This document shows, piece by piece, positions 1 to 64,000 of a stretch of DNA of 64,000 nt (position 1 is the stretch's first letter; the number at the start of each line of letters is the position of its first letter). The stretch spans positions 3,604,501 through 3,668,500 of the forward strand of contig NZ_JAHBRW010000001.1 in assembly GCF_018398315.1 (NCBI RefSeq), given 5' to 3'. The DNA is from Chelatococcus sp. YT9. GTDB lineage: Bacteria; Pseudomonadota; Alphaproteobacteria; Rhizobiales; Beijerinckiaceae. The position numbers were made by a program, and so were the translations under genes. The notes under the pieces were generated by a model that ran no database searches, had not been told where the DNA came from, and saw only the letters and a list, made by a program, of their open reading frames with translations.

Positions 1-1374
1 CATGATCATGTCCTTGTAGCTTTCAGCATGCGTCAACTTGCTGATCTGCAGAAGCATCAGCACGGTGCCATTGTGAGGAAGTGCATCTAACGTTCCGGCG
101 CTGATCACCGTTACCCGGTGCATCAGCGCGGGATCGATGCCGTACGTGGTCGCCAAGCTCAGGAAATGATCGCCGAGTGCGTTTAGCGCAATTGCCGAGC
201 CTCCTGACGCGGTCCCCGTCAAAGCCGCCAGCGTGTTCATCGCCACAGTGAGCGAAATCAATGGGCCGCCAGGAATTGCGAGTACGGCATCTCGAACCTG
301 CGCGAAGGCCGGAAGGGCTGCGATGATCGCCCCGAAGCCGACCAAGCTCGCGATCATGAGCATAGGCAGGGCCGCGGAATTCGCGCCTGCGTCGAGGCTC
401 TCCATGAGATTGGGCATGCGGCGGAAGTTCACGAGGATGACGGTCAGGTTCGCAGCGGCGAGGGCCAGCATCACCGACCAGATACCACCAACCGCGCTGA
501 AGTTAGTGGCCCCCCACGCCGGCTCCGACAGGAACGAGAAATCGAGGCGCGGAAGCACGACGAGCGCCATTAGAAAATTCACAACGATAACCACGACGAG
601 CGGCAGCGCGGCCAACGCGAAAGGCGGGTAAGCTTCAGCCCTCTTCCCATGCTCAAGCTCGGCCGGATCGAAATCGCCCGTTGCCGTGGCCTGATCGCGC
701 AGCTTCTGGTCGATCGGGGTAGGGACCTCGGCCTTAACGCCGAACCCTTCGCCCGCGAGCCTCGCCGCAGCCTCCTGGCGGGCGAGCCACCACAACCCGA
801 AAGCGAGCGTGATCGCCGAGGCGATGATGCCGATGCCCGGAGCGGCGAAGGTCGTCGTTCCGAAATACGGCATCGGGATCGCGTTGTTGACCGAAGGCGT
901 CCCTGGCAGCGCTGTCATCGTGAACGTGAACGCGCCGAGACCAATGGTGGCGGGCATGAGGCGCCGTGGAATATCGGCTGCCTCGAACATGCGCTGGGCC
1001 ATCGGCACGAGGACGAAAAACGCGACGAATACGCTGACGCCGCCGTAGGTTACGATGGCTGACGCGAGCACGACGGACAGTATGGTCCTCTTGGTTCCCA
1101 GGCGCCGCGTCAGAAAATTGGCGATCGAGGCAATCGAGCCGCTATCGTCCATCAGCTTGCCAAAGAGCCCGCCCAGCAGGAATATGGGGAACCACTGGGC
1201 GACAAAACGCGCCGCCCCAGGCATGAAGGTCTGCGTCCAATGGGGGAGGATCGGCTCGCCAGCGATGAACGCCGCGGCGAGCCCAGCGAGTGGAGCCACC
1301 ATCAGGACGCTCCACCCACGATAGGCAAGCCAGATCAGCAACGCTAACGCGACAAGGATCCCAATAAGTCCCAC
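1..1374 (-). CDS. GntP-family permease (partial, 3' end off the left edge)
   Basis: Many-pass inner-membrane protein resembling the GntP/gluconate:H+ symporter family, which imports sugar acids or other small carboxylates. The visible protein begins at a GTG (1372-1374) behind a GAGGGAG ribosome site and is made almost entirely of hydrophobic segments, with motifs such as FLLGGLFGKLMDDSG, ALPGTPSVNNAIPMPYFG and GTASGGSAIALNALGDHF that are typical of GntP proteins. The frame is open to base 1, so about 458 residues are seen and the stop is missing. It lies 84 bp downstream of the urea transporter on the same strand and may be read through from it, but its substrate cannot be told from sequence. 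A role with urea is not implied. Confidence 0.8.
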   Translation of the reverse strand, partial: MGLIGILVALALLIWLAYRGWSVLMVAPLAGLAAAFIAGEPILPHWTQTFMPGAARFVAQWFPIFLLGGLFGKLMDDSGSIASIANFLTRRLGTKRTILSVVLASAIVTYGGVSVFVAFFVLVPMAQRMFEAADIPRRLMPATIGLGAFTFTMTALPGTPSVNNAIPMPYFGTTTFAAPGIGIIASAITLAFGLWWLARQEAAARLAGEGFGVKAEVPTPIDQKLRDQATATGDFDPAELEHGKRAEAYPPFALAALPLVVVIVVNFLMALVVLPRLDFSFLSEPAWGATNFSAVGGIWSVMLALAAANLTVILVNFRRMPNLMESLDAGANSAALPMLMIASLVGFGAIIAALPAFAQVRDAVLAIPGGPLISLTVAMNTLAALTGTASGGSAIALNALGDHFLSLATTYGIDPALMHRVTVISAGTLDALPHNGTVLMLLQISKLTHAESYKDMIM

Positions 1375-1458
1375 GGTTACTACTCCCTCGGAAGAAATCC
1401 AATGCTGCGCGTTGGGATGACTGATGCGGCTTCAACATCTCGGGCTCTTCGGTCGCCA

Positions 1459-2517
1459 TTACCCCGTCGAACGGGCAATGCCGCCCTCGGTGGCGGGCGA
1501 CACATGGCGCCTTCTGTTGCCTTCCGGCGTAGTCGCAGCCGAGGGCAATATGGGGATGAGCGCCTTGAACCCGTAAGCTCCGATCAGCATGAGCCAAGTC
1601 ACGAGGACGAAGGCGGAAGTCAGTACCGGCATGCCGATCGGTTTCAGGAAAATCGCGACCGAAGCCCACAGCCACGTCGTCACAACGATGCCGAAGAGGG
1701 TATAGAGGGCGCTTTGCCAGGTGAGCACCAAGAAGAAGCCACCCAGTGCAATGGCAGTCAGGGCCGCGTTATATCCGAACAGACCGTCGCGGATCGCTCC
1801 TTCTGGTCCGCCGAACACCGCAGCCACCGCAGCCGCGAGAGCCGCCCCCAATAGGGCCATGCCTGCACTGATCCGGGAATTGACGGCAATGCCCAGAACG
1901 ATGAGATATCCCGCAATCCAGTTGTCCTGGAAGAAGATCTGACCGATGGCATTGCCTATGCCCATGTACCAGGTTGGGAGGACGTAATCGACGACGGGAG
2001 CGTACTGGTCGGGCGAGACCGGCTTCGCCAGCGGGCCAGCCTCGATATTCGCGAATTTCAGCACGGCAAAGAGGAAGAGCCAGCCCACCAGTACGAACGG
2101 CATGGTCAATGCGGCGACCTTGTACGGCTGGAGCAAAGCACCGATCGTCGAGAAGACGATGCTCGTCATGGCCGCCGCGAAAATGATGTAGATGAGCATG
2201 TGCACCGAAGGCACGCTGCCGGTGCGGAAGTCCGCGCTTGTGAAGGCGACGAGCGCAAGGCCAACGAGCGCTCCATTGAAACCGAACAGTCCGTCGGCCA
2301 CGAGACCGTCATCTGCTCGGAGCGCCTTCGCCGTCAACGTCGCGACGATGGCTCCCAGCAGGCAGATCACACCATAGATCCAGGAATTGAAGAAAAGCGC
2401 ACCGACGATGATCAGGCCGGAAATCGGGTTGTTCTGGAAAACTACCTGTCCAACGCCGCGCAGAACATGGTCACCAAAGGCAATGATCGTGTTATTCTGA
2501 ACCCGCTTCGTGTCCAT
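1459..2517 (-). CDS. Urea transporter (UT family)
   Basis: Inner-membrane urea channel/transporter that would feed the adjacent urease. The start ATG at 2517 follows a strong GGAAGGAGG site; the frame also stays open upstream to 2571, but that extension has no such site. The 352-residue protein shows the internal duplication of the UT family: each half has a signature, DGLFGFNGALVGLAL in the first and DGLFGYNAALTAIAL in the second, and each is preceded by a matching FQNNPISG / FQDNWIAG stretch. It lies 133 bp downstream of ureC on the same strand, so it probably shares the urease transcript. No gene symbol is given because bacterial UT proteins are named inconsistently. Confidence 0.92.
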   Translation of the reverse strand: MDTKRVQNNTIIAFGDHVLRGVGQVVFQNNPISGLIIVGALFFNSWIYGVICLLGAIVATLTAKALRADDGLVADGLFGFNGALVGLALVAFTSADFRTGSVPSVHMLIYIIFAAAMTSIVFSTIGALLQPYKVAALTMPFVLVGWLFLFAVLKFANIEAGPLAKPVSPDQYAPVVDYVLPTWYMGIGNAIGQIFFQDNWIAGYLIVLGIAVNSRISAGMALLGAALAAAVAAVFGGPEGAIRDGLFGYNAALTAIALGGFFLVLTWQSALYTLFGIVVTTWLWASVAIFLKPIGMPVLTSAFVLVTWLMLIGAYGFKALIPILPSAATTPEGNRRRHVSPATEGGIARSTG

Positions 2518-2650
2518 GCAAGCCTCCTTCCGATGACAAGCGCGCGGGGGGTTGAACCGGCGGACGTTCACTTGCGCAATGATCTTCCATCCGAAACATG
2601 CGTGACGGCGCGACCTGGCGCCGCCGCGCCAAGCCGCCCGATGCCGGCAC

Positions 2651-4354
2651 TCAGAACAGAAAGTAGCGTTGCGTCATGGGTAGCAAATGCGCCGGTTCGC
2701 AGGTTATCAGCTCGCCGTCGATCCGAACCTGATAGTTCTGCGGGTCGACCTCGATCTTCGGCGTCAGCGTATTGTGGATCATGTCCTTCTTGCGGATCCC
2801 ACGTGTGCCCTTGACGGCAACGAGCTGCTTCTGCAGTTGCAGCTTGTCACCGACCCTGTCGTCGAAAGCCGCTTGAGAGACGAAGGTAACGCCCGTTTTG
2901 CCACGTGCTCGGCCGAGTACGCCGTACATTGGCCGGTAATGCACCGGCTGGGGTGTCGATATCGAGGCGTTGGGGTCTCCCATCGGCGCGGTGGCGATCA
3001 TGCCGCCCATCAGCACGAGCGATGGCTTGACACCGAAGAAGGCAGACTTCCAGAGCACGAGATCGGCGCGCTTGCCGACCTCGATCGACCCAACTTCATG
3101 GGCGAAGCCATGGGTGATGGCCGGATTGATCGTGTATTTGGCGATATAGCGCTTGCAGCGGAAATTGTCGTTGCGCTCGCTATCCTCGGGCAGAGGGCCG
3201 CGCTGCACTTTCATTTTGTGAGCCGTCTGCCAGCAGCGCAGCGTCGTCTCGCCGATGCGGCCCATGGCCTGGGAGTCCGACGACATCATCGAGAAGGCAC
3301 CGAGGTCGTGGAGGATGTCCTCAGCCGCGATCGTCTCTTTCCGGATCCTCGATTCCGCGAAGGCAACATCCTCTGGGATCTGGGGGCTCAGATGGTGGCA
3401 CACCATCAGCATGTCGAGATGCTCGTCGATGGTGTTGATGGTGTAGGGCCGTGTGGGATTGGTGGAAGACGGCAGGACATTCTCCTCACCGGCGGCCGTG
3501 ATGATATCCGGGGCATGGCCGCCGCCGGCGCCCTCCGTGTGGAACGAGTGGATGGCTCTTCCCTTCATGGCGGCGAATGTGTCAGCCACGAAGCCACTCT
3601 CGTTCAAGGTATCCGAGTGCAGAGCGACCTGGATATCCATCTCGTCAGCGACAGATAGGCAATTGTCGATAGCCGCCGGTGTGGTGCCCCAGTCCTCGTG
3701 CAGCTTCAGCCCGATCGCCCCGGCGCGGACCTGCTCGCGCAGGGGCTCTGGCAGGCTGGCATTGCCCTTGCCGAGCAAGCCGACATTGATCGGCAACTCC
3801 TCGATGGCTTCAAGCATCCGGTGAATGTACCAGGGACCGGGCGTTACCGTCGTGGCGAGGGTGCCGACCGAAGGACCGGTGCCGCCGCCAACCAGCGTGG
3901 TGGTGCCGCTCGTCAGCGCTTCCTCGGCCTGCTGCGGCGCGATGAAGTGGATGTGGGTATCGATGCCGCCTGCAGTGAGGATCTTGCCCTCGCCGGCGAT
4001 CACATCCGTGCCCGGGCCGATGATGATCGTGATGCCTGGCTGAATGTCGGGGTTGCCAGCCTTGCCAATGCCGCTGATGCGGCCGTCCTTGACGCCCACA
4101 TCCGCCTTCACGATACCCCAATGGTCGAGGATGATCACGTTGGTGATCACGAGGTCGGCAACCTCGGCGGCGTTCCGCTGGCTCTGGCCCATGCCATCGC
4201 GGATGACCTTGCCGCCACCGAACGTGACCTCGTCGCCATAGACAGTACGGTCCTCTTCGATTTCGATCACGAGCTCCGTATCAGCGAGCCGGACCCGGTC
4301 ACCCTTGGTCGGGCCATAGAGCGAAGCGTAGTTCTCGCGGGTGATGCGTGCCAT
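2651..4354 (-). CDS. ureC: Urease subunit alpha
   Basis: Catalytic subunit of nickel urease, which splits urea to ammonia and carbamate in the cytoplasm. All active-site landmarks are visible: the nickel-binding HxH in [14 protein letters not shown], the lysine that becomes carbamylated in [11 protein letters not shown], the histidines in [12 protein letters not shown] and [13 protein letters not shown], the flap [20 protein letters not shown] with its catalytic His, and the Asp of [12 protein letters not shown]. Length 567 residues is the family norm. The start ATG is 1 bp beyond the ureB stop, showing tight coupling in a ureD-ureA-ureB-ureC order. Subunits are separate, as in most Proteobacteria and unlike the fused Helicobacter form. 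Confidence 0.98.
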
Positions 4355-4355
4355 C

Positions 4356-4667
4356 TCAACCCTCCAGCTTTCCCATGACCTTGGCGTTGAAGCCGTAGAC
4401 GACCTCGTCGCCGGCGAGCGCTACCAGCTCGACGGTACGCGCCTGCCCCGGCTCGAAGCGTACTGCTGTTCCTGCCGGGATGTTCAGGCGAAAGCCGCGG
4501 GTCTTCTCGCGGTCGAAGTGAAGTGCCGTGTTCGTCTCGTAGAAATGGTAGTGCGAACCGACCTGGATCGGTCGATCGCCCGAGTTCGCAACGTCGACAG
4601 ACCGCGTCTCACGACCTGAATTGAGTTCGATCTCGCCATCCTCGATGAAGAATTCGCCCGGGATCAT
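4356..4667 (-). CDS. ureB: Urease subunit beta
   Basis: Structural beta subunit of urease, 103 residues, packing against the alpha subunit in the (alpha-beta-gamma)3 enzyme. The opening [16 protein letters not shown] and the stretch [16 protein letters not shown] are hallmarks of the family, as is the ending [11 protein letters not shown]. It sits between ureA (9 bp upstream) and ureC (1 bp downstream) in the same operon, so translation is probably coupled. Confidence 0.97.
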
Positions 4668-4676
4668 GGTGAAACC

Positions 4677-4979
4677 TCACGGAATAGGGCTATGGACGGT
4701 GACGAGTTTCGTCCCGTCCGGAAAGGTGGCCTCGACCTGGACATCGTGGATCATCTCTGGGACACCTTCCATGACGTCCTCTCGGCTCAACAAGGTTGCG
4801 CCGAAGGACATGAGCTCGGCAACCGTGCGGCCATCTCGCGCCCCTTCGAGGATAGCCGCCGAAATATAGGCGACCGCTTCGGGGTAGTTCAGCTTCAGGC
4901 CGCGTGCCTTCCTTCTTTCTGCCAGAAGTGCAGCAGTAAAGATGAGAAGCTTGTCTTTCTCACGTGGAAGAAGTTCCAT
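4677..4979 (-). CDS. ureA: Urease subunit gamma
   Basis: Structural gamma subunit of urease, 100 residues, the expected size. Typical family stretches are [44 protein letters not shown] and the C-terminal [15 protein letters not shown]. It follows ureD by 30 bp and precedes ureB by 9 bp on the minus strand, the classic structural-gene order. No oddities are seen. Confidence 0.97.
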
Positions 4980-5009
4980 GGCCTTCCCTCGCTTCAGCCA
5001 ATGTTTCCG

Positions 5010-5915
5010 TTAAGTCGCCCAAATACGTGGCACGTTGGCGGTCTTACCCTGACACGACATTCGCAGCGTATCCCACGCTCGGGCGAAGAGGGACTTGCCG
5101 TCCGCAACCCGCGGGCCGAGATAGCGGCACACGACCACTTGTTCGAGCTGGCTGACGGAGAATACCCCCTTGCCACTATCCCCGATTGCGGCCCGCACGC
5201 GTTCGGCCGCGCCTTCGTCGACAGCGCCGGCATAGACCATGGTGCCCCAAGTCGGCTGTCCGGCGAGCGAGAAGGCGGCATGAACAATGGGGGATCCGCC
5301 GGCGAGCGCCATCCGCTCGAACCAGATCGGTTTGCCGAACCTTGAGATGGTAAGGCGCTGGCTGAGCCTACCCGTCTCAAAGCGCTCACGAGCCGCCGGC
5401 CGGCCCAGGCAGAGAAAGTCCCATCCCACGTAGCTTGCGTCGGATGCGAGAGAAACCTGAAGGTCGATATGCGCGTCAGCGCCGTCAAAGACGATCGTTT
5501 CCTGGGGCAAATACTCGCACACCGCACCAGGCCCCACGTCAATTCGGGTGGACTGTGTGCTGGCCCCGTGCTCGCTGCGATAGAATTTGGTCGCGGCGGG
5601 TGTGGTCATTAACGCGCGTGAATCAGCGGCAAGATGAAAATGGAGATTGAGTTGATCACCGCCGGCAACGCCCCCCGGGGGATGAAGGAGATAGACATGG
5701 CACGTTCCGTCCCTTTCCGGGTGAAAGGGACGCTGGACCACCAGCGGGCCATGATGGCGCCTGCGCATAAGCCGGGTCTTGCCAGCACTCGGCTCAAACC
5801 AGAGCTCGAGTGTTGCAACCCAATTTGTCGGCTGCGCCGTGTAGCGGGCGCGCGCTATCTGGGAGGCAGACAGCTGCGTTGGCTCCGCAGGAGGAATTGA
5901 CATGAGCGCATTCAT
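5010..5915 (-). CDS. ureD: Urease accessory protein UreD
   Basis: Scaffold of the UreD-UreF-UreG activation complex that delivers nickel to apo-urease. Family motifs include RRHHGPLVVQRPFHPE, CHVYLLHPPGGVAGGD, ATKFYRS and GWDFLCLGRPAARERF. About 301 residues from the ATG at 5915. The frame stays open to a TTG at 5933, and an ATG at 5903 is also possible; none of the three has a good Shine-Dalgarno, so the exact start is uncertain. First gene of the leftward urease operon, divergent from ureE across a 370-base control region. Confidence 0.93.
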   Translation of the reverse strand: MNALMSIPPAEPTQLSASQIARARYTAQPTNWVATLELWFEPSAGKTRLMRRRHHGPLVVQRPFHPERDGTCHVYLLHPPGGVAGGDQLNLHFHLAADSRALMTTPAATKFYRSEHGASTQSTRIDVGPGAVCEYLPQETIVFDGADAHIDLQVSLASDASYVGWDFLCLGRPAARERFETGRLSQRLTISRFGKPIWFERMALAGGSPIVHAAFSLAGQPTWGTMVYAGAVDEGAAERVRAAIGDSGKGVFSVSQLEQVVVCRYLGPRVADGKSLFARAWDTLRMSCQGKTANVPRIWAT

Positions 5916-6288
5916 CTGTGGCTCATTCGCCAAATTATCCCAAAGTACTTACGCCGAAAATAGGAGGAGATCGGGCGAAACATATCGCATATGTCCATTG
6001 TTGCAGCAAATGAAATTGGCGGTTGACGCGCGGCACATCCGGCCGCCTGTGCTGGACGTCCCACGACTATACATTCCATCTCAGATCCCGCTTCGCCATG
6101 ATCCATAGTATCGATGTAAGCCCGTTTTACGCGGCATCGAAATGACGACTGCCTGTTTACTGGTGCACTGGTGCGGCGCCGATATTTGCGCTAAACATAG
6201 GCTATCCTTTATCTTATCGGCTGGGCAGGACCTGTCCGGCTTGATTGCTGAAGGTTAACGGATATGGCGTCAGCGAGGGTGGGCAGAC
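5916..6288. promoter_or_regulatory. ureD / ureE divergent control region
   Basis: About 370 bases between two divergent urease transcription units, so it must hold both promoters. Two structures stand out. A perfect dyad, ACATAT-CGC-ATATGT, lies at 5980-5994 and looks like an operator. A tandem 8-bp repeat, ACTGGTGC twice, lies at 6159-6174. A clear sigma-54 or NtrC site was looked for and not found. No coding region is believed here; a rightward frame starting at 5902 overlaps the ureD N-terminus antisense. Confidence 0.55.
5980..5994. promoter_or_regulatory. Perfect palindrome, candidate operator
   Basis: ACATAT-CGC-ATATGT, six-base arms with a three-base spacer, located 65 bases upstream of the ureD ATG and 295 upstream of ureE. 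The spacing suits a dimeric regulator. Which regulator is unknown; none is encoded next to the urease genes in this window. Confidence 0.4.
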
Positions 6289-6870
6289 ATGCTGAGAGCG
6301 ATAGCCCTCAGGCGGGCATCGGAAGATGGCGTGGGCCATGGGACACCGTTCGGCCAAGCGGTGCTCCCCCATGACGAGCGCCATCTGCGCCGACGTGTGA
6401 TCGAGCTGGCCGATGGCCAGCGGGTCCTGGTTGATCTCCCCGAGACGGTCGTGCTGTCCGCTGGCGACACGCTCGTGATCGAAGGTGGTGGAACTGTCGA
6501 AATCGCCGCAGCGAACGAGGCGCTCTATGCAGTTCGTGGGAAAAATCCCATTCATATAACAGAGCTCGCTTGGCATATCGGCAATCGTCACCTGGCCGCT
6601 GCGATCGAGGATGACCGGATACTGATCTTGCGCGATCACGTCATTAAGGCGATGCTTGAAGGGCTTGGCGCTGAGGTCGAGGAGGTCGAAGCGGAATTCA
6701 ATCCGGTACGTGGTGCCTATTCCGGCCATAATCATGAGCGCGACCATAGTCACCGCCACAATGACGATCATGGTCATTCCGACCACCATCATGACCATGA
6801 GCACGTCCATACCAGTCATCATTCGCATTCGCACGCTCACGCCTCGCGCGATCCTCGGCATGATCGATGA
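6289..6870 (+). CDS. ureE: Urease accessory protein UreE (His-rich tail)
   Basis: Nickel metallochaperone for urease. The N-terminal peptide-binding domain (about residues 1-75, [24 protein letters not shown]) is followed by the metal-binding domain with [20 protein letters not shown], which holds the conserved nickel-binding His at the dimer interface, and the end of that domain ([13 protein letters not shown]). The last 45 residues or so are extremely His/Asp-rich (stretches such as [10 protein letters not shown] and HHSHSHAHA), the storage-type tail known from Klebsiella UreE. First gene of the rightward ureE-G-F unit, 55 bp before ureG. Confidence 0.95.
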
Positions 6871-6925
6871 TGACCCGGCGAAATGCCTGCCTATCGTTCC
6901 CTGGTTAATCTGAGGGCTTTCACCC

Positions 6926-7582
6926 ATGGCATCGAAGAATGGCCCTCTCCGCGTCGGCATCGGCGGCCCTGTCGGTTCGGGGAAAACCACACTCACGGAG
7001 AAATTATGCAAGGCGATGCGCGAGGATTTCTCCATCGCAGTCGTGACCAATGACATCTACACCAAGGAAGACGCGATGATCCTGGTGAGGCGGCAGGCGC
7101 TCTCCGAGGATCGCATCGTCGGCGTCGAGACGGGAGGTTGCCCGCATACGGCGATCCGTGAGGACGCCTCGATCAATCTTCAGGCTATCGCCGAGCTCAA
7201 TCGGCGCATTCCCGATCTCGACGTCATCTTTGTCGAATCCGGCGGGGACAATCTGGCGGCCACCTTTTCGCCGGATCTCGCGGACCTCACGCTCTACGTC
7301 ATCTCCGTTTGCCAAGGCGAAGAAATCCCCCGCAAAGGCGGACCCGGAATCACCCGTTCAGATTTCCTCATCATCAACAAGAGCGACCTCGCGCCTTACG
7401 TGAATGTGAATCTCGACGTCATGCAGGCGGATGCGGCGCGGATGCGCGGCAAACGGCCTTTCGGTTTCACCGACCTCTCGCGGAGCAAGGGGCTCGACGG
7501 TGTCGTCGATTTTATCATCGAATATGGCGGGCTAGCGGACAACCGGCGCAAGCAAGCCGGCTTGCAAACAAGCCAATCTTGA
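6926..7582 (+). CDS. ureG: Urease accessory GTPase UreG
   Basis: SIMIBI-class GTPase that powers nickel insertion into urease. The P-loop [11 protein letters not shown] is at residues 13-23, followed by NDIYTKEDA, the metal-binding Cys-Pro-His in [14 protein letters not shown], the ESGGDNL switch segment and the base-specificity motif [10 protein letters not shown]. At 218 residues it is full length. It lies between ureE and ureF (20 bp gap), all on the plus strand. Confidence 0.97.
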
Positions 7583-7602
7583 AACCAGCTGACTTGACCG
7601 GG

Positions 7603-8307
7603 ATGTCATTGATGGACGCTGTTTCAGGCTTCTCGGGCGAGCACCACGCGATACCGCTCCATTTGCTGCGGCTGGTCAGCCAGGGGCTGCCTGTCGGCGG
7701 GTTCTCGTATTCCCGCGGACTTGAGGGGGCTGTTCAGGCTGGCTGGGTATCCGACGAGGCGACGGCCCGCGACTGGATTCTTGGCACGCTCCAGGCCAAT
7801 GTCGCGCAACTGGATGGCGCTCTGTTCTGGCGTATGGCTCTCGCTTTGGAAGCCGGCGATACCGAGCGTTTTCGCGCGGCGGATGCGTGGCTGGCGGCAG
7901 GACGGGAAAGCCTTGAATTCCAGCGTGAGGATCGACGGCTGGGGGAAGCCCTCTTGCGCCTTCTCGCCGATCTCGATGTCGCCGCGGCCGCTGGCGTCCA
8001 GGGAGAGGGGCTGACCTATGCCGCCGCCTTTGCGCTTGCGGCCCATCACTGGCGTATTGCCCCGTTTCAGGCGTTAACCGGACTGCTCTGGATCTATGTG
8101 GAAGGGCAGGTGACCGCCGCCATCCGCCTCGTTCCGCTCGGTCACACCGCGGGCCAGCGCATTCTTATCGACGCGGTCGGAGCGATTGAAGAGGCGGCCG
8201 CTCTTGCCCGGTCCATTGACGATCAGGACATCGGCAACCTGGCTCCGGCTCTGGCGATGGCAAGCGCCTGGCACGAAAGTCAGTACAGCCGCCTTTTCCA
8301 GTCTTAG
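7603..8307 (+). CDS. ureF: Urease accessory protein UreF
   Basis: GTPase-activating partner of UreG in the urease activation complex. Family features are LLRLVSQGLPVGGFSYSRGLEGAVQAG near the N-terminus, the all-helical body and ALTGLLWIYVEGQVTAAIRLVPLGHTAGQRIL in the C-terminal third. The ATG at 7603 (or 7612, three codons on) gives 234 residues; the frame is open far upstream inside ureG, but those residues read as the ureG shadow. Last gene of ureE-G-F; its stop is 18 bp from the tail of the convergent gene at 8326. Confidence 0.95.
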   Translation: MSLMDAVSGFSGEHHAIPLHLLRLVSQGLPVGGFSYSRGLEGAVQAGWVSDEATARDWILGTLQANVAQLDGALFWRMALALEAGDTERFRAADAWLAAGRESLEFQREDRRLGEALLRLLADLDVAAAAGVQGEGLTYAAAFALAAHHWRIAPFQALTGLLWIYVEGQVTAAIRLVPLGHTAGQRILIDAVGAIEEAAALARSIDDQDIGNLAPALAMASAWHESQYSRLFQS

Positions 8308-8325
8308 ACGTGAGCTCGAAGTGCT

Positions 8326-8577
8326 TTAGAGAAGGGGAAACCAAATTCCTCTGAATATTGGCGGCTTCATATTGCCGATTATAAGGCCATCTTTGATTGT
8401 TGATATATCGATATCTTCTATTATATTGATAATTTTCCTATTTTCATAAACAGAAAATAAATCCGATTCGAGTATCCTTTTTGCATCGTCAATGCTGAAT
8501 GCCGTGACACCGCAGCCGAGATTGAGAATGCAAGGCTCCTCTGTTTTCGAGAAAGAGAACCAATACCTGTGCAGCAT
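8326..8577 (-). CDS. Small conserved-type protein of unknown function, AT-rich gene
   Basis: An 83-residue protein, not assigned a function. It begins MLHRYWFSFS, has NLGCGVTAFSIDDAKRIL in the middle and ends IGNMKPPIFRGIWFPLL. From memory this resembles a family of small uncharacterised bacterial proteins sharing RYWF, GCGVTA and a WFP-containing end; no search was run. A GAGGAG site precedes the ATG at 8577 by a workable distance. The gene is clearly more AT-rich than both neighbours, with many ATA/TTA/AAT codons, which points to recent acquisition. It stands alone, convergent with ureF. No signal peptide or membrane segment is seen. Confidence 0.6.
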   Translation of the reverse strand: MLHRYWFSFSKTEEPCILNLGCGVTAFSIDDAKRILESDLFSVYENRKIINIIEDIDISTIKDGLIIGNMKPPIFRGIWFPLL

Positions 8578-9122
8578 GTCTCATGTCTCCTCTGCGATGA
8601 CACGTCGCAATGCGTCGCCGGAAGATCGAGAATTATCCCCGCTGCAAAAGGGCATAATCCTTGACGAAGGCGTGTTCCGCACAAAGCTATTTGCTTTGCG
8701 ACACATCGATTGCGTTGCCTGTGAGGCGTTTATTGCCTTGCCGCGCCTGCCGTAGCATACGGCCCTCGGCGCCCTTGAACTCCAGGGTCCAGCCGGTCTG
8801 CGGGTTAACACGAACCGAAATATCTCCGGCCTCGCGGCTTACGACGGCGCGGAACTCTCGCTTCCTACGCTCGAGGATAATCGGCCGCGCGGATCGTTCC
8901 GGGGTTTTCCTCAATCGGCAGAAAAATGAAGACGCAATCGTGCTTGCCCGGTTCGAGATTCTTAGGGCCGGCGAACAGGAGATAACCTATCAGCTCTCCC
9001 GTATTCGTACCAGTTCCAGGGTGGCCATCGTATGATATCCGCGAGCGGCGGTTCCGTCTGTTCGATCGCGGTCTGGCGTCTAGGCGTGAATGCGCACAGG
9101 AATTTGGTTTTAAGGGCAATTT
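8578..9122. other. Stretch without a confident gene
   Basis: About 545 bases between the AT-rich small gene and tRNA-Lys. Two overlapping minus-strand frames (8865-9119, ending FLPIEENPGTIRAADYPRA, and 8687-8914, containing VVSREAGDISVRVNPQTGWTLEFKGAEG) read more like protein than chance and overlap in different frames, as if one gene had suffered a frameshift. Neither is recognised, so they are not called. Remnants next to a tRNA are common because tRNA genes are integration targets, but no integrase is visible here. Confidence 0.3.
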
Positions 9123-9198
9123 TGGTGAGCGCGCTGGGGCTCGAACCCAGGACCTACTGATTAAAAGTCAGTTGCTCTACCGGCTGAGCTACGCGCTC
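9123..9198 (-). tRNA. tRNA-Lys (anticodon TTT)
   Basis: Full cloverleaf on the minus strand. The acceptor stem GAGCGCG/CGCGCTC pairs perfectly, the D arm has GCTCAGC...GAGC, the anticodon stem ACTGA/TCAGT encloses the loop CTTTTAA with anticodon TTT at 9163-9165, and the T arm is CTGGG-TTCGAGC-CCCAG. The discriminator is A and the 3' CCA is encoded (9123-9125). The body without CCA is 73 nt. Confidence 0.98.
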
Positions 9199-9339
9199 CC
9201 TCAAGAAGGTGCCTTGAGATACGGTCTAGAAGGCTCCGGGTCAACCGTCTTGACGCGTTCCTGTGTGGAGAGCCCTAACGAAACCAACGCGGCTGCTGCT
9301 GCAACAGGCCGTCCAGGGCTCGCTGGCGTCCGCGCAAGC

Positions 9340-11598
9340 TCACGCGGCTTCCGCTGACAGCTGGCGCTGGGTAGGCAGTTTAGAGAGCATCGAGAGCATG
9401 CCCCGATCCTGAAGGATGACCATGCGCTCCTTCGGCTTGAGCCAGGCGCGGGCGTCCTCGATCGTCTCGGCGTCGATCAGCTTGGCGAGGGCCAGCGCGT
9501 GGTCGGCCTCGATCTGGCCGCGATGGCGCTTGAGCCCGCTCGGCAGGAGCATTTCATGCCAGGTGCGGACGTCTGCGTCGCGGTGGATTACCTCGAGCGC
9601 GTCGGCGTCGTCGAAGCCGTCGCGTTGGAACTCGGCGTTGAGCTCGCCCGCGCGCTCAGCGATGGGCGGGCGCACCGTTTCCTCGGGCGTCAGAAGCAAC
9701 CCGGCGCGCTTTAGCGCCAGCCCGAGTGCCAGCGTACCGGTCGCCCACGAGATGGGGATGGCAAGTACCAGGCCGACGATCGTCGGTGACATCCAGCCGA
9801 ACAGGGAGGGCGCGATCATGAAGGCGGAAATTCCGGTGATCACCCCGAGAATCGTGTGCATGCGATGCCGGCGCACTATATCCCGCAAGGGAATGGAACC
9901 GTCGTCGCGGCGTTGCGGCTGCCAGCCGGTGTCACGGCCGGCGATGATCTGAAACACGGCGCCAGACTGGATGAGCATCATGATAGGCGCCAAGAGCGCC
10001 GAGAGGATGATCTCCAGCAGGGAGGATATGATCAGGCGTAGGCCGCCGCCGCTTGCGCGCCTCTCGTGCTTGGTCAGCAGCATCAAGAGGAGACCGAACA
10101 GCTTCGGCGCGAGCAGGATGCCCATTGTCACCGCGAACAGGAACAAGGCGCGCTCGGGATCGAACCGCGGCCAGACCGGAAAGAGCGAGAATTCGCGCGT
10201 GAAATATTCCGGCCGGACGTAATGCGTCTGCCAGACCAGCACGATGCCGACCATCAACTGGAGGAGCCAGAGTGGCGAAGCGAGATAGGAGAAGATGCCT
10301 GTCGCGAAATGCTGCCGCGTCGCCAGTTTGAAGCCCCGCGCGCCAATGACGCGCGAATGCTGCAGGTTGCCCTGGCACCAGCGCCGGTCGCGCGCCGCAA
10401 CGTCGATCAGCGAAGGCGGGCTTTCCTCGTAGCTGCCCGCCATTTCCGGAATCATGTAGACAGTCCAGCCGGCGCGGCGAATGAGCCCGGCCTCGACGAA
10501 ATCGTGACTGAGGATATGGCCGCCGAATGGAGGCTTGCCCGGCAGGTCCGGCAAACCACAGTGAGCGGCGAAGGCGGCCGTGCGGATGATGGCGTTATGA
10601 CCCCAGTAGTTGCCATCCTTGCCCATCCAGACCGCTAGACCCTTGGCGATGAGAGGACCATAGACACGGGCCGCGAACTGCTGGACGCGCGCGAACAGCG
10701 TGTTGCGGTTGATGATCATGGGCAGGCTCTGGATGATTCCAGCGTCCGGGTCGTTTTCCATGGCATGGGCGAGACGGACGATGCAGGAGCCAGTCATGAG
10801 ACTGTCCGCGTCCAGAACCAGCATGTGGTCGTAGGCTCCTCCCCAGCGGGTCACGAAGTCAGCGATGTTGCCAGCCTTGCGATGCGTGTTCTTGACGCGG
10901 TGGCGATAATAGATGCGGCAATCGCTGCCGTAGCGGCGGCGGAGATCGAGGAATGCGCGTTCTTCCGCAAGCCAGATGTCGGGCTGCGTGGTATCCGACA
11001 GTATGAAATAGTCGAAATGCCGCCCGAGACCCGTATCCTCGACGGATTCCCGAATGGCGGCAAAGGCACTGAACACGCGCGCCGTTGATTCGTTGTAGAT
11101 CGGCATGACGACCGCGGTGCGCCGTGTCAGTGCTTCAGGCAATGTGGCGCGGTCTCGCCGCGCGAACAGCAGTGTTGCGAAACCGAGCAGGGCGCTGGTG
11201 AAGGCAAGCGCTATCCACGAGAAATTGATGGTGAAGAGGACAAGCAGCACCCACTGCAGCACTGTGGTGCGGCTCACCGACACGACCTGATACATCTCCC
11301 AGGCGCCATAGCCGGTGAGGGCGGCGGCGCCGCCAAAGACAAGGATACGCGCGAGCCATGGCGCCCTGATGTTGTGTGGGGCGACGAAACGGCGCCGCTC
11401 TCCTTGCGACCAGGACCGCAACGACTGCGTCGGCATGGCGAGGCGTTTTTCCGCCGGCAGGGGATCGGTGGGCAGTCCTCCAGTCGTCTCATGGGTGCGC
11501 GCGGCATCCACCACCGTGATCTCCTGCGCGGAGGTGGTTTGCTTTCCGGAGGCCTTCGTCGCTGTTTCCAGCTCCTGGGGCAGGGGAGCGTCGGTCAT
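9340..11598 (-). CDS. opgH: Glucans biosynthesis glucosyltransferase OpgH (MdoH)
   Basis: Inner-membrane family-2 glycosyltransferase that polymerises the beta-glucan backbone of osmoregulated periplasmic glucans from UDP-glucose. Transmembrane helices flank a large cytoplasmic catalytic domain with AVVMPIYNES, the DAD motif in MLVLDADSLM, LSHDFVEAGLIRRAGW and ARDRRWCQGNLQHS (the RxW-type acceptor motif). A second block of helices and a C-terminal tail follow. Start is either ATG 11598 (752 residues, just clear of opgG) or ATG 11634 (764 residues, overlapping the opgG end by 25 bp, behind GGGCGAG). It follows opgG directly, the usual operon. Confidence 0.94.
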   Translation of the reverse strand: MTDAPLPQELETATKASGKQTTSAQEITVVDAARTHETTGGLPTDPLPAEKRLAMPTQSLRSWSQGERRRFVAPHNIRAPWLARILVFGGAAALTGYGAWEMYQVVSVSRTTVLQWVLLVLFTINFSWIALAFTSALLGFATLLFARRDRATLPEALTRRTAVVMPIYNESTARVFSAFAAIRESVEDTGLGRHFDYFILSDTTQPDIWLAEERAFLDLRRRYGSDCRIYYRHRVKNTHRKAGNIADFVTRWGGAYDHMLVLDADSLMTGSCIVRLAHAMENDPDAGIIQSLPMIINRNTLFARVQQFAARVYGPLIAKGLAVWMGKDGNYWGHNAIIRTAAFAAHCGLPDLPGKPPFGGHILSHDFVEAGLIRRAGWTVYMIPEMAGSYEESPPSLIDVAARDRRWCQGNLQHSRVIGARGFKLATRQHFATGIFSYLASPLWLLQLMVGIVLVWQTHYVRPEYFTREFSLFPVWPRFDPERALFLFAVTMGILLAPKLFGLLLMLLTKHERRASGGGLRLIISSLLEIILSALLAPIMMLIQSGAVFQIIAGRDTGWQPQRRDDGSIPLRDIVRRHRMHTILGVITGISAFMIAPSLFGWMSPTIVGLVLAIPISWATGTLALGLALKRAGLLLTPEETVRPPIAERAGELNAEFQRDGFDDADALEVIHRDADVRTWHEMLLPSGLKRHRGQIEADHALALAKLIDAETIEDARAWLKPKERMVILQDRGMLSMLSKLPTQRQLSAEAA

Positions 11599-11609
11599 CG
11601 TCAACTCGT

Positions 11610-13277
11610 TCAAGCCGTCCACCGATAAAGCCATGTCTCGCCCAATGGTTTCCCTGCGCTCTCTATGACGAGACGTAATTCGGAAGCGGGGTCCCCCCCT
11701 GGGTCCAGCTCAAATGTCGCTCTCAGTGTCTTGCGCTCGGGATAAGGCCAAAGTTGGAGCTTTGATATCTTGCCGGGCGTTGCGGTCACGGTTGCCTTCG
11801 CCTCGCGCAGCAGATTGGCGTCAGAGAACGCGTCTGCGCGGAAGTCGACCGCAAAGCGCGTCACGCGTCCTGAGCCTGTCTGACCGACGCGTGTGCCGGT
11901 CACAACGGCCATCGCCGGTCTCTCGGGCGGAGACCAGCACCAATAGAGACGACATGCAAAGCTGGCTTCGCTGCCTGCTGCCAGGGGCTCTTTTGGGCGC
12001 CAATAGGCAATGATGTTATCGTTGAGCTCTGAATCGGTCGGGATTTCGATGAGCTGCACCTGTCCTGCGCCCCATTCTCCCAGGGGTTCCAGCCAAAGGC
12101 TCGGCCGGCGGTCGAAGCGCTGCCGATCGTCCTGGAACGCCCCATAGTCGCGGTCACGTTGCAACAGGCCAAAACCGACCGGGTTTGTGTCCACGAAAGC
12201 CGAGATTTCGAGATTGCTTGGATTGCTGACGGGCCGCCAGATCCATTCGCCACGCCCATTGTGGATTTGCAGGCCTTTCACCTCATAGACAGCCACGCGC
12301 ACGTCCGGCGTCGCCGCCTGATCATTCGGTCCGAAGAGGAAGGCGCCCGTCATGGCGCCGTAGCCTACATGATCAACCGCCGCACGCGGGTAGAGGCTGA
12401 CCTCGAGGTCGGTGATCGTCATCTCACCGGGCCGCAGGGTGAAGCGTGCCGTGCCGGTCAGATTCTCGGAATCGAGAAGCGCGTTGATCACCATCGCGCC
12501 GGAGCCAGCTGTCGGGCGGTCGATCCAGAAGGCCCGGAAGAACGGCACTTCCTCGCCCCTGGTATCAGCAGGCTTGAGGATCAGCGTGCGGGCGAAGACA
12601 CCGAATTCCTGGTTGCGCGCCCGCGCCCGGAAGAAAGTGGCGCCTTGGAAGATGGCCGCTTCCCAGCTACTGCCATTGCCGCCATCGGCGAGAACGCGAA
12701 AGCCCGAGAAACCGAGGTCCTGGTCCTCTGCCGGCGGCGGGACCTTCCCGAAGTCGAAGGCGTTGCGACTATAGCCGATACGCCGGATGATCCCGTCCTC
12801 GACCGCGAAGATCTGCACCCTGTTTCCATAGACGAAACCGCGATGCAGCGGCTCGACCGTGAACCCGCGCCCCTCGCGATGCCAGATCGCCGATTCGGGT
12901 TTGATGCGAATCCCAGCGTACTGGTCGAAGGGAAGCTTTGCGAAGGCGTCTGGCAGGTCGTTCGGTAGCGGCACGAACGGGCGAGTCGCAAGGAATTTCG
13001 CGACCTCCCCGATGCGCGCGGCGTCAAAGGATTTGCCGTCGCCCAGAATCTCCAGCGCGGCGTCGATCACATTTTGATTCTGCGCCTCCGCAGCGCTCGT
13101 ACCGAAAAGGCTCGCAGCCGATGCGACGGCTCCAAGACCGATCATTTCACGGCGATCGAGCACAAGGCGATCAGTGGTGTTTGGGCACGGCTTTATCTCT
13201 GACACGACGGTCCACTGTTTCTTAGAGTGAGGAAGGCGCTTGGGGGGAGCGGGACTTCCAGCCGAGGCGGCTGACAT
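11610..13277 (-). CDS. opgG: Glucan biosynthesis protein OpgG/OpgD (MdoG family), probable Tat substrate
   Basis: Periplasmic protein needed for branching/backbone completion of osmoregulated periplasmic glucans. After about 40 N-terminal residues there is a twin-arginine signal, LDRREMIGLGAVASAAS, ending in an AEA-type cleavage site. The mature part has family stretches such as FDQYAGIRIKPESAIWHREG, AYWRPKEPLAAGSEASF and DFRADAFSDANLL. At 555 residues from ATG 13277 it is full length. E. coli OpgG uses the Sec route and its paralogue OpgD the Tat route, so by signal this protein is OpgD-like, although its operon partner opgH is typical of opgG. Divergent from glmU across 145 bp. Confidence 0.9.
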   Translation of the reverse strand: MSAASAGSPAPPKRLPHSKKQWTVVSEIKPCPNTTDRLVLDRREMIGLGAVASAASLFGTSAAEAQNQNVIDAALEILGDGKSFDAARIGEVAKFLATRPFVPLPNDLPDAFAKLPFDQYAGIRIKPESAIWHREGRGFTVEPLHRGFVYGNRVQIFAVEDGIIRRIGYSRNAFDFGKVPPPAEDQDLGFSGFRVLADGGNGSSWEAAIFQGATFFRARARNQEFGVFARTLILKPADTRGEEVPFFRAFWIDRPTAGSGAMVINALLDSENLTGTARFTLRPGEMTITDLEVSLYPRAAVDHVGYGAMTGAFLFGPNDQAATPDVRVAVYEVKGLQIHNGRGEWIWRPVSNPSNLEISAFVDTNPVGFGLLQRDRDYGAFQDDRQRFDRRPSLWLEPLGEWGAGQVQLIEIPTDSELNDNIIAYWRPKEPLAAGSEASFACRLYWCWSPPERPAMAVVTGTRVGQTGSGRVTRFAVDFRADAFSDANLLREAKATVTATPGKISKLQLWPYPERKTLRATFELDPGGDPASELRLVIESAGKPLGETWLYRWTA

Positions 13278-13422
13278 TTAACATGGCTACCCATCGGGCC
13301 GCGAGGTGGATTCATGAATGCCGCGAATGAAGTTAGTCACCGAATATCGGCAAAGCTTTGACAGACACTTTAGAAACGGTCATCGGCTGTGGGTAGCCCC
13401 ACCCTGGAAGGACGGTTGAGAA

Positions 13423-14817
13423 ATGACGAAATCCGGTGAGCGCGCCTCCGCGCCCACTGCCAGCAAAAGCGATGAGCGCCGCTGTCTGGCAGTTGTCTTG
13501 GCCGCAGGCGAAGGCACACGCATGCGTTCCCGGCGTCCCAAGGTGCTCCACGAAGTCGCAGGCCGTTCTCTGCTCGCCCATGTGCTGACGACCATCACCG
13601 CCGCAGGCGCAGGCGAGATTGCCGTCGTTGTAGGGCCCGACCGCGCGGACGTGGCCGAGGCCGCTCGTCGGGTGTCGCCGGGCGCCCAGATCGTCGAGCA
13701 GCGCGAGCGCCTGGGGACGGCCCACGCGGTTCTTGCCGCTCGCACGGCGATTGCCCGTGGAGCAGACGACATCATAATTGCCTTCGGTGATACGCCGCTC
13801 GTGACGTCAGAGACATTTCGCCGGCTACGTGAAGCATTGGCCGGCGGTGCCGCGGTGGTTGTGCTGGGTTTCGAGGCGACCGACCCCACGGGCTACGGTC
13901 GGCTGGTGCGGGAAGGAGACAGCCTTCTCGCTATCCGCGAGCACAAGGATGCGACCGAGAGTGAGAGGGCGATCACGTTGTGCAACGGCGGCGTCATGGC
14001 GCTGGCCGGTGGCACTGCGATCGAACTTCTTGAGGCCGTTGGCAATGCCAACGCCAAGGAGGAATACTATCTCACGGATGTGGTCGGGATCGCCCATAGC
14101 CGTGGCCTCCCGACACGCGCGCTCACCGTGACCGAGGATGAGATTCAAGGTGTGAACGATCGCGCGCAACTGGCTCAAGCAGAAGCATCTTTTCAAGAAC
14201 GGCTGCGCGGTGCGGCGCTGGCTATGGGCGTCACCTTGGTCGCCCCGGAGACGGTGTTTCTCGCGGCCGATACAGCCTTCGGCATGGATGTCGTCGTTGA
14301 ACCGAATGTCGTGTTCGGACCGGGAGTCACGATCGGCGACGGCGCCGTGATTCACGCTTTTTCGCATATCGAAGGTGCGACGATAGGCGCAGGGGTATCC
14401 GTGGGCCCGTTCGCACGTCTAAGGCCTGGCGCTGATCTGGGCGAGGGGGCCCGCGTCGGCAATTTCGTGGAGATCAAGGCAGCTACCTTGGGCGCCGGCG
14501 CCAAGGTCAACCACCTGACCTATATCGGCGATGCCTCCATCGGCCCGGCGACTAACATCGGCGCAGGCACGATCACCTGCAATTACGACGGCTTCCGCAA
14601 ACATCGCACCACGATCGGCGCCAACGCCTTTATCGGCTCGAATTCATCGCTGGTCGCGCCGGTGACGATCGGCGATGGCGCCTTTGTCGGCTCCGGATCC
14701 GTCATCACCGCCGATGTGCCGTCCGATGCCCTGGCGCTCGGGCGCGGGCACCAGGCCGTGAAGGAGGGGTGGGTACCTCTATTTAGGGATAAGTTCGGTC
14801 CAAAAGGGGATCATTGA
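13423..14817 (+). CDS. glmU: Bifunctional GlcN-1-P acetyltransferase / GlcNAc-1-P uridyltransferase
   Basis: Makes UDP-GlcNAc for peptidoglycan and lipid A in the cytoplasm. The N-terminal pyrophosphorylase domain has [22 protein letters not shown] and the substrate segment FGDTPLV; the C-terminal left-handed beta-helix shows hexapeptide repeats from about residue 270, including [33 protein letters not shown] and [11 protein letters not shown] with acetyltransferase residues. Length 464 is normal. It precedes glmS by 112 bp on the same strand, pairing consecutive pathway steps. Confidence 0.97.
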
Positions 14818-14929
14818 TCGCGTTTTGAGGCAGGACACAAACGTTTATGCAACTTGATTTGGTCAGACTGCCGCGCTTCTGCTAGCCCTCACGGGCTTGG
14901 ATGGGGCTTTGTAGCGAGGTGGTCGGCTG

Positions 14930-16756
14930 ATGTGCGGCATCGTTGGAATTCTCGGCCGTGGGCCGGTGGCGGGGCAGGTCGTCGATGCGCTGAAGCGGCT
15001 TGAATATCGCGGTTATGATTCGGCCGGCGTTGCCACGCTCGACGGCGGCCGGCTGGATCGTCGTCGCGCCGAGGGCAAGCTGCGCAATCTTGAAGAGAAG
15101 CTCGCCATTGCGCCGCTGCCGGGCGCCAGCGGGATCGGCCATACACGGTGGGCGACCCATGGTCGTCCGAACGAGACCAACGCCCATCCCCATGCGACGT
15201 CACGCATCGCGGTCGTCCACAACGGCATCATAGAGAATTTCCGCGAATTGAAGGCGGAGCTCGCTGCCGAAGGCCTGGTCTTCGAGAGCGAGACCGATAC
15301 GGAGGTCGTAGCCCAGCTCGTCTCGCGCGAGCTGGAGCGCGGCCGTTCACCGGCCGATGCCGTGGCCGCCGTTCTACCACGGTTGAAGGGTGCTTTCGCC
15401 CTCGCCTTTCTTTTCACTGGCGAGGACGATCTGATGATCGGCGCCCGCCATGGCGCCCCGCTCGCCGTTGGCTACGGTCAGGGGGAGATGTATCTGGGGT
15501 CGGATGCGCTGGCGCTCGCGCCTTTCACGGACAGCATCACCTATCTCGAGGATGGCGACTGGGCGGTGCTGACTCGCGCAGGTGCGATCATTCACGATCA
15601 CTCGGGGAAGGTTATCCGACGGTCGCGTCAGCAGATCGCTCAGAGTGCCTTTATCGCCGATAAGGGCAACCATCGTCATTTCATGGCCAAGGAAATCCAC
15701 GAGCAGCCTGAAGTGGTCGGGCGAACCATCGCCCATTACGTCGACCTGGCGAGCGGCCGGGTAAAGCTGCCCGCCGACCTGCCTTTTGATTTCGGGAAGC
15801 TGAGACGCCTCGTCATTTCCTCCTGCGGGACGGCCTATTACGCCGGTCTCGTTGCCAAATACTGGTTCGAGCGCCTGGCGCGGCTACCCGTCGATATCGA
15901 TGTCGCCTCCGAGTTCCGCTATCGTGAGATGCCGCTCGACGAAGGCGAACTGGCGCTGTTCATCTCCCAGTCCGGTGAAACCGCCGATACGCTGGCCTCC
16001 CTGCGGTATGCCAAGGGCGAGAAGCAGCACGTCCTTTCCGTCGTGAATGTGCCGACCTCTACGATAGCTCGCGAGAGCGACGTGGTGATGCCGACGCTCG
16101 CCGGGCCGGAAATTGGCGTGGCCTCGACCAAGGCCTTCACCTGCCAGCTCTCGGTGCTCCTGGTGCTTGCGATCGCGGCTGGCCGGGCACGTGGCGTTCT
16201 GTCGGAAGCCGAGGAACAGCGTCTCGTGGCCTCCCTCGTCGCGGTGCCGGGCGCCATGGCCGACAGCCTCGTTCATGAACGTGAGATCGAGCAGTTGGCC
16301 CGCGAGCTCGCGAAGGCCCGTGACGTCCTCTACCTCGGCCGGGGGCCGGCATTCCCGCTCGCGCTCGAGGGTGCGCTCAAGCTCAAGGAGATTTCCTACA
16401 TCCACGCCGAGGGTTATGCGGCAGGCGAGCTCAAGCACGGCCCGATCGCGCTCATCGATGAGAGCATGCCGGTCATCGTGCTCGCTCCCCATGATGGCGT
16501 CTTCGACAAAACCGTATCCAACGTGCAGGAAGTGGCCGCCCGAGGCGGCAAGATCATCCTGATCGGCGAAGAGCGGGCGGTCGAGGAGACAGGTGTCGCC
16601 GCCTTCGCGTCTATCTGCATGCCTGCGCTGGACCCGATCATCGCGCCGATCGTTTATGCGGTGCCGGTGCAACTTCTCGCCTATCACACCGCGGTTGTGA
16701 TGGGGAAGGATGTCGACCAGCCTCGCAACCTCGCCAAATCGGTGACCGTGGAGTAA
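14930..16756 (+). CDS. glmS: Glutamine--fructose-6-phosphate aminotransferase (isomerising)
   Basis: First committed step of amino-sugar synthesis: fructose-6-P plus glutamine gives glucosamine-6-P. The protein starts MCGIVGILGRG, with Cys2 the glutaminase nucleophile once Met is removed, then RLEYRGYDSAG and the glutaminase domain to about residue 240. Two SIS isomerase domains follow (SSCGTAYYAGLVAKYWFE; SQSGETADTLASLRYAK; EGALKLKEISYIHAEGYAAGELKHGP). The C-terminus DQPRNLAKSVTVE is the conserved end. A GAGGTGG site precedes the ATG. Length 608 is standard. No glmS ribozyme is expected or seen. Confidence 0.98.
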   Translation: MCGIVGILGRGPVAGQVVDALKRLEYRGYDSAGVATLDGGRLDRRRAEGKLRNLEEKLAIAPLPGASGIGHTRWATHGRPNETNAHPHATSRIAVVHNGIIENFRELKAELAAEGLVFESETDTEVVAQLVSRELERGRSPADAVAAVLPRLKGAFALAFLFTGEDDLMIGARHGAPLAVGYGQGEMYLGSDALALAPFTDSITYLEDGDWAVLTRAGAIIHDHSGKVIRRSRQQIAQSAFIADKGNHRHFMAKEIHEQPEVVGRTIAHYVDLASGRVKLPADLPFDFGKLRRLVISSCGTAYYAGLVAKYWFERLARLPVDIDVASEFRYREMPLDEGELALFISQSGETADTLASLRYAKGEKQHVLSVVNVPTSTIARESDVVMPTLAGPEIGVASTKAFTCQLSVLLVLAIAAGRARGVLSEAEEQRLVASLVAVPGAMADSLVHEREIEQLARELAKARDVLYLGRGPAFPLALEGALKLKEISYIHAEGYAAGELKHGPIALIDESMPVIVLAPHDGVFDKTVSNVQEVAARGGKIILIGEERAVEETGVAAFASICMPALDPIIAPIVYAVPVQLLAYHTAVVMGKDVDQPRNLAKSVTVE

Positions 16757-16899
16757 GGCGACGGCGCCGCTGACCAGCCGAGCCTTTGTCACGCTGGCGT
16801 GATCTTACCGCACTGCAACAAGGCCGGAAAGCATGCTAACCTCGGTCCTCGCGGCCATGGCGTGCGCGTGGAGCGAGGACAGGCGCGGCGGAGAAGTGG

Positions 16900-17718
16900 G
16901 TGGCTGTGAATACCGGGGATCAAAACGAGAGACCGCTGAGTGACGCAGAGGGCGTGCTGCTTCCGAGTGCTCACGAGGTCGTGCGCGACATGTCCGCCCT
17001 AGGCGGTTCGACCACAATCGGCGCCCGCCTGAAAACCTATTTTTTCACAGGCCTTATCGTGGCGGGGCCACTCGCCATCACCGCCTATATCATCTGGTGG
17101 CTGGTGACTTTGGTGGATGGCTGGGTCAAGCCTTTGATCCCGCTTTCTTATCTGCCGGAGACCTATCTGCCCTTCGCCATTCCGGGGTTCGGCCTGATCG
17201 TGGCTTTCGTGGGATTGACGCTGCTCGGCTTCCTGACGGCCGGCCTTGTCGGCCGCACCCTGCTCGGCTTCGGTGAGCGGGTCCTGGCGCGCATGCCGGT
17301 AGTGCGTGGGCTCTACAAGGGCGTGAAGCAGGTCTTTGAGACTATATTTTCCCAGTCCGGCAGTTCCTTCCGCAAGGTCGGGCTGGTGCAGTTTCCAGCC
17401 CCGGGCATGTGGTCCATCGTCTTTCTCTCGGCACCGCCGTCGGAGGAGATGGCCTCGCATATGCCGGAAGCTGGTGACTATGTCAGTGCCTTCATGCCCT
17501 GCACGCCCAATCCCACGACGGGCTTCTTCTTCTTCGTGCCGCGCAAGGATCTGATCGAGGTGTCGATCAGCGTGGAGGACGCCGCCAAGCTGATCATGTC
17601 GGCAGGCATGATCCAGCCGGCAGCGAATGCTCAGGTCAAGCTCGCCCAGCTCGCGGAAGTCGCACGCCTCACTACCGATCCGGCTCTTGCGCAGCGGGCG
17701 ATCGAAAAAGTGGATTAG
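16900..17718 (+). CDS. DUF502 family membrane protein
   Basis: Protein of unknown function, 272 residues from a GTG at 16900 (a GTG two codons on is also possible). Two hydrophobic segments, around TYFFTGLIVAGPLAITAYIIW and FGLIVAFVGLTLLGFLTAGL, are followed by the DUF502 core: GERVLARMPVVRGLYKGVKQVFETIF and GYFFFVP-like FFFFVPRKDLIEVSISVEDAAKLIMSAG. It is a frequent neighbour of recG in alphaproteobacteria, and here it is convergent with recG with an 11 bp gap. Family membership is solid; function is not. Confidence 0.88.
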   Translation: MAVNTGDQNERPLSDAEGVLLPSAHEVVRDMSALGGSTTIGARLKTYFFTGLIVAGPLAITAYIIWWLVTLVDGWVKPLIPLSYLPETYLPFAIPGFGLIVAFVGLTLLGFLTAGLVGRTLLGFGERVLARMPVVRGLYKGVKQVFETIFSQSGSSFRKVGLVQFPAPGMWSIVFLSAPPSEEMASHMPEAGDYVSAFMPCTPNPTTGFFFFVPRKDLIEVSISVEDAAKLIMSAGMIQPAANAQVKLAQLAEVARLTTDPALAQRAIEKVD

Positions 17719-17729
17719 CTTACAGGCAT

Positions 17730-19835
17730 TCAGCCGGCACCCCGCAGCAGCCGGATCGCCTCGTCGCGCTCGAACAGATACAACAGGAAGCGCAACGCCT
17801 CCCCGCGTGACCCGGTGAGCTTCGGGTCCCTTTCGAGGATGAGACGCGCGTCGTCGCGAGCGGCCGCGACGAGGTCAGCATCCTGCTCGATCCGGGCGAG
17901 CTTGAAATCCGGAGCGCCGGACTGGCGCGTGCCGAGGATTTCCCCTTCTCCGCGCAGCTTCAGATCTTCCTCCGCAATGCGAAAACCATCCTCCGTCTCC
18001 CGGATGACGCCGAGGCGTGCCTTGGCGATCTCGCCGAGCGGCGCCTTGTAGAGAAGGAGGCAGCTAGACCGCTCCGCGCCGCGCCCGACGCGGCCCCTGA
18101 GCTGGTGAAGCTGGGCGAGGCCGAAGCGCTCGGCATGCTCGATCACCATGATCGTTGCTTCCGGCACATCGACGCCAACCTCGATCACCGTGGTCGCGAC
18201 GAGGATGCGCGTCTCGCCGCGCTGGAACGCGCCCATCGCTGCGTCCTTGTCGCGGCCGGCCATCTTGCCATGGAGCAGGCCTACCTCGTTACCAAAGAAC
18301 TGCTGGAGCATGGCATGTCGCTCTTCGACGGCCGCCACGTCGAGTGTCTCGGATTCGGCGACGAGCGGGCAGACCCAGTACACCCGTGCGCCCTGCTTCA
18401 GCGCGCGGCCGATGCCGGCCACGACCTCGTCGAGCCGATCGAGCGGCAGCGCGCGGGTGTCGATCGGCTTGCGGCCGGCAGGCTTCTCGCTGAGGATCGA
18501 GACATCCATGTCGCCGAAATAGCTCAGCACCAGCGACCGCGGGATCGGCGTCGCGGTCATGACCAGGAGGTCGACCGCCTCGCCCTTGGCGCCGAGCGCG
18601 AAGCGTTGGTGGACGCCGAAACGATGCTGCTCGTCGATGACGGCGAAGCCGAGATCCTGGAACGTCACGCCCTCTTGAAAAAGGGCATGCGTGCCGACAA
18701 CGAGGTTGAGTTCGCCGCTGGCGAGCCTGGCGATGGTCTTGGCGCGCTCGGCGCCTTTGTCCCGCCCCGTCAGAAGGCCGACTTCGATGCCGGCTGCCGC
18801 GGCGAGCGGTGCGAGGCGCGCGTGATGCTGCCGGGCGAGGATTTCCGTGGGCGCCATCAATGCCGCCTGCCGGCCCGCCTCGGCGGCGTTTGCCATGGCC
18901 AGCAACGCCACCACAGTCTTGCCTGAGCCAACATCGCCCTGGAGCAGGCGCACCATACGGTGGGGGGAGGTGAGGTCGGCGCGGATATCGGCGACAGCCT
19001 TCTCCTGCGACGCCGTCAGCGCGAAGGGCAGATGCGATCGGATCGCATCGGCGAGGTGACCGTCAATGGCGAGGCTGCGCCCGGTCCGTCGGCGTCCTTG
19101 CGCGCGCATCAGGGCCAGCGCGAGCTGGGTGGCGAGCAGTTCGTCATAGGCTAAACGCCGTCGCGCGGGCGCCTCCGGCGCGAATGGCGCCATGTCGAGC
19201 GGGTGGTGCAGGGTCCTTAAGGCGGTATCGAAAGCAGGGAACTCCCGTGCCTGGACCCAGGCACTGTCCTGCCATTCGGGGAGTGAGGGCAGCCGCTCCA
19301 GCGCCTGGCTGGCGACGCGCGCGACAAAGCGAGCCGACAAGCCTTCAGTGAGGCCGTAGATGGGCTCTACCGGAGGGAGCCTGTCCGCCTCTTCGGCGTC
19401 GAGGATACGGTCGGGATGCACCATCTGGCGATGGCCGTCCCAGAGCTCGATTTTGCCCGATATGATGCGCTTGGCACCAAGCGGGAGCATCTTGTCGAGC
19501 CGCGCCTGCGTCATGTTGAAAAAGGCGAGCGTCACGTCGCCAGTCTCGTCTTCCACCACCACGCGGAAGGGCGCGCGGCTGCGCCCGGGCGGCGGGGGAC
19601 GGTGCTCCGTCACCGTGACCTCCAGCGTCACCACTTCGCCCGGCACAGCTGCTGCGACCGTCGGCCTGGCGCGCCTGTCGATGCCGTTATGGGGCAGATG
19701 AAAGAGCAGGTCGATGACCCGCGCCTCCCCTGACGGGGCATCGAGCAGCCGCGTGAAGAGTTGGGCCATGCGCGGGCCGACCCCGCTCAGGGTCGATAGG
19801 GGTGCGAACAGGGGATCGAGGGGAGTCGGACGCAT
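17730..19835 (-). CDS. recG: ATP-dependent DNA helicase RecG
   Basis: Reverses stalled forks and processes branched DNA. An N-terminal wedge/OB domain (about 1-250, with THDDMTLAFFN-like EDETGDVTLAFFNMTQARLDK) precedes the helicase core: Walker A GDVGSGKTVVALLAMA, APTEILARQH, Walker B variant VIDEQHRFGVHQR, TATPIPRSL and the C-terminal helicase motifs QLHQLRGRVGRG. Length 701 is standard. Convergent with the DUF502 gene and divergent from sdhE, matching the conserved recG-sdhE neighbourhood of many Rhizobiales. Confidence 0.97.
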   Translation of the reverse strand: MRPTPLDPLFAPLSTLSGVGPRMAQLFTRLLDAPSGEARVIDLLFHLPHNGIDRRARPTVAAAVPGEVVTLEVTVTEHRPPPPGRSRAPFRVVVEDETGDVTLAFFNMTQARLDKMLPLGAKRIISGKIELWDGHRQMVHPDRILDAEEADRLPPVEPIYGLTEGLSARFVARVASQALERLPSLPEWQDSAWVQAREFPAFDTALRTLHHPLDMAPFAPEAPARRRLAYDELLATQLALALMRAQGRRRTGRSLAIDGHLADAIRSHLPFALTASQEKAVADIRADLTSPHRMVRLLQGDVGSGKTVVALLAMANAAEAGRQAALMAPTEILARQHHARLAPLAAAAGIEVGLLTGRDKGAERAKTIARLASGELNLVVGTHALFQEGVTFQDLGFAVIDEQHRFGVHQRFALGAKGEAVDLLVMTATPIPRSLVLSYFGDMDVSILSEKPAGRKPIDTRALPLDRLDEVVAGIGRALKQGARVYWVCPLVAESETLDVAAVEERHAMLQQFFGNEVGLLHGKMAGRDKDAAMGAFQRGETRILVATTVIEVGVDVPEATIMVIEHAERFGLAQLHQLRGRVGRGAERSSCLLLYKAPLGEIAKARLGVIRETEDGFRIAEEDLKLRGEGEILGTRQSGAPDFKLARIEQDADLVAAARDDARLILERDPKLTGSRGEALRFLLYLFERDEAIRLLRGAG

Positions 19836-19994
19836 ACGATGATAGGTGAGCCAGCTAGGTGAGAACAGCGACTCGTTCCTTATAGCGCAGGCATCACCGT
19901 GCGACGACCTTGCATCCGCGCATCGGCATGCCCCACCTGACAGGCGCCACGGATCGCCTTATACCAGGCTTCATCGGGTGAGGTGGAGATGATG

Positions 19995-20270
19995 ATGAAC
20001 GACGAAAGTGACGCGCATGCGGTCCGGCTACGGCGCCTGAAGTTTCGCGCCTGGCATCGGGGGATGCGTGAGATGGACCTGATCTTTGGCCGTTTCGCGG
20101 ATGCTCGGCTCGCCGAGCTCGACGAAGCCGATCTTGCCGCTTTCGAAGCCCTGCTCGACGAGCAGGACAAAGACATTTTCTCATGGTACTGCGGAGAGGT
20201 TTCCGTGCCCCCGCACTACGACACCCCTCTGTTCGCCAAGCTGCGCGCTTTCCCTGTCCACCGGATGTAA
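19995..20270 (+). CDS. sdhE: FAD assembly factor SdhE
   Basis: Small protein that promotes covalent attachment of FAD to the succinate dehydrogenase flavoprotein. It carries the family signature RGMREMDLIFGRF with the RGxxE motif, then the helical body ending FSWYCGEVSVPPHYDTPLFAKL. The ATG at 19995 is preceded at a good distance by AGGTGGAG, giving 91 residues; in-frame starts exist at 19983, 19989 and 19992. It diverges from recG. No succinate dehydrogenase gene is in the window. Confidence 0.93.
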   Translation: MNDESDAHAVRLRRLKFRAWHRGMREMDLIFGRFADARLAELDEADLAAFEALLDEQDKDIFSWYCGEVSVPPHYDTPLFAKLRAFPVHRM

Positions 20271-20450
20271 GCGGCAACGCGCAAGATGACAGCCAATTCT
20301 TTAGCTGCCGGGTTATTGACATGGCAATGACAGATGTGCCTACTTGCGAACTTAGTAGCTTAACTGGAAGGGCTATTTGTAGTTTACTAATTTTATGATT
20401 TCGATTTACTCATATCCATCGGAAATATCTAATATAATAGAGATAATTCC

Positions 20451-20957
20451 ATGGCTGAAATAATTTTTTCATATAAAGATAGTTATATGTTCAGTGATTT
20501 ATTCAACAATAAAAAGTTGAATCCGCCTCGCGTAGTAAATCGTTTAACATTGGTCGCGCATGGAGTCGGTGGATCAGTTCTGATTGACGGCGTGAGAATG
20601 AATGCGATGGATTTTTTCAGTTTTTCCCGTCGCTTTATTGATCCAAATGATCTTGATTACATTAGGTTGGAGAGTTGCTATTCCACCTGGGGTGGGGGCT
20701 CTTCCTTTGCATCGGAATTATCGAAAATATTCGAAAGAGGATATGTCAAGGGTTATATGAGACAAGTGTGGGTGTGGAATATACCGGACCAAGTTTTTAG
20801 TAATATGCAGCAGTATGGATTGAAGGGCGCGAGCGTAATGTTAACTAAAGAAATTATGCTGGGTTATTCGATTGCGAAGGGATACGCCGATTTTCACTCG
20901 ATGGTATTTCGCAGGGGGAGGGTGATCAAAGAAAGAATATTGAACCCTTATATCTAA
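20451..20957 (+). CDS. AT-rich orphan protein with a possible caspase-like (clan CD / C80-type) His-Cys dyad
   Basis: Unrecognised 168-residue protein. A hydrophobic strand ends in LVAHGVGG (His37-Gly), and a second hydrophobic strand ends in YIRLESCYS (Cys76), followed by GGGSSFASELSKIF. This block-His-Gly and block-Cys pattern is the hallmark of clan CD cysteine peptidases, and the segment after Cys recalls the CPD/C80 domains of large toxins. There is no signal peptide, toxin repeat or partner gene, and the His-Cys spacing of 39 is short. The gene and its 180-bp upstream stretch are far more AT-rich than the neighbours, with a weak ribosome site, so horizontal gain is likely. The fold is inference. 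Confidence 0.6.
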   Translation: MAEIIFSYKDSYMFSDLFNNKKLNPPRVVNRLTLVAHGVGGSVLIDGVRMNAMDFFSFSRRFIDPNDLDYIRLESCYSTWGGGSSFASELSKIFERGYVKGYMRQVWVWNIPDQVFSNMQQYGLKGASVMLTKEIMLGYSIAKGYADFHSMVFRRGRVIKERILNPYI

Positions 20958-21104
20958 GGTCCGTTTCGCTTAGAATTCAGAGCTGGCTGACGTAGACTCG
21001 ATTTGCGGTCACCAACTAAGGACACAGGTCTCGGTCCAAGGTTGTCCAGTTCTCGTGGCGATGTTGTGCTGGGCTGACCCGAGCGGGTCCCTCGGACGGG
21101 AGGG

Positions 21105-21719
21105 TTAGCTGGCATGTTTCGCCGTAATTTTGATCTCGTACAGGACCGCCCCGACAGAGGGGCTTATTGTGACCAGTGGGTCGGAAGAGGCCAGTATCAG
21201 CACATCTCCGTCGTGCATTAGGGCGGGCTGATTACTGATTGCGGCGATGCCGCCCTTGGCAAGGACGAGTGTCGTCACTTCATGTGGGCTCTTGCTTTGC
21301 CTCGCCCCGTCATCCGTGCCTTGGCTGATCCGCAGGTTGACGCCGCGATGGCGGGTGACGGTCGCGGTGGCGCGTCCACGGCGCACCATCACATTGAGAT
21401 CGAGGAGGGCGGTTTCCACCGCGGTTGCGGCCGTCGGCACGTCGGCTGGGAAGGCGAAGGGTGTGCTCGCGTCGTCGAGGATACGGGCGGGCGCGTCCCC
21501 TACAGCAAGCGTCATTGGTCCGCCCGACAATATAGTGAGCACGCGGTCGCAGCCGGGGAAGGCTGAGAAGGGCCCCGGCACCTCGACGAGGGCCATGCTC
21601 ACTCGCCAGTCGAAGGTGTCGAGGGCCGCGCCTTCCGGGGCGGCGGCGACTTCATAAGTTGTCCCGCCGCCGTTCTTCCACGGCATCTTCTTGTGGTCAC
21701 GTTGCTTCAGAAGACGCAT
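21105..21719 (-). CDS. hutD: HutD/Ves family protein
   Basis: Cupin-like protein of the HutD/Ves family, 204 residues, found in hut operons and thought to tune histidine catabolism, possibly by binding formylglutamate or urocanate-type ligands. Characteristic stretches are the opening LLKQRDHKKMPWKNGGGTTYEV, FDWRVSMALVEVPGPFSAFPGCDRVLTILSGGPM and FPADVPT. It is the last gene of the leftward hutI-H-G-U-D unit, 20 bp after hutU. Confidence 0.9.
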   Translation of the reverse strand: MRLLKQRDHKKMPWKNGGGTTYEVAAAPEGAALDTFDWRVSMALVEVPGPFSAFPGCDRVLTILSGGPMTLAVGDAPARILDDASTPFAFPADVPTAATAVETALLDLNVMVRRGRATATVTRHRGVNLRISQGTDDGARQSKSPHEVTTLVLAKGGIAAISNQPALMHDGDVLILASSDPLVTISPSVGAVLYEIKITAKHAS

Positions 21720-21739
21720 GGCTTATCCTTCGAGCCAGG

Positions 21740-23428
21740 TTACCTCAGAGAGGGCAGATCGAGCCCGTTCTCGCGGGCGCAGTCGATGGCGATGTCGTAG
21801 CCGGCATCCGCATGGCGCATCACGCCGGTGGCCGGATCGTTCCACAGCACGCGCGCGAGGCGGGCGTCGGCGTCGGTTGAGCCGTCGCAGACGATGACCA
21901 TACCGGCATGCTGGGAGAAGCCCATGCCGACGCCGCCGCCATGGTGCAGCGACACCCAGGTCGCGCCCGAGGCGGTGTTGAGGAGCGCGTTCAGGAGCGG
22001 CCAGTCGGAGACGGCATCCGAGCCGTCGCGCATGGCCTCGGTCTCGCGGTTCGGCGAGGCGACCGAGCCGGAATCGAGGTGGTCGCGGCCGATGACGATC
22101 GGCGCCTTGAGTTCGCCGTTGCGGACCATCTCGTTGAAGGCGAGGCCGAGCCGGTGGCGGTCGCCGAGGCCGACCCAGCAGATGCGCGCGGGCAGGCCCT
22201 GGAACTTGATGCGCGCGCCGGCCATGTCGAGCCAGTTGTGGAGATGGGCGTTGTCCGGGATCAGTTCCTTCACCTTGGCGTCCGTCCGGGCGATGTCCTC
22301 CGGGTCGCCCGAGAGCGCCGCCCAGCGGAAGGGGCCGATGCCCCGGCAGAACAGCGGCCGGATATAGGCCGGTACGAAACCGGGGAAGTCGAAGGCGTTA
22401 CTGACGCCTTCATCAAGCGCCATCTGGCGAATGTTGTTGCCGTAGTCGACGGTCGGGATGCCGGCGTGGAAGAAGTCGAGCATCGCCTTCACATGCACGG
22501 CCATAGAGGCCTTGGCGGCCTTGGCGACACCCTTGGGATCCGACTGGCGGCGCTCTTCCCATTGGGCCAATGTCCAGCCGGCCGGGAGATAGCCGTTGAC
22601 CGGATCATGGGCGGAGGTCTGGTCTGTGACCGCGTCGGGCTTGATGCCGCGCTTGACCATCTCAGGCAGAATTTCGGCGGCATTGCCGAGGAGTGCCACC
22701 GAGACCGGTTTCTTGTCAGCGCAGGACTTCGCGATGATCGCTAGAGCTTCATCCAGCGTATCGGCCTTCAGATCGACATAGCCCGTGCGCAGGCGGAAAT
22801 CGATGCGGCTCGGCTGGCATTCGATGGCGAGGCACGAGGCGCCGGCCATGGTCGCGGCGAGCGGCTGGGCGCCGCCCATGCCGCCGAGGCCGGCGGTCAG
22901 GATCCACTTGCCGGAGAGGTCGCCGCCGAAATGCTGGCGGCCCATCTCGACGAAGGTCTCGTAAGTGCCCTGCACAATGCCCTGGGCGCCGATATAGATC
23001 CAGGAGCCAGCGGTCATCTGGCCGTACATGGCCAGGCCCTTCTTGTCGAGCTCGTTGAAATGGTCCCAGTTCGCCCAGTGCGGTACGAGGTTGGAATTGG
23101 CGATCAGGACGCGCGGTGCATCCTTGTGGGTGCGGAACACGCCGACCGGCTTGCCGGACTGCACGAGCAGGGTCTCGTCGTCCTCCAGCCTGCGGAGCGC
23201 GGCGACGATGCGATCAAAGCTCTCCCAGTCGCGCGTGGCTCGGCCGATGCCACCATAGACGACCAGTTCTTGCGGCTTCTCGGCGACATCGGGATCGAGG
23301 TTGTTCATGAGCATGCGCAGAGGCGCTTCGGTCAGCCAGCTCTTGGCACTGATCTCGGGGCCGCGTGGCGCGCGGATAACGCGGGCATTATCGATGCGGG
23401 TCTGTGAAGTCATGGGAGAAGTCGTCAT
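21740..23428 (-). CDS. hutU: Urocanate hydratase
   Basis: NAD-dependent second enzyme of histidine breakdown, converting urocanate to imidazolonepropionate. Family stretches include [51 protein letters not shown] and [17 protein letters not shown], and [19 protein letters not shown] with the catalytic-site region. Length 562 is standard. Start ATG 23428 lies behind GAGAGG; an in-frame ATG five codons later is possible. It follows hutG by 13 bp. Confidence 0.97.
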
Positions 23429-23441
23429 GGCAGCGGTCCTC

Positions 23442-24266
23442 TCACGAGCGCGCGAAAGCGAGCACGGACGTCAGCAATTGGGTGAGGAAGGCGCGCATGG
23501 GCGCGGCGTAGGTGGAGTCATAGGGTGAGGGCCAGTTGGCCTCGTTCACCGTGGCGGGCTCGTGCATATAGCCGCGGCAGCCGAGCTCCATCTGGACGGC
23601 ATGCACACCGGTCTCCGGACGGCCGTGGTCGCGCGTGATCCAGCCGCCCTTGAAGCGTCCGTTGAGGACGCTGGTCTGGCCTGATCCTGCGCAGGCCTCG
23701 ACAACGAGCTTCTCGAGCGCGGGGGCGCAGCTCTTGCTGCTGTTGGTGCCGATGTTGAACTGCGGCAGCTCGCCATCGAACAGCCGGGGAATGGTCGAGC
23801 GGATCGAGTGGCAATCATAGAGCACGACCTTGGGGTTGGCGGCGCGCAGACGCTGGAGCTCGGCGGCGAGGGCGGCGTGGTAGGGCTCGAAATAGGCCGC
23901 GCGGCGCGCGTCGATGTCCGCCTCGGTGGGGCCCGCGCCTTCCTTGTACAGCGGCTCGCCGTCGAAGCTCGTCGTCGGGCAGAGTTCGGTCGTCGCTTGC
24001 CCCGGATAGAGTGAGGCGCCGCTCGGATCGCGGTTGACGTCGATCACAGTGCGCGAGATCGCGGTGTGGATGATCGTCGCGTCGAGATCGACGGCGAAGT
24101 CATAGAGCTTGTCAATCCACCAGTCGGCGTCCTTGCGGGCGAGCCACGGCGAGACGAGGCGGCTCTCGATGTCGGCCGGAATCTCCGTGCCGGTGTGGGG
24201 CAGGCTTACGAGAAGCGGCGCGCTGCCGCGCCGTACCGTCAGCCAGGAGTGTGAGGCCTCCGCCAT
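23442..24266 (-). CDS. hutG: N-formylglutamate deformylase
   Basis: Releases formate and glutamate from N-formylglutamate, the last step of the five-step histidine route used with HutF. The 274-residue protein has [17 protein letters not shown] with the metal-binding His, [55 protein letters not shown] and a C-terminal [22 protein letters not shown]. This is the FGase (amidohydrolase-like) type and not the arginase-like HutG of formiminoglutamase pathways, which fits the presence of hutF. Two bp after hutH, thus tightly coupled. Confidence 0.95.
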
Positions 24267-24268
24267 GA

Positions 24269-25801
24269 TCAGCTCTCCAGGCTGGGCAGGGCATGATTGG
24301 CCGCCTTGATGACCTCGCCGGCGGTGATGAGCGCGTTGGCCGCTGCCATGTCCGGGTGGAAATAGCGATCGTCTTCCAGCGTTGGCACGTCACGGCGCAG
24401 CCGCGCGCGCACGGCTTCGAGGGCGGGGCTGGAGGCGAGCGGCTTGTGGAAGTCGCAACCCTGGGCGGCCGCCAGCAGCTCGATGCCGAGCACGCCGGTG
24501 AGGTTGTCCGCCATGCGGATGAGGCGGCGGGCACCGTGAGCGGCCATGGAAACGTGGTCTTCCTGGTTGGCCGAGGTCGGGATGGAATCGACGCTCGCGG
24601 GAAACGCGCTTTGCTTGTTCTCGGAAACGAGGGCGGCCGCCGTCACCTGCGGGATCATGAAGCCGGAGTTGAGGCCGGGTTTCGGTGTGAGGAAGGCCGG
24701 CAGTCGCGATAGCGCGGGGTCGGTCAGGAGCGTGATGCGGCGTTCCGACAAGGAGCCGATCTCGCAGATGGCCATGGCGATCATGTCGGCGGCGAAGGCT
24801 ACGGGCTCGGCGTGGAAATTGCCGCCGGAGATCACCTCGCCATCCTCGGCGAAGACGAGCGGATTGTCAGATACGCCGTTCGCCTCGATGGTCAGCGTAG
24901 TGGCGGCCTGGCGCAGGAGGTCGAGGCATGCGCCCATCACCTGCGGCTGGCAGCGTAGGCAATAGGGGTCCTGCACCCGGTCGTCGCCGGTCAGGTGCGA
25001 CTGGCGGATGGCGCTCCCCGCCATGAGGCTGAGCAGAACGGCGCCGACCTCGCGCTGGCCGGCATGGCCGCGCAGGTCATGGATACGCCGGTCGAAGGGA
25101 GCGTCCGAACCACGCGCCGCGTCGGTCGACAGGGCGCCGGTGATCAGAGCGGTCTGGAAAAGGCGCTCGGCTTCGAACAGGCCAGCCATGGCGTTCGCGG
25201 TCGAGAACTGCGTGCCGTTGAGAAGGGCGAGGCCTTCCTTGGCGCCGAGCGTCAGCGGCTTGAGCCCGGCTTGTTCCAGAGCCTTCGCAGCCGGCATGCG
25301 TACGCCATCGACGAAGGCCTCGCCGACGCCGATCATGACCGTGGTCATATGGGCGAGCGGGGCGAGGTCGCCCGAGGCGCCGACGGAGCCCTGCGCCGGC
25401 ACGACCGGAGTGATGCCCTTGTCGAGAAAGGCGAGTAGCAGGTCGATGGTCTCGAGCTTCACGCCGGATGCGCCGCGGGCGAGGCTTGCGAGCTTCAAAG
25501 CCATCATCAGCCGCGCGACCGGCACCGGCATCGGCTCGCCGACGCCGGCGGCGTGGGAGAGCACGATGTTGCGCTGCAGGGTTTCCAGCTCGTCGAGACC
25601 GATCTGGATCGAGGCGAGCTTTCCGAAGCCCGTGTTGATGCCGTAGATCGGCTCGCCCTTGGCGACGATCGTGGCCACGGCTTCCGCGGAGCGCGCGATG
25701 GCGGGGCGTACGCTCGGATCGAGTTTGACCGATGCGCCGCGATAGATGGCGCGCCAAGCGTCGAGCGGAATGCGGCCGGGCTCAAGAGTAATCGCAGTCA
25801 T
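24269..25801 (-). CDS. hutH: Histidine ammonia-lyase
   Basis: First step of histidine catabolism, giving urocanate and ammonia. The MIO prosthetic group forms from Ala-Ser-Gly in [16 protein letters not shown]. Other landmarks are [45 protein letters not shown] and [14 protein letters not shown]. The start ATG at 25801 overlaps the hutI stop as ATGA, so the longer open frame up to 26059 is a hutI shadow. 510 residues, as expected. Confidence 0.97.
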
Positions 25802-27054
25802 TGTCCTCTCCACACACGTGCATGGAGCGGGCTGAACCCCATGCGATAAACGAGTTCTGCGGGACGCTCGATGTCCCAGATAGCGAGATCGCACTGCTTG
25901 CCGACCTCTAAGGTGCCGACGCGGTCGAGGCGCCCCAGGGCGCGCGCCGCCTCGCGCGTCACGCCGAGCAGGCATTCGTCGACCGTCATGCGCATCAGGG
26001 TCGCTGCCATGTTCATGGCGAGCAGCAGCGAGGTCAGCGGCGAGGTGCCGGGATTGCAATCCGTCGCGACGGCCATCGGCGTGCCGTGCCGGCGGAAGGA
26101 TGAGATCGGCGGCTGATGCGTCTCTCGCAGGAAATAGAAGGCACCAGGGAGGATGACGGCGACGGTGCCGGCCGCCGCCATGGCGGCCACGCCTTCGTCG
26201 CTCGCATATTCAAGGTGATCGGCGGACAAGGCGCCGAGCCGCGCGGCGAGCGCCGCACCTCCGAGATCCGAGAGCTGGTCGGCGTGGACTTTCACCGGCA
26301 GGCCGAGCGCCCGGGCGGCCTTGAAGAAGCGCTCGCACTGGGCGGGCGAGAAGGCGATGCCCTCGCAGAAGGCATCGACCGCATCCGCGAGCTTTTCCTT
26401 GGCGACCAGCGGGAGAATGTCCTCGATCAGCACATCGATAAAGCGGTCCTTGTCGTCGAATTCGCGCGGCAAGGCGTGGGCGCCGAGGAAGGTCGCCACG
26501 ATGTCGGCGTGCCGCAGCCCGCCGAGACGTCGGGCGGCGCGCAGCTGCTTCAGCTCCGCATCAGCCGAGAGTCCATAGCCGGATTTCACCTCCACCGTGG
26601 TGACGCCATCCGCCATCAGCCGATCAAGCCGCGCGAGGCTAGCCGCAACCAGCGCGTCCTCGCTCGCCGTGCGGGTGGCGGTCACGGTGGAATTGATGCC
26701 GCCGCCCGCCCGGGAGATCTCCTCGTAGCTTGCGCCCGCAAGGCGCAGCTCAAACTCATGGCTGCGGTCGCCGCCGAACACGAGATGGGTATGACAATCG
26801 ATCAGGCCCGGTGTGATCCAGCGGCCTTCGCAGTCGATGCGCTCCGCGTCGGTGAGCGCGGGCAGATCCGCGGCATCGCCGACATAGATGATCCTTCCGC
26901 CCTCGGCGGCGATCGCCGCGCCTTCGATGACGCCGAGGCCCTCGCGGCTAGGGGCCATTGTCGCGATGCGCGCGTTCAGCCAGATGCGAGGGCGGACAGG
27001 CCTCGCTTCGGATGCGGCGGAACGTGCGTCATTGGCCGTTGTTTCGCCTGCCAT
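25798..27054 (-). CDS. hutI: Imidazolonepropionase
   Basis: Amidohydrolase that opens the imidazolone ring to formiminoglutamate. The zinc-binding HxH appears in [15 protein letters not shown], with [20 protein letters not shown] and the catalytic Asp in [11 protein letters not shown]. The start at 27054 (MAGETTAND) yields 418 residues; the frame is open to 27258 but that part is the regulatory region with palindromes. First gene of the leftward hut operon; its stop overlaps hutH by 4 bp. Confidence 0.96.
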
Positions 27055-27088
27055 GGTTTTCACCCTCTGCTGGTCTGGCGGAAGTTGG

Positions 27089-27127
27089 GCTACGGCATCG
27101 GGCCGAATACCGGCCCGATGCCGTAGC
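27089..27127. repeat. Perfect 17-bp inverted repeat
   Basis: Left arm 27089-27105 begins GCTACGGCATCGG, right arm 27111-27127 is its exact reverse complement, loop of five bases AATAC. It falls in the 5' leader of hutI, 35 bases before its ATG. On the plus strand it is followed by TCGCTTTTTG, a weak terminator-like tail, so it might insulate the two divergent units or fold in the hutI leader. Confidence 0.75.
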
Positions 27128-27138
27128 TCGCTTTTTGC

Positions 27139-27184
27139 GCATCGGCTTTGTCCGAAAACCGCGGTCCACTTTTCGGACCGATGC
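27139..27184. repeat. Palindromic intergenic element, Rhizobiales type
   Basis: Nested arms GCATCGG/CCGATGC (27139-27145, 27178-27184) and TCCGAAAA/TTTTCGGA (27151-27158, 27170-27177) around a short GC-rich loop. From memory, palindromes with TCCGAAAACCG...CCACTTTTCGGA are abundant between genes in Rhizobiales genomes. Only one copy was noticed in this window. Confidence 0.6.
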
Positions 27185-27194
27185 AGTATAATGC

Positions 27195-27215
27195 CTATAC
27201 ATATTCTTTGTATAG
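27195..27215. promoter_or_regulatory. Probable HutC operator
   Basis: Dyad CTATACA-N7-TGTATAG, with an overlapping TGTATAGACA at 27209-27218. HutC repressors of Pseudomonas bind TGTATA-type palindromes, and the hutC gene is the second gene of the unit reading away from this site. Position 42-62 bases before the hutF ATG suits repression of both units. The assignment to HutC is inference. Confidence 0.6.
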
Positions 27216-27256
27216 ACATATAAGATGCTGTCAAGCGCAGTCGATGGGAGAGTGAC

Positions 27257-28627
27257 ATGGTTCTGTGGTTTCAATCGGCCCTGACGGCGGATGGCTGGCA
27301 CGATGGGGTTCGCCTCCACATCGAGGCTGGACAAATCGCCGCGGTGGAGGCCGGGGTTGCGGCCGAGCCCGGCGACGAACGCCACGCCATCGGCCTGCCC
27401 GGTATGCCGAACCTCCACAGCCACGCCTTCCAACGCGGCATGGCGGGCCTTGCCGAAGTACGCGGCGAAAGTCGCGACAGCTTCTGGAGCTGGCGGCAGG
27501 TGATGTACCGTTTTCTCGACCGGTTGACGCCCGAGGATGTGGAGGCCATCGCGGCGCTTGCCTACGCGGAGATGCTGGAGGCGGGCTTTACCCGCGTCGG
27601 CGAGTTCCACTATCTGCACCACGACTGTGACGGCGCCGCCTATGCCGATATCGGCGAGCTCAGCGCGCGGATCGCCGCCGCTGCGGAGGCCACCAACATT
27701 GGGCTGACATTGCTGCCGGTGTTCTATGCCCATGCCGGTTTCGGCGGGCAGGCCCCGGCCGAGGGCCAGCGCCGCTTCATCAACTCGCTCGATCGATTCG
27801 GACTGTTGATGGAGCGCGCGCGTGCGAGCATCAAGGATCTGCCCGGCGCCAATCTGGGCCTTGCCCCGCACAGTCTTCGGGCCGTCACGGCTGAAGAGTT
27901 GGTCGAGGTCCTTCTACTGGCTCAGGAAGGGCCGCTCCACATCCATGTTGCCGAGCAGGTGAAGGAGGTCGAGGACAGCGTCGCCTTCAGCGGCAAGCGA
28001 CCCGTCGAATGGCTCATCGAGGCGATGGCCGCGAACGGCACGCCGGTCGACAGGCGCTGGTGCCTGATCCATGCCACCCACATGACCGAGTCCGAGACCA
28101 CTGCGCTCGCGGCGAGTGGCGCGACCGCGGGCCTCTGTCCCTTGACCGAGGCCAATCTGGGCGACGGAATTTTCCCGGCCGATCGTTTTGTCGACGCGGG
28201 CGGCTATTATGGTGTCGGTACTGATTCCAACATCTTGATCGATGTGCCCGGGGAGCTCGCGATGCTCGAATACAGCCAGCGACTGGCGCTGCGCAGCCGC
28301 AATGTGATGGCGGCCGGCGCCAGCAGATCGACGGGGCGCAGCCTGTTCGATGCGGCTCGTCAAGGTGGCGCGCGTGCGCTCGGCGTCGCGCCCATGGATC
28401 TGGCGGTCGGCGCTGTGGCCGACATCGTCTCTCTTGACCCCTCTGCCTTTGTGGAAGGGCAGCGCGACGATCGTATCGTGGACGGCTGGATATTTGCCGC
28501 GCGTCGTCCCATCGTCGACTGCGTCTGGCGCCACGGGCGGCAGGTGGTCAAGGCTGGGCGCCATGTGGCGCGCGATGCCATCGCAGCGCGTTACAAGGCG
28601 ACGCTCGCCAAGGTTCTGGCTGAATGA
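27257..28627 (+). CDS. hutF: Formimidoylglutamate deiminase
   Basis: Amidohydrolase that converts N-formimino-glutamate to N-formyl-glutamate plus ammonia. Zinc ligands are seen in [16 protein letters not shown] (HxH), in [14 protein letters not shown] and in [13 protein letters not shown], with the catalytic Asp in [12 protein letters not shown]. 456 residues from ATG 27257. With hutG (FGase type) it defines the five-step histidine pathway. Its stop overlaps the hutC start as ATGA. Confidence 0.95.
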
Positions 28628-29382
28628 ACGATGCTGCCGCCCCTGACATCACGACGCCGCTGAAGCGTGGACAGCCCGACTCCATTCACCAGCGGATCAG
28701 GGCCGATATCGAAGGCAAAATCGTGTCCGGGGCCTGGCCGCCTGGCTATCGCATTCCCTTCGAACATGAGCTGATGCAGGAATACGGCTGCTCGCGCATG
28801 ACCGTGAACAAGGTCATGTCGCGACTGGCTGAAATCGGGCTGATCGAGCGGCGTCGTCGCGCGGGATCCTTCGTGGCGCGGCCACAGGTCCAGTCAGCCG
28901 TGCTCGAAATCCCCGACATCAAGGCCGAGATCATCAGGCGCGGCCAGACCTATCACTACGAGCTGCTTTCGAGTCGTCGCCGCCGCGCCACGCGCGAGGA
29001 CCGCGAGCTTCTGGTGGTCGAGGCAGGGACGGACGTTCTCATGCTGACCTGCCGCCATGTGGCGGCGGGTGTCCCCTTCGCGTTCGAAGAGCGGCGCCTC
29101 AATCTCGCCGCCGTGCCGCTTGCCGCCGAGGTCGACTTCGCGCAGGAACCACCCGGCACATGGCTGCTCGGCCATGTGCCGTGGACGCAGGCCGAGCACC
29201 GCATCCGCTCGCTCAATGCGGGCGAAGCCTACGCCGCGTCCCTCGACATAGCACCGGAAACGGCCTGTCTCGCCGTTGAGCGCCGCACCTGGCGCGGGGG
29301 CGAATCGATCACCCATGCCCGCCAGGTCTTCCCCGGCAGCCTCTATTACCTGTCCGCGACCTTCACACCCGTACAGGAATAG
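28624..29382 (+). CDS. hutC: Histidine utilisation repressor HutC (GntR family)
   Basis: Transcriptional repressor released by urocanate. The N-terminal GntR winged helix covers about residues 18-85 (IHQRIRADIEGKIVSGAWPPGYRIPFEHELMQEYGCSRMTVNKVM when read in pieces), and a UTRA effector domain follows, with ATREDRELLVVEAGTDVLMLTCRH and PFAFEERRLNLAAVP. 252 residues. It is translationally coupled to hutF by a 4-bp overlap and presumably autoregulates through the site near 27205. Confidence 0.93.
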   Translation: MNDAAAPDITTPLKRGQPDSIHQRIRADIEGKIVSGAWPPGYRIPFEHELMQEYGCSRMTVNKVMSRLAEIGLIERRRRAGSFVARPQVQSAVLEIPDIKAEIIRRGQTYHYELLSSRRRRATREDRELLVVEAGTDVLMLTCRHVAAGVPFAFEERRLNLAAVPLAAEVDFAQEPPGTWLLGHVPWTQAEHRIRSLNAGEAYAASLDIAPETACLAVERRTWRGGESITHARQVFPGSLYYLSATFTPVQE

Positions 29383-29395
29383 AACGGGTTTTTCC

Positions 29396-29479
29396 GTCAT
29401 GGCCGGGCTCGTCCCGGCAATCCGACAAAGTAAAGCGTCACAGCTGCCGTTTCTCACCTCTCCCCGGCGGGGGAGAGGT
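29396..29479. repeat. Two intergenic hairpins between convergent hutC and zwf
   Basis: First, GCCGGG-CTCGT-CCCGGC at 29402-29418 inside a GTCATGGCCGGGCTCGTCCC sequence, and second, ACCTCTCCCC-GGCG-GGGGAGAGGT at 29456-29479, a perfect 10-bp stem. Both resemble short repeats that are frequent in Rhizobiales intergenic DNA. Neither has a strong T-tract, but placed between two gene tails they may serve as transcript ends. Confidence 0.6.
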
Positions 29480-29514
29480 CGGCGCGGCGCGCCGGGGCAC
29501 CTCAGGAGAAGGTC

Positions 29515-30993
29515 TTAAACCCCGTCCTCATACCAGGTGCGGCCGTCGCGCTCGATCAGGGCGATGGCGGCTGAGGGGCCCCAGGTGCCGGCGGTGTAGG
29601 GCTTCGGCCCTTCGGTCGTGTTGCGCCACGCGTCGATGATCGGGTCCACCCAGGTCCAGGCGGCTTCCACCTCGTCGCGGCGCATGAACAGTGTCTGATT
29701 GCCGCGCACCACATCGAGGATCAGCCGCTCATAGGCGTCAGGATTGCGTGCGCCGAAGGCCTCAGCGAAAGTCATGTCGAGCGGCACATGCTGCAATCGC
29801 ATGCCGCCCGGCCCGGGATCCTTGATCATCAGCCACAGCTTCACGCCTTCGTCGGGCTGCAGGCGGATGACGAGCCGGTTGCTTTCAATGTCCCCGGCAT
29901 CGTTGCCGAACATTGAATGCGGGATTTTGCGGAAGGTGACGACGATTTCGGACACGCGGCCTGCAAGCCGCTTGCCAGTGCGCAGATAGAAGGGCACGCC
30001 CGCCCAGCGCCAGTTGGCGATCTCGGCCTTGAGCGCCACGAAGGTTGCGGTGCGGCTCGACGGCGCACCGAGTTCTTCCAGAAAGCCCGGCACGGCTCCA
30101 CCGGCAGAGGCGCCGGCCCTGTACTGACCGCGGACTGTGAGAGCCGCGGCGTTGGTCGCATCGATGGGAACGAGAGACTTCAGCACCTTCAGTTTCTCAT
30201 CGCGCACGGAATCGGCGGCGATCGAGGTGGGCGGTTCCATGGCGACGAGACAGAGCAGCTGCAGGATGTGGTTCTGCACCATGTCGCGCATCGCGCCGGC
30301 CGTCTCGTAATAGCCTGCGCGGCCTTCGAGCCCGAGCGACTCGGCGACCGTGATCTGCACGTGATCGATATGGGCGGCATTCCAGACCGGCTCGAACAGC
30401 GCATTGGCAAATCTGAGCGCCATCAGGTTCTGAACCGTCTCCTTCCCCAGGTAGTGGTCGATGCGGTAGACGCTCTCCTCGGGGAAGACCTTGCCAACAG
30501 CGTCGTTGACGGCTCGCGCCGACACGAGATCCTTGCCGATCGGCTTTTCCACCACCACGCGGGTGTGCTCGTCCACGAAGCCATGGCTGCCGATCCGTTC
30601 GCAGATCGGCCCGAAGAGATCTGGCCCGGTGGCGAGATAGAACACGCGGATATGGCCGTTGTTACCGGCCAAGCGGGCACCGAGTTTGTCCCAGCCACGA
30701 TCCGAGCCCGCCTCCGTGCTGACATAGGACAGGCGATGCAGGAAGCGGCCGAGCGGCTCCTCCTGCAGCTCATGTGCCGGCACGTGGTCAGCGATCGCCT
30801 TGCGGGCAAATGCCTGAAATTCGTCATCGCTGAGATCGCGCCGAGAGGTGCCGATGATGACGGCTTCGTCCGGCAGCTGGCCCGCGAGGTCACGATGGAA
30901 AAGGGCGGGCAGAAGCTTGCGCTGGGCGAGATCGCCCGTCGCGCCAAAGATGACGAGGGTGAATGGCGGTACGGGGATCACGCGACTGGCCAT
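29515..30993 (-). CDS. zwf: Glucose-6-phosphate 1-dehydrogenase
   Basis: Oxidises glucose-6-P to 6-phosphogluconolactone with NAD(P), feeding the Entner-Doudoroff and pentose phosphate routes. The nucleotide-binding FGATGDLAQRKLLPAL is near residue 15, VEKPIGKD follows, and the active-site signature RIDHYLGKETVQN carries the catalytic His/Lys. C-terminal YERLILDVVRGNQTLFMRRDEVEAAW is typical. 492 residues. The usual partners pgl and edd are not adjacent, though eda lies 5 kb away. Confidence 0.97.
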   Translation of the reverse strand: MASRVIPVPPFTLVIFGATGDLAQRKLLPALFHRDLAGQLPDEAVIIGTSRRDLSDDEFQAFARKAIADHVPAHELQEEPLGRFLHRLSYVSTEAGSDRGWDKLGARLAGNNGHIRVFYLATGPDLFGPICERIGSHGFVDEHTRVVVEKPIGKDLVSARAVNDAVGKVFPEESVYRIDHYLGKETVQNLMALRFANALFEPVWNAAHIDHVQITVAESLGLEGRAGYYETAGAMRDMVQNHILQLLCLVAMEPPTSIAADSVRDEKLKVLKSLVPIDATNAAALTVRGQYRAGASAGGAVPGFLEELGAPSSRTATFVALKAEIANWRWAGVPFYLRTGKRLAGRVSEIVVTFRKIPHSMFGNDAGDIESNRLVIRLQPDEGVKLWLMIKDPGPGGMRLQHVPLDMTFAEAFGARNPDAYERLILDVVRGNQTLFMRRDEVEAAWTWVDPIIDAWRNTTEGPKPYTAGTWGPSAAIALIERDGRTWYEDGV

Positions 30994-31071
30994 GCGGACA
31001 TTTTCTCCTCACATACTTCGGCGGCAGCGCCGTGCTCTTTCAGCCAAGATTGCATCGCAAACACCTATTGG

Positions 31072-34000
31072 TCACGCCGCCTTCTTTCGCTCGGCGATTC
31101 TTGCCAGATCGCGCATGATGACGGTGGTTCCCTTGAGGCGGTGCGCCGGCGTCGCGAAATCGTCGATGAAGACGATGCGCATGTCGGGCCGCACCTTGGC
31201 GAGCGATCCCTGTTCGGCGACATAGGCGACGAGCCCTTCGGGATTGGCGAAGGCATTGTCGCGGAAGGAGACGATGACGCCCTTCGGCCCTGCCTCGACC
31301 TTCTCCACATTGGCCCGCCGGCACAGGGCCTTGATCGAGACGATCTTGAGAAGCTGCTCCACCTCTTCCGGCAGCTTGCCGAAGCGATCGATGAGCTCGG
31401 CGCCGAAGCCCTCGATCTCGGCGTCGGTGTCGAGGGTCGACAGCCGCCGGTAGAGTTCGAGCCTGACATCGAGATCGGGCACGAAACTGTCGGGGATCAT
31501 CACCGGCGTGCCGATGGTGATCGTGGGCGACCAGGCTTCCTCCTCGGCCTCCTCGACGCCGGCCTTGAGCTGGGCGACCGCCTCTTCCAGCATCTGCTGG
31601 TAGAGCTCGTAGCCGACTTCCTTGATATGGCCCGACTGCTCCTCGCCGAGGAGGTTGCCGGCGCCGCGGATATCGAGATCGTGGCTGGCGAGCTGGAAAC
31701 CCGCCCCGAGCGTATCGAGCGACTGCAGCACCTTGAGCCGCCGCTCCGCACTCTGTGTGAGCCGCCGGTTGGCCGGCACGGTCAGCAGCGCATAGGCGCG
31801 CAGCTTCGAGCGGCCCACACGGCCACGCAGCTGGTAGAGCTGCGCGAGGCCGAACATGTCGGCACGATGGACGATCAGGGTATTGGCGCGGGGAATGTCC
31901 AGCCCTGACTCGACGATAGTGGTCGACAACAGGAGGTCGAACTTGCCTTCATAGAAAGCCGTCATCACATCCTCGAGCTGGCCTGCGGCCATCTGGCCGT
32001 GCGCCACCGCCACCTTCACCTCGGGCACCTCGCGGTCGAGAAATGACTTCACCTCGGCGAGATCCTCGATGCGAGGACAGACGTAAAAGGACTGGCCGCC
32101 GCGATACCGCTCGCGCAGCAGCGCCTCGCGAACCGAGAGCGGGTCGAAGGGCGAGATGAAGGTGCGCACCGCCAGGCGGTCGACTGGAGGCGTGGCGATA
32201 AGCGACAGCTCGCGCACGCCGGTCAGCGCCAGCTGCAGCGTGCGCGGGATGGGCGTCGCGGTCAGCGTCAACACATGCACCTCGGCGCGGAGATCCTTCA
32301 GGCGCTCCTTGTGGCTGACGCCGAAGTGCTGCTCCTCGTCCACGATGATCAGGCCGAGGTCCTTGAAGCGGATCGCCTTTCCGAGCAGCGCGTGAGTGCC
32401 GACCACGATGTCGACGGTGCCGTCGGCAAGCCCGGCCTTCACGGCTTTCAGTTCGGCGGCCGGCACGAAGCGCGAGGCTTGCGCGACCTTGATGGGCAAG
32501 CCCTGGAAGCGTTCCTCGAAGGCGCGGAAATGCTGGCGCGCCAGGAGCGTCGTCGGCACGACGACCGCGACCTGTCGGCCGGAGAGGGCGACCGCGAAGG
32601 CGGCGCGCAGGGCGACCTCCGTCTTGCCGAAGCCGACGTCGCCGCAGACGAGGCGATCCATCGGGCGGCCCGAGGATAAGTCCTCCAGCACCGCATCGAT
32701 AGCATTCTGCTGATCCTCGGTCTCGTCATAGGGGAAGCGGGCGGCGAATTCATCGTAGAGCCCATGTGGCGGGACAATGCGCGGCGCCTCCTTGAGGGCA
32801 CGCGCGGCCGCGACCTTGATGAGGGCGCTTGCCATCTCGCGGATGCGCTGCTTCAGCTTGGCCTTGCGCGCCTGCCAGGCCGCTCCGCCGAGCTTGTCGA
32901 GGGCGACTTCCGTATCCTCGGACCCGTAGCGCGAGAGCAGGTCGATGTTCTCGACCGGCAGATAGAGCTTGTCTCCGCCGAGATAGTGCAGCTCGAGGCA
33001 GTCGTGCGGTGCACCTGCCACGTCGATGGTTTGCAGGCCGACGAAGCGGCCGATGCCGTGATCGACATGCACCACGAGATCGCCGGCGGACAGGCTCGAC
33101 ACCTCCGAGATGAAATCCTGTGCCCGGCGAGACTTGCGTGTCTGACGGACGAGCCGGTCGCCAAGGATGTCCTGTTCGCCGAGCACCGCGAGATCGCCGA
33201 CTTCGAAACCGGCTTCCAATCCCCAGACCGCGAGCCCGACTTCGCCGGCCGGCAGGCCGAGCGCGACGGAGAGCCGCCCGACCGGCGTCGCCTTCTTCAG
33301 GCCGTGATCCGCGAGAACCGAGCCGAGGCGTTCGCGTGAGCCTTCCGACCACGCCGCGACGACGACCTTGCGCCCCTCTCCTTGAAGATGGCGGATATGG
33401 GCGACCGCCGCCTCGAAGATATTGACGGTGCCGTCGGCGCGTTCCGGCGCGAAATTGCGGCCCGTCTTGCCGGCCGCGTCGATGATGAGGCGCGCCTCGC
33501 TTTCAGGCTGGGCGAAGGGCGAGAAGCGTAGCGTGGCTCCGGCCTTGAGACGCTCGCTCCATTCCCGCTCGCCGAGATAGAGGGCCTCCGGTGGGAGTGG
33601 CTTGTAGGGTGGAGCTCCGCCGGTCGCGCTGGATGCCGGACCCGCGCGGCGCGCGTCATAATAATCCTTGATCTGGGCCAGCCGCTCGCCAGCCGCGTCC
33701 TCCGCGAGGGGATCGAAGGCAAAGGGCACGCCCGGCACATAGTCGAAGAGCGTATCCAGCCCCTCATAGAAGAGCGGTAGCCAGTGTTCAAGGCCGGGGT
33801 GGCGGCGCCCCTCGCTCACGGCCTCATAGAGCGTGTCGTCGCGGGTCGCGGCACCGAACGCCGTGACATAGCCCTGGCGGAAGCGGCGGATGGTATCGGT
33901 GGTGATCTTCACCTCGCTCATCGGCACGAGATCGAGGGAGCGCAGCTGATGCGTGGTGCGCTGGGTTTCCGGATCGAAGGCGCGGATCGACTCGAGCGTA

Positions 34001-34593
34001 TCGCCGAAGAAATCAAGGCGCAGCGGCTCGGGCAGGCCCGGCGCGTAGAGATCGACGATGCCGCCGCGCACCGCATATTCACCGGTGTCGCGCACCGTCG
34101 CGGTGCGCTGGAAGCCGTTGACCTCTAGCCACTGCACGAGGGCGTCCATGTCGACCGTATTGCCCGGCGCGGCTGAGAGGCTATCGCGGGCCATGAGGGA
34201 CACGGGCGGCACGCGCTGCAACAGCGCGTTGACCGTGGTGAGAAGGAGACGCGGCTTCTCTGCCGACGAGCGGGAGGATGCGAGCCGCGCCAGCGCCATC
34301 ATGCGACGCGCCGTGATGGCGGCGGTGGGCGAGACCCGGTCATAGGGCTGGCAGTCCCAGGCCGGCAGGCTCAGCACCTCGAGCTCGGGCGCGATGAAGC
34401 CCAGAGCCGCCTCTGTCGCCGCGAGCCGGCGGTCGTCGCGCAGCACATAGACGAGCGCGGCGGCATTGTCTTCACCGGCCAGTGCCCGCGACAGATCAGC
34501 GATAATGAGCCCGTCTTGCCCATCGGCAACGCTGGTGAGCAACGGGTTATCGCCCCGCCGAAGGGCATCAACGGCGCGTTGGAGCGGATTCAT
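31072..34593 (-). CDS. mfd: Transcription-repair coupling factor Mfd
   Basis: ATP-driven translocase that removes RNA polymerase stalled at DNA damage and recruits UvrA. Domains in order: the UvrB-like N-terminal module (YDRVSPTAAITARRMMAL; GGIVDLYAPG), the RNA-polymerase-interaction domain near DLVVHVDHGIGRFVGL, the RecG-like helicase core with GDVGFGKTEVALRAAFA, VPTTLLARQHF, IVDEEQHFGVSHKERLK and TATPIPRTL, the relay QLRGRVGRSKLRAYALL, and the C-terminal TRCF domain. The start at 34593 (MNPLQRAVDAL, weak AGGT site) gives 1173 residues; the frame extends to 34671. Confidence 0.97.
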   Translation of the reverse strand: MNPLQRAVDALRRGDNPLLTSVADGQDGLIIADLSRALAGEDNAAALVYVLRDDRRLAATEAALGFIAPELEVLSLPAWDCQPYDRVSPTAAITARRMMALARLASSRSSAEKPRLLLTTVNALLQRVPPVSLMARDSLSAAPGNTVDMDALVQWLEVNGFQRTATVRDTGEYAVRGGIVDLYAPGLPEPLRLDFFGDTLESIRAFDPETQRTTHQLRSLDLVPMSEVKITTDTIRRFRQGYVTAFGAATRDDTLYEAVSEGRRHPGLEHWLPLFYEGLDTLFDYVPGVPFAFDPLAEDAAGERLAQIKDYYDARRAGPASSATGGAPPYKPLPPEALYLGEREWSERLKAGATLRFSPFAQPESEARLIIDAAGKTGRNFAPERADGTVNIFEAAVAHIRHLQGEGRKVVVAAWSEGSRERLGSVLADHGLKKATPVGRLSVALGLPAGEVGLAVWGLEAGFEVGDLAVLGEQDILGDRLVRQTRKSRRAQDFISEVSSLSAGDLVVHVDHGIGRFVGLQTIDVAGAPHDCLELHYLGGDKLYLPVENIDLLSRYGSEDTEVALDKLGGAAWQARKAKLKQRIREMASALIKVAAARALKEAPRIVPPHGLYDEFAARFPYDETEDQQNAIDAVLEDLSSGRPMDRLVCGDVGFGKTEVALRAAFAVALSGRQVAVVVPTTLLARQHFRAFEERFQGLPIKVAQASRFVPAAELKAVKAGLADGTVDIVVGTHALLGKAIRFKDLGLIIVDEEQHFGVSHKERLKDLRAEVHVLTLTATPIPRTLQLALTGVRELSLIATPPVDRLAVRTFISPFDPLSVREALLRERYRGGQSFYVCPRIEDLAEVKSFLDREVPEVKVAVAHGQMAAGQLEDVMTAFYEGKFDLLLSTTIVESGLDIPRANTLIVHRADMFGLAQLYQLRGRVGRSKLRAYALLTVPANRRLTQSAERRLKVLQSLDTLGAGFQLASHDLDIRGAGNLLGEEQSGHIKEVGYELYQQMLEEAVAQLKAGVEEAEEEAWSPTITIGTPVMIPDSFVPDLDVRLELYRRLSTLDTDAEIEGFGAELIDRFGKLPEEVEQLLKIVSIKALCRRANVEKVEAGPKGVIVSFRDNAFANPEGLVAYVAEQGSLAKVRPDMRIVFIDDFATPAHRLKGTTVIMRDLARIAERKKAA

Positions 34594-34740
34594 CGGATCG
34601 ACCTGTTCAGACAAAAAGCAGAGGCTTGACGTGCGAGCGTTCATCGCGGACTGGGACGTATAAGCCCGCAATTGCGGCTACTCAACGACTCATGTCCACG
34701 GGTATGCTGTTTGAGAGAAGGGCCCCGCGTGGACGCATGC

Positions 34741-35724
34741 TCAGGGTGCCGGGCGTTCCGCACCGGCGCGGCATTGCTGGAAGGCTCCGCTCAGCTGTTG
34801 CCTTTCCTGCGGCAGGAGGCTGTTGGCGCTCATCTTCTCCCACATGTTGAGGCGCGTGATGGCATCGCTGGCGCAGCTGCAATAACGCGCGCAGGTCACG
34901 GCATCGCTGCCGTTGTCGACGCATGCCTTGGCGCAACTGCGCTGGAACGGCGTGGTGCGCGCAGGCTGCACCACCTGGATGAAAGCCCAGAGTACGCCTA
35001 GCAGGACAAGCTGATGGGTGAGATAGATGAGGAGGCTGTGCCGTCCGGCGATGCCGAGCCCTCGGGCTATGGGGCCTGCCGCGTCCTGGCTGAGCCAAGC
35101 CGGCAGGGGCGCGCGTCTCAGGATGAGCCTGGCGACCGCCACGCCGGCAAGCACGCAGCCGAACCAGGGGAAGAGCGGGATATAGTCGTTGGTTGTGGGA
35201 ACACGGGTTGCAAGGCCGAGCCAGAGCCAGCCGGGCGCATTGAATAGGGGGGATGAGGCGATTTGCGGCAGCGCGAATGCGATCGCCGCGGCGATCGCTG
35301 TCACGAACCAGGGCAGCCGCACGAACGCAAGGCCCAGCACGCTCGTCAGAGCGATGCCGTGGAGAATGCCGAAGAAGATGAAGCTTTCCGGGAAAAGGAA
35401 ATAAGAGCCAAGCGTGACCGCCGCAGCCGCCAGAACGAGGAGGCCGAGGCGCCGTAGGAAGGGACGCCAGCGGATGTGATCTCCATGGGCAAGCACCAGG
35501 CCGATACCAACGAGGCCGAGAAAGGACCCGGCGATCATCCGGGCGAAGAGCCGCCATCCCGGCGCCGTGGCGATATCCGTTTCGATCAGGCCGAAAAAGC
35601 TCAGATCCCAGCTGAAGTGATAGATGACCATCGCGACGATCGCGACGCCGCGGGCCACATCGACCATAGGGAGGCGGGGACGTAGGGGGCTTGCAGGCTG
35701 GGCTGGTGATGTGTGGAAGTCCAC
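34741..35724 (-). CDS. DUF1624 membrane acyltransferase with Cys-rich C-terminal tail
   Basis: Multi-pass membrane protein of the DUF1624 / heparan-alpha-glucosaminide N-acetyltransferase-like family. The start region RLPMVDVARGVAIVAMVIYHFSWDLSFFGLI is diagnostic, with FFGILHGIALTSVLGLAF and IPLFPWFGCVLAGVA further on and about eight to ten hydrophobic helices. The last 65 residues or so form a soluble tail with the pattern C-x3-C-x9-C-x3-C-x-C and a later Cys (SCAKACVDNGSDAVTCARYC). That pattern recalls small secreted alphaproteobacterial proteins, so the tail may be periplasmic and disulfide-bonded. Lies downstream of nothing obvious; 147 bp from mfd on the same strand. Substrate unknown. 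Confidence 0.8.
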   Translation of the reverse strand: MDFHTSPAQPASPLRPRLPMVDVARGVAIVAMVIYHFSWDLSFFGLIETDIATAPGWRLFARMIAGSFLGLVGIGLVLAHGDHIRWRPFLRRLGLLVLAAAAVTLGSYFLFPESFIFFGILHGIALTSVLGLAFVRLPWFVTAIAAAIAFALPQIASSPLFNAPGWLWLGLATRVPTTNDYIPLFPWFGCVLAGVAVARLILRRAPLPAWLSQDAAGPIARGLGIAGRHSLLIYLTHQLVLLGVLWAFIQVVQPARTTPFQRSCAKACVDNGSDAVTCARYCSCASDAITRLNMWEKMSANSLLPQERQQLSGAFQQCRAGAERPAP

Positions 35725-35966
35725 GGGTGGCTCTTCATCAATGCTGTTGGCAAAAGGTCAGGCAAGATCAGTGATGTGACAGATGCGGGATGATTCTGAC
35801 ACCGCGCGTCCTTCGGATGGTAATTTCAACGGCTGGCGGGTTGCGGATCACCGTCGCTGATGATTCTTGGATCGCCATCGCCGCAAAGGCATAGTGACCG
35901 ACATCTTCGTCGGTTATGGTTTTGCACGGCAGTAGACCGTTCGAACGCGTAAATGGGAATGGACTG

Positions 35967-36608
35967 ATGCAAGGTTATGTAGAGCGTATCCGGCGGTGCG
36001 GCGTGGTCCCCGTCGTCACGGTTCCGGATATTGAAGCGGCGGTTCCTCTCACGCAGGCTCTGGCCGATGGTGGCATCGACGTCGTTGAGCTGACGCTTCG
36101 GACGGCTGCGGGCCTAAAGGCTGTCGAGGCGGTGGCCAGCAAATGCCCCAATGTGCTCGTCATCGCCGGCACGTTGACGTTGCCGGAACATTTTGCGGCC
36201 GTGAAGAACGCCGGCGCTTCCGTGGCGGTCAGCCCGGGCTTCAATGAGGCGCTGCATCATGCCGCTGTTGCCGCTGATCTGCCTTGGCTGCCCGGCGTGG
36301 CAACGGCGTCAGAGCTGATGAGCGCCATGGCGCTCGGCCGTTCGTTGGTGAAGTTCTTCCCCGCGGGCCTAGCCGGAGGGGTCAAGATGCTGAAGGCGCT
36401 CTCGGGCCCCTTCCCGGACGCCACCTTCTGTCCGACAGGCGGCGTCGATCCCGACAATCTGAAAGATTACCTTACCTTGCCAGAGGTCATCTGCGTCGGC
36501 GGTTCATGGCTCGTTCCGCTAAAGGCTGTCACGGAGCGCAACTGGGGACAGATTCGTATGCTCGCACATGACGCGCGCGATCGCGTGGACGCCTTGCGTG
36601 ATAACTGA
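35967..36608 (+). CDS. eda: KDPG/KHG aldolase (2-dehydro-3-deoxy-phosphogluconate aldolase)
   Basis: Class I aldolase splitting KDPG to pyruvate and glyceraldehyde-3-P, the final Entner-Doudoroff step; also acts on 4-hydroxy-2-oxoglutarate. The catalytic Glu41 is in VVELTLRT and the Schiff-base Lys129 in LVKFFPAGLAGG, with GVATASE, FCPTGGVDPDN and CVGGSW. The first conserved loop reads GTLTLPEH where most relatives have GTVLNPE. The start ATG 35967 gives 213 residues; an upstream frame to 35916 exists but has little support. Followed by a clear terminator at 36638-36678. Confidence 0.94.
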   Translation: MQGYVERIRRCGVVPVVTVPDIEAAVPLTQALADGGIDVVELTLRTAAGLKAVEAVASKCPNVLVIAGTLTLPEHFAAVKNAGASVAVSPGFNEALHHAAVAADLPWLPGVATASELMSAMALGRSLVKFFPAGLAGGVKMLKALSGPFPDATFCPTGGVDPDNLKDYLTLPEVICVGGSWLVPLKAVTERNWGQIRMLAHDARDRVDALRDN

Positions 36609-36637
36609 GTGATGGCGCTTCCAGCTGTCTAACATTC

Positions 36638-36683
36638 GGGAGTGCAACGGAAAGTTGTGCTCCCGCTGTCGTTTTTTTCTTTT
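36638..36683 (+). terminator. Intrinsic terminator of eda
   Basis: Stem GGGAGTGCAAC / GTTGTGCTCCC (11 pairs including two G-U) with loop GGAAA at 36638-36664, followed after seven bases by TTTTTTTCTTTT. It starts 30 bp after the eda stop. Confidence 0.85.
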
Positions 36684-36815
36684 CCCTGTGCAATAAGATT
36701 TTAAGATATCTCCATGGCGGGTGGGCCAAGCGCATGCCTTTCTGACTTTGCCGCCTAGGACGCGATGTTATTCTCGGACTTGTAAATTGACATTTGTGAT
36801 TCGGCTGGTGGTTCC

Positions 36816-37442
36816 ATGTCCAACGATTTTGAAACAAGTTTAATTGGTCCGAAAATCGGACAACAGAAAGCAGACGAGGCAGTTTCTGGCCTCTCCTCAA
36901 CCGACGTTGCCGAGGGAGAACCCCCGCTCGATCTCGTTGAAGTGGTTGGGCGCATCAAATGGTTCGACGTTTCCAAAGGGTTTGGCTTCATTGTGCCAGA
37001 CAACGGAATGCCGGACGTACTCCTCCATGTATCCTGCCTTCGCCGCGACGGATATGAGACCGCCAACGAAGGCGCGCGTGTGGTTTGCGAGGCGGTGCAA
37101 CGCGCACGAGGGCTTCAAGCCTTCCGCATCATCTCGATGGATGAAACTTCGGCGATTCATCCCTCCGAACTTCCTGCCCGCACCCGTGTGACGGTCGTCC
37201 CGACAAGCGGGCTCGAGCAGGTCGAGGTCAAATGGTTCAACCGTCTGCGTGGGTTTGGCTTTGTTACGCGCGGCGAGGGGACGCCCGACATCTTCGTTCA
37301 TATGGAAACGTTGCGTCGCTACGGCCTCATGGAACTGAAGCCCGGGCAGATGGTGCTTGTCCGCTTCGGCAATGGTCCAAAAGGGCTGATGGCTGCGGAG
37401 GTTCGTCCACTCGATGGCGGTACGGCGCCGGCATCGCATTAA
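36816..37442 (+). CDS. Tandem cold-shock-domain protein
   Basis: Nucleic-acid-binding protein of 208 residues with two cold-shock domains. The first (about residues 45-115) has GRIKWFDVSKGFGFIVPDNG with an RNP1-like KGFGFI and a LLHVSCL RNP2-like strand; the second (about residues 130-205) has VEVKWFNRLRGFGFVTRGEG and DIFVHMETL. Two-domain CspA-type proteins of this size are common in Rhizobiales. Starts ATG 36816 after an AT-rich 5' leader of about 130 bases. Likely a stress or RNA-chaperone role, inferred from the family. Often followed by a DUF192 gene in relatives, as here. Confidence 0.92.
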   Translation: MSNDFETSLIGPKIGQQKADEAVSGLSSTDVAEGEPPLDLVEVVGRIKWFDVSKGFGFIVPDNGMPDVLLHVSCLRRDGYETANEGARVVCEAVQRARGLQAFRIISMDETSAIHPSELPARTRVTVVPTSGLEQVEVKWFNRLRGFGFVTRGEGTPDIFVHMETLRRYGLMELKPGQMVLVRFGNGPKGLMAAEVRPLDGGTAPASH

Positions 37443-37822
37443 GTCTTCAGTGAACGACTTGAATCCTTTTATCTGATTTTACCACCAAGTTACTGATTTT
37501 AGTCAATTTTCGTTACGGTTGCAAAACTTAGATGGGGTAACTGACTTATCTGGGCGATCCATGGTGGCTTCCGTGGGCTGGCCATGGACTCGGCAATTGA
37601 TCGCCTTTTGCAGTGGGGAGCGTCCGTTCGGCTTGTTCAGGCCCGAACGGCGCTCGCGTGTTGTTCTGTCAAGTCAGCGACCGTCACGCCGGTTCCTTCG
37701 TGAGAAGCGGAACCTCGCATCGCTTCCTCGTAGGATGTGATAGGGGAGGCGCGATCGAACGCATCTTGTCTGCGATGAGAACGTAAGCGACCATCGCCGC
37801 GCTTTGCCTCAAGAGGGTTTCC
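37443..37822. other. Intergenic, no gene seen
   Basis: About 380 bases between the cold-shock gene and the DUF192 gene. The first 80 bases are AT-rich. An inverted repeat CCGTTCGG/CCGAACGG lies at 37624-37631 and 37643-37650, and a second, GGTTCC/GGAACC, lies near 37690-37715. No open frame looks convincing. The promoter of the DUF192 gene must lie towards the right. Confidence 0.4.
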
Positions 37823-38335
37823 ATGGTCGTGTTCACCGGGTTCGCTGCGGCTTTCAAGCTTTTGCTGATCTCCGCGTTACTGGCGCCCCTCGTCTGGATT
37901 CCGCCCGCGCAGGGCCAGCCGCATCCGGGCGATGCGATCATGCTGGTGAATGCCGAAACCGGTCTTGAGGACCTCACGATCAGCACAGCGAGCGGTCGGC
38001 ATGTCTTCTCCGTGGAGGTGATGCGAACCGCCGCGCAGCGTGGCCGCGGCCTGATGGAACGCCGCTACCTGCCCGCTGATCGCGGCATGCTCTTCGATTT
38101 TCAGGAGGTGCAGCCGGTGACCATGTGGATGAGCAACACTTACTTGCCTCTCGACATGCTGTTCATCCGCAAAGATGGCACTATCGCGCGTATCGAGGAG
38201 CACACAGAGCCATTCTCGGAGCGTCTCATTCCGTCAGGTGAGCCCGTCCTGGGCGTCCTCGAATTGAACGCCGGCACGGCGGCGCGCATCGGTGCAAAGC
38301 CAGGCGATCGCATCGCCCATCCGATGTTTCGGTGA
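37823..38335 (+). CDS. DUF192 family exported protein
   Basis: Small secreted or periplasmic protein of unknown function, 170 residues. An N-terminal hydrophobic signal (FKLLLISALLAPLVWIPPAQG) is followed by the DUF192 core: FSVEVMRTAAQRGRGLMERRYLPADRGMLFDFQEVQPVTMWMSNTYLPLDMLFI as separate conserved pieces, then PVLGVLELNAGTAARIGAKPGDRI. Commonly sits next to a cold-shock gene in alphaproteobacteria, which is the arrangement here. No biochemical role is known to me. Confidence 0.9.
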   Translation: MVVFTGFAAAFKLLLISALLAPLVWIPPAQGQPHPGDAIMLVNAETGLEDLTISTASGRHVFSVEVMRTAAQRGRGLMERRYLPADRGMLFDFQEVQPVTMWMSNTYLPLDMLFIRKDGTIARIEEHTEPFSERLIPSGEPVLGVLELNAGTAARIGAKPGDRIAHPMFR

Positions 38336-38992
38336 ACGCCGCATTGCCATCCTAGATCGCGCGGGCGAAAAATATTGAAAATCAGCCATTTATGACGCGC
38401 TCCTGAATCTTTTTGTACGATAAGGGAGCGGCTGACATCGCGTTGCGAGCGTCTCTAAGCGGCGGCCCAGAAAAAAAGCAAGGCTTTCGCCTTGCTTTCG
38501 AGAATGGATTTTCTTTTATCGCCTCCAACTAAGCGTCTGTACGCTTTTTCTCTGAACGGCGATATTTCCTCCCGAGACCTGGACCGTATCCTGATACCAG
38601 TTAACCCCGGTCAGGACATTCATCCGCCACAATCCATAGTCGATCTAAAACGGGTTGTCATCCTTTTGAGCATAGCATGCCTGCATTTTTTGCAATTGCA
38701 GGCAGTGCGCTGCGAGAGGCTTGAGATGCAAGAGAAAGCCGCGGCCAGAATGCCTTCACATTAGGCGGCAGAGGCATTGGACCGATGCACAAGTTGCCGC
38801 CGCCTCGCGATGTGCCGGGGAGCGTAAGGCCGCAAGGCAGTGTTCGTGGGAGCTACGATGCCCCCTGGTGCGCAAAGAACAGGGCGTGAATCGCAATATG
38901 ACGGGGGACTGCTTGTCTTTTTGGCGACAGAGGTGTTGTGTCGGTCCTCTCGAATCTCAATGATCTCCTAAGTCTCTTGATGCAAGGTCCCG
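38336..38992. other. Intergenic with a minus-strand terminator, possible small RNA
   Basis: About 650 bases between the DUF192 gene and proS. The only frame, a plus-strand one at 38492-38764, lacks a ribosome site and protein-like composition. The strongest structure is the minus-strand terminator at 38471-38498. A transcript reading leftward from somewhere before 38990 would end there, and no minus-strand gene is annotated that could need it. The rest holds the proS promoter and nothing recognisable; tRNA, 6S, SRP, tmRNA and RNase P signatures were looked for and not found. Confidence 0.4.
38471..38498 (-). terminator. Canonical intrinsic terminator on the minus strand
   Basis: Reading leftward, a perfect 10-bp stem AAAGCAAGGC / GCCTTGCTTT closed by a GAAA tetraloop, then TTTT (seven T in a row counting the stem end). 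On the plus strand the same hairpin has only a short T run, so it works best for leftward transcription. It may also be the weak end of the DUF192 transcript. Confidence 0.75.
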
Positions 38993-40315
38993 ATGCGCCT
39001 CAGCCGCTACTTCCTTCCCGTCCTGCGTGAAACGCCCAAGGAAGCGGAAATCGTTTCTCATCGCCTCATGCTGCGTGCCGGCATGATCCGTCAGGAATCG
39101 GCCGGGATCTATGCCTGGCTGCCGCTCGGGCTCAAGGTCCTTAACCGGATCTCGGCCATTGTTCGAGAAGAGCAGAATCGCGCGGGTGCGGTCGAGCTTC
39201 TCATGCCGACGATCCAGTCGGCAGAGCTTTGGCGCGAATCCGGCCGGTATGACGCCTATGGCAAGGAGATGCTGCGCATCGCCGACCGCCACGAGCGCGA
39301 GATGCTGTTTGGCCCCACCAACGAGGAGATGATCACCGAGATCTTCCGCGCCTCGGTGAGGTCCTACAAGGACCTGCCGCTCAATCTCTACCACATCCAG
39401 TGGAAGTTCCGGGACGAGATCCGGCCGCGTTTTGGCACCATGCGCTCGCGCGAGTTCCTGATGAAGGACGCCTATTCCTTCGATCTGGACAAGGAGGCGG
39501 CGCGTCACTCCTACAACAAGATGTTCGTGGCCTATCTCAGGACCTTCGCGAGGCTCGGCCTCAGAGCCATCCCGATGCAGGCCGACACCGGGCCGATCGG
39601 CGGTGACCTCAGCCACGAGTTTATCATTCTGGCAGACACGGGCGAGAGCGAAGTTTTCTGCCACAAGGACTTCCTCGATTTCCCGATCCCCGGCGCCGAC
39701 ACGGATTTCGACGATGTGGAGGGCCTCCAGCGGGTCGTTGATTCCTGGACTTCTCTGTACGCCGCGACATCCGAGAAGCATGACGCGGCGCGATACGCGG
39801 CCATTGCCGACGGCGAGAAGCTTTCGGCCCGTGGCATAGAGGTGGGCCACATCTTCTACTTTGGCACGAAGTACTCGGCCCCGATGGGCGCGACCGTGAC
39901 CTCGCCGGATGGCCGGGAAGTACCTGTTCACATGGGTTCCTATGGCATCGGCCCTTCGCGCCTCGTCGCCGCGTTGATCGAGGCGAGCCACGATGACAAG
40001 GGCATCATCTGGCCTGAACCCGTTGCGCCGTTCGATGTCTCGCTCCTCAATCTGAAGGTGGGGGATGTGGCGACAGATGAGGCCTCTCTCAAAATTTATC
40101 AGGCGCTCAACCTCCGCGGCCGCGAGGTGCTTTATGACGACACCGAAGACCGGCCCGGCGCGAAATTCGCTACCGCCGACCTGATAGGCTTGCCGTGGCA
40201 GGTCGTCGTCGGGCCTAAGGGCCTCGCGGACGGAAAGGTGGAGGTGAAGCGGCGCGGCAGCGACGAGCGCGAGCTGCTCTCCGTCGAGGAGGCTGTCAAC
40301 AAAGTCGCGGGTTAA
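38993..40315 (+). CDS. proS: Proline--tRNA ligase (short alphaproteobacterial type)
   Basis: Charges tRNA-Pro. Class II core with motif 2 in [27 protein letters not shown] and [22 protein letters not shown], motif 3 in [17 protein letters not shown], and the C-terminal anticodon-binding domain with [19 protein letters not shown]. At 440 residues it lacks the large INS editing domain of E. coli ProRS, as is usual for alphaproteobacteria. Starts ATG 38993. Confidence 0.97.
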
Positions 40316-40354
40316 TCCCTTGTGCGTAAACGAGGAGCCGGAAACGGGCAAAGA

Positions 40355-41638
40355 ATGAGCGCAGAACCCGGGTCGGATTCGACGCGTCCCTTCGCTGCTT
40401 TCGAGTGGATGCTGGCATCGCGCTATCTCAGGGCAAGGCGGCGTGAGGGATTCATCTCCGTCATCGCCGGCTTCTCTTTTCTGGGCATCATGTTGGGCGT
40501 GGCGACTTTGATTGTCGTCATGTCGGTGATGAACGGCTTCCGCGAGGAACTCCTCAGCAAGATCGTCGGCGTGAACGGCCATATCTTCGTTCAGCCGATC
40601 GAGCAGCCGCTGACCGACTATGCCGCCGTGGCGCAGCGAATCGCCGGTGTCGAGGGCGTGACGCTCGCGGTTCCCCTCGTCGAAGGGCAGGCGCTCGCTT
40701 CCGCCTCCCAGAGCGGCAACAACGGCGGAGCGCTTGTCCGGGGGGTGCGCGAGCAGGACATCACACGTATCCCCTTCATCGCAAACACCATCCGTGAGGG
40801 CACGCTTGCCGGTTTCGATGAGAAGGGTGGCATTGCCATTGGCCGGCGGCTCGCGGAATTTCTCGGTGTCAGGGTGGGAGATACGGTCACCATCATCTCG
40901 CCGCGTGGTTCGGCGACCCCGATGGGCGTGGCGCCGCGTATCAAGGCCTATCCCGTGGTGGCGGTCTTCGAGATCGGCATGTCGGAATTCGACGGATCGT
41001 TCGTCTATATGCCGATGCAGGAGGCCCAGGCCTTCTTCAATCGTGACGGCGACGTGAGCCTCATCGAAGTCTTCCTGCGCAACGCGGACGACGTCGACGC
41101 GGCTCGTGACCGCATCGATGCGGCTGCCGGCCGCCCGATCATGATGAGCGACTGGCGGCAGCGGAATCGCACGTTCTTCTCGGCCCTCGAGGTCGAGCGA
41201 AATGTCATGTTCCTCATCCTCACCCTCATCGTCCTGGTGGCGGCGCTCAACATCATTTCGGGCCTCATTATGCTGGTGAAGGACAAGAGCGAGGACATCG
41301 CCATCCTGCGGACGATGGGAGCAACCCGTGGCGCCGTCATGCGGGTCTTCCTGATCACCGGCGCGTCCATCGGCATCGTGGGCACGATCGCGGGCTTTTT
41401 TCTCGGCCTGCTCATTACGCTCAATGTGGAGCGGATCCGCGCATTCATGTCCTGGCTCACCAACACCAACCTCTTTCCGGCGGAACTCTATTTTCTCAGC
41501 CGCCTGCCGGCGGTGATCGAGCCGGGAGAGGTCGTGACGGTGGTTACGATGGCGATCGTGCTGTCGCTTATTGCCACGCTCTATCCAAGCTGGCGGGCCG
41601 CGCGGCTCGATCCTGTCGAAGCCTTGCGTTACGGATGA
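40355..41638 (+). CDS. Lipoprotein-releasing ABC transporter permease (LolC/LolE type)
   Basis: Inner-membrane subunit of the Lol system that extracts outer-membrane lipoproteins and hands them to LolA. The start region [51 protein letters not shown] is typical; a periplasmic domain follows, then three helices with [22 protein letters not shown] and the terminal [19 protein letters not shown]. Start at 40355 (427 residues) is preferred over a GTG at 40322 that lacks a ribosome site. Alphaproteobacteria usually have one merged LolC/E type gene, so C or E is not specified. Next to lolD with 4 bp between. Confidence 0.93.
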
Positions 41639-41642
41639 ATGG

Positions 41643-42341
41643 ATGAGTACCGCTGCGCCTCCGCCCCCCGCCCTGTTCCTGTCCCGCGTGGAGCGGCGCT
41701 ACATCCAGGGATCGGCAACGCTTGATATCCTTCGCGGCGCCGACTTCGCGGTCTGGCCGGGCGAGATCGTGGCATTGGTTGCCCCGTCCGGGACGGGTAA
41801 ATCGACGCTCCTCCACGTTGCGGGCTTGCTCGAACGGCCGGACGCGGGGGAGGTCTATATCGGCGCGAAGCCGACGGTCGAACTGGATGACGGTGAACGC
41901 ACACGACTCAGGCGCGTCGATATCGGGTTCGTCTATCAGTTCCACCACCTTCTGCCGGAGTTCTCGGCGCTCGAAAACGTCGTGTTGCCGCAGCTCATTC
42001 GAGGGCTTGACCGTAAGGTGGCGGAGCAGCGCGCCACCGATCTCCTGACCTTTCTCGGCATCGGGCAACGTCTGAAGCACCGCCCGGCCGAATTGTCCGG
42101 TGGTGAGCAGCAACGCGTGGCGATTGCCCGGGCGGTAGCCAATGGCCCCCGCGTGCTCCTCGCCGACGAGCCGACGGGCAATCTCGACCCCAGTACCGCG
42201 GATCACGTCTTTCACACGTTGATCGCGCTGGTGCGCGCATCGCGCGTCGGCGCTGTCATCGCGACGCATAACCTCGACCTCGCCCGCCGAATGGACCGTC
42301 GGGTGACGATCCACGATGGTCTCGTCGTGCAGATGGATTGA
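41643..42341 (+). CDS. lolD: Lipoprotein-releasing ATPase LolD
   Basis: ATPase of the Lol ABC transporter. Walker A is [10 protein letters not shown] at about residue 50, the Q-loop is in [11 protein letters not shown] with LENVVLPQL after it, the ABC signature is [16 protein letters not shown] and Walker B is [12 protein letters not shown]. 232 residues from ATG 41643. It follows the LolC/E permease by 4 bp, forming the usual pair. Confidence 0.96.
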
Positions 42342-42639
42342 ACGCCCGGCCGCGATCTTGATCATTCCCAGCCGAAAAGCCGCGACGCGAAGGGGAGCGG
42401 GAGCTCGCGCTGGATATTTGATCCGGGCGGGGAGGAGGCGTATCATTCCCCTGATCGTCGCTGTGGTGAGACGGAACCTCGTCCCCGGCGTCGGACGTTC
42501 GGGAAGAGCGCCCGCTCCAGATCGAGGACGCACTGATCGGACAGGCTCACCGGCCATTCTGAGGGCCGGCGGTCAAGCCTGAGAAGACCTCGCCGTTTCG
42601 CGCCAGCGGCCTTGCCGACTGTTCGCTCGGGAGCGCGAG

Positions 42640-43503
42640 ATGACGATACGTAATCCGGTAGAATGGACGTGGTCGCAGTTGAACCAGACTGCCCAGGTCG
42701 CGGGCGGGTTCGGCAATGCCGTCTACCACCCAGGAGATGCCGTCCGTGCGCGGCGACTCCATGTCAATCGCATCGGTTTCAGCGATCTCCGGGAGGCGCT
42801 CCGTCGAGGGTGGCAGGATTTCATCAGCTACCGCTCGGACGTAATGTTCGTGGTCCTGATCTATCCGATTGCGGGGCTTATATTGAGCCAGTTGGCTGTC
42901 GGCCGCTCGATGCTCCACCTCATCTTCCCGCTCGCCTCCGGCTTCGCTCTGCTTGGACCGTTTGCCGCAACAGGGATCTACGAGGTCAGCCGACGTCGAG
43001 AACTGGGGCAGCAGAGCAGCTGGTTCGAGGCTTTCAAGGTCTTTTCCTCGCCGGCCTTCGGCTCGGTCGCCATGCTCGGCTTCGTCATGACCCTGTTTTT
43101 CTTGCTCTGGTTGCTTGTCGCGATGGGCATCTACCACCTCACGCTCGGGCCAGCCTATCCCGCATCCATGGACCAGTTCATCGCCGATGTATTTGGTACA
43201 CCAGCGGGTTGGGCGCTCATCCTCATCGGAGGTGGCGTCGGCTTCCTGTTCGCCCTTGTGGTGTTGATGACGGGCAGCATTTCCTTTCCGCTGCTGATAG
43301 ACAGGGATGCTGGCATTGTTGCGGCCGTCGCAACATCCATACGCGCCTTTACGACTAATCCAGTGCCGATGCTGACCTGGGGAGCGATCGTCGCTGGCGC
43401 GCTCGTCCTCGGCTCACTGCCGCTTCTTGTGGGGCTGATCGTGGTCATGCCGGTCCTTGGCCACGCCACGTGGCATCTCTACAGACGCCTCACGGCGCCT
43501 TGA
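42640..43503 (+). CDS. DUF2189 family membrane protein
   Basis: Unknown function. The 287-residue protein has four or more hydrophobic segments after a soluble N-terminus, with REALRRGWQDFISYRSDVMFVVLIYPIAGLILS, LASGFALLGPFAATGIYEVSRRRELGQ and TGSISFPLLIDRDAG, which are typical of the DUF2189 family. It stands alone, about 300 bp after lolD; that gap holds nothing recognisable. Confidence 0.85.
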   Translation: MTIRNPVEWTWSQLNQTAQVAGGFGNAVYHPGDAVRARRLHVNRIGFSDLREALRRGWQDFISYRSDVMFVVLIYPIAGLILSQLAVGRSMLHLIFPLASGFALLGPFAATGIYEVSRRRELGQQSSWFEAFKVFSSPAFGSVAMLGFVMTLFFLLWLLVAMGIYHLTLGPAYPASMDQFIADVFGTPAGWALILIGGGVGFLFALVVLMTGSISFPLLIDRDAGIVAAVATSIRAFTTNPVPMLTWGAIVAGALVLGSLPLLVGLIVVMPVLGHATWHLYRRLTAP

Positions 43504-43692
43504 ATAACCAGGTGGAGCGGATTTACCAGGCAAGCCATTAGCATTTTCGTAACCACGATGAGGCTCTGACGCGCCTTTCTTGCCTTTTGTGCGCTCACAG
43601 CCCCAACTCCCTCTTTGGTTGCAATTTATCCTGTGGAACAACCGTTTCTCCGGATGGTTCTGCTGATGCGATTGTGCACAGGAGTTGTTGTC

Positions 43693-44145
43693 ATGAAGTC
43701 ATTTTTCATTATGGGTGTTGCCGCTGGCCTTATGGCCGGCATTGCCGGTGCCTCTGCTCAAACCTATGTCACCGCGGCTCCAGTCGTGGCAACGACGCGG
43801 GCCGTTGCCGTCACAGGCTTCGGAACGACCCTCGTCGAAGGCGTTCTTCCGACCGTCGCGAGTGGCATCAAGGTCATACCGGGCAGCATCTTGCCGGCTT
43901 ATGTCCCGTTGACCCATACGGTCAGCGCCATTCCCGCGACTGGCTACGTGGCCTTCGCCCCCGGTATCGGCCAACTTGAATGGATGCCGACGGGCACAGG
44001 TTTCATGCGCCTCGGGGTCCGCGGGTGGAGCAGCCATGTGATCATGCCGGCCATGGCGAGTTATTCTTATTTCATATCGCCTGACCGGAAGATGGTTTTC
44101 GTGAACCCGCTCACCCGCCAGGTCCTGCGTATCGTCACGCTCTGA
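43693..44145 (+). CDS. Small secreted protein, DUF1236-like ending
   Basis: 150-residue protein with a clear signal peptide (MKSFFIMGVAAGLMAGIAGASAQ, cleavage after ASA). The body is Val/Ala/Gly/Pro-rich without recognised catalytic residues, and it ends ISPDRKMVFVNPLTRQVLRIV, recalling the C-terminus of DUF1236 proteins. The ATG at 43693 is chosen since upstream residues in frame would spoil the signal peptide. A terminator-like hairpin is at 44219-44250. Function unknown. Confidence 0.7.
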   Translation: MKSFFIMGVAAGLMAGIAGASAQTYVTAAPVVATTRAVAVTGFGTTLVEGVLPTVASGIKVIPGSILPAYVPLTHTVSAIPATGYVAFAPGIGQLEWMPTGTGFMRLGVRGWSSHVIMPAMASYSYFISPDRKMVFVNPLTRQVLRIVTL

Positions 44146-44218
44146 CCAAACGAGAGAGGCCTTCGTCGGCAGCCGCAGGCAAGACCTCGACCAGGCAAGC
44201 GTTTGACGCGAATCGAAA

Positions 44219-44250
44219 CGGCGCGCTCTCCCCTGAGAGGGCGCCGTTCT
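44219..44250 (+). terminator. Terminator of the secreted-protein gene
   Basis: CGGCGC (44219-44224) pairs with GCGCCG (44241-44246) and CTCTC with GAGAG inside it, loop CCCT, one mismatch; then TTCTTGT. It is about 75 bp beyond the stop at 44145 and just past the end of the convergent small ORF at 44262, so it may serve both. Confidence 0.6.
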
Positions 44251-44261
44251 TGTGAAAACGA

Positions 44262-44390
44262 TCAGAAATGGCTGAAAGTGAAAACGCCGATCAGAATGAA
44301 CGAAACCAGGATGGTGGTGACGAAAAGGCTTGCCGGCATACCCGATTCTTCGGGGGTGCCGACCGAGCCATGGGGATCTGAGGTGGCCAT
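44262..44390 (-). CDS. Possible 42-residue single-span membrane protein
   Basis: Small ORF starting ATG 44390 behind GGAG (five to six bases spacing) and ending TGA at 44262. It encodes a polar N-terminus (MATSDPHGSVGTPEESG) followed by a strongly hydrophobic helix (ASLFVTTILVSFILIGVFTF) and SHF. The layout of a soluble head, one helix and a short tail is that of many real small membrane proteins, but no family is recognised. It is flanked by the terminator at 44219 and lies downstream of the omp gene on the same strand. Confidence 0.45.
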   Translation of the reverse strand: MATSDPHGSVGTPEESGMPASLFVTTILVSFILIGVFTFSHF

Positions 44391-44631
44391 GAGGTCTCCA
44401 TATAAGAATGACGGCAGACGCCGTAAGGATTTCACCGGGCACTATGGCGAACCTCGGCGATCTGGGCAATCGCCAAGATAGTCAATCGCCACGATCGCGC
44501 GTTGTCACCACCGTCCGTGAGCGGAACGGGCTATCAAGAGCGGACGGCACTATCGGAAAACGACTCCCTCGGCATGACCACACGCGCAGCTTCTGTTCCG
44601 GCGGCGACGGCACCTGCCCCGACGGCAGAGC

Positions 44632-44654
44632 GCCCGCGCCTGTCCGGCGCGGGC
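44632..44654. terminator. GC-rich stem-loop downstream of the omp gene
   Basis: Perfect 9-bp stem GCCCGCGCC / GGCGCGGGC with loop TGTCC, 29 bp beyond the omp stop. There is no T-tract on either side, so it is either a weak terminator or a stabilising 3' end. Confidence 0.45.
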
Positions 44655-44682
44655 GGCTGCGACTGATCTCGTGGGGCTGCAG

Positions 44683-45585
44683 TCAGAACCGGTAGTTCAG
44701 CCCGGCGCGAAACATTTGGACTGCGGACGAATTGCGGGCGCCGAAAGCGACACCCGCGGTCGCGGAATCAAGGGGGGCTGCGGCGACGTTGCGTCCCTTC
44801 ATCTGCACATGCAGGAACTCGCCCTTCACGGAGATATCGTCCGTGACGGCGTATTCGGCGCCAGCGCCGAGAGCCCAGCCGTAACGGTATCCCGACCCGC
44901 TTTTTCCCACTGTGCCGAAGAGACCGGCGGTGGGTGCAGGCGCGACGGCGGCAGGCTCGGCTGCGGCTGGATCGATGGTCGGATCAACGACCGGCGCCAC
45001 GCTCGCGCCCGTGACGGAAAGAAAACCCTGCGAACGCTGGCTTGCCCGTGCCACAGCGAGGCCGCCGGTGCCGTAGACCATGAAACGGTCAAAGGCGGCC
45101 CATCCAATGCGTGGGCGCAGCGTTGCCAGCCAATGCAGGGACTGGCTGCTGCGCAGCGCTGCATCGACGGTCTCTCCGGTTCCTTCATCGACGAGGCGAG
45201 CGGTGGCCAAGGCACTGCGCTTCATCTTGAGCGCGTTGAAATCCGCCTCGACGCCGAGCACGACTGAACCCATCTGGTAGTTGTAGCCGACTTGCGCGCC
45301 ACCGGTGAAGCTGCCGCGCGACCGTCGTGCCGCGCCGAGCCCGGTTATGAATGCAGGATCAGCGGCAATGGCGTCCTGCCGGCCGGCCCACCCGACCTTC
45401 GTCCGAAGACGGCCCATGGCATAGCCCGCGTTCACGCCGGCATAGGGACCGGTCCATGTGAAGGCAGGCGGAATGGGCGCAGGAGGTGAGGGACGGGGGG
45501 TCGAAAAATCCGCCGCGGACGCATTGGTCGTGACTCCAATTACGCCGACGAGGGCCAGTCCTGCCATGAAATAGCTTACGTGCAT
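44683..45585 (-). CDS. Outer-membrane beta-barrel protein (Omp25/Omp31-like)
   Basis: Signal peptide MHVSYFMAGLALVGVIGVTTNASAA, then a porin-family opening TWTGPYAGVNAGYAMG, with alternating aromatic/polar strands (GGAQVGYNYQMGSVVLGVEADFN; RIGWAAFDRFMVYGTGGLAVA; GWALGAGAEYAVTDDISVKGEFLHVQM) and the classic C-terminal aromatic FRAGLNYRF. About 300 residues from ATG 45585; an in-frame ATG at 45606 is alternative. Resembles small immunogenic barrels of Rhizobiales, which act in surface stability. Divergent from ppx. Confidence 0.88.
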   Translation of the reverse strand: MHVSYFMAGLALVGVIGVTTNASAADFSTPRPSPPAPIPPAFTWTGPYAGVNAGYAMGRLRTKVGWAGRQDAIAADPAFITGLGAARRSRGSFTGGAQVGYNYQMGSVVLGVEADFNALKMKRSALATARLVDEGTGETVDAALRSSQSLHWLATLRPRIGWAAFDRFMVYGTGGLAVARASQRSQGFLSVTGASVAPVVDPTIDPAAAEPAAVAPAPTAGLFGTVGKSGSGYRYGWALGAGAEYAVTDDISVKGEFLHVQMKGRNVAAAPLDSATAGVAFGARNSSAVQMFRAGLNYRF

Positions 45586-46001
45586 CGTATTTTCTCGCGA
45601 TTGCATTATAATTAAAGAAAAATGAAGCGTAAAATAACAATAGGGATCATCTCAATGCAAAGTATCCAGTGCACAATTGCCGTAATCATTGCAAATTACG
45701 CATGGTAGGCGGGATAACGTGCAGGTTTATTGCCATTTATCGTTGTTTTTTGCCTCATGGTATATGATTGGTTATGAATATATCTTTGGGAAGACATGTT
45801 CCACTAGTTCATGGTTAGGCCTGGATCTTCGTATTGTTTCGACGCGACTACGGACGCATGCGCCTGCGGGGGGCACTGTCGTGGCGTCCTGCGGGGTTAG
45901 CGCTTGGCATTGCATGCGTTGCACTGCTACTCTGGCGCGGAATGAGAGCGTGGCGAGGCAGCTGGTCCTCGGCCGCGCAAGGATTTACGGCCGTGGTGGT
46001 C
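45586..46001. other. Divergent omp / ppx region
   Basis: About 415 bases. The first 230 are AT-rich and hold the omp promoter. From 45834 the ppx frame is already open, so 45834-46001 could code for an N-terminal extension with a hydrophobic stretch (ALGIACVALLLW). No other gene is seen. Confidence 0.4.
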
Positions 46002-47117
46002 ATGGATGATGCGGGCGCCGACAGCATCGCTGTTCTGGCGCGACAGGGCGACGCTGTGGAGGAACTTCCTCGACAGGTCAGGAAGCCGCGTCGGCGCGGC
46101 CGCCGCCGGCGATGGCGCCGCAGCGGGGTGAGGACGGCTACCTACGCTGCACTCGATCTCGGAACCAACAATTGCCGGCTGCTGGTTGCCGAACCGACCT
46201 ACAGGGGCTTTCGGGTGGTCGATGCGTTCTCACGCATCGTACGCCTCGGGGAGGGCTTGGCGCGCGAGAACCAGCTCGGCGAGCCGGCGATCACGCGTGC
46301 CATCGAAGCTCTGAAGATTTGCCGCGCTAAGATCGACGCCAACGGCGTGGTCCGTGCGCGCCTCATTGCGACGGAGGCCTGCCGCGCGGCGGTAAATGGC
46401 GGGCAATTCATCGAGCGGGTTGAGCGCGAGACCGGTCTCACCTTGGAAGTGGTCGACCGGCAGACGGAGGCGTATCTCGCCGTAACAGGCTGCGCCAATC
46501 TGGCCGACCCCGATGCTGACGCTGTTATCGTCTTCGACATCGGAGGCGGTTCCACGGAGATCATTTGGCTCGAGGGCGCGGGCCTGTCCGGTCGAAGAGA
46601 GACGGGCGAGCGCGTACGCGCCTGGGAATCCATGCCCACCGGCGTTGTGACGCTTGCGGAGCAGCATGGCGGAGCGGACGTCACGCGCGAGTCCTTTGAA
46701 GCCATGGTATCCCACGTCTCGGGCCTTGTCGCTGGTTTCGCCGAGCGGGCCGGCATTGCAGCCTCTAAACGCGGCTTTCATCTTCTCGGGACATCCGGAA
46801 CCGTGACGACGATAGCGGGTGTCCATCTTGCCTTGCCGCGCTACGATCGCCGGCGGGTCGACGGGTTGTGGATGGCTGACCGCGAGGTCTCGAATGTCAT
46901 CGATCACCTGCTCGAGACCGGTTACGAGGAGCGCATGGCCAACCCTTGCATCGGCAGCGAGCGGGCGGATCTGGTGTTGGCAGGCTGCGCCATCCTTGAG
47001 GCAATTCGTCGTGCCTTTCCCAGCGAGCGCCTCCGGATCGCCGACAGGGGCTTGCGCGAGGGTATCCTCATGACGCTTATGCGCGAGGATGGCGTTTGGC
47101 GTGGTGGATGGGACTGA
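46002..47117 (+). CDS. Ppx/GppA phosphatase family protein
   Basis: Exopolyphosphatase/guanosine-pentaphosphatase family enzyme of the ASKHA fold. The phosphate-binding [14 protein letters not shown] and the second motif [15 protein letters not shown] are clear, with [10 protein letters not shown] and [14 protein letters not shown]. The N-terminus is Arg-rich ([14 protein letters not shown]). The start is uncertain: the frame is open from 45834, and 45858, 46002 are candidate starts; 46002 is used because the Arg-rich head then begins close to the start as in relatives. The stop overlaps the rlmE start (TGATG). Whether it degrades polyphosphate or pppGpp is not clear from sequence. Confidence 0.88.
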
Positions 47118-47848
47118 TGAAGTCGAAGGGTTCAGGCGATGCGCCCCGCGCGCTCAAGGTGCGCGTCAAGACTGCAGGCAAGCGGTCTCTCGCCTCCCAG
47201 AAATGGCTCGCTCGCCAATTGAACGACCCCTATGTCGCGCGCGCGAAGCGCGAAGGTTATCGCTCGCGTGCCGCCTTCAAGCTCATCGAGATGGACGACA
47301 AGTTCCATTTCCTCAAGCGCGGCCAGCGCATCGTTGACCTCGGCGCCGCGCCCGGTGGCTGGTCCCAGGTCGCGGCGGCGAAAGTCGGGATCAAGGGAGA
47401 CGGGGAAGGGCCGGGACGTGTCGTCGGCATCGATCTCCTGCCCATTGATCCGCTGCCGGGCGTCGACTTTATCGAGCTCGACTTTCTGGCCGACGAAGCA
47501 CCTGACCGCCTGATCGCCCTGCTCGGGGGACCGGCGGATGTTGTCATGTCGGATATGGCTGCCAACGCCACGGGTCACAAGAAAACCGACCATCTGAAGA
47601 TCATGGGTCTCGCCGAGACCGCCGCCGATTTCGCGCGTCAGATTCTGGCGCCCGGGGGCGTCTTTGTTGCGAAAGTCTTGCAAGGCGGCACCGAGAACGC
47701 CCTCCTGGCGGACCTTAAACGTGATTTCCGGGACGTGCGCCACGTCAAGCCAGCGGCGAGCCGCTCCGATTCTTCGGAGCTTTATGTACTCGCCATGGGC
47801 TTCAGGGGCCGCGGCGCGTCCGATGGTGAGGTTGCGGAGAGCCCCTAG
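47117..47848 (+). CDS. rlmE: 23S rRNA 2'-O-ribose U2552 methyltransferase RlmE
   Basis: FtsJ/RrmJ-type methyltransferase for 23S rRNA U2552 (E. coli numbering). SAM-binding motif [16 protein letters not shown] at about residue 75 is canonical; [13 protein letters not shown] holds the catalytic Lys, [12 protein letters not shown] the Asp and FVAKVLQGG the second Lys. The start ATG 47117 overlaps the ppx TGA by one base, with GGTGGATGGGA in front. 243 residues. The pairing with ppx/gppA is common in alphaproteobacteria. Confidence 0.95.
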
Positions 47849-47864
47849 CTAACCCTCCATGCGG

Positions 47865-49301
47865 TTATTCCGCCGGTTGGCGTTGTTCCTCGATGCTGCC
47901 TGCTGTCGCCTTGCGCGGATCCACATGGCCCGAGACCTCGGCACCGGCATGGGGGCTGAGGCGGAGCAACACGAACACGGAACTCGCCGAAATCAGCGCG
48001 ACGCTCAGGAAAGCCGGCCAGAAATCGGCTGCGACAATACCCGTCGCAGGGTGGCGGCTGCTGACCATCTCCAGCACGAAGGCGCCCATCGCCACGCCGC
48101 AGCTCAGCGAGAGCTGCTGTGCAACGCTTGAGAAGCTCGTCGCCAAGCTCATGCTGCGTTTGGAGACATCCGAAAACATCAGCGCATTGAGGCCGGTGAA
48201 CTGCAGGGAGCGGAAACAGCCGCCAACGAGCAGCAAGCCGAGCATCAGCAGATAGGGCATGTCGGCGGTGAAGAAGCCCTGAACGATGAGAAATGCGGAG
48301 CCCACGACAGCGTTCACCGTCATGACACGGCGGAAGCCGTAGCGCCTGAGGATCTGGGCCGCGAGCGTCTTCATGAAGAGAGCGCCGACCGCCGAGGCGA
48401 AGGTGATCAGGCCGGAATGAAGCGGGTCTAGCCCGAAGCCGATCTGCAACATGAGCGGCAGGAGGAATGGAATGGCACCGATACCGATGCGGAACAGGAA
48501 GCCTGCGATCACGCCGATGCGGAAGGTCGGAATGCTGAGAAGCGCGAAGTCGAGGACCGGATGAGGCGTGCGCTTCGCATGCCAGACATAGCTCCCGATA
48601 GCGAGCGCGCCGATGATCGTGGCTCCCGCTGAAATGAAGGGGGACACCAGGTGACGCCCGCCGGTGGCGAGGCCGAACATCACGAGGGACAGCCCGACCG
48701 CCGAGAGAAGGGCACCCGTTACATCGAGCGGCGGCACATCCTCCTCGCGGATGTTTTCGAAGAACACTGTCGCAAGCAAGATGCCGGCGATCCCGATGGG
48801 GATGTTGATGAAGAAGATCCACTGCCAGTGGAAATAGGTGGTAATGAAGCCGCCGAGCGGCGGCCCGAACACGGGCCCGAGCATCGCCGGAATTGACAGA
48901 TAGGCGAGCGCCTGAACCATCTGGTTGCGCGGCACGCTGCGCAGCAGCACGAGCCGGCCGACCGGCACCATCATTGCCCCGCCCATGCCCTGGAAGAAGC
49001 GCGCGAGGACGAATGTCTCCAGCGAATGGGAGAAGGCGCAGCCGATCGATCCCAGCATGAAGACCGCCATGGCGAGGCGAAAGATCGTCTTGGCGCCGAA
49101 ACGGTCCGCCATCCATCCGCTGATCGGAATGAACACGGCGAGGCTGACGAGATAGGAGGTGAGGGCGAGCTTGAGCGCGATCGGGTCCTCACCGAGATCT
49201 AAGGCGATCGCCGGCAGCGAGGTAGCGATGACCGTCGAGTCCGTGTTCTCCATGAAGAGCGCACAGGCGACGATGAGGGGGACGAGCATCGGACGGGCCA
49301 T
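47865..49301 (-). CDS. MFS transporter, DHA2 (EmrB/QacA) drug-efflux type
   Basis: Inner-membrane proton-driven efflux pump with probably 14 helices. The first helix has the FMENTDSTVIATSLPAIA motif of DHA2 proteins, then GWMADRFGAKTIF (motif A) and GVFGPVLGPxxGG-like GPVFGPPLGGFI (motif C). The start ATG 49301 after GAGG gives 478 residues. Convergent with rlmE (16 bp). No HlyD-type adaptor or regulator lies next to it, so its substrate is open. Confidence 0.9.
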   Translation of the reverse strand: MARPMLVPLIVACALFMENTDSTVIATSLPAIALDLGEDPIALKLALTSYLVSLAVFIPISGWMADRFGAKTIFRLAMAVFMLGSIGCAFSHSLETFVLARFFQGMGGAMMVPVGRLVLLRSVPRNQMVQALAYLSIPAMLGPVFGPPLGGFITTYFHWQWIFFINIPIGIAGILLATVFFENIREEDVPPLDVTGALLSAVGLSLVMFGLATGGRHLVSPFISAGATIIGALAIGSYVWHAKRTPHPVLDFALLSIPTFRIGVIAGFLFRIGIGAIPFLLPLMLQIGFGLDPLHSGLITFASAVGALFMKTLAAQILRRYGFRRVMTVNAVVGSAFLIVQGFFTADMPYLLMLGLLLVGGCFRSLQFTGLNALMFSDVSKRSMSLATSFSSVAQQLSLSCGVAMGAFVLEMVSSRHPATGIVAADFWPAFLSVALISASSVFVLLRLSPHAGAEVSGHVDPRKATAGSIEEQRQPAE

Positions 49302-51148
<1,847 letters not shown>

Positions 51149-51151
51149 CCG

Positions 51152-51574
51152 ATGACCGTGCCGATGGTGCTGCTGCCGGTCTTTGTCCAGGTCGCGCTGG
51201 CGTTCGTCCTTCTGTTGTCGCTCGTGCCTATGCGCGCCGCGGCCCTCAGGTCGGGCAAGATCGACGTCGCGGCCGTCGCCCTCGATGATCGCCAGTGGCA
51301 CGGGCGGGCGCAGCAGGTCGGCAATGCCTTCAAGAACCAGTTCGAGGTGCCGGTGCTGTTCTATGCTCTGGTCGCCTTCGCCCTCATCACGCGCCAGGCG
51401 GACTTCCTCTTCGTGGCATTGTCGTGGGTCTTCGTCGCGAGCCGGCTGGTGCATGCCTTTATCCATGTGACGTCCAACACCATAAGCGTGCGTGGGCCGG
51501 CCTTCGGTTTCGGCGTTCTGGTGCTGGCCGTGATGTGGATCATCTTCGCCGTGCGGATTCTCGCGAGCGCGTGA
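51152..51574 (+). CDS. MAPEG family membrane protein
   Basis: 140-residue integral membrane protein with four hydrophobic helices. The family stretch GNAFKNQFEVPVLFYALVAF is clear, as is VASRLVHAFIHVTSNTISVRGPAFGFG. MAPEG members include glutathione transferases and small proteins of unknown role; this one is not assigned an activity. Starts 3 bp beyond guaB, and is followed by the rsmB-like gene after 16 bp, suggesting a guaB-led operon. Confidence 0.88.
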   Translation: MTVPMVLLPVFVQVALAFVLLLSLVPMRAAALRSGKIDVAAVALDDRQWHGRAQQVGNAFKNQFEVPVLFYALVAFALITRQADFLFVALSWVFVASRLVHAFIHVTSNTISVRGPAFGFGVLVLAVMWIIFAVRILASA

Positions 51575-51590
51575 CGGCAGGATTTTTCAC

Positions 51591-52901
51591 ATGACACCCG
51601 CAGCGCGCGTGGCCGGAGCCATTGAGGTTCTGACCGATATTCTGGAACGGCGCCGGCCCGCGCCCGATGCCCTGAAGGATTGGGGGCTGGCGCGGCGGTT
51701 CGCCGGTTCCAAGGACCGCGCGGCTATAGCCAGCCTGGTCTATGACGCTTTGCGCCGGCGGGCCTCGAGCGCCTGGGTGATGGAGGCGGAGACGGCACGT
51801 GCGCTCATCATCGGCATGCTCGCCCTGCAGCGCGGGCTCGACAGCGAGGCGATCGCGGCCCTGTTCAGCGGCGAGCGCTTTGCGCCCGAGGCGCTGTCCG
51901 CGGACGAACTGGCACATCTCCGCCGCGCAGATCGGCTCGACGAGGCGCCGCCCGCCGTTGCCTGCGATTGCCCGGAATGGCTCCTGCCACCGCTGACTAA
52001 GGCTTTCGGCCCCGCGCTCCGCGATGAAATGCGGGCGCTGACAGGTCGCGCGCCGCTTGATGTCAGGGTGAACAGCCTGAAGTCGAGCCGGCGGGCGTTG
52101 CGCGAGGCGCTGGCCCATCTCGACCCGTGGGATACGCCGCTTTCGCCCTTTGGGCTGCGCTTCCCCGTGGGGGATGACGGGCGCGGCCCGGCGCTGCAGG
52201 CCGAGCCCGAGTTCCTCGACGGCTTGTTCGAGATCCAGGACGAGGGCTCGCAGCTCGTCAGCCTGCTGAGCGCCCCGGCTCAAGGATCGCGCGTGGTCGA
52301 TCTCTGCGCCGGCGCGGGCGGCAAGACGCTGGCGCTCGCGGCGCTGATGGAGAATACCGGCGAGATCGTTGCGACAGACGTCGACGCGCGCCGGCTCGTC
52401 GCCAGCCACGCGCGGCTCCAGCGCTCTGGCGCGACCAATGTCACGGTGCGCACGCCGCGCGGCCGCTACGACCCACGGCGCCCCGACCCGCTGGCCGATC
52501 TGGCGGGGACAGCCGATCTCGTCCTGGTCGACGCGCCGTGCACCGGCAGCGGCACATGGCGGCGGAACCCGGATGCCAAATGGCGCCTGCGGCCAGGTGG
52601 GCTGGCCGAGCGTTGCCGTGACCAGTCGGTCGTGCTCGATCGCGCCGCCGCTCTGGCCCGGCCGGGCGGCCGCATAGCCTATATCACCTGTTCGGTTTTG
52701 CCGGACGAGAACGACGATGCGATCTCGGCCTTCCAGAGCCGTCACGGCGGTTTTACTCTTGTGCCGGCGGTGGAGGTCGCGGCGGCAGCCGGCTTCGCCG
52801 AGATGGCGCCATGGACGACCCCGGGCGGCGGACTGCTGCTGTCGCCCCATCGCACCGGCACGGATGCCTTCTACATCGCCATGATGCGCCGCCAAGGGTG
52901 A
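51591..52901 (+). CDS. RsmB/NOP-family RNA (cytosine-5) methyltransferase
   Basis: SAM-dependent m5C methyltransferase of the RsmB type. An N-terminal NusB-like helical part (about 1-150) is followed by the Rossmann domain: VVDLCAGAGGKTLALAALM (motif I), DVDARRLVASHARL, VDAPCTGSGTWRRNPDAKWRL (motif IV with Cys) and ITCSVLPDENDDAI (motif VI with the second Cys). 436 residues. It may act on 16S rRNA C967 as RsmB does, but alphaproteobacteria have several homologues and the target is not certain. Confidence 0.9.
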   Translation: MTPAARVAGAIEVLTDILERRRPAPDALKDWGLARRFAGSKDRAAIASLVYDALRRRASSAWVMEAETARALIIGMLALQRGLDSEAIAALFSGERFAPEALSADELAHLRRADRLDEAPPAVACDCPEWLLPPLTKAFGPALRDEMRALTGRAPLDVRVNSLKSSRRALREALAHLDPWDTPLSPFGLRFPVGDDGRGPALQAEPEFLDGLFEIQDEGSQLVSLLSAPAQGSRVVDLCAGAGGKTLALAALMENTGEIVATDVDARRLVASHARLQRSGATNVTVRTPRGRYDPRRPDPLADLAGTADLVLVDAPCTGSGTWRRNPDAKWRLRPGGLAERCRDQSVVLDRAAALARPGGRIAYITCSVLPDENDDAISAFQSRHGGFTLVPAVEVAAAAGFAEMAPWTTPGGGLLLSPHRTGTDAFYIAMMRRQG

Positions 52902-53095
52902 CGTTTCACGCCTTGGCCGTCCAAAGCTTCCTATCCAATGACGCGGTCATTGCGGCGCCTCGCGTGGGCGAGGAGCCCGGCACCGACGGCATCGCGCAAG
53001 GAGAGTGCGGCACCGGCATCTTGGCGGTTGGTGCTCCTGGTCATAGTTCGGGCTCTTTGGCCCGCCAAGAAATGACGCCGTAGCCCCGTGCGCAA

Positions 53096-54436
53096 TCAAG
53101 ACACCTTAGCCTCCGAGGTCTCGGCCCCAGAGGTAGCCCCCGAAGTTTTGCCGGAGGTTTTGCTGCCCGTGGTTTTCGCCGCCTTGCGGCCGTTCTTGTA
53201 TCGGTAGTAAAGGCTCTTGAGCCGACTGCGGAGAGCAAGCAGATTACGCTCGACGGCTGATAGCAGCACCGTCCCGGCGTGCTCGCCCGGGCGAGCATCG
53301 AAGCTCAGATCCGCAATCGGCTGCCGATCCTTCCAGAGCGAAGCCATGAAGCCGGTGTCGTCATGGGAGCAGGAGTCGATGAAAGCGACGGCGGCATCGT
53401 TCATGAGGCGCAGTGTGTAGTCCTCGACCAGCAGGACACCCGGCGAGTATTCGCGCAAGGCCTCGTCATAGGCGATCTTCCAGGTGAAGTATCCGCGCCC
53501 CGATCGAGCCAGGATCTGGATGGCGGCTGCCTTGCCATCGAGCCGGAGGGCCTCGATGATGACGTCGTTTGTCTCAGCCATCAGCGGAAACACGGCCCGC
53601 ACGAATTGCGTATCACCCGGATCGCTGAGCACCGCCGTGCCGGCGCGGCCCTTCCAGCCCGCTGCTTCGAGTGCCAGGAATTCCTCGAGGGCGTCGGTGA
53701 TCTCGGCGGGCTTCGCGTGGCGGGTTGTCGTGACTTCACCTTTCTCGCCAAGCCTGCGACGGTATTGTCGCAGCTTCTTGCGGGTCGAGGCGGACGGCGT
53801 GAAGGCGGCCGGATCTTCCCTCCGCGCCAGCGCGCGACGATAGGTGACGGAAACGGCGAGCGGAGTCTGGCGCCGATTGAGCACCGCTTTCAGGCCGGCC
53901 ATCACCGAATATTCGTCGCCCATCAGGGAGAACGACAGGCGCGTTGGCACACCTGATGCGACGATCGCGTCGAGAATAGCCTCGATGACGGGCTCGATGC
54001 ATTCGGCATCGATCAAGGGGGTCGAAAGGAAGGCGAAGTCGTGGAAGCGGCCCTCGAGGCTCGCTGTCCAGAGCCGTGTGGCGCGGCGTTGCCGTTTCAG
54101 GACAAGCGCGCCAGTGAGAGCCTCCGGCGCTCGATCGTCGCCGCGCCAGGCGAGAATGACGATAATGGCGTCGGGCCCATGTTCCGCCGCCGCTGCCGTG
54201 ATGAAGGCGGGATGCAGGAAAGGATTGGGCTCGGCTGCGCGGAGCGCGAGGTTGACGAGCGCGAGGGCGCGCTCGCGCGCGGCCGGTCCGGCTGCCATCG
54301 CATTGCCGTCAAGAAGTTCCACCGTCAGCGACAGCGGTGCTTCCGCTTCTACCGGTTCCGGATTGTTGAGCATGTCCGTGGTGGGGACGACGGTTGTCAT
54401 CGCTGGACCATCGGGCTCCGTCAAAGAGGCGGGCAT
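53096..54436 (-). CDS. GNAT-fold acetyltransferase of the CelD/BcsL-like type
   Basis: 446-residue protein of the acetyltransferase family often called CelD/BcsL-like, seen near polysaccharide genes in some bacteria. Evidence includes GWKGRAGTAVLSDPGDTQFVRAVFPLMAE, AIQILARSGRGYFTWKIAYDEALREYSPGVLLVEDY and the tail ERNLLALRSRLKSLYYRYKNGRK, followed by a Lys/Thr/Ser-rich low-complexity end. ATG 54436 has AGGTG in front and fits better than 54523 or 54400. It lies antisense between rsmB and guaA; substrate unknown. Confidence 0.82.
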   Translation of the reverse strand: MPASLTEPDGPAMTTVVPTTDMLNNPEPVEAEAPLSLTVELLDGNAMAAGPAARERALALVNLALRAAEPNPFLHPAFITAAAAEHGPDAIIVILAWRGDDRAPEALTGALVLKRQRRATRLWTASLEGRFHDFAFLSTPLIDAECIEPVIEAILDAIVASGVPTRLSFSLMGDEYSVMAGLKAVLNRRQTPLAVSVTYRRALARREDPAAFTPSASTRKKLRQYRRRLGEKGEVTTTRHAKPAEITDALEEFLALEAAGWKGRAGTAVLSDPGDTQFVRAVFPLMAETNDVIIEALRLDGKAAAIQILARSGRGYFTWKIAYDEALREYSPGVLLVEDYTLRLMNDAAVAFIDSCSHDDTGFMASLWKDRQPIADLSFDARPGEHAGTVLLSAVERNLLALRSRLKSLYYRYKNGRKAAKTTGSKTSGKTSGATSGAETSEAKVS

Positions 54437-54552
54437 GTCAGCACCTGCGAGGGGAGGGCGGCGCGTTGCCCTTGCAAGAATATTGGCGATCCATGGCCCA
54501 CGACACGTTCGAGATCCTTGCATCTTGGGAAGCTATCCCGTAGCTCAATGCC

Positions 54553-56115
<1,563 letters not shown>

Positions 56116-56192
56116 TTCAGGCCCATCCAAACGCCGCCGACAACGCGCCAGAATTTCCCCTAACACTCTGATTGAAAATATTTTTTTATCCG

Positions 56193-56216
56193 CCACCTAT
56201 CGAGACCTATCGGTGG
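56193..56216. repeat. Direct ACCTATCG repeat with CCACC/GGTGG ends
   Basis: ACCTATCG occurs at 56195-56202 and 56205-56212, ten bases apart, flanked by CCACC (56193-56197) and GGTGG (56212-56216). Ten-base phasing suits a protein bound on one face of the helix. Confidence 0.5.
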
Positions 56217-56227
56217 GTAGCAATCAC

Positions 56228-56390
56228 AAGTACCGTCACGATTGACGGTGCTCGCTCATATTGATCACGGCCGTCTCAGAAAGTACCGTCGCAAGAGTTG
56301 AGGATCGTGACGGTACTTTTTTCAACGTAAGACACTGATAACAAAGTGATTTAGGCGTCACGAACCTCCCAAAACCGCATGACGGTACTT
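56228..56390. repeat. Four copies of AAGTACCGTC / GACGGTACTT in front of the integrase
   Basis: Two forward copies (56228-56237, 56281-56290) and two inverted copies (56309-56318, 56381-56390), all exact over ten bases. A fifth, degenerate site (TGACGGTGC) makes a dyad with the first. The number, two orientations and position between guaA and int suit arm-type sites bound by the integrase or by an excisionase. Confidence 0.8.
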
Positions 56391-56408
56391 TTCGGAGGCT
56401 GCGCGAAC

Positions 56409-57665
56409 ATGTTGACGGACGCTGCGCTTAAGGCGCTGAAACCAAAAGACAAAGTCTACAAGGTGTCAGACAGGGACGGCATGTATGCCCGTGTCACGCC
56501 GACAGGTCTGATCTCATTCAGCCTGGATTACCGGCTGAATGGGCGCCGCGAGACCGTCTATCTCGGCAGGTACGGACGTGACGGCATTTCGCTCGCGCGG
56601 GCTCGCGAACTCTGCCTGGACGCCAAACGCGCAGTCCGAGAGGGCCGCTCACCCGCAATTGAAAAACAGCGCGAGAAGCGCCGCCTGAAAGAGGCCAAGA
56701 GCTTCGGTCAGTTCGGCGAGAAGTGGCTGGACAAGGCTCCGATGGCGGACAGTACCAGAGCGATGCGGCGCTCGATCTTCGATCGAGAGTTGCTGCCCGT
56801 CTGGCGCAACCGGCTGCTGCACGAAATCACCCCAGATGATCTGAGAGCTCTCTGCGCCAAGATCGTCGATCGCGGTGCGCCTGCAACGGCCATCCACGTC
56901 CGCGACATCCTCAAGCAGATCTACAGTTTCGCGATCCTGCACGGCGAGAAGGTGCCCAATCCCGCCGATGAAGTCGGCCCAGCTTCGATTGCTGCATTTC
57001 GGCCCAGAGACCGTGCGCTTTCACCGACAGAGATCCGCATCATGCTGAGGCAACTGGAGCATGTCCCGACTTTGCCGACCATTCGCCTCGGCATGAAGCT
57101 CTTCCTGCTGACGATGGTTCGTAAAAGCGAGCTGCAGGACGCCGTATGGGACGAAGTGGACTTCGAGAACGCGGTTTGGAGCATTCCGAAGGAGCGGATG
57201 AAGCGCTCCAAGCCACACAATGTGTATCTTTCCCGACAGGCGCTCGACATCATGATCGCGCTCAAGACCTGTGCCGGCAATTCCCGGTATCTGCTGCCCT
57301 CGCGTTACGATGCGGATGCCCCAATGTCGCGGGCGACGTTCAACCGCATCACCTACGCGGTGGTCGATCTGGCGCAGAAGGAGGGGCTGCCGCTCGAGCC
57401 GTTTACAGTCCATGATTTGCGACGGACCGGCTCAACGCTGCTGAATGAACTCGGTTTCAACAGCGACTGGATCGAGAAATGCCTCGCCCACGAGGACGGG
57501 CGATCTTCGCGCGGCGTCTACAACAAGGCAGAGTACGAGGTTCAGCGCCGCCATATGCTCCAGGAATGGTCGGACGTCGTTGACGCATGGGTGGAAGGTC
57601 GCAAGCGGCCTGTCACCCTTCTCCCCCCGACCATGCCTATGCTTGAGCCCGACCCTGCCCTTTGA
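56409..57665 (+). CDS. int: Tyrosine integrase (DUF4102-type)
   Basis: Site-specific recombinase of the P4-like family that drives integration of the element at guaA. An N-terminal DUF4102 arm-binding domain (LTDAALKALKPKDKVYKVSDRDGMYARVTPTG) and a core-binding SAM-like domain are followed by the catalytic domain with Arg in LTMVRKSEL, HDLRRTGSTLLNEL (His-x-x-Arg), the third His in CLAHED and the Tyr in RGVYNKAEY. ATG 56409 is behind GGAGG and gives 418 residues; the earlier in-frame ATG 56379 lies in the last arm-site repeat. It starts 294 bp after guaA, in the typical orientation away from it. Its 3' end overlaps the alpA-like gene by 29 bp, tail to tail. Confidence 0.95.
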   Translation: MLTDAALKALKPKDKVYKVSDRDGMYARVTPTGLISFSLDYRLNGRRETVYLGRYGRDGISLARARELCLDAKRAVREGRSPAIEKQREKRRLKEAKSFGQFGEKWLDKAPMADSTRAMRRSIFDRELLPVWRNRLLHEITPDDLRALCAKIVDRGAPATAIHVRDILKQIYSFAILHGEKVPNPADEVGPASIAAFRPRDRALSPTEIRIMLRQLEHVPTLPTIRLGMKLFLLTMVRKSELQDAVWDEVDFENAVWSIPKERMKRSKPHNVYLSRQALDIMIALKTCAGNSRYLLPSRYDADAPMSRATFNRITYAVVDLAQKEGLPLEPFTVHDLRRTGSTLLNELGFNSDWIEKCLAHEDGRSSRGVYNKAEYEVQRRHMLQEWSDVVDAWVEGRKRPVTLLPPTMPMLEPDPAL

Positions 57666-57915
57666 CCGGCCGGAACTTCCGCTGGGCGACGTCGGGGTGT
57701 TTGGCGCGCGGGATTGGCCGCGTGCGCCGGCTTTCGAGCCACGCTTCGACCTCGGCAAGATCCCAGACGACGCATCTGGGTGAAAGGGCAAAGCGGCGAG
57801 GAAATTCTCCGCGCTGCTCCATTTCGTAAATGGTGCTGTCCGCCAGAGGAACGATTTCTCGCAGTTCATTCCTTCGGATCGAACGTTTGACGGGCCGGTC
57901 GCTAACGGATGGCAT
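57637..57915 (-). CDS. AlpA-type regulator / excisionase-like protein
   Basis: 92-residue DNA-binding protein with the AlpA family pattern: SIRRNELREIVPLADSTIYEMEQRGEFPRRF (winged helix-turn-helix) and RCVVWDLAEVEAWLESR. AlpA proteins raise integrase expression or act as excisionases in P4-like elements, which suits a place next to the integrase. ATG 57915 has AGGAG at seven bases. Divergent from the ardC-like gene. Confidence 0.85.
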   Translation of the reverse strand: MPSVSDRPVKRSIRRNELREIVPLADSTIYEMEQRGEFPRRFALSPRCVVWDLAEVEAWLESRRTRPIPRAKHPDVAQRKFRPVKGQGRAQA

Positions 57916-58124
57916 CTGCAGCTCCTGATCGTGGTGCGGTGATGCGATTGGAGCCGATATGTGCCGATAAGGGCCAGCAGAAATTGGCCGCGGCGTATGG
58001 TCGGCGACCATGGCGTGCAGATCGGACAGGCCTGATGCTGTTTGCGGCCGCTTTCTCAGGCGGGTCTTCTCCATTTAGGCCCCACCGCGGCTCCTAGAGT
58101 GAGAGTGCGGACGGGGTTTGCCGT

Positions 58125-58170
58125 GACGGGTTGAAGGTCGGGAGAGAGGCTTCCGGCGCCCGTCGCGGAG
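58125..58170 (+). promoter_or_regulatory. Hairpin leader copy A, before the ardC-like gene
   Basis: Outer stem GACGGG (58125-58130) with CCCGTC (58159-58164); inner stem from 58137 to 58157 with GTCGGGA/TTCCGGC (including G-U pairs). The Shine-Dalgarno GGAG follows at 58167-58170 and the ATG is 15 bases past the stem. It is the diverged copy of the three-copy leader. Confidence 0.7.
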
Positions 58171-58179
58171 ACAATCTCG

Positions 58180-59124
58180 ATGGCCAGACAGAACCGCGCC
58201 GCACGCGACGGCGGCGACCGCACCAATCTCTATGACGAGATCACCGCGAAAATCATCAACGAGCTGGAGCAAGGGCGCTTGCCCTGGGTCCAGCCCTGGG
58301 GCACGGCGGCGAAGGCGCCGCTCGCGATGCCGAGGAATGCCGCGACGGCCCGGCAATATTCCGGGATCAACATTCTGATCCTCTGGGGTACCGTTGTTCA
58401 ATACGGCTATCCGACCCAGCATTGGTTGACTTTCCGCCAGGCCTTGTCGCTCGGCGGCAATGTCCGGAAAGGTGAGCGCGGCACGACCGTCGTCTATGCC
58501 GACCGCTTCACGCCCGAGGATGAGAAGCGCCGCGCGCGGGAGACGGGGGAGGAAGCTGGCAGCATCCCGTTTCTCAAACGCTTCACCGTGTTCAACACGG
58601 CGCAATGCGAGGGCTTGCCTGAGGATGTTGCTATCGAGGCGCCGCCACCGCCGCCCCACATGATCGAGCCAAGGGTCGAGGCGCTGATCCGGGCGACCGG
58701 AATCGACTTTCGCATCGGTGGGAACCAGGCCTTCTATGTTCCAGCGCACGATTATGTTCAGGTGCCGCCGCCACAGGCCTATTTCGAGCCGATCGACTGG
58801 CACCGGACCGCCCTGCACGAGCTGGGGCACGCCACCGGCCATGCCTCCCGGCTTGGGCGGGATATGTCGGGCCGCTTCGGCACCAGGAAATACGCATTCG
58901 AAGAATTGGTCGCCGAAATGAACGCGGCCTTCTGCTGCGCCTCGCTCGGCGTTGTGCCGACCGTACGCCATGCCGACTACATCGGCTCCTGGCTCGAGGT
59001 GCTGCGCGAGGACAACCGCGCCATCGTCCGCGCCGCTTCCCAGGCCAGCAAGGCGGCCGATTGGCTGCTGGCGCATCTGCCCCGCGAAGATACAGCATCG
59101 ACGGATCGGAGGGCTGCGGCATGA
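58180..59124 (+). CDS. ArdC-like antirestriction protein
   Basis: Protein of the ArdC type: an N-terminal ssDNA-binding domain (LYDEITAKIINELEQGRLPWVQPWG; NAATARQYSGINILILW, of the DUF1738 family) followed by a zincin-like domain with HELGHATGH at about residues 212-220. 314 residues. ArdC-type proteins protect incoming conjugative DNA from restriction, and are standard early genes of conjugative elements. Overlaps the DUF2958 gene by four bases. Confidence 0.9.
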   Translation: MARQNRAARDGGDRTNLYDEITAKIINELEQGRLPWVQPWGTAAKAPLAMPRNAATARQYSGINILILWGTVVQYGYPTQHWLTFRQALSLGGNVRKGERGTTVVYADRFTPEDEKRRARETGEEAGSIPFLKRFTVFNTAQCEGLPEDVAIEAPPPPPHMIEPRVEALIRATGIDFRIGGNQAFYVPAHDYVQVPPPQAYFEPIDWHRTALHELGHATGHASRLGRDMSGRFGTRKYAFEELVAEMNAAFCCASLGVVPTVRHADYIGSWLEVLREDNRAIVRAASQASKAADWLLAHLPREDTASTDRRAAA

Positions 59125-59525
59125 TCCTCCTGACCAGCACCCAGCGCGAGCAGCTCCTCGCCAATGGCCGCCAGAGCGATGTCGACCCCGTCCCCGTGGT
59201 AAAATTCTTCAATCCGTTGGGTAGCGGCGTCTGGCTTGCGACCGAATTGGATAGCGACGGTGACACCCTTTTCGGCCTTGCCGATCTGGGGTTTCCAGAG
59301 CTTGGAAGCTGGAGCCTTGGCGAAATGCAGGCGATCCGCTTGCCCTTTGATATGAGGATCGAGCGCGATCTGCACTTCACCGGCGATTTCCCGATCTCGG
59401 TCTGGGCTGACATGGCGCGGCGGGCCGGTGGCATCCGCGAGGCCGAGCGCATTCTTTACTCCGGCGCCCGAGCCGCCTCCACGCCGACCCGGAAACAGAC
59501 CGATACACAGAGCCGGAAACACTGA
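59121..59525 (+). CDS. DUF2958 family protein
   Basis: 134-residue protein of unknown function. The signature pieces are LLTSTQREQLLANG, PVVKFFNPLGSGVWLATELDSDGDTLFGLADLGFPELGSWSL, and IERDLHFTGDFPISVWAD. DUF2958 proteins occur on plasmids and ICEs next to ArdC, exactly as here, with an ATGA overlap. Confidence 0.85.
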   Translation: MILLTSTQREQLLANGRQSDVDPVPVVKFFNPLGSGVWLATELDSDGDTLFGLADLGFPELGSWSLGEMQAIRLPFDMRIERDLHFTGDFPISVWADMARRAGGIREAERILYSGARAASTPTRKQTDTQSRKH

Positions 59526-59591
59526 ATCCCGCTTCTCCGGCTTTACGATTTGCGCCGCTCTCTTGAGAGGAAGAGGGCGGCGCTTTGCTTC

Positions 59592-59640
59592 GTGACGGGT
59601 TGGTGGCCGGAGAGAGAGGCTCCCGGCGCCCGTCATGGAG
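59592..59640 (+). promoter_or_regulatory. Hairpin leader copy B, before the ParB-like gene
   Basis: Same leader: outer stem GACGGG (59594-59599) / CCCGTC (59629-59634) and inner GCCGG-AG / CT-CCCGGC. Identical to copy C over 44 bases (59591-59634 against 62501-62544). The SD GGAG is at 59637-59640 and the start codon follows 14 bases past the stem. Confidence 0.75.
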
Positions 59641-59648
59641 TAAGGCAT

Positions 59649-61775
59649 ATGGCTGCTGCCGTTCAGAAGATCACCCTCGCGTCCTCGCGCGATATCCCGT
59701 TCAACAAGCTGGCGCTGAGCCAGGCCAATGTCCGGCGCGTCAAAGCCGGCATCTCGGTCGAGGAACTGGCCGAATCCATCGCCCGCCGCGGCCTGATCCA
59801 GTCCCTGCATGTGCGGCCAGTCCTCGACCCTGAGGGCAAGGAAACCGGCATGTTCGAGGTGCCCGCAGGCGGTCGCCGCTATCGGGCCCTTGAATTGCTG
59901 GTCAAGCAGAAGCGTCTCGCAAAAACTGCACCGGTACCATGCGTCATATCCGAGGCCGATGCCGACATCCTGATCGACGAAGTCTCGCTCGCGGAAAATA
60001 TCGAGCGCGCGCCGCTTCATCCGCTCGATCAGTTTCGGGCCTTCCAGGCGCTGCGCAACAAGGCGATGAGCGAGGAAGCCATCGCAGCCGCCTTCTTTGT
60101 CGACCCGAAGGTCGTCAAGCAGCGCCTGCGTCTTGCTGCGGTCTCGCCCGTGCTTCTCGACGTTTACGCCGAAGACGGCATGACGCTCGAACAGCTCATG
60201 GCCTTCACCGTGTCGGAAGACCATGCCCGGCAGGAACAGGTCTGGGATGCGATCAAGGATTCCTGGCAGAAAGAGCCGCACTATATCCGCCGTCTCCTGA
60301 CTGAAACCGCAGTGCGCGCCTCTGACAGGCGAGCGCTTTTTGTCGGTATCGAGGCCTATGAAGCCGCCGGCGGCTATGTGCTGCGCGATCTCTTTCAGCG
60401 CGACGACGGCGGCTGGCTTCAGGATCCGGAGCTGCTCGATCGCCTAGCAGGCGAAAAGCTGAAAGCCGAAGCCGAGTCCATTGCGGCCGAAGGCTGGCAG
60501 TGGGTCGAGGTAGCGGTGACCTTTCCCTATGGCCACGACCACGGCCTGCGGGAACTCGAGGGCTCGGTCGCCGATCTGACCGACGATGAGCGCGCCACCC
60601 GCGAATCCCTGCGCGAGGAATATGACCGGCTCGAAGCCGAATATGCCGAGGCCGACGAGCTGCCCGATGAGGTCGATCAGCGGCTTGGTGAGATTGAGCA
60701 GGCGTTGGAAGAATTCGAGCGCAGGCCGATGATCTATGATCCCGAACAGGTTGCGCGGGCGGGCGTCTTCGTCAGCATCGATGGGAACGGCAAGCTGCGG
60801 GCCGAACGGGGTTATGTTCGGCCCGAGGATGAAGCGGCGATTGATGGCGAAGATCCCGATGGCTCCTCCGGCCCGGCCACAGAGGGCGCAGTAGCTGGTG
60901 TGTCGCATGCGGTTGTCCAAGTCGGTGGCGGCAGCGAATCTCCGGAGGACGACGATGAGGCCGAGATTGTGCGGCCGCTGCCGGACCGGTTGATCAGCGA
61001 GCTGACCGCGCATCGCACGCTCGCGCTGCGCGATGCTGTTGCGATGAATCCCCATATTGCGATGACCGCGCTGCTGCATCGGCTGGTGATGGACACCTTC
61101 CTGCCGCAGCCCGCCAGGGGATGCCTCGAGGCCCATGTCCGCCAGGTTCACTTGCCGGCACAGGCTGAGGATTTGCGCGACAGCGTCTCGGCGCGGTCTG
61201 TTACCGAACGGCACGAACGCTGGGGCGATCACATCCCGGCTGACGATGAGGCGCTCTGGAACTGGCTGATCGATCTCGATGAGGAGTCCCGCATGGAGCT
61301 TCTCGCCCATTGCGTCAGCTTTGGCATCAACGCCCTTTACGAAAAGCCCAATCCCTATAGCGGCACGGGCGTCAGCCAACACGGGCTGGAGGTGCGTCTC
61401 TCCCAGGCGAACCGTCTGGTGTGCGCTACCGGTCTCGACATGGTGGTGGCGGGCTGGAAGCCGACCGTCAGCAACTATCTCGGCCGTGTGACCAAGCCGC
61501 GCATCCTCGAGGCGGTTCGCGAAGGTGCAGGCGAACGGGCATCGGAGCTGATCGGGCATCTCAAGAAGGGCGACATGGCCAAGGAAGCCGAGCGCCTGCT
61601 CGCCGATACCGGCTGGCTGCCCGAGCCGCTGCGCACGATCGATCCTGCTGCGGAGCCTGACGCTTCGGCGGAAGGCGATGTCGATGTGGACCTTCCTGAA
61701 TTCCTCGCAGGCGACGCCGAGAATGACATTGTCGACGAAGAGGATGAGGCGCAGCAGGTGATCGCCGCGGAATGA
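59649..61775 (+). CDS. Large ParB/RepB/Spo0J-family protein
   Basis: 708-residue protein with an N-terminal ParB domain (about residues 20-220: NVRRVKAGISVEELAESIARRGLIQSLHVRP, PAGGRRYRALELL with the CTP/DNA-binding GGRRYRA-type motif, SLAENIERAPLHPLDQFRAF, a helix-turn-helix in AIAAAFFVDPKVVKQRL). A long acidic, Asp/Glu-rich mid region and a C-terminal region without recognised domains follow. ParB proteins of this size are typical of alphaproteobacterial ICEs and plasmids. The partner ParA is not seen. Ends before the terminator at 61784. Confidence 0.92.
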   Translation: MAAAVQKITLASSRDIPFNKLALSQANVRRVKAGISVEELAESIARRGLIQSLHVRPVLDPEGKETGMFEVPAGGRRYRALELLVKQKRLAKTAPVPCVISEADADILIDEVSLAENIERAPLHPLDQFRAFQALRNKAMSEEAIAAAFFVDPKVVKQRLRLAAVSPVLLDVYAEDGMTLEQLMAFTVSEDHARQEQVWDAIKDSWQKEPHYIRRLLTETAVRASDRRALFVGIEAYEAAGGYVLRDLFQRDDGGWLQDPELLDRLAGEKLKAEAESIAAEGWQWVEVAVTFPYGHDHGLRELEGSVADLTDDERATRESLREEYDRLEAEYAEADELPDEVDQRLGEIEQALEEFERRPMIYDPEQVARAGVFVSIDGNGKLRAERGYVRPEDEAAIDGEDPDGSSGPATEGAVAGVSHAVVQVGGGSESPEDDDEAEIVRPLPDRLISELTAHRTLALRDAVAMNPHIAMTALLHRLVMDTFLPQPARGCLEAHVRQVHLPAQAEDLRDSVSARSVTERHERWGDHIPADDEALWNWLIDLDEESRMELLAHCVSFGINALYEKPNPYSGTGVSQHGLEVRLSQANRLVCATGLDMVVAGWKPTVSNYLGRVTKPRILEAVREGAGERASELIGHLKKGDMAKEAERLLADTGWLPEPLRTIDPAAEPDASAEGDVDVDLPEFLAGDAENDIVDEEDEAQQVIAAE

Positions 61776-62199
61776 TCGTCACGCGGGGCGGCTCCGGCTG
61801 CCCCGTCTCTTCCTGACGCAATCGGGATGGAGCAAGCCGCGCCAGGGTCGCCCCAGGATCAATCCCCGTCATGGCTGGCGCAATGGGTGCCGTCCCCGGG
61901 GCTGAAGGATCATCGCTTATTGCCCGCGTGGTAACCAGGCTGGCGCGGCGAACCGATCCGCAACGGATATGCGGATTCCTGTCAGAGGCAGAACACCCCC
62001 CCCGCTTCCATTCGCAAACCTTGGTCTGAGCCGTCGTCTTTGCATTCAACCCGCAAGGGGTCGGCTTGACGCTTTGCGTGCCGCCCTCGCGGATCCGGAC
62101 AAGCCGAACGCGCGAGGGTGATTGCAGATCCGGTCAGACACTTCGGGTGCCTGTCGCGCGGGGGATGGTCCCCCGCCTCCAAAACAGGAGCCGGAACCC
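61776..62199. other. Intergenic region after parB
   Basis: About 420 bases. Contains the terminator at 61784-61814, then a long GC-rich stretch without convincing frames (the frames on both strands are short or overlap parB). A hairpin GCGGGG/CCCCGC at 62159-62176 lies just before the small gene at 62200. Confidence 0.4.
61784..61814 (+). terminator. Terminator of parB
   Basis: Nine-pair stem CGGGGCGGC / GCTGCCCCG (one G-U) with loop TCCG, followed by TCTCTTCCT. It starts 9 bp past the parB stop. Confidence 0.6.
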
Positions 62200-62364
62200 A
62201 TGTCCTATGCAGATGCCACCGCCTTTGCCGCCAGCCTCGCCACCACGCTGATGACTGTGATCGTCGTGTTCCAGGCCGGGGACGGCACCCATGGCGCCAT
62301 GCCCGCCAATGAGTTCGATGGCGACGAAGAGATGGTGAAACTCGAACTTGATCCGTGGATCTGA
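62200..62364 (+). CDS. Small element protein of unknown function
   Basis: 54-residue protein, MSYADATAFAASLATTLMTVIVVFQ followed by an acidic tail (MPANEFDGDEEMVKLELDPWI). The AGGAG site at 62186-62190 supports the ATG at 62200. From memory, near-identical small proteins recur in alphaproteobacterial ICEs beside ArdC/ParB genes. A hydrophobic stretch in the middle may be membrane-associated. Function unknown. Confidence 0.7.
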   Translation: MSYADATAFAASLATTLMTVIVVFQAGDGTHGAMPANEFDGDEEMVKLELDPWI

Positions 62365-62501
62365 GGCACGAGAAGAGCCTCATCCCGATGGCCCGGCGCG
62401 CAGGCAACGCAGCCGAGCCATCGCTTTGCGGATAATCTCTCACTGCCGGCGGTAGCGGCCATACCGCGATACGAAAGAGTTAGAGTGCGGGCCGGTTGGC
62501 C

Positions 62502-62550
62502 GTGACGGGTTGGTGGCCGGAGAGAGAGGCTCCCGGCGCCCGTCGCGGAG
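62502..62550 (+). promoter_or_regulatory. Hairpin leader copy C, before the gene at 62559
   Basis: Outer stem GACGGG (62504-62509) / CCCGTC (62539-62544), inner stem as in copy B. The run is identical to copy B over 44 bases. Like copy A, it is preceded by an AGAGTGCGG sequence (62483-62491). SD GGAG at 62547-62550, start 14 bases past the stem. Confidence 0.75.
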
Positions 62551-62558
62551 TAGTTCCC

Positions 62559-63107
62559 ATGTCCCTCCACCGCTCATCCGGCTTCCGCCCGATCGGCGAA
62601 ATCCTCGCCCGGCAGGTGCTGCCCGGGCTGCGTAGCGCCCTTCGGTATCCGCTACGGGTTTCCTGCCTCGGCACTGTCAGTTTCGTCGACGATCACGATA
62701 CCAGCCAATTCGACCGGACTATCGTTCTCGGTGAATGTACCACTCCCGAAGACGCCATGACGATCGCGGCACAGCGCGTTTCGCGTGACGATATTCGCGT
62801 TGGAGAGGACGACACGCTGCGCTTTGAGGCGCGCATTGCCGCAATTCATGACTCGACCTACGGTCTGGTCCTCGCCGGAGAAATCCGGGCTCGGGCCATT
62901 GTCTGGCAGCAGCCTGTCATCTCTGACGCGCAAGCCCGCCGTATCGTGAGCGAGGCAAGCCGGTTGCGCGGCAGCGCCTCGGCGGCTTGCGATGCCCGGT
63001 CGGCGCGGAACCTGCGCTACCGCGCCAGTCTGCTCGAAACACGCCTGGTCGATCGCGGCTGGCGGGAGACCGCTGCGGAACTGCTTAGCCTGCCCCGCGC
63101 CGCCTGA
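62559..63107 (+). CDS. Element protein of unknown function
   Basis: 182-residue protein, no recognised domain. It opens MSLHRSSGFRPIGEILARQVLPGL and contains TIVLGECTTPEDAMTIAAQ, then an Arg-rich C-terminal part (VSEASRLRGSASAACDARSARNLRYRASLLETRL). Soluble by composition. Placed in the island third block with hairpin leader C, followed after 64 bp by the next gene. Real because of the SD, leader and codon use like its neighbours. Confidence 0.65.
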   Translation: MSLHRSSGFRPIGEILARQVLPGLRSALRYPLRVSCLGTVSFVDDHDTSQFDRTIVLGECTTPEDAMTIAAQRVSRDDIRVGEDDTLRFEARIAAIHDSTYGLVLAGEIRARAIVWQQPVISDAQARRIVSEASRLRGSASAACDARSARNLRYRASLLETRLVDRGWRETAAELLSLPRAA

Positions 63108-63171
63108 TTTTCACCTCTTCCACGCAATCGGCCTGGTCCTGCGCCAGGCCTCCTCATGTCCGGAGGCCGTC

Positions 63172-63588
63172 ATGGCTGACTATTACACCCATTTTTCCTG
63201 CCTGCTCGATGTAGGCACCCCTGAGAACGCTGTCCGTGCGCTCGAACTCTATAATGCGCTGGCGGACGAAAATGCAGCCGAAGATCCCTCATCGGATGGC
63301 TTCCTGCTGTCGATCCAGCCCGAACATGGCGGTACGCAGCTCTGGATACGCGACGATCCCACCGGCGATCCCGAGCACGTTATCCAATTCGTCAGGCGCT
63401 GCGCCGCCGTGTTCGAGCTCAAGGGCCGGTGGGGCTTCCAATATGCCAACACCTGCTCGAAGCCGCGCCTCGATGGCTTCGGCGGTGGCGCACACGTACT
63501 CGATCTTTCGACCGGCGAGACAGTGGATTGGATCTATACCGACGGCTGGCTCTCGACCGTGCTGGAGGGAGGCGATCCCCATGCCTGA
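63172..63588 (+). CDS. Element protein of unknown function
   Basis: 138-residue soluble protein, MADYYTHFSCLLDVGTPENAVRALELY at the start, and QPEHGGTQLWIRDDPTGDPEHVIQFVRRCAAVFELKGRWGFQYANTCSKPR in the middle in pieces typical of element proteins I recall, but no named family. A GGAGG site precedes ATG 63172, itself preceded by a hairpin GGCCTGG/CCAGGCC (63130-63150). It overlaps the next gene by eight bases. Confidence 0.65.
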   Translation: MADYYTHFSCLLDVGTPENAVRALELYNALADENAAEDPSSDGFLLSIQPEHGGTQLWIRDDPTGDPEHVIQFVRRCAAVFELKGRWGFQYANTCSKPRLDGFGGGAHVLDLSTGETVDWIYTDGWLSTVLEGGDPHA

Positions 63589-64000
63589 AATCATCGAAAC
63601 CACAGTCTATCGCCTCGACGAACTTTCCGAAACGGCGAAGGACAAGGCCCGCGCCTGGTATCGTGAAGGCGGCTTCGACTACGATTGGTACGACGCCGTT
63701 TATGAGGATTTCCAGCGCATCGCCGAGATCCTCGGCATCCGCCTCAAGACCCGAACCGCTCGCCTGATGGGCGGCGGATCGCGGCAGGAACCCTGCATCT
63801 GGTTCCGGGGCTTCTGGTCGCAAGGTGACGGCGCGTGCTGGGAGGGGTTCTACTCCTACTGCAGGAACGCCTCTGCCGCGATCCGGGCTTACGCGCCGCA
63901 GGACGAGATGCTGCATGGCATCGCAGATGCGCTTCAGGATGCCCAGCGGCGCAACTTTTATCAGCTTCGCGCTGACGTCGGTCATCGCGGCCATTACTAC
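63581..64000 (+). CDS. Element protein, often annotated antitoxin-like (partial)
   Basis: At least 140 residues, cut by the right edge. It starts MPEIIETTVYRLDELSETAKDKARAWYREGGFDYDWYDAVYEDFQRI and continues with ARLMGGGSRQEPCIWFRGFWSQGDGACWEGFYSYC. Similar proteins in ICEs are sometimes labelled antitoxin of a stability system, but that label is not supported by any partner here. Overlaps the previous gene by eight bases and shares its transcript. Confidence 0.6.
   Translation, partial: MPEIIETTVYRLDELSETAKDKARAWYREGGFDYDWYDAVYEDFQRIAEILGIRLKTRTARLMGGGSRQEPCIWFRGFWSQGDGACWEGFYSYCRNASAAIRAYAPQDEMLHGIADALQDAQRRNFYQLRADVGHRGHYY

Follow-up and report, generated by a model that had tools for sequence, protein, structure and literature searches.

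An AGAG-marked hairpin in the leaders of ardC, parB and other putative establishment genes of alphaproteobacterial conjugative elements, with a probable role in translation initiation

Why should one hairpin stand before three genes of the same island? This is the arrangement in the window analysed here, 64,000 nucleotides of Chelatococcus sp. YT9 (contig NZ_JAHBRW010000001.1), and the original prediction took it to be an RNA element co-regulating the translation, or attenuation, of ardC, parB and the operon beginning at 62559. The three copies, A, B and C, are indeed copies of one hairpin, starting at 58121, 59590 and 62500, with the sequence GACGGG starting at 58125, 59594 and 62504 and its partner CCCGTC ending at 58164, 59634 and 62544. 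As had been described, B and C agree in every base of a 44-base stretch (59591–59634 and 62501–62544), and A preserves its pairing through changes of C-G to U-G and of G-C to G-U. A core pattern with up to three mismatches has three matches in the window against 0.01 expected. The covariance model R1 finds exactly three copies in the whole genome; a pattern search of the genome, its pattern length being unfit for copy A, recovered only B and C. The folding z-scores for A, B and C are -2.7, -3.2 and -3.6 in pieces of 66 nt, and -3.6 (75 nt), -6.1 (70 nt) and -1.9 (75 nt) in longer pieces.

All of the features lie on the + strand. Hairpin A (58121..58169; R1 75.6 bits, R2 76 bits) precedes ardC (58180..59124), identified by the Pfam domains ArdcN and MPTase-PolyVal. 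Hairpin B (59590..59639; R1 69.5 bits, R2 69.4 bits) precedes a parB-like gene (59649..61775, 708 aa, Pfam ParB_N), and hairpin C (62500..62549; R1 74 bits, R2 72.8 bits) an open reading frame of 182 aa (62559..63107) of unassigned family, here called protein X. The three ATG codons, at 58180, 59649 and 62559, fall 15, 14 and 14 bases past CCCGTC, the distances originally given. The hairpin itself is bulged, has 18–19 bp and an AGAGG-type loop, and belongs to a leader of ~84 nt in the window.

The outer stem GACGGG/CCCGTC is present as predicted but extends further, with CCGUGACGGG paired with CCCGUCGCGG. Because of this longer stem the GG of the Shine–Dalgarno (SD) sequence GGAG (58167-58170 in A, 59637-59640 in B, 62547-62550 in C) is not beyond the stem, where it had been placed, but makes up its pairs 1 and 2. 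Among the distinct hairpins with both letters, pair 1 is formed in 175 of 178 and pair 2 in 169 of 178. The predicted mean pairing of the SD, calculated for 201 leaders after 23 copies with a lacking flank or an odd start distance had been dropped, is 0.92 before ParB, 0.90 before DUF932-like proteins, 0.83 before ArdC and 0.55 before X, where the AG of GGAG is mostly unpaired in the prediction (0.13). In hairpin B (-45.4 kcal/mol for the fold with the z-score of -6.1) the extended stem is predicted to leave no base of the SD unpaired. A further helix, joining the spacer to the bases ahead of the AUG, has support in ArdC (z -3.3), X (z -3.3) and DUF932-like leaders (z -2.5) and none in ParB leaders (z -0.3), all of these values being inflated by relatedness.

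Covariation in homologues, proposed at the outset as the check on the fold, was found. The same helix emerges from each family alone in sequence-only alignments with near-duplicates removed (54 ParB, 45 ArdC, 18 X and 12 DUF932-like leaders). In alignment A4, 98.6% of the cells are paired and 53 are altered on both sides, a result equalled in none of 500 shuffles, bearing in mind that A4 was fitted to R1 and that kinship among sequences can beat shuffles without structure. The pair cells of 183 distinct hairpins comprise 2708 Watson–Crick, 610 G-T, 25 A-C and 56 other combinations. G-T is far above A-C and the folded strand is therefore the mRNA strand. The same RNA-like ratio speaks against a site that acts as DNA, in which an element-encoded regulator would find its operator or promoter and the dyad would be no more than part of the binding site. 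Rigid spacing, a strongly conserved stem sequence and an AGAG hexamer step resembling a direct-repeat site would all suit such a site; it is nevertheless very unlikely, since the location is fixed relative to the start codon, a scan for sigma-70-type sites found none in 57900-63200, and in 50 non-redundant copies the columns upstream of AGAG all stay at or below 0.55 bits.

The AGAG in question is part of a second conserved feature, AGAGNNAGAG. It lies 12–17 bases 5' of the hairpin in all 125 copies that were chosen without the motif (102 exact, 23 with one mismatch), compared with 39 of 4720 random positions; the full tally has n = 235, and the 110 copies gathered by the AGAG pattern itself are excluded from this claim. 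In the window it occurs as AGAGTGAGAG before hairpin A (58096..58105), as AGAGGAAGAG before B (59566..59575), within an accessory stem at 59552-59583, and as AGAGTTAGAG before C (62476..62485). The leader has three AGAG motifs, two upstream and one in the loop, and the spacing from AGAG through hairpin to SD is rigid. Pooled conservation stops at AGAG, and an additional conserved block of ~75 nt is confined to some of the ArdC and DUF932-like leaders. The conservation of AGAGNNAGAG had been overlooked in the earlier account of this locus.

How closely is the hairpin tied to gene starts? We gathered 236 distinct copies from 154 sources; there are overlapping loci among these, and copies with identical hairpin and flanks were counted once. 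In 214 of the 236 an ATG-started open reading frame (≥50 aa) begins 8–10 nt past the hairpin, whereas 7.8% of 1180 positions drawn at random from these loci have such an ATG 5–16 nt on. The other 22 copies comprise 10 without such a frame, 6 with too little DNA and 6 at other distances; inspected by eye, nine of the 10 have an ATG at 8–10 nt and one an ACG. The leader is not coding, with in-frame stops in 160 of the 214. The downstream gene is nearly always that of ParB, ArdC, the protein X family or a DUF932-like protein; the link to gene starts proposed for ardC, parB and the family of 62559 is a tight one. The DUF2958 gene (59121..59525, Pfam) only trails ardC in the window, adjoining it at the 3' side, and has no hairpin of its own there. 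A mobile DNA repeat of the REP or MITE kind was considered and rejected, the copies being tied to gene starts, to one strand (in 81 of the 81 sources holding two or more) and, for each gene, to one clade. Nor does sharing an element make copies before different genes noticeably more similar, their similarity being 0.80 within an element and 0.79 between elements, against 0.83 for copies before the same gene on different elements.

In many alphaproteobacteria the hairpin is carried by conjugative plasmids and islands. R1, seeded by copies similar to those of the window, has matches in 26 of the 385 sampled genomes of the window's class, one small RNA marking a set of such genes. It also matches 32 of 398 genomes in a phylum sample, all 32 within the class, the listing of these 398 carrying no number of genomes outside it. 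A contig scan with the model gave at least 120 stretches, at least 80 of them named among the matches listed. In searches across more than 40 genomes the filters were stricter and let two true copies escape, both ParB leaders in which the hairpin is present with a re-written stem, GACGAGCC/GGCTCGTC. Of the ParB homologues below 50% identity 13 were called negative, the upstream DNA having been inspected for two of the 13.

That the repeats form an RNA element is thus supported by the covariation, the link to gene starts and the failure of the mobile-repeat reading; that the element regulates we infer from the pairing of the SD. The comparisons support mRNA-strand folding under selection, with the GG of the SD in the basal pairs and the AUG 8–10 nt on. 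On these sequence comparisons the leaders are probably a cis-acting mRNA family controlling translation initiation of establishment-type genes. Translation is preferred over attenuation, the alternative offered in the original prediction, because the hairpin lacks a U-tract. Polymerase pausing, Rho-dependent termination or an RNase cut setting mRNA ends between genes might find a parallel in EGeRS1-B of pLS20, which blocks read-through from an upstream promoter (PMC8708921), and in the terminator-like stem at 59552-59583 of the parB leader. That accessory stem is missing from the ParB consensus fold, terminator-like sites in the region are not enriched (4 against 3.2 in shuffles) and do not include the conserved hairpin, and GGAG and a start codon come next after the hairpin; we regard these processes as improbable here. 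A constitutive leader, in which the hairpin and AGAG tract offer the ribosome a standby site or stabilise the mRNA and set a fixed level of expression, high or low, with no switching, is a somewhat stronger rival, although still unlikely. No trans factor was found and the fixed AGAG-hairpin-SD geometry suits a ribosome footprint, but the near-invariant loop and outer stem exceed the needs of a mere stability element, and the element is tied to one small gene set in many hosts. A site bound by a protein would account for the nearly invariant sequence of the outer stem just as well as a switch would.

The leader consists, in this order, of AGAGNNAGAG, a spacer, the hairpin, SD and AUG. The folded state would keep the 30S subunit off the SD and leave ArdC, ParB, X and the DUF932-like protein translated little, or under control, until a factor reading the three AGAG motifs opened the hairpin; the factor might alternatively stabilise it. 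An RNA-binding protein and a CUCU-containing sRNA are candidates. The genes might in this way be set jointly, perhaps for production on entry into a new cell or at the onset of transfer. SD-sequestering leaders, including RNA thermometers and ribosomal-protein leaders, hold the SD in a stem, and TRAP binds repeated GAG triplets. The present leader likewise has its SD in a stem and repeated GAG triplets; it differs in the lack of an Rfam match and of any known ligand, protein or response to temperature. A search of Rfam 15 with window positions 56000-64000 (E ≤ 1) gave one sub-threshold match, located elsewhere, and with seven loci bearing other copies (E ≤ 0.5) two, both off the hairpin. No Rfam 15 family was matched, in keeping with the prediction of an undescribed RNA, and among the open-access papers searched no title or abstract opening describes the leader.

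Three systems are analogous to the hairpin and none of them matches it. EGeRS1 of the Bacillus plasmid pLS20 comprises related sequences before several establishment genes, including an ardC, with a predicted fold, a conserved region reaching to the ribosome-binding sites and, in the copy tested, no constitutive promoter found (PMC8708921). Our hairpin likewise precedes several genes including ardC, for which we infer an establishment role. The conserved part of EGeRS1, however, is ~325 nt long with four branches (PMC8708921), and from its description it stands apart from the alphaproteobacterial leader, a single short hairpin accompanied by AGAGNNAGAG; no such long branched region was found here within the pooled conservation, which ends at AGAG. 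In Frpo/ssi of F and ColIb-P9 a hairpin-forming sequence is repeated before anti-defence genes of the leading region (PMC11541004). The likeness, a hairpin-forming sequence repeated before leading-region-type genes, raises the idea of a single-stranded-DNA promoter active on the entering T-strand, and in three annotated plasmids the hairpin-associated genes do point toward the relaxase. We give this idea scarcely any credence: the stem is short, G+C-rich and without TTGACA or TATAAT as -35/-10 hexamers, the hairpin abuts the start codon, and the wobble-tolerant strand that folds is the mRNA strand, the T-strand being the opposite one under the inferred direction of transfer. The ArdK regulon of plasmid R388 joins ardC, ssb and other maintenance genes under a repressor acting at promoters, and the ardC and ssb transcripts increase after conjugation (PMC3937220). 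It resembles the set proposed here in placing ardC with other genes, and differs in that our element lies in the mRNA leader.

The accounts cited for post-entry expression of anti-restriction and establishment genes concern, in the portions consulted, E. coli plasmids, with single-stranded promoters and repressor escape, and Bacillus, with EGeRS; alphaproteobacteria are absent from these portions. A more ambitious and distinctly tentative reading, which we hold to be rather unlikely as a whole, is an element-wide RNA regulon on the conjugative plasmids and islands of alphaproteobacteria: a factor that recognises AGAG triplets would open the SD hairpins, and translation of the establishment genes would be switched on upon entry into a new cell. 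If true, it would add a third route to zygotic induction to the two that use single-stranded promoters or repressor escape. The AGAG motif offers a handle for finding the partner, and the question is open to a simple reporter.

The genes behind the hairpin are taken to be of establishment type, and its presence flags proteins such as X as members of the set. Protein X has no Pfam or NCBIfam match, and its AlphaFold2 model (pLDDT 82) found no convincing match in the PDB. Three named plasmids encode distant relatives with the annotation RadC, to which Pfam gives no support in the one relative tested. The label DUF932, given to such genes in two plasmid records, is likewise weak, two members tested scoring below the Pfam DUF932 cut-off.

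All three hairpin copies of the original prediction are present in the window, at 58121 (copy A, before ardC), 59590 (copy B, before parB) and 62500 (copy C, before the gene of protein X). The stem is CCGUGACGGG/CCCGUCGCGG. Copies B and C have 44 identical bases in common, while copy A differs from them in both arms and keeps its pairing through G-U. The Shine-Dalgarno sequence (SD), GGAG, had been placed after the stem; the last two bases of the stem are in fact the GG of this GGAG. In the predicted fold of copy B (59580–59649; −45.4 kcal/mol, z −6.1), pairing extends through the whole SD. Not all of the folded pieces stand out, the 75-nt piece of copy C having a z of only −1.9. Just before hairpin B lies an accessory 13-bp stem (59552–59583) with a terminator-like T-rich tail and with the first AGAG exposed in its loop. 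Some ParB leaders elsewhere seem to carry a similar stem of other sequence, and it is absent from the consensus; terminator-like sites in the hairpin-array region are no commoner than in shuffles.

A covariance model, R1, was built from 15 seeds of the hairpin alone, with neither the start codon nor the upstream motif AGAGNNAGAG. In a MAFFT alignment of these seeds 93.6% of cells pair, a value reached by 3 of 500 shuffles. With 106 copies aligned to R1, 98.6% of cells pair, compared with 31–44% in slid versions of the alignment, and at nine pairs a total of 53 cells are changed on both sides, which no shuffle reaches. RNAalifold, applied to structure-free alignments, found the same helix separately in each family (54 ParB, 45 ArdC, 18 X and 12 DUF932-like leaders, the last a weak label). 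Two diverged ParB leaders have GACGAGCC/GGCTCGTC in place of GACGGG/CCCGTC. Among non-Watson–Crick cells G-T far outnumbers A-C (610 to 25), indicating from sequence that the folded strand is the mRNA. The terminal loop in 236 predicted folds is AGAGG in 185 and AGUGG in 11.

Run over 34, 60 and 60 sources, R1 gave 257 matches, corresponding to 236 distinct copies. An ATG opening a reading frame of at least 50 aa lies 8–10 nt past the last model base in 214 of these; at random positions in the same loci such an ATG was found at 5–16 nt in 7.8% of 1180. Clustering of the downstream proteins gave ParB (75), ArdC (72), X (48), DUF932-like (19) and five small groups with six further proteins between them, including one AlpA-like and one Toprim protein. 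At one locus, L019, an AlpA-like gene has a leader copy of its own. The reverse test, from gene to leader, used homologues from the same 385 genomes as were searched in the window's class. Where the N-terminus was covered, the hairpin was upstream of all 11 inspected ArdC homologues of at least 70% identity (and, by coordinates, of a 91-aa ArdC fragment) and of 26/26 ParB homologues of at least 50% identity, 24 by R1 coordinates and two by inspection and a second model, R2. It was found in none of the 17 inspected ArdC homologues of at most 64% identity and, by R1 coordinates, in 1 of 14 ParB homologues below 50%. The leader therefore accompanies one clade of each gene. Two ParB homologues (L239 and L240; 47% and 44% identity) and an ArdC homologue (L210; 43%) carry an unrelated, near-perfect palindromic hairpin of the type GGTTGCAGCGC..GCGCTGCAACC. 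This palindrome of other element lineages, which immediately precedes the parB or ardC SD, may be either another leader family or an operator.

The AGAGNNAGAG motif lies 12–17 nt 5′ of the hairpin. It was present in every copy not selected by it, that is, 52/52 of the BLAST and model set and 73/73 other copies in pattern loci (102 exact, 23 with one mismatch), compared with 39 of 4720 positions picked at random. In 50 non-redundant copies, every column upstream of the motif stays at or below 0.55 bits. Directly upstream of AGAGNNAGAG, 40/71 ArdC and 12/19 DUF932-like leaders, and none of 73 ParB or 45 X leaders, have an extra structured block of ~75 nt, as at L005 (11951–11976 and ~50 bases before), L015, L021, L049 and others. 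Its layout is GGGGGAAAGCCTTCCCCC, a variable hairpin and CCCCTTCTGCGGGGAGACCCCGCAACGCCCC; its 3′ part was seen in 54 loci, a single time per locus, and its GGGGAAAGCCTTCCCC part has no match near the window's ardC. The block could be an operator or promoter of the array.

Predicted SD pairing, averaged within families over 201 leaders, is 0.92 for ParB, 0.90 for DUF932-like, 0.83 for ArdC and 0.55 for X. Masking of the SD by the hairpin would be expected to control translation initiation, the three AGAG motifs being the likely grip for a putative partner. A further helix, between the post-AGAG spacer and the bases that precede the AUG, is stronger than in partner-swapped sets in three families (ArdC, X and DUF932-like); ParB leaders do not show this. 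Readings of the leader as terminator, promoter or coding sequence were unsupported by the sequence tests. By its predicted SD pairing it would work like an SD-masking leader, and we offer it as a putative new family of that kind. Known functional analogues are EGeRS1 of pLS20, Frpo/ssi and the ArdK regulon. By the defining features that could be compared, the leader falls outside EGeRS1, differing in size and form, and outside Frpo/ssi, being without promoter hexamers. Transfer from E. coli to P. putida requires the ArdC of R388 in the recipient cell (PMC7213743).

Searches of plasmid records with blastn placed copy C at 196 places in 132 records and copy A at 298 places in 226. The organisms among the matches listed (40 rows for copy C, 60 for copy A) are, so far as known, alphaproteobacteria. 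In the window's class R1 matched 26 of 385 genomes; in a phylum sample, for which no breakdown by class is given, it matched 32 of 398, all 32 belonging to that same class. None of 50,697 phage records matched copy C, and no Rfam 15 family matched the hairpin. Leader-bearing IMG/VR contigs (L173, L176, L182, L185), with the leader before parB, ardC or DUF932-like genes in 5/7 cases, are probably conjugative elements classed as viral.

The window's array sits behind an integrase and beside a GMP synthase gene (54553–56115); at the island border (54553–58074) this gene is followed by a tyrosine integrase and an AlpA-like regulator. Farther along the same genome are genes for a strawberry-notch helicase, a RepA-type replication initiator, a DUF3363 relaxase and TraG, and Trb genes, all on the + strand, with some unnamed frames on the opposite strand. 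Three annotated plasmids have the hairpin genes placed between replication genes and relaxase, and oriented towards the latter. In other systems this interval holds leading-region or establishment genes, whose position that of the hairpin genes appears to match. Protein X (182 aa, 62559–63107) matched nothing in Pfam or NCBIfam, and fold comparison gave no convincing match either. Three plasmids carry distant relatives annotated as DNA repair protein RadC, of which the one tested had no Pfam match. Between parB and X, a 54-aa protein (62200–62364) without a family match is entered by a 24-nt inverted repeat (61876–61899/62276–62299). A hypothetical protein of 54 aa is also encoded at the equivalent position on plasmids from three other species, a match by position and length.
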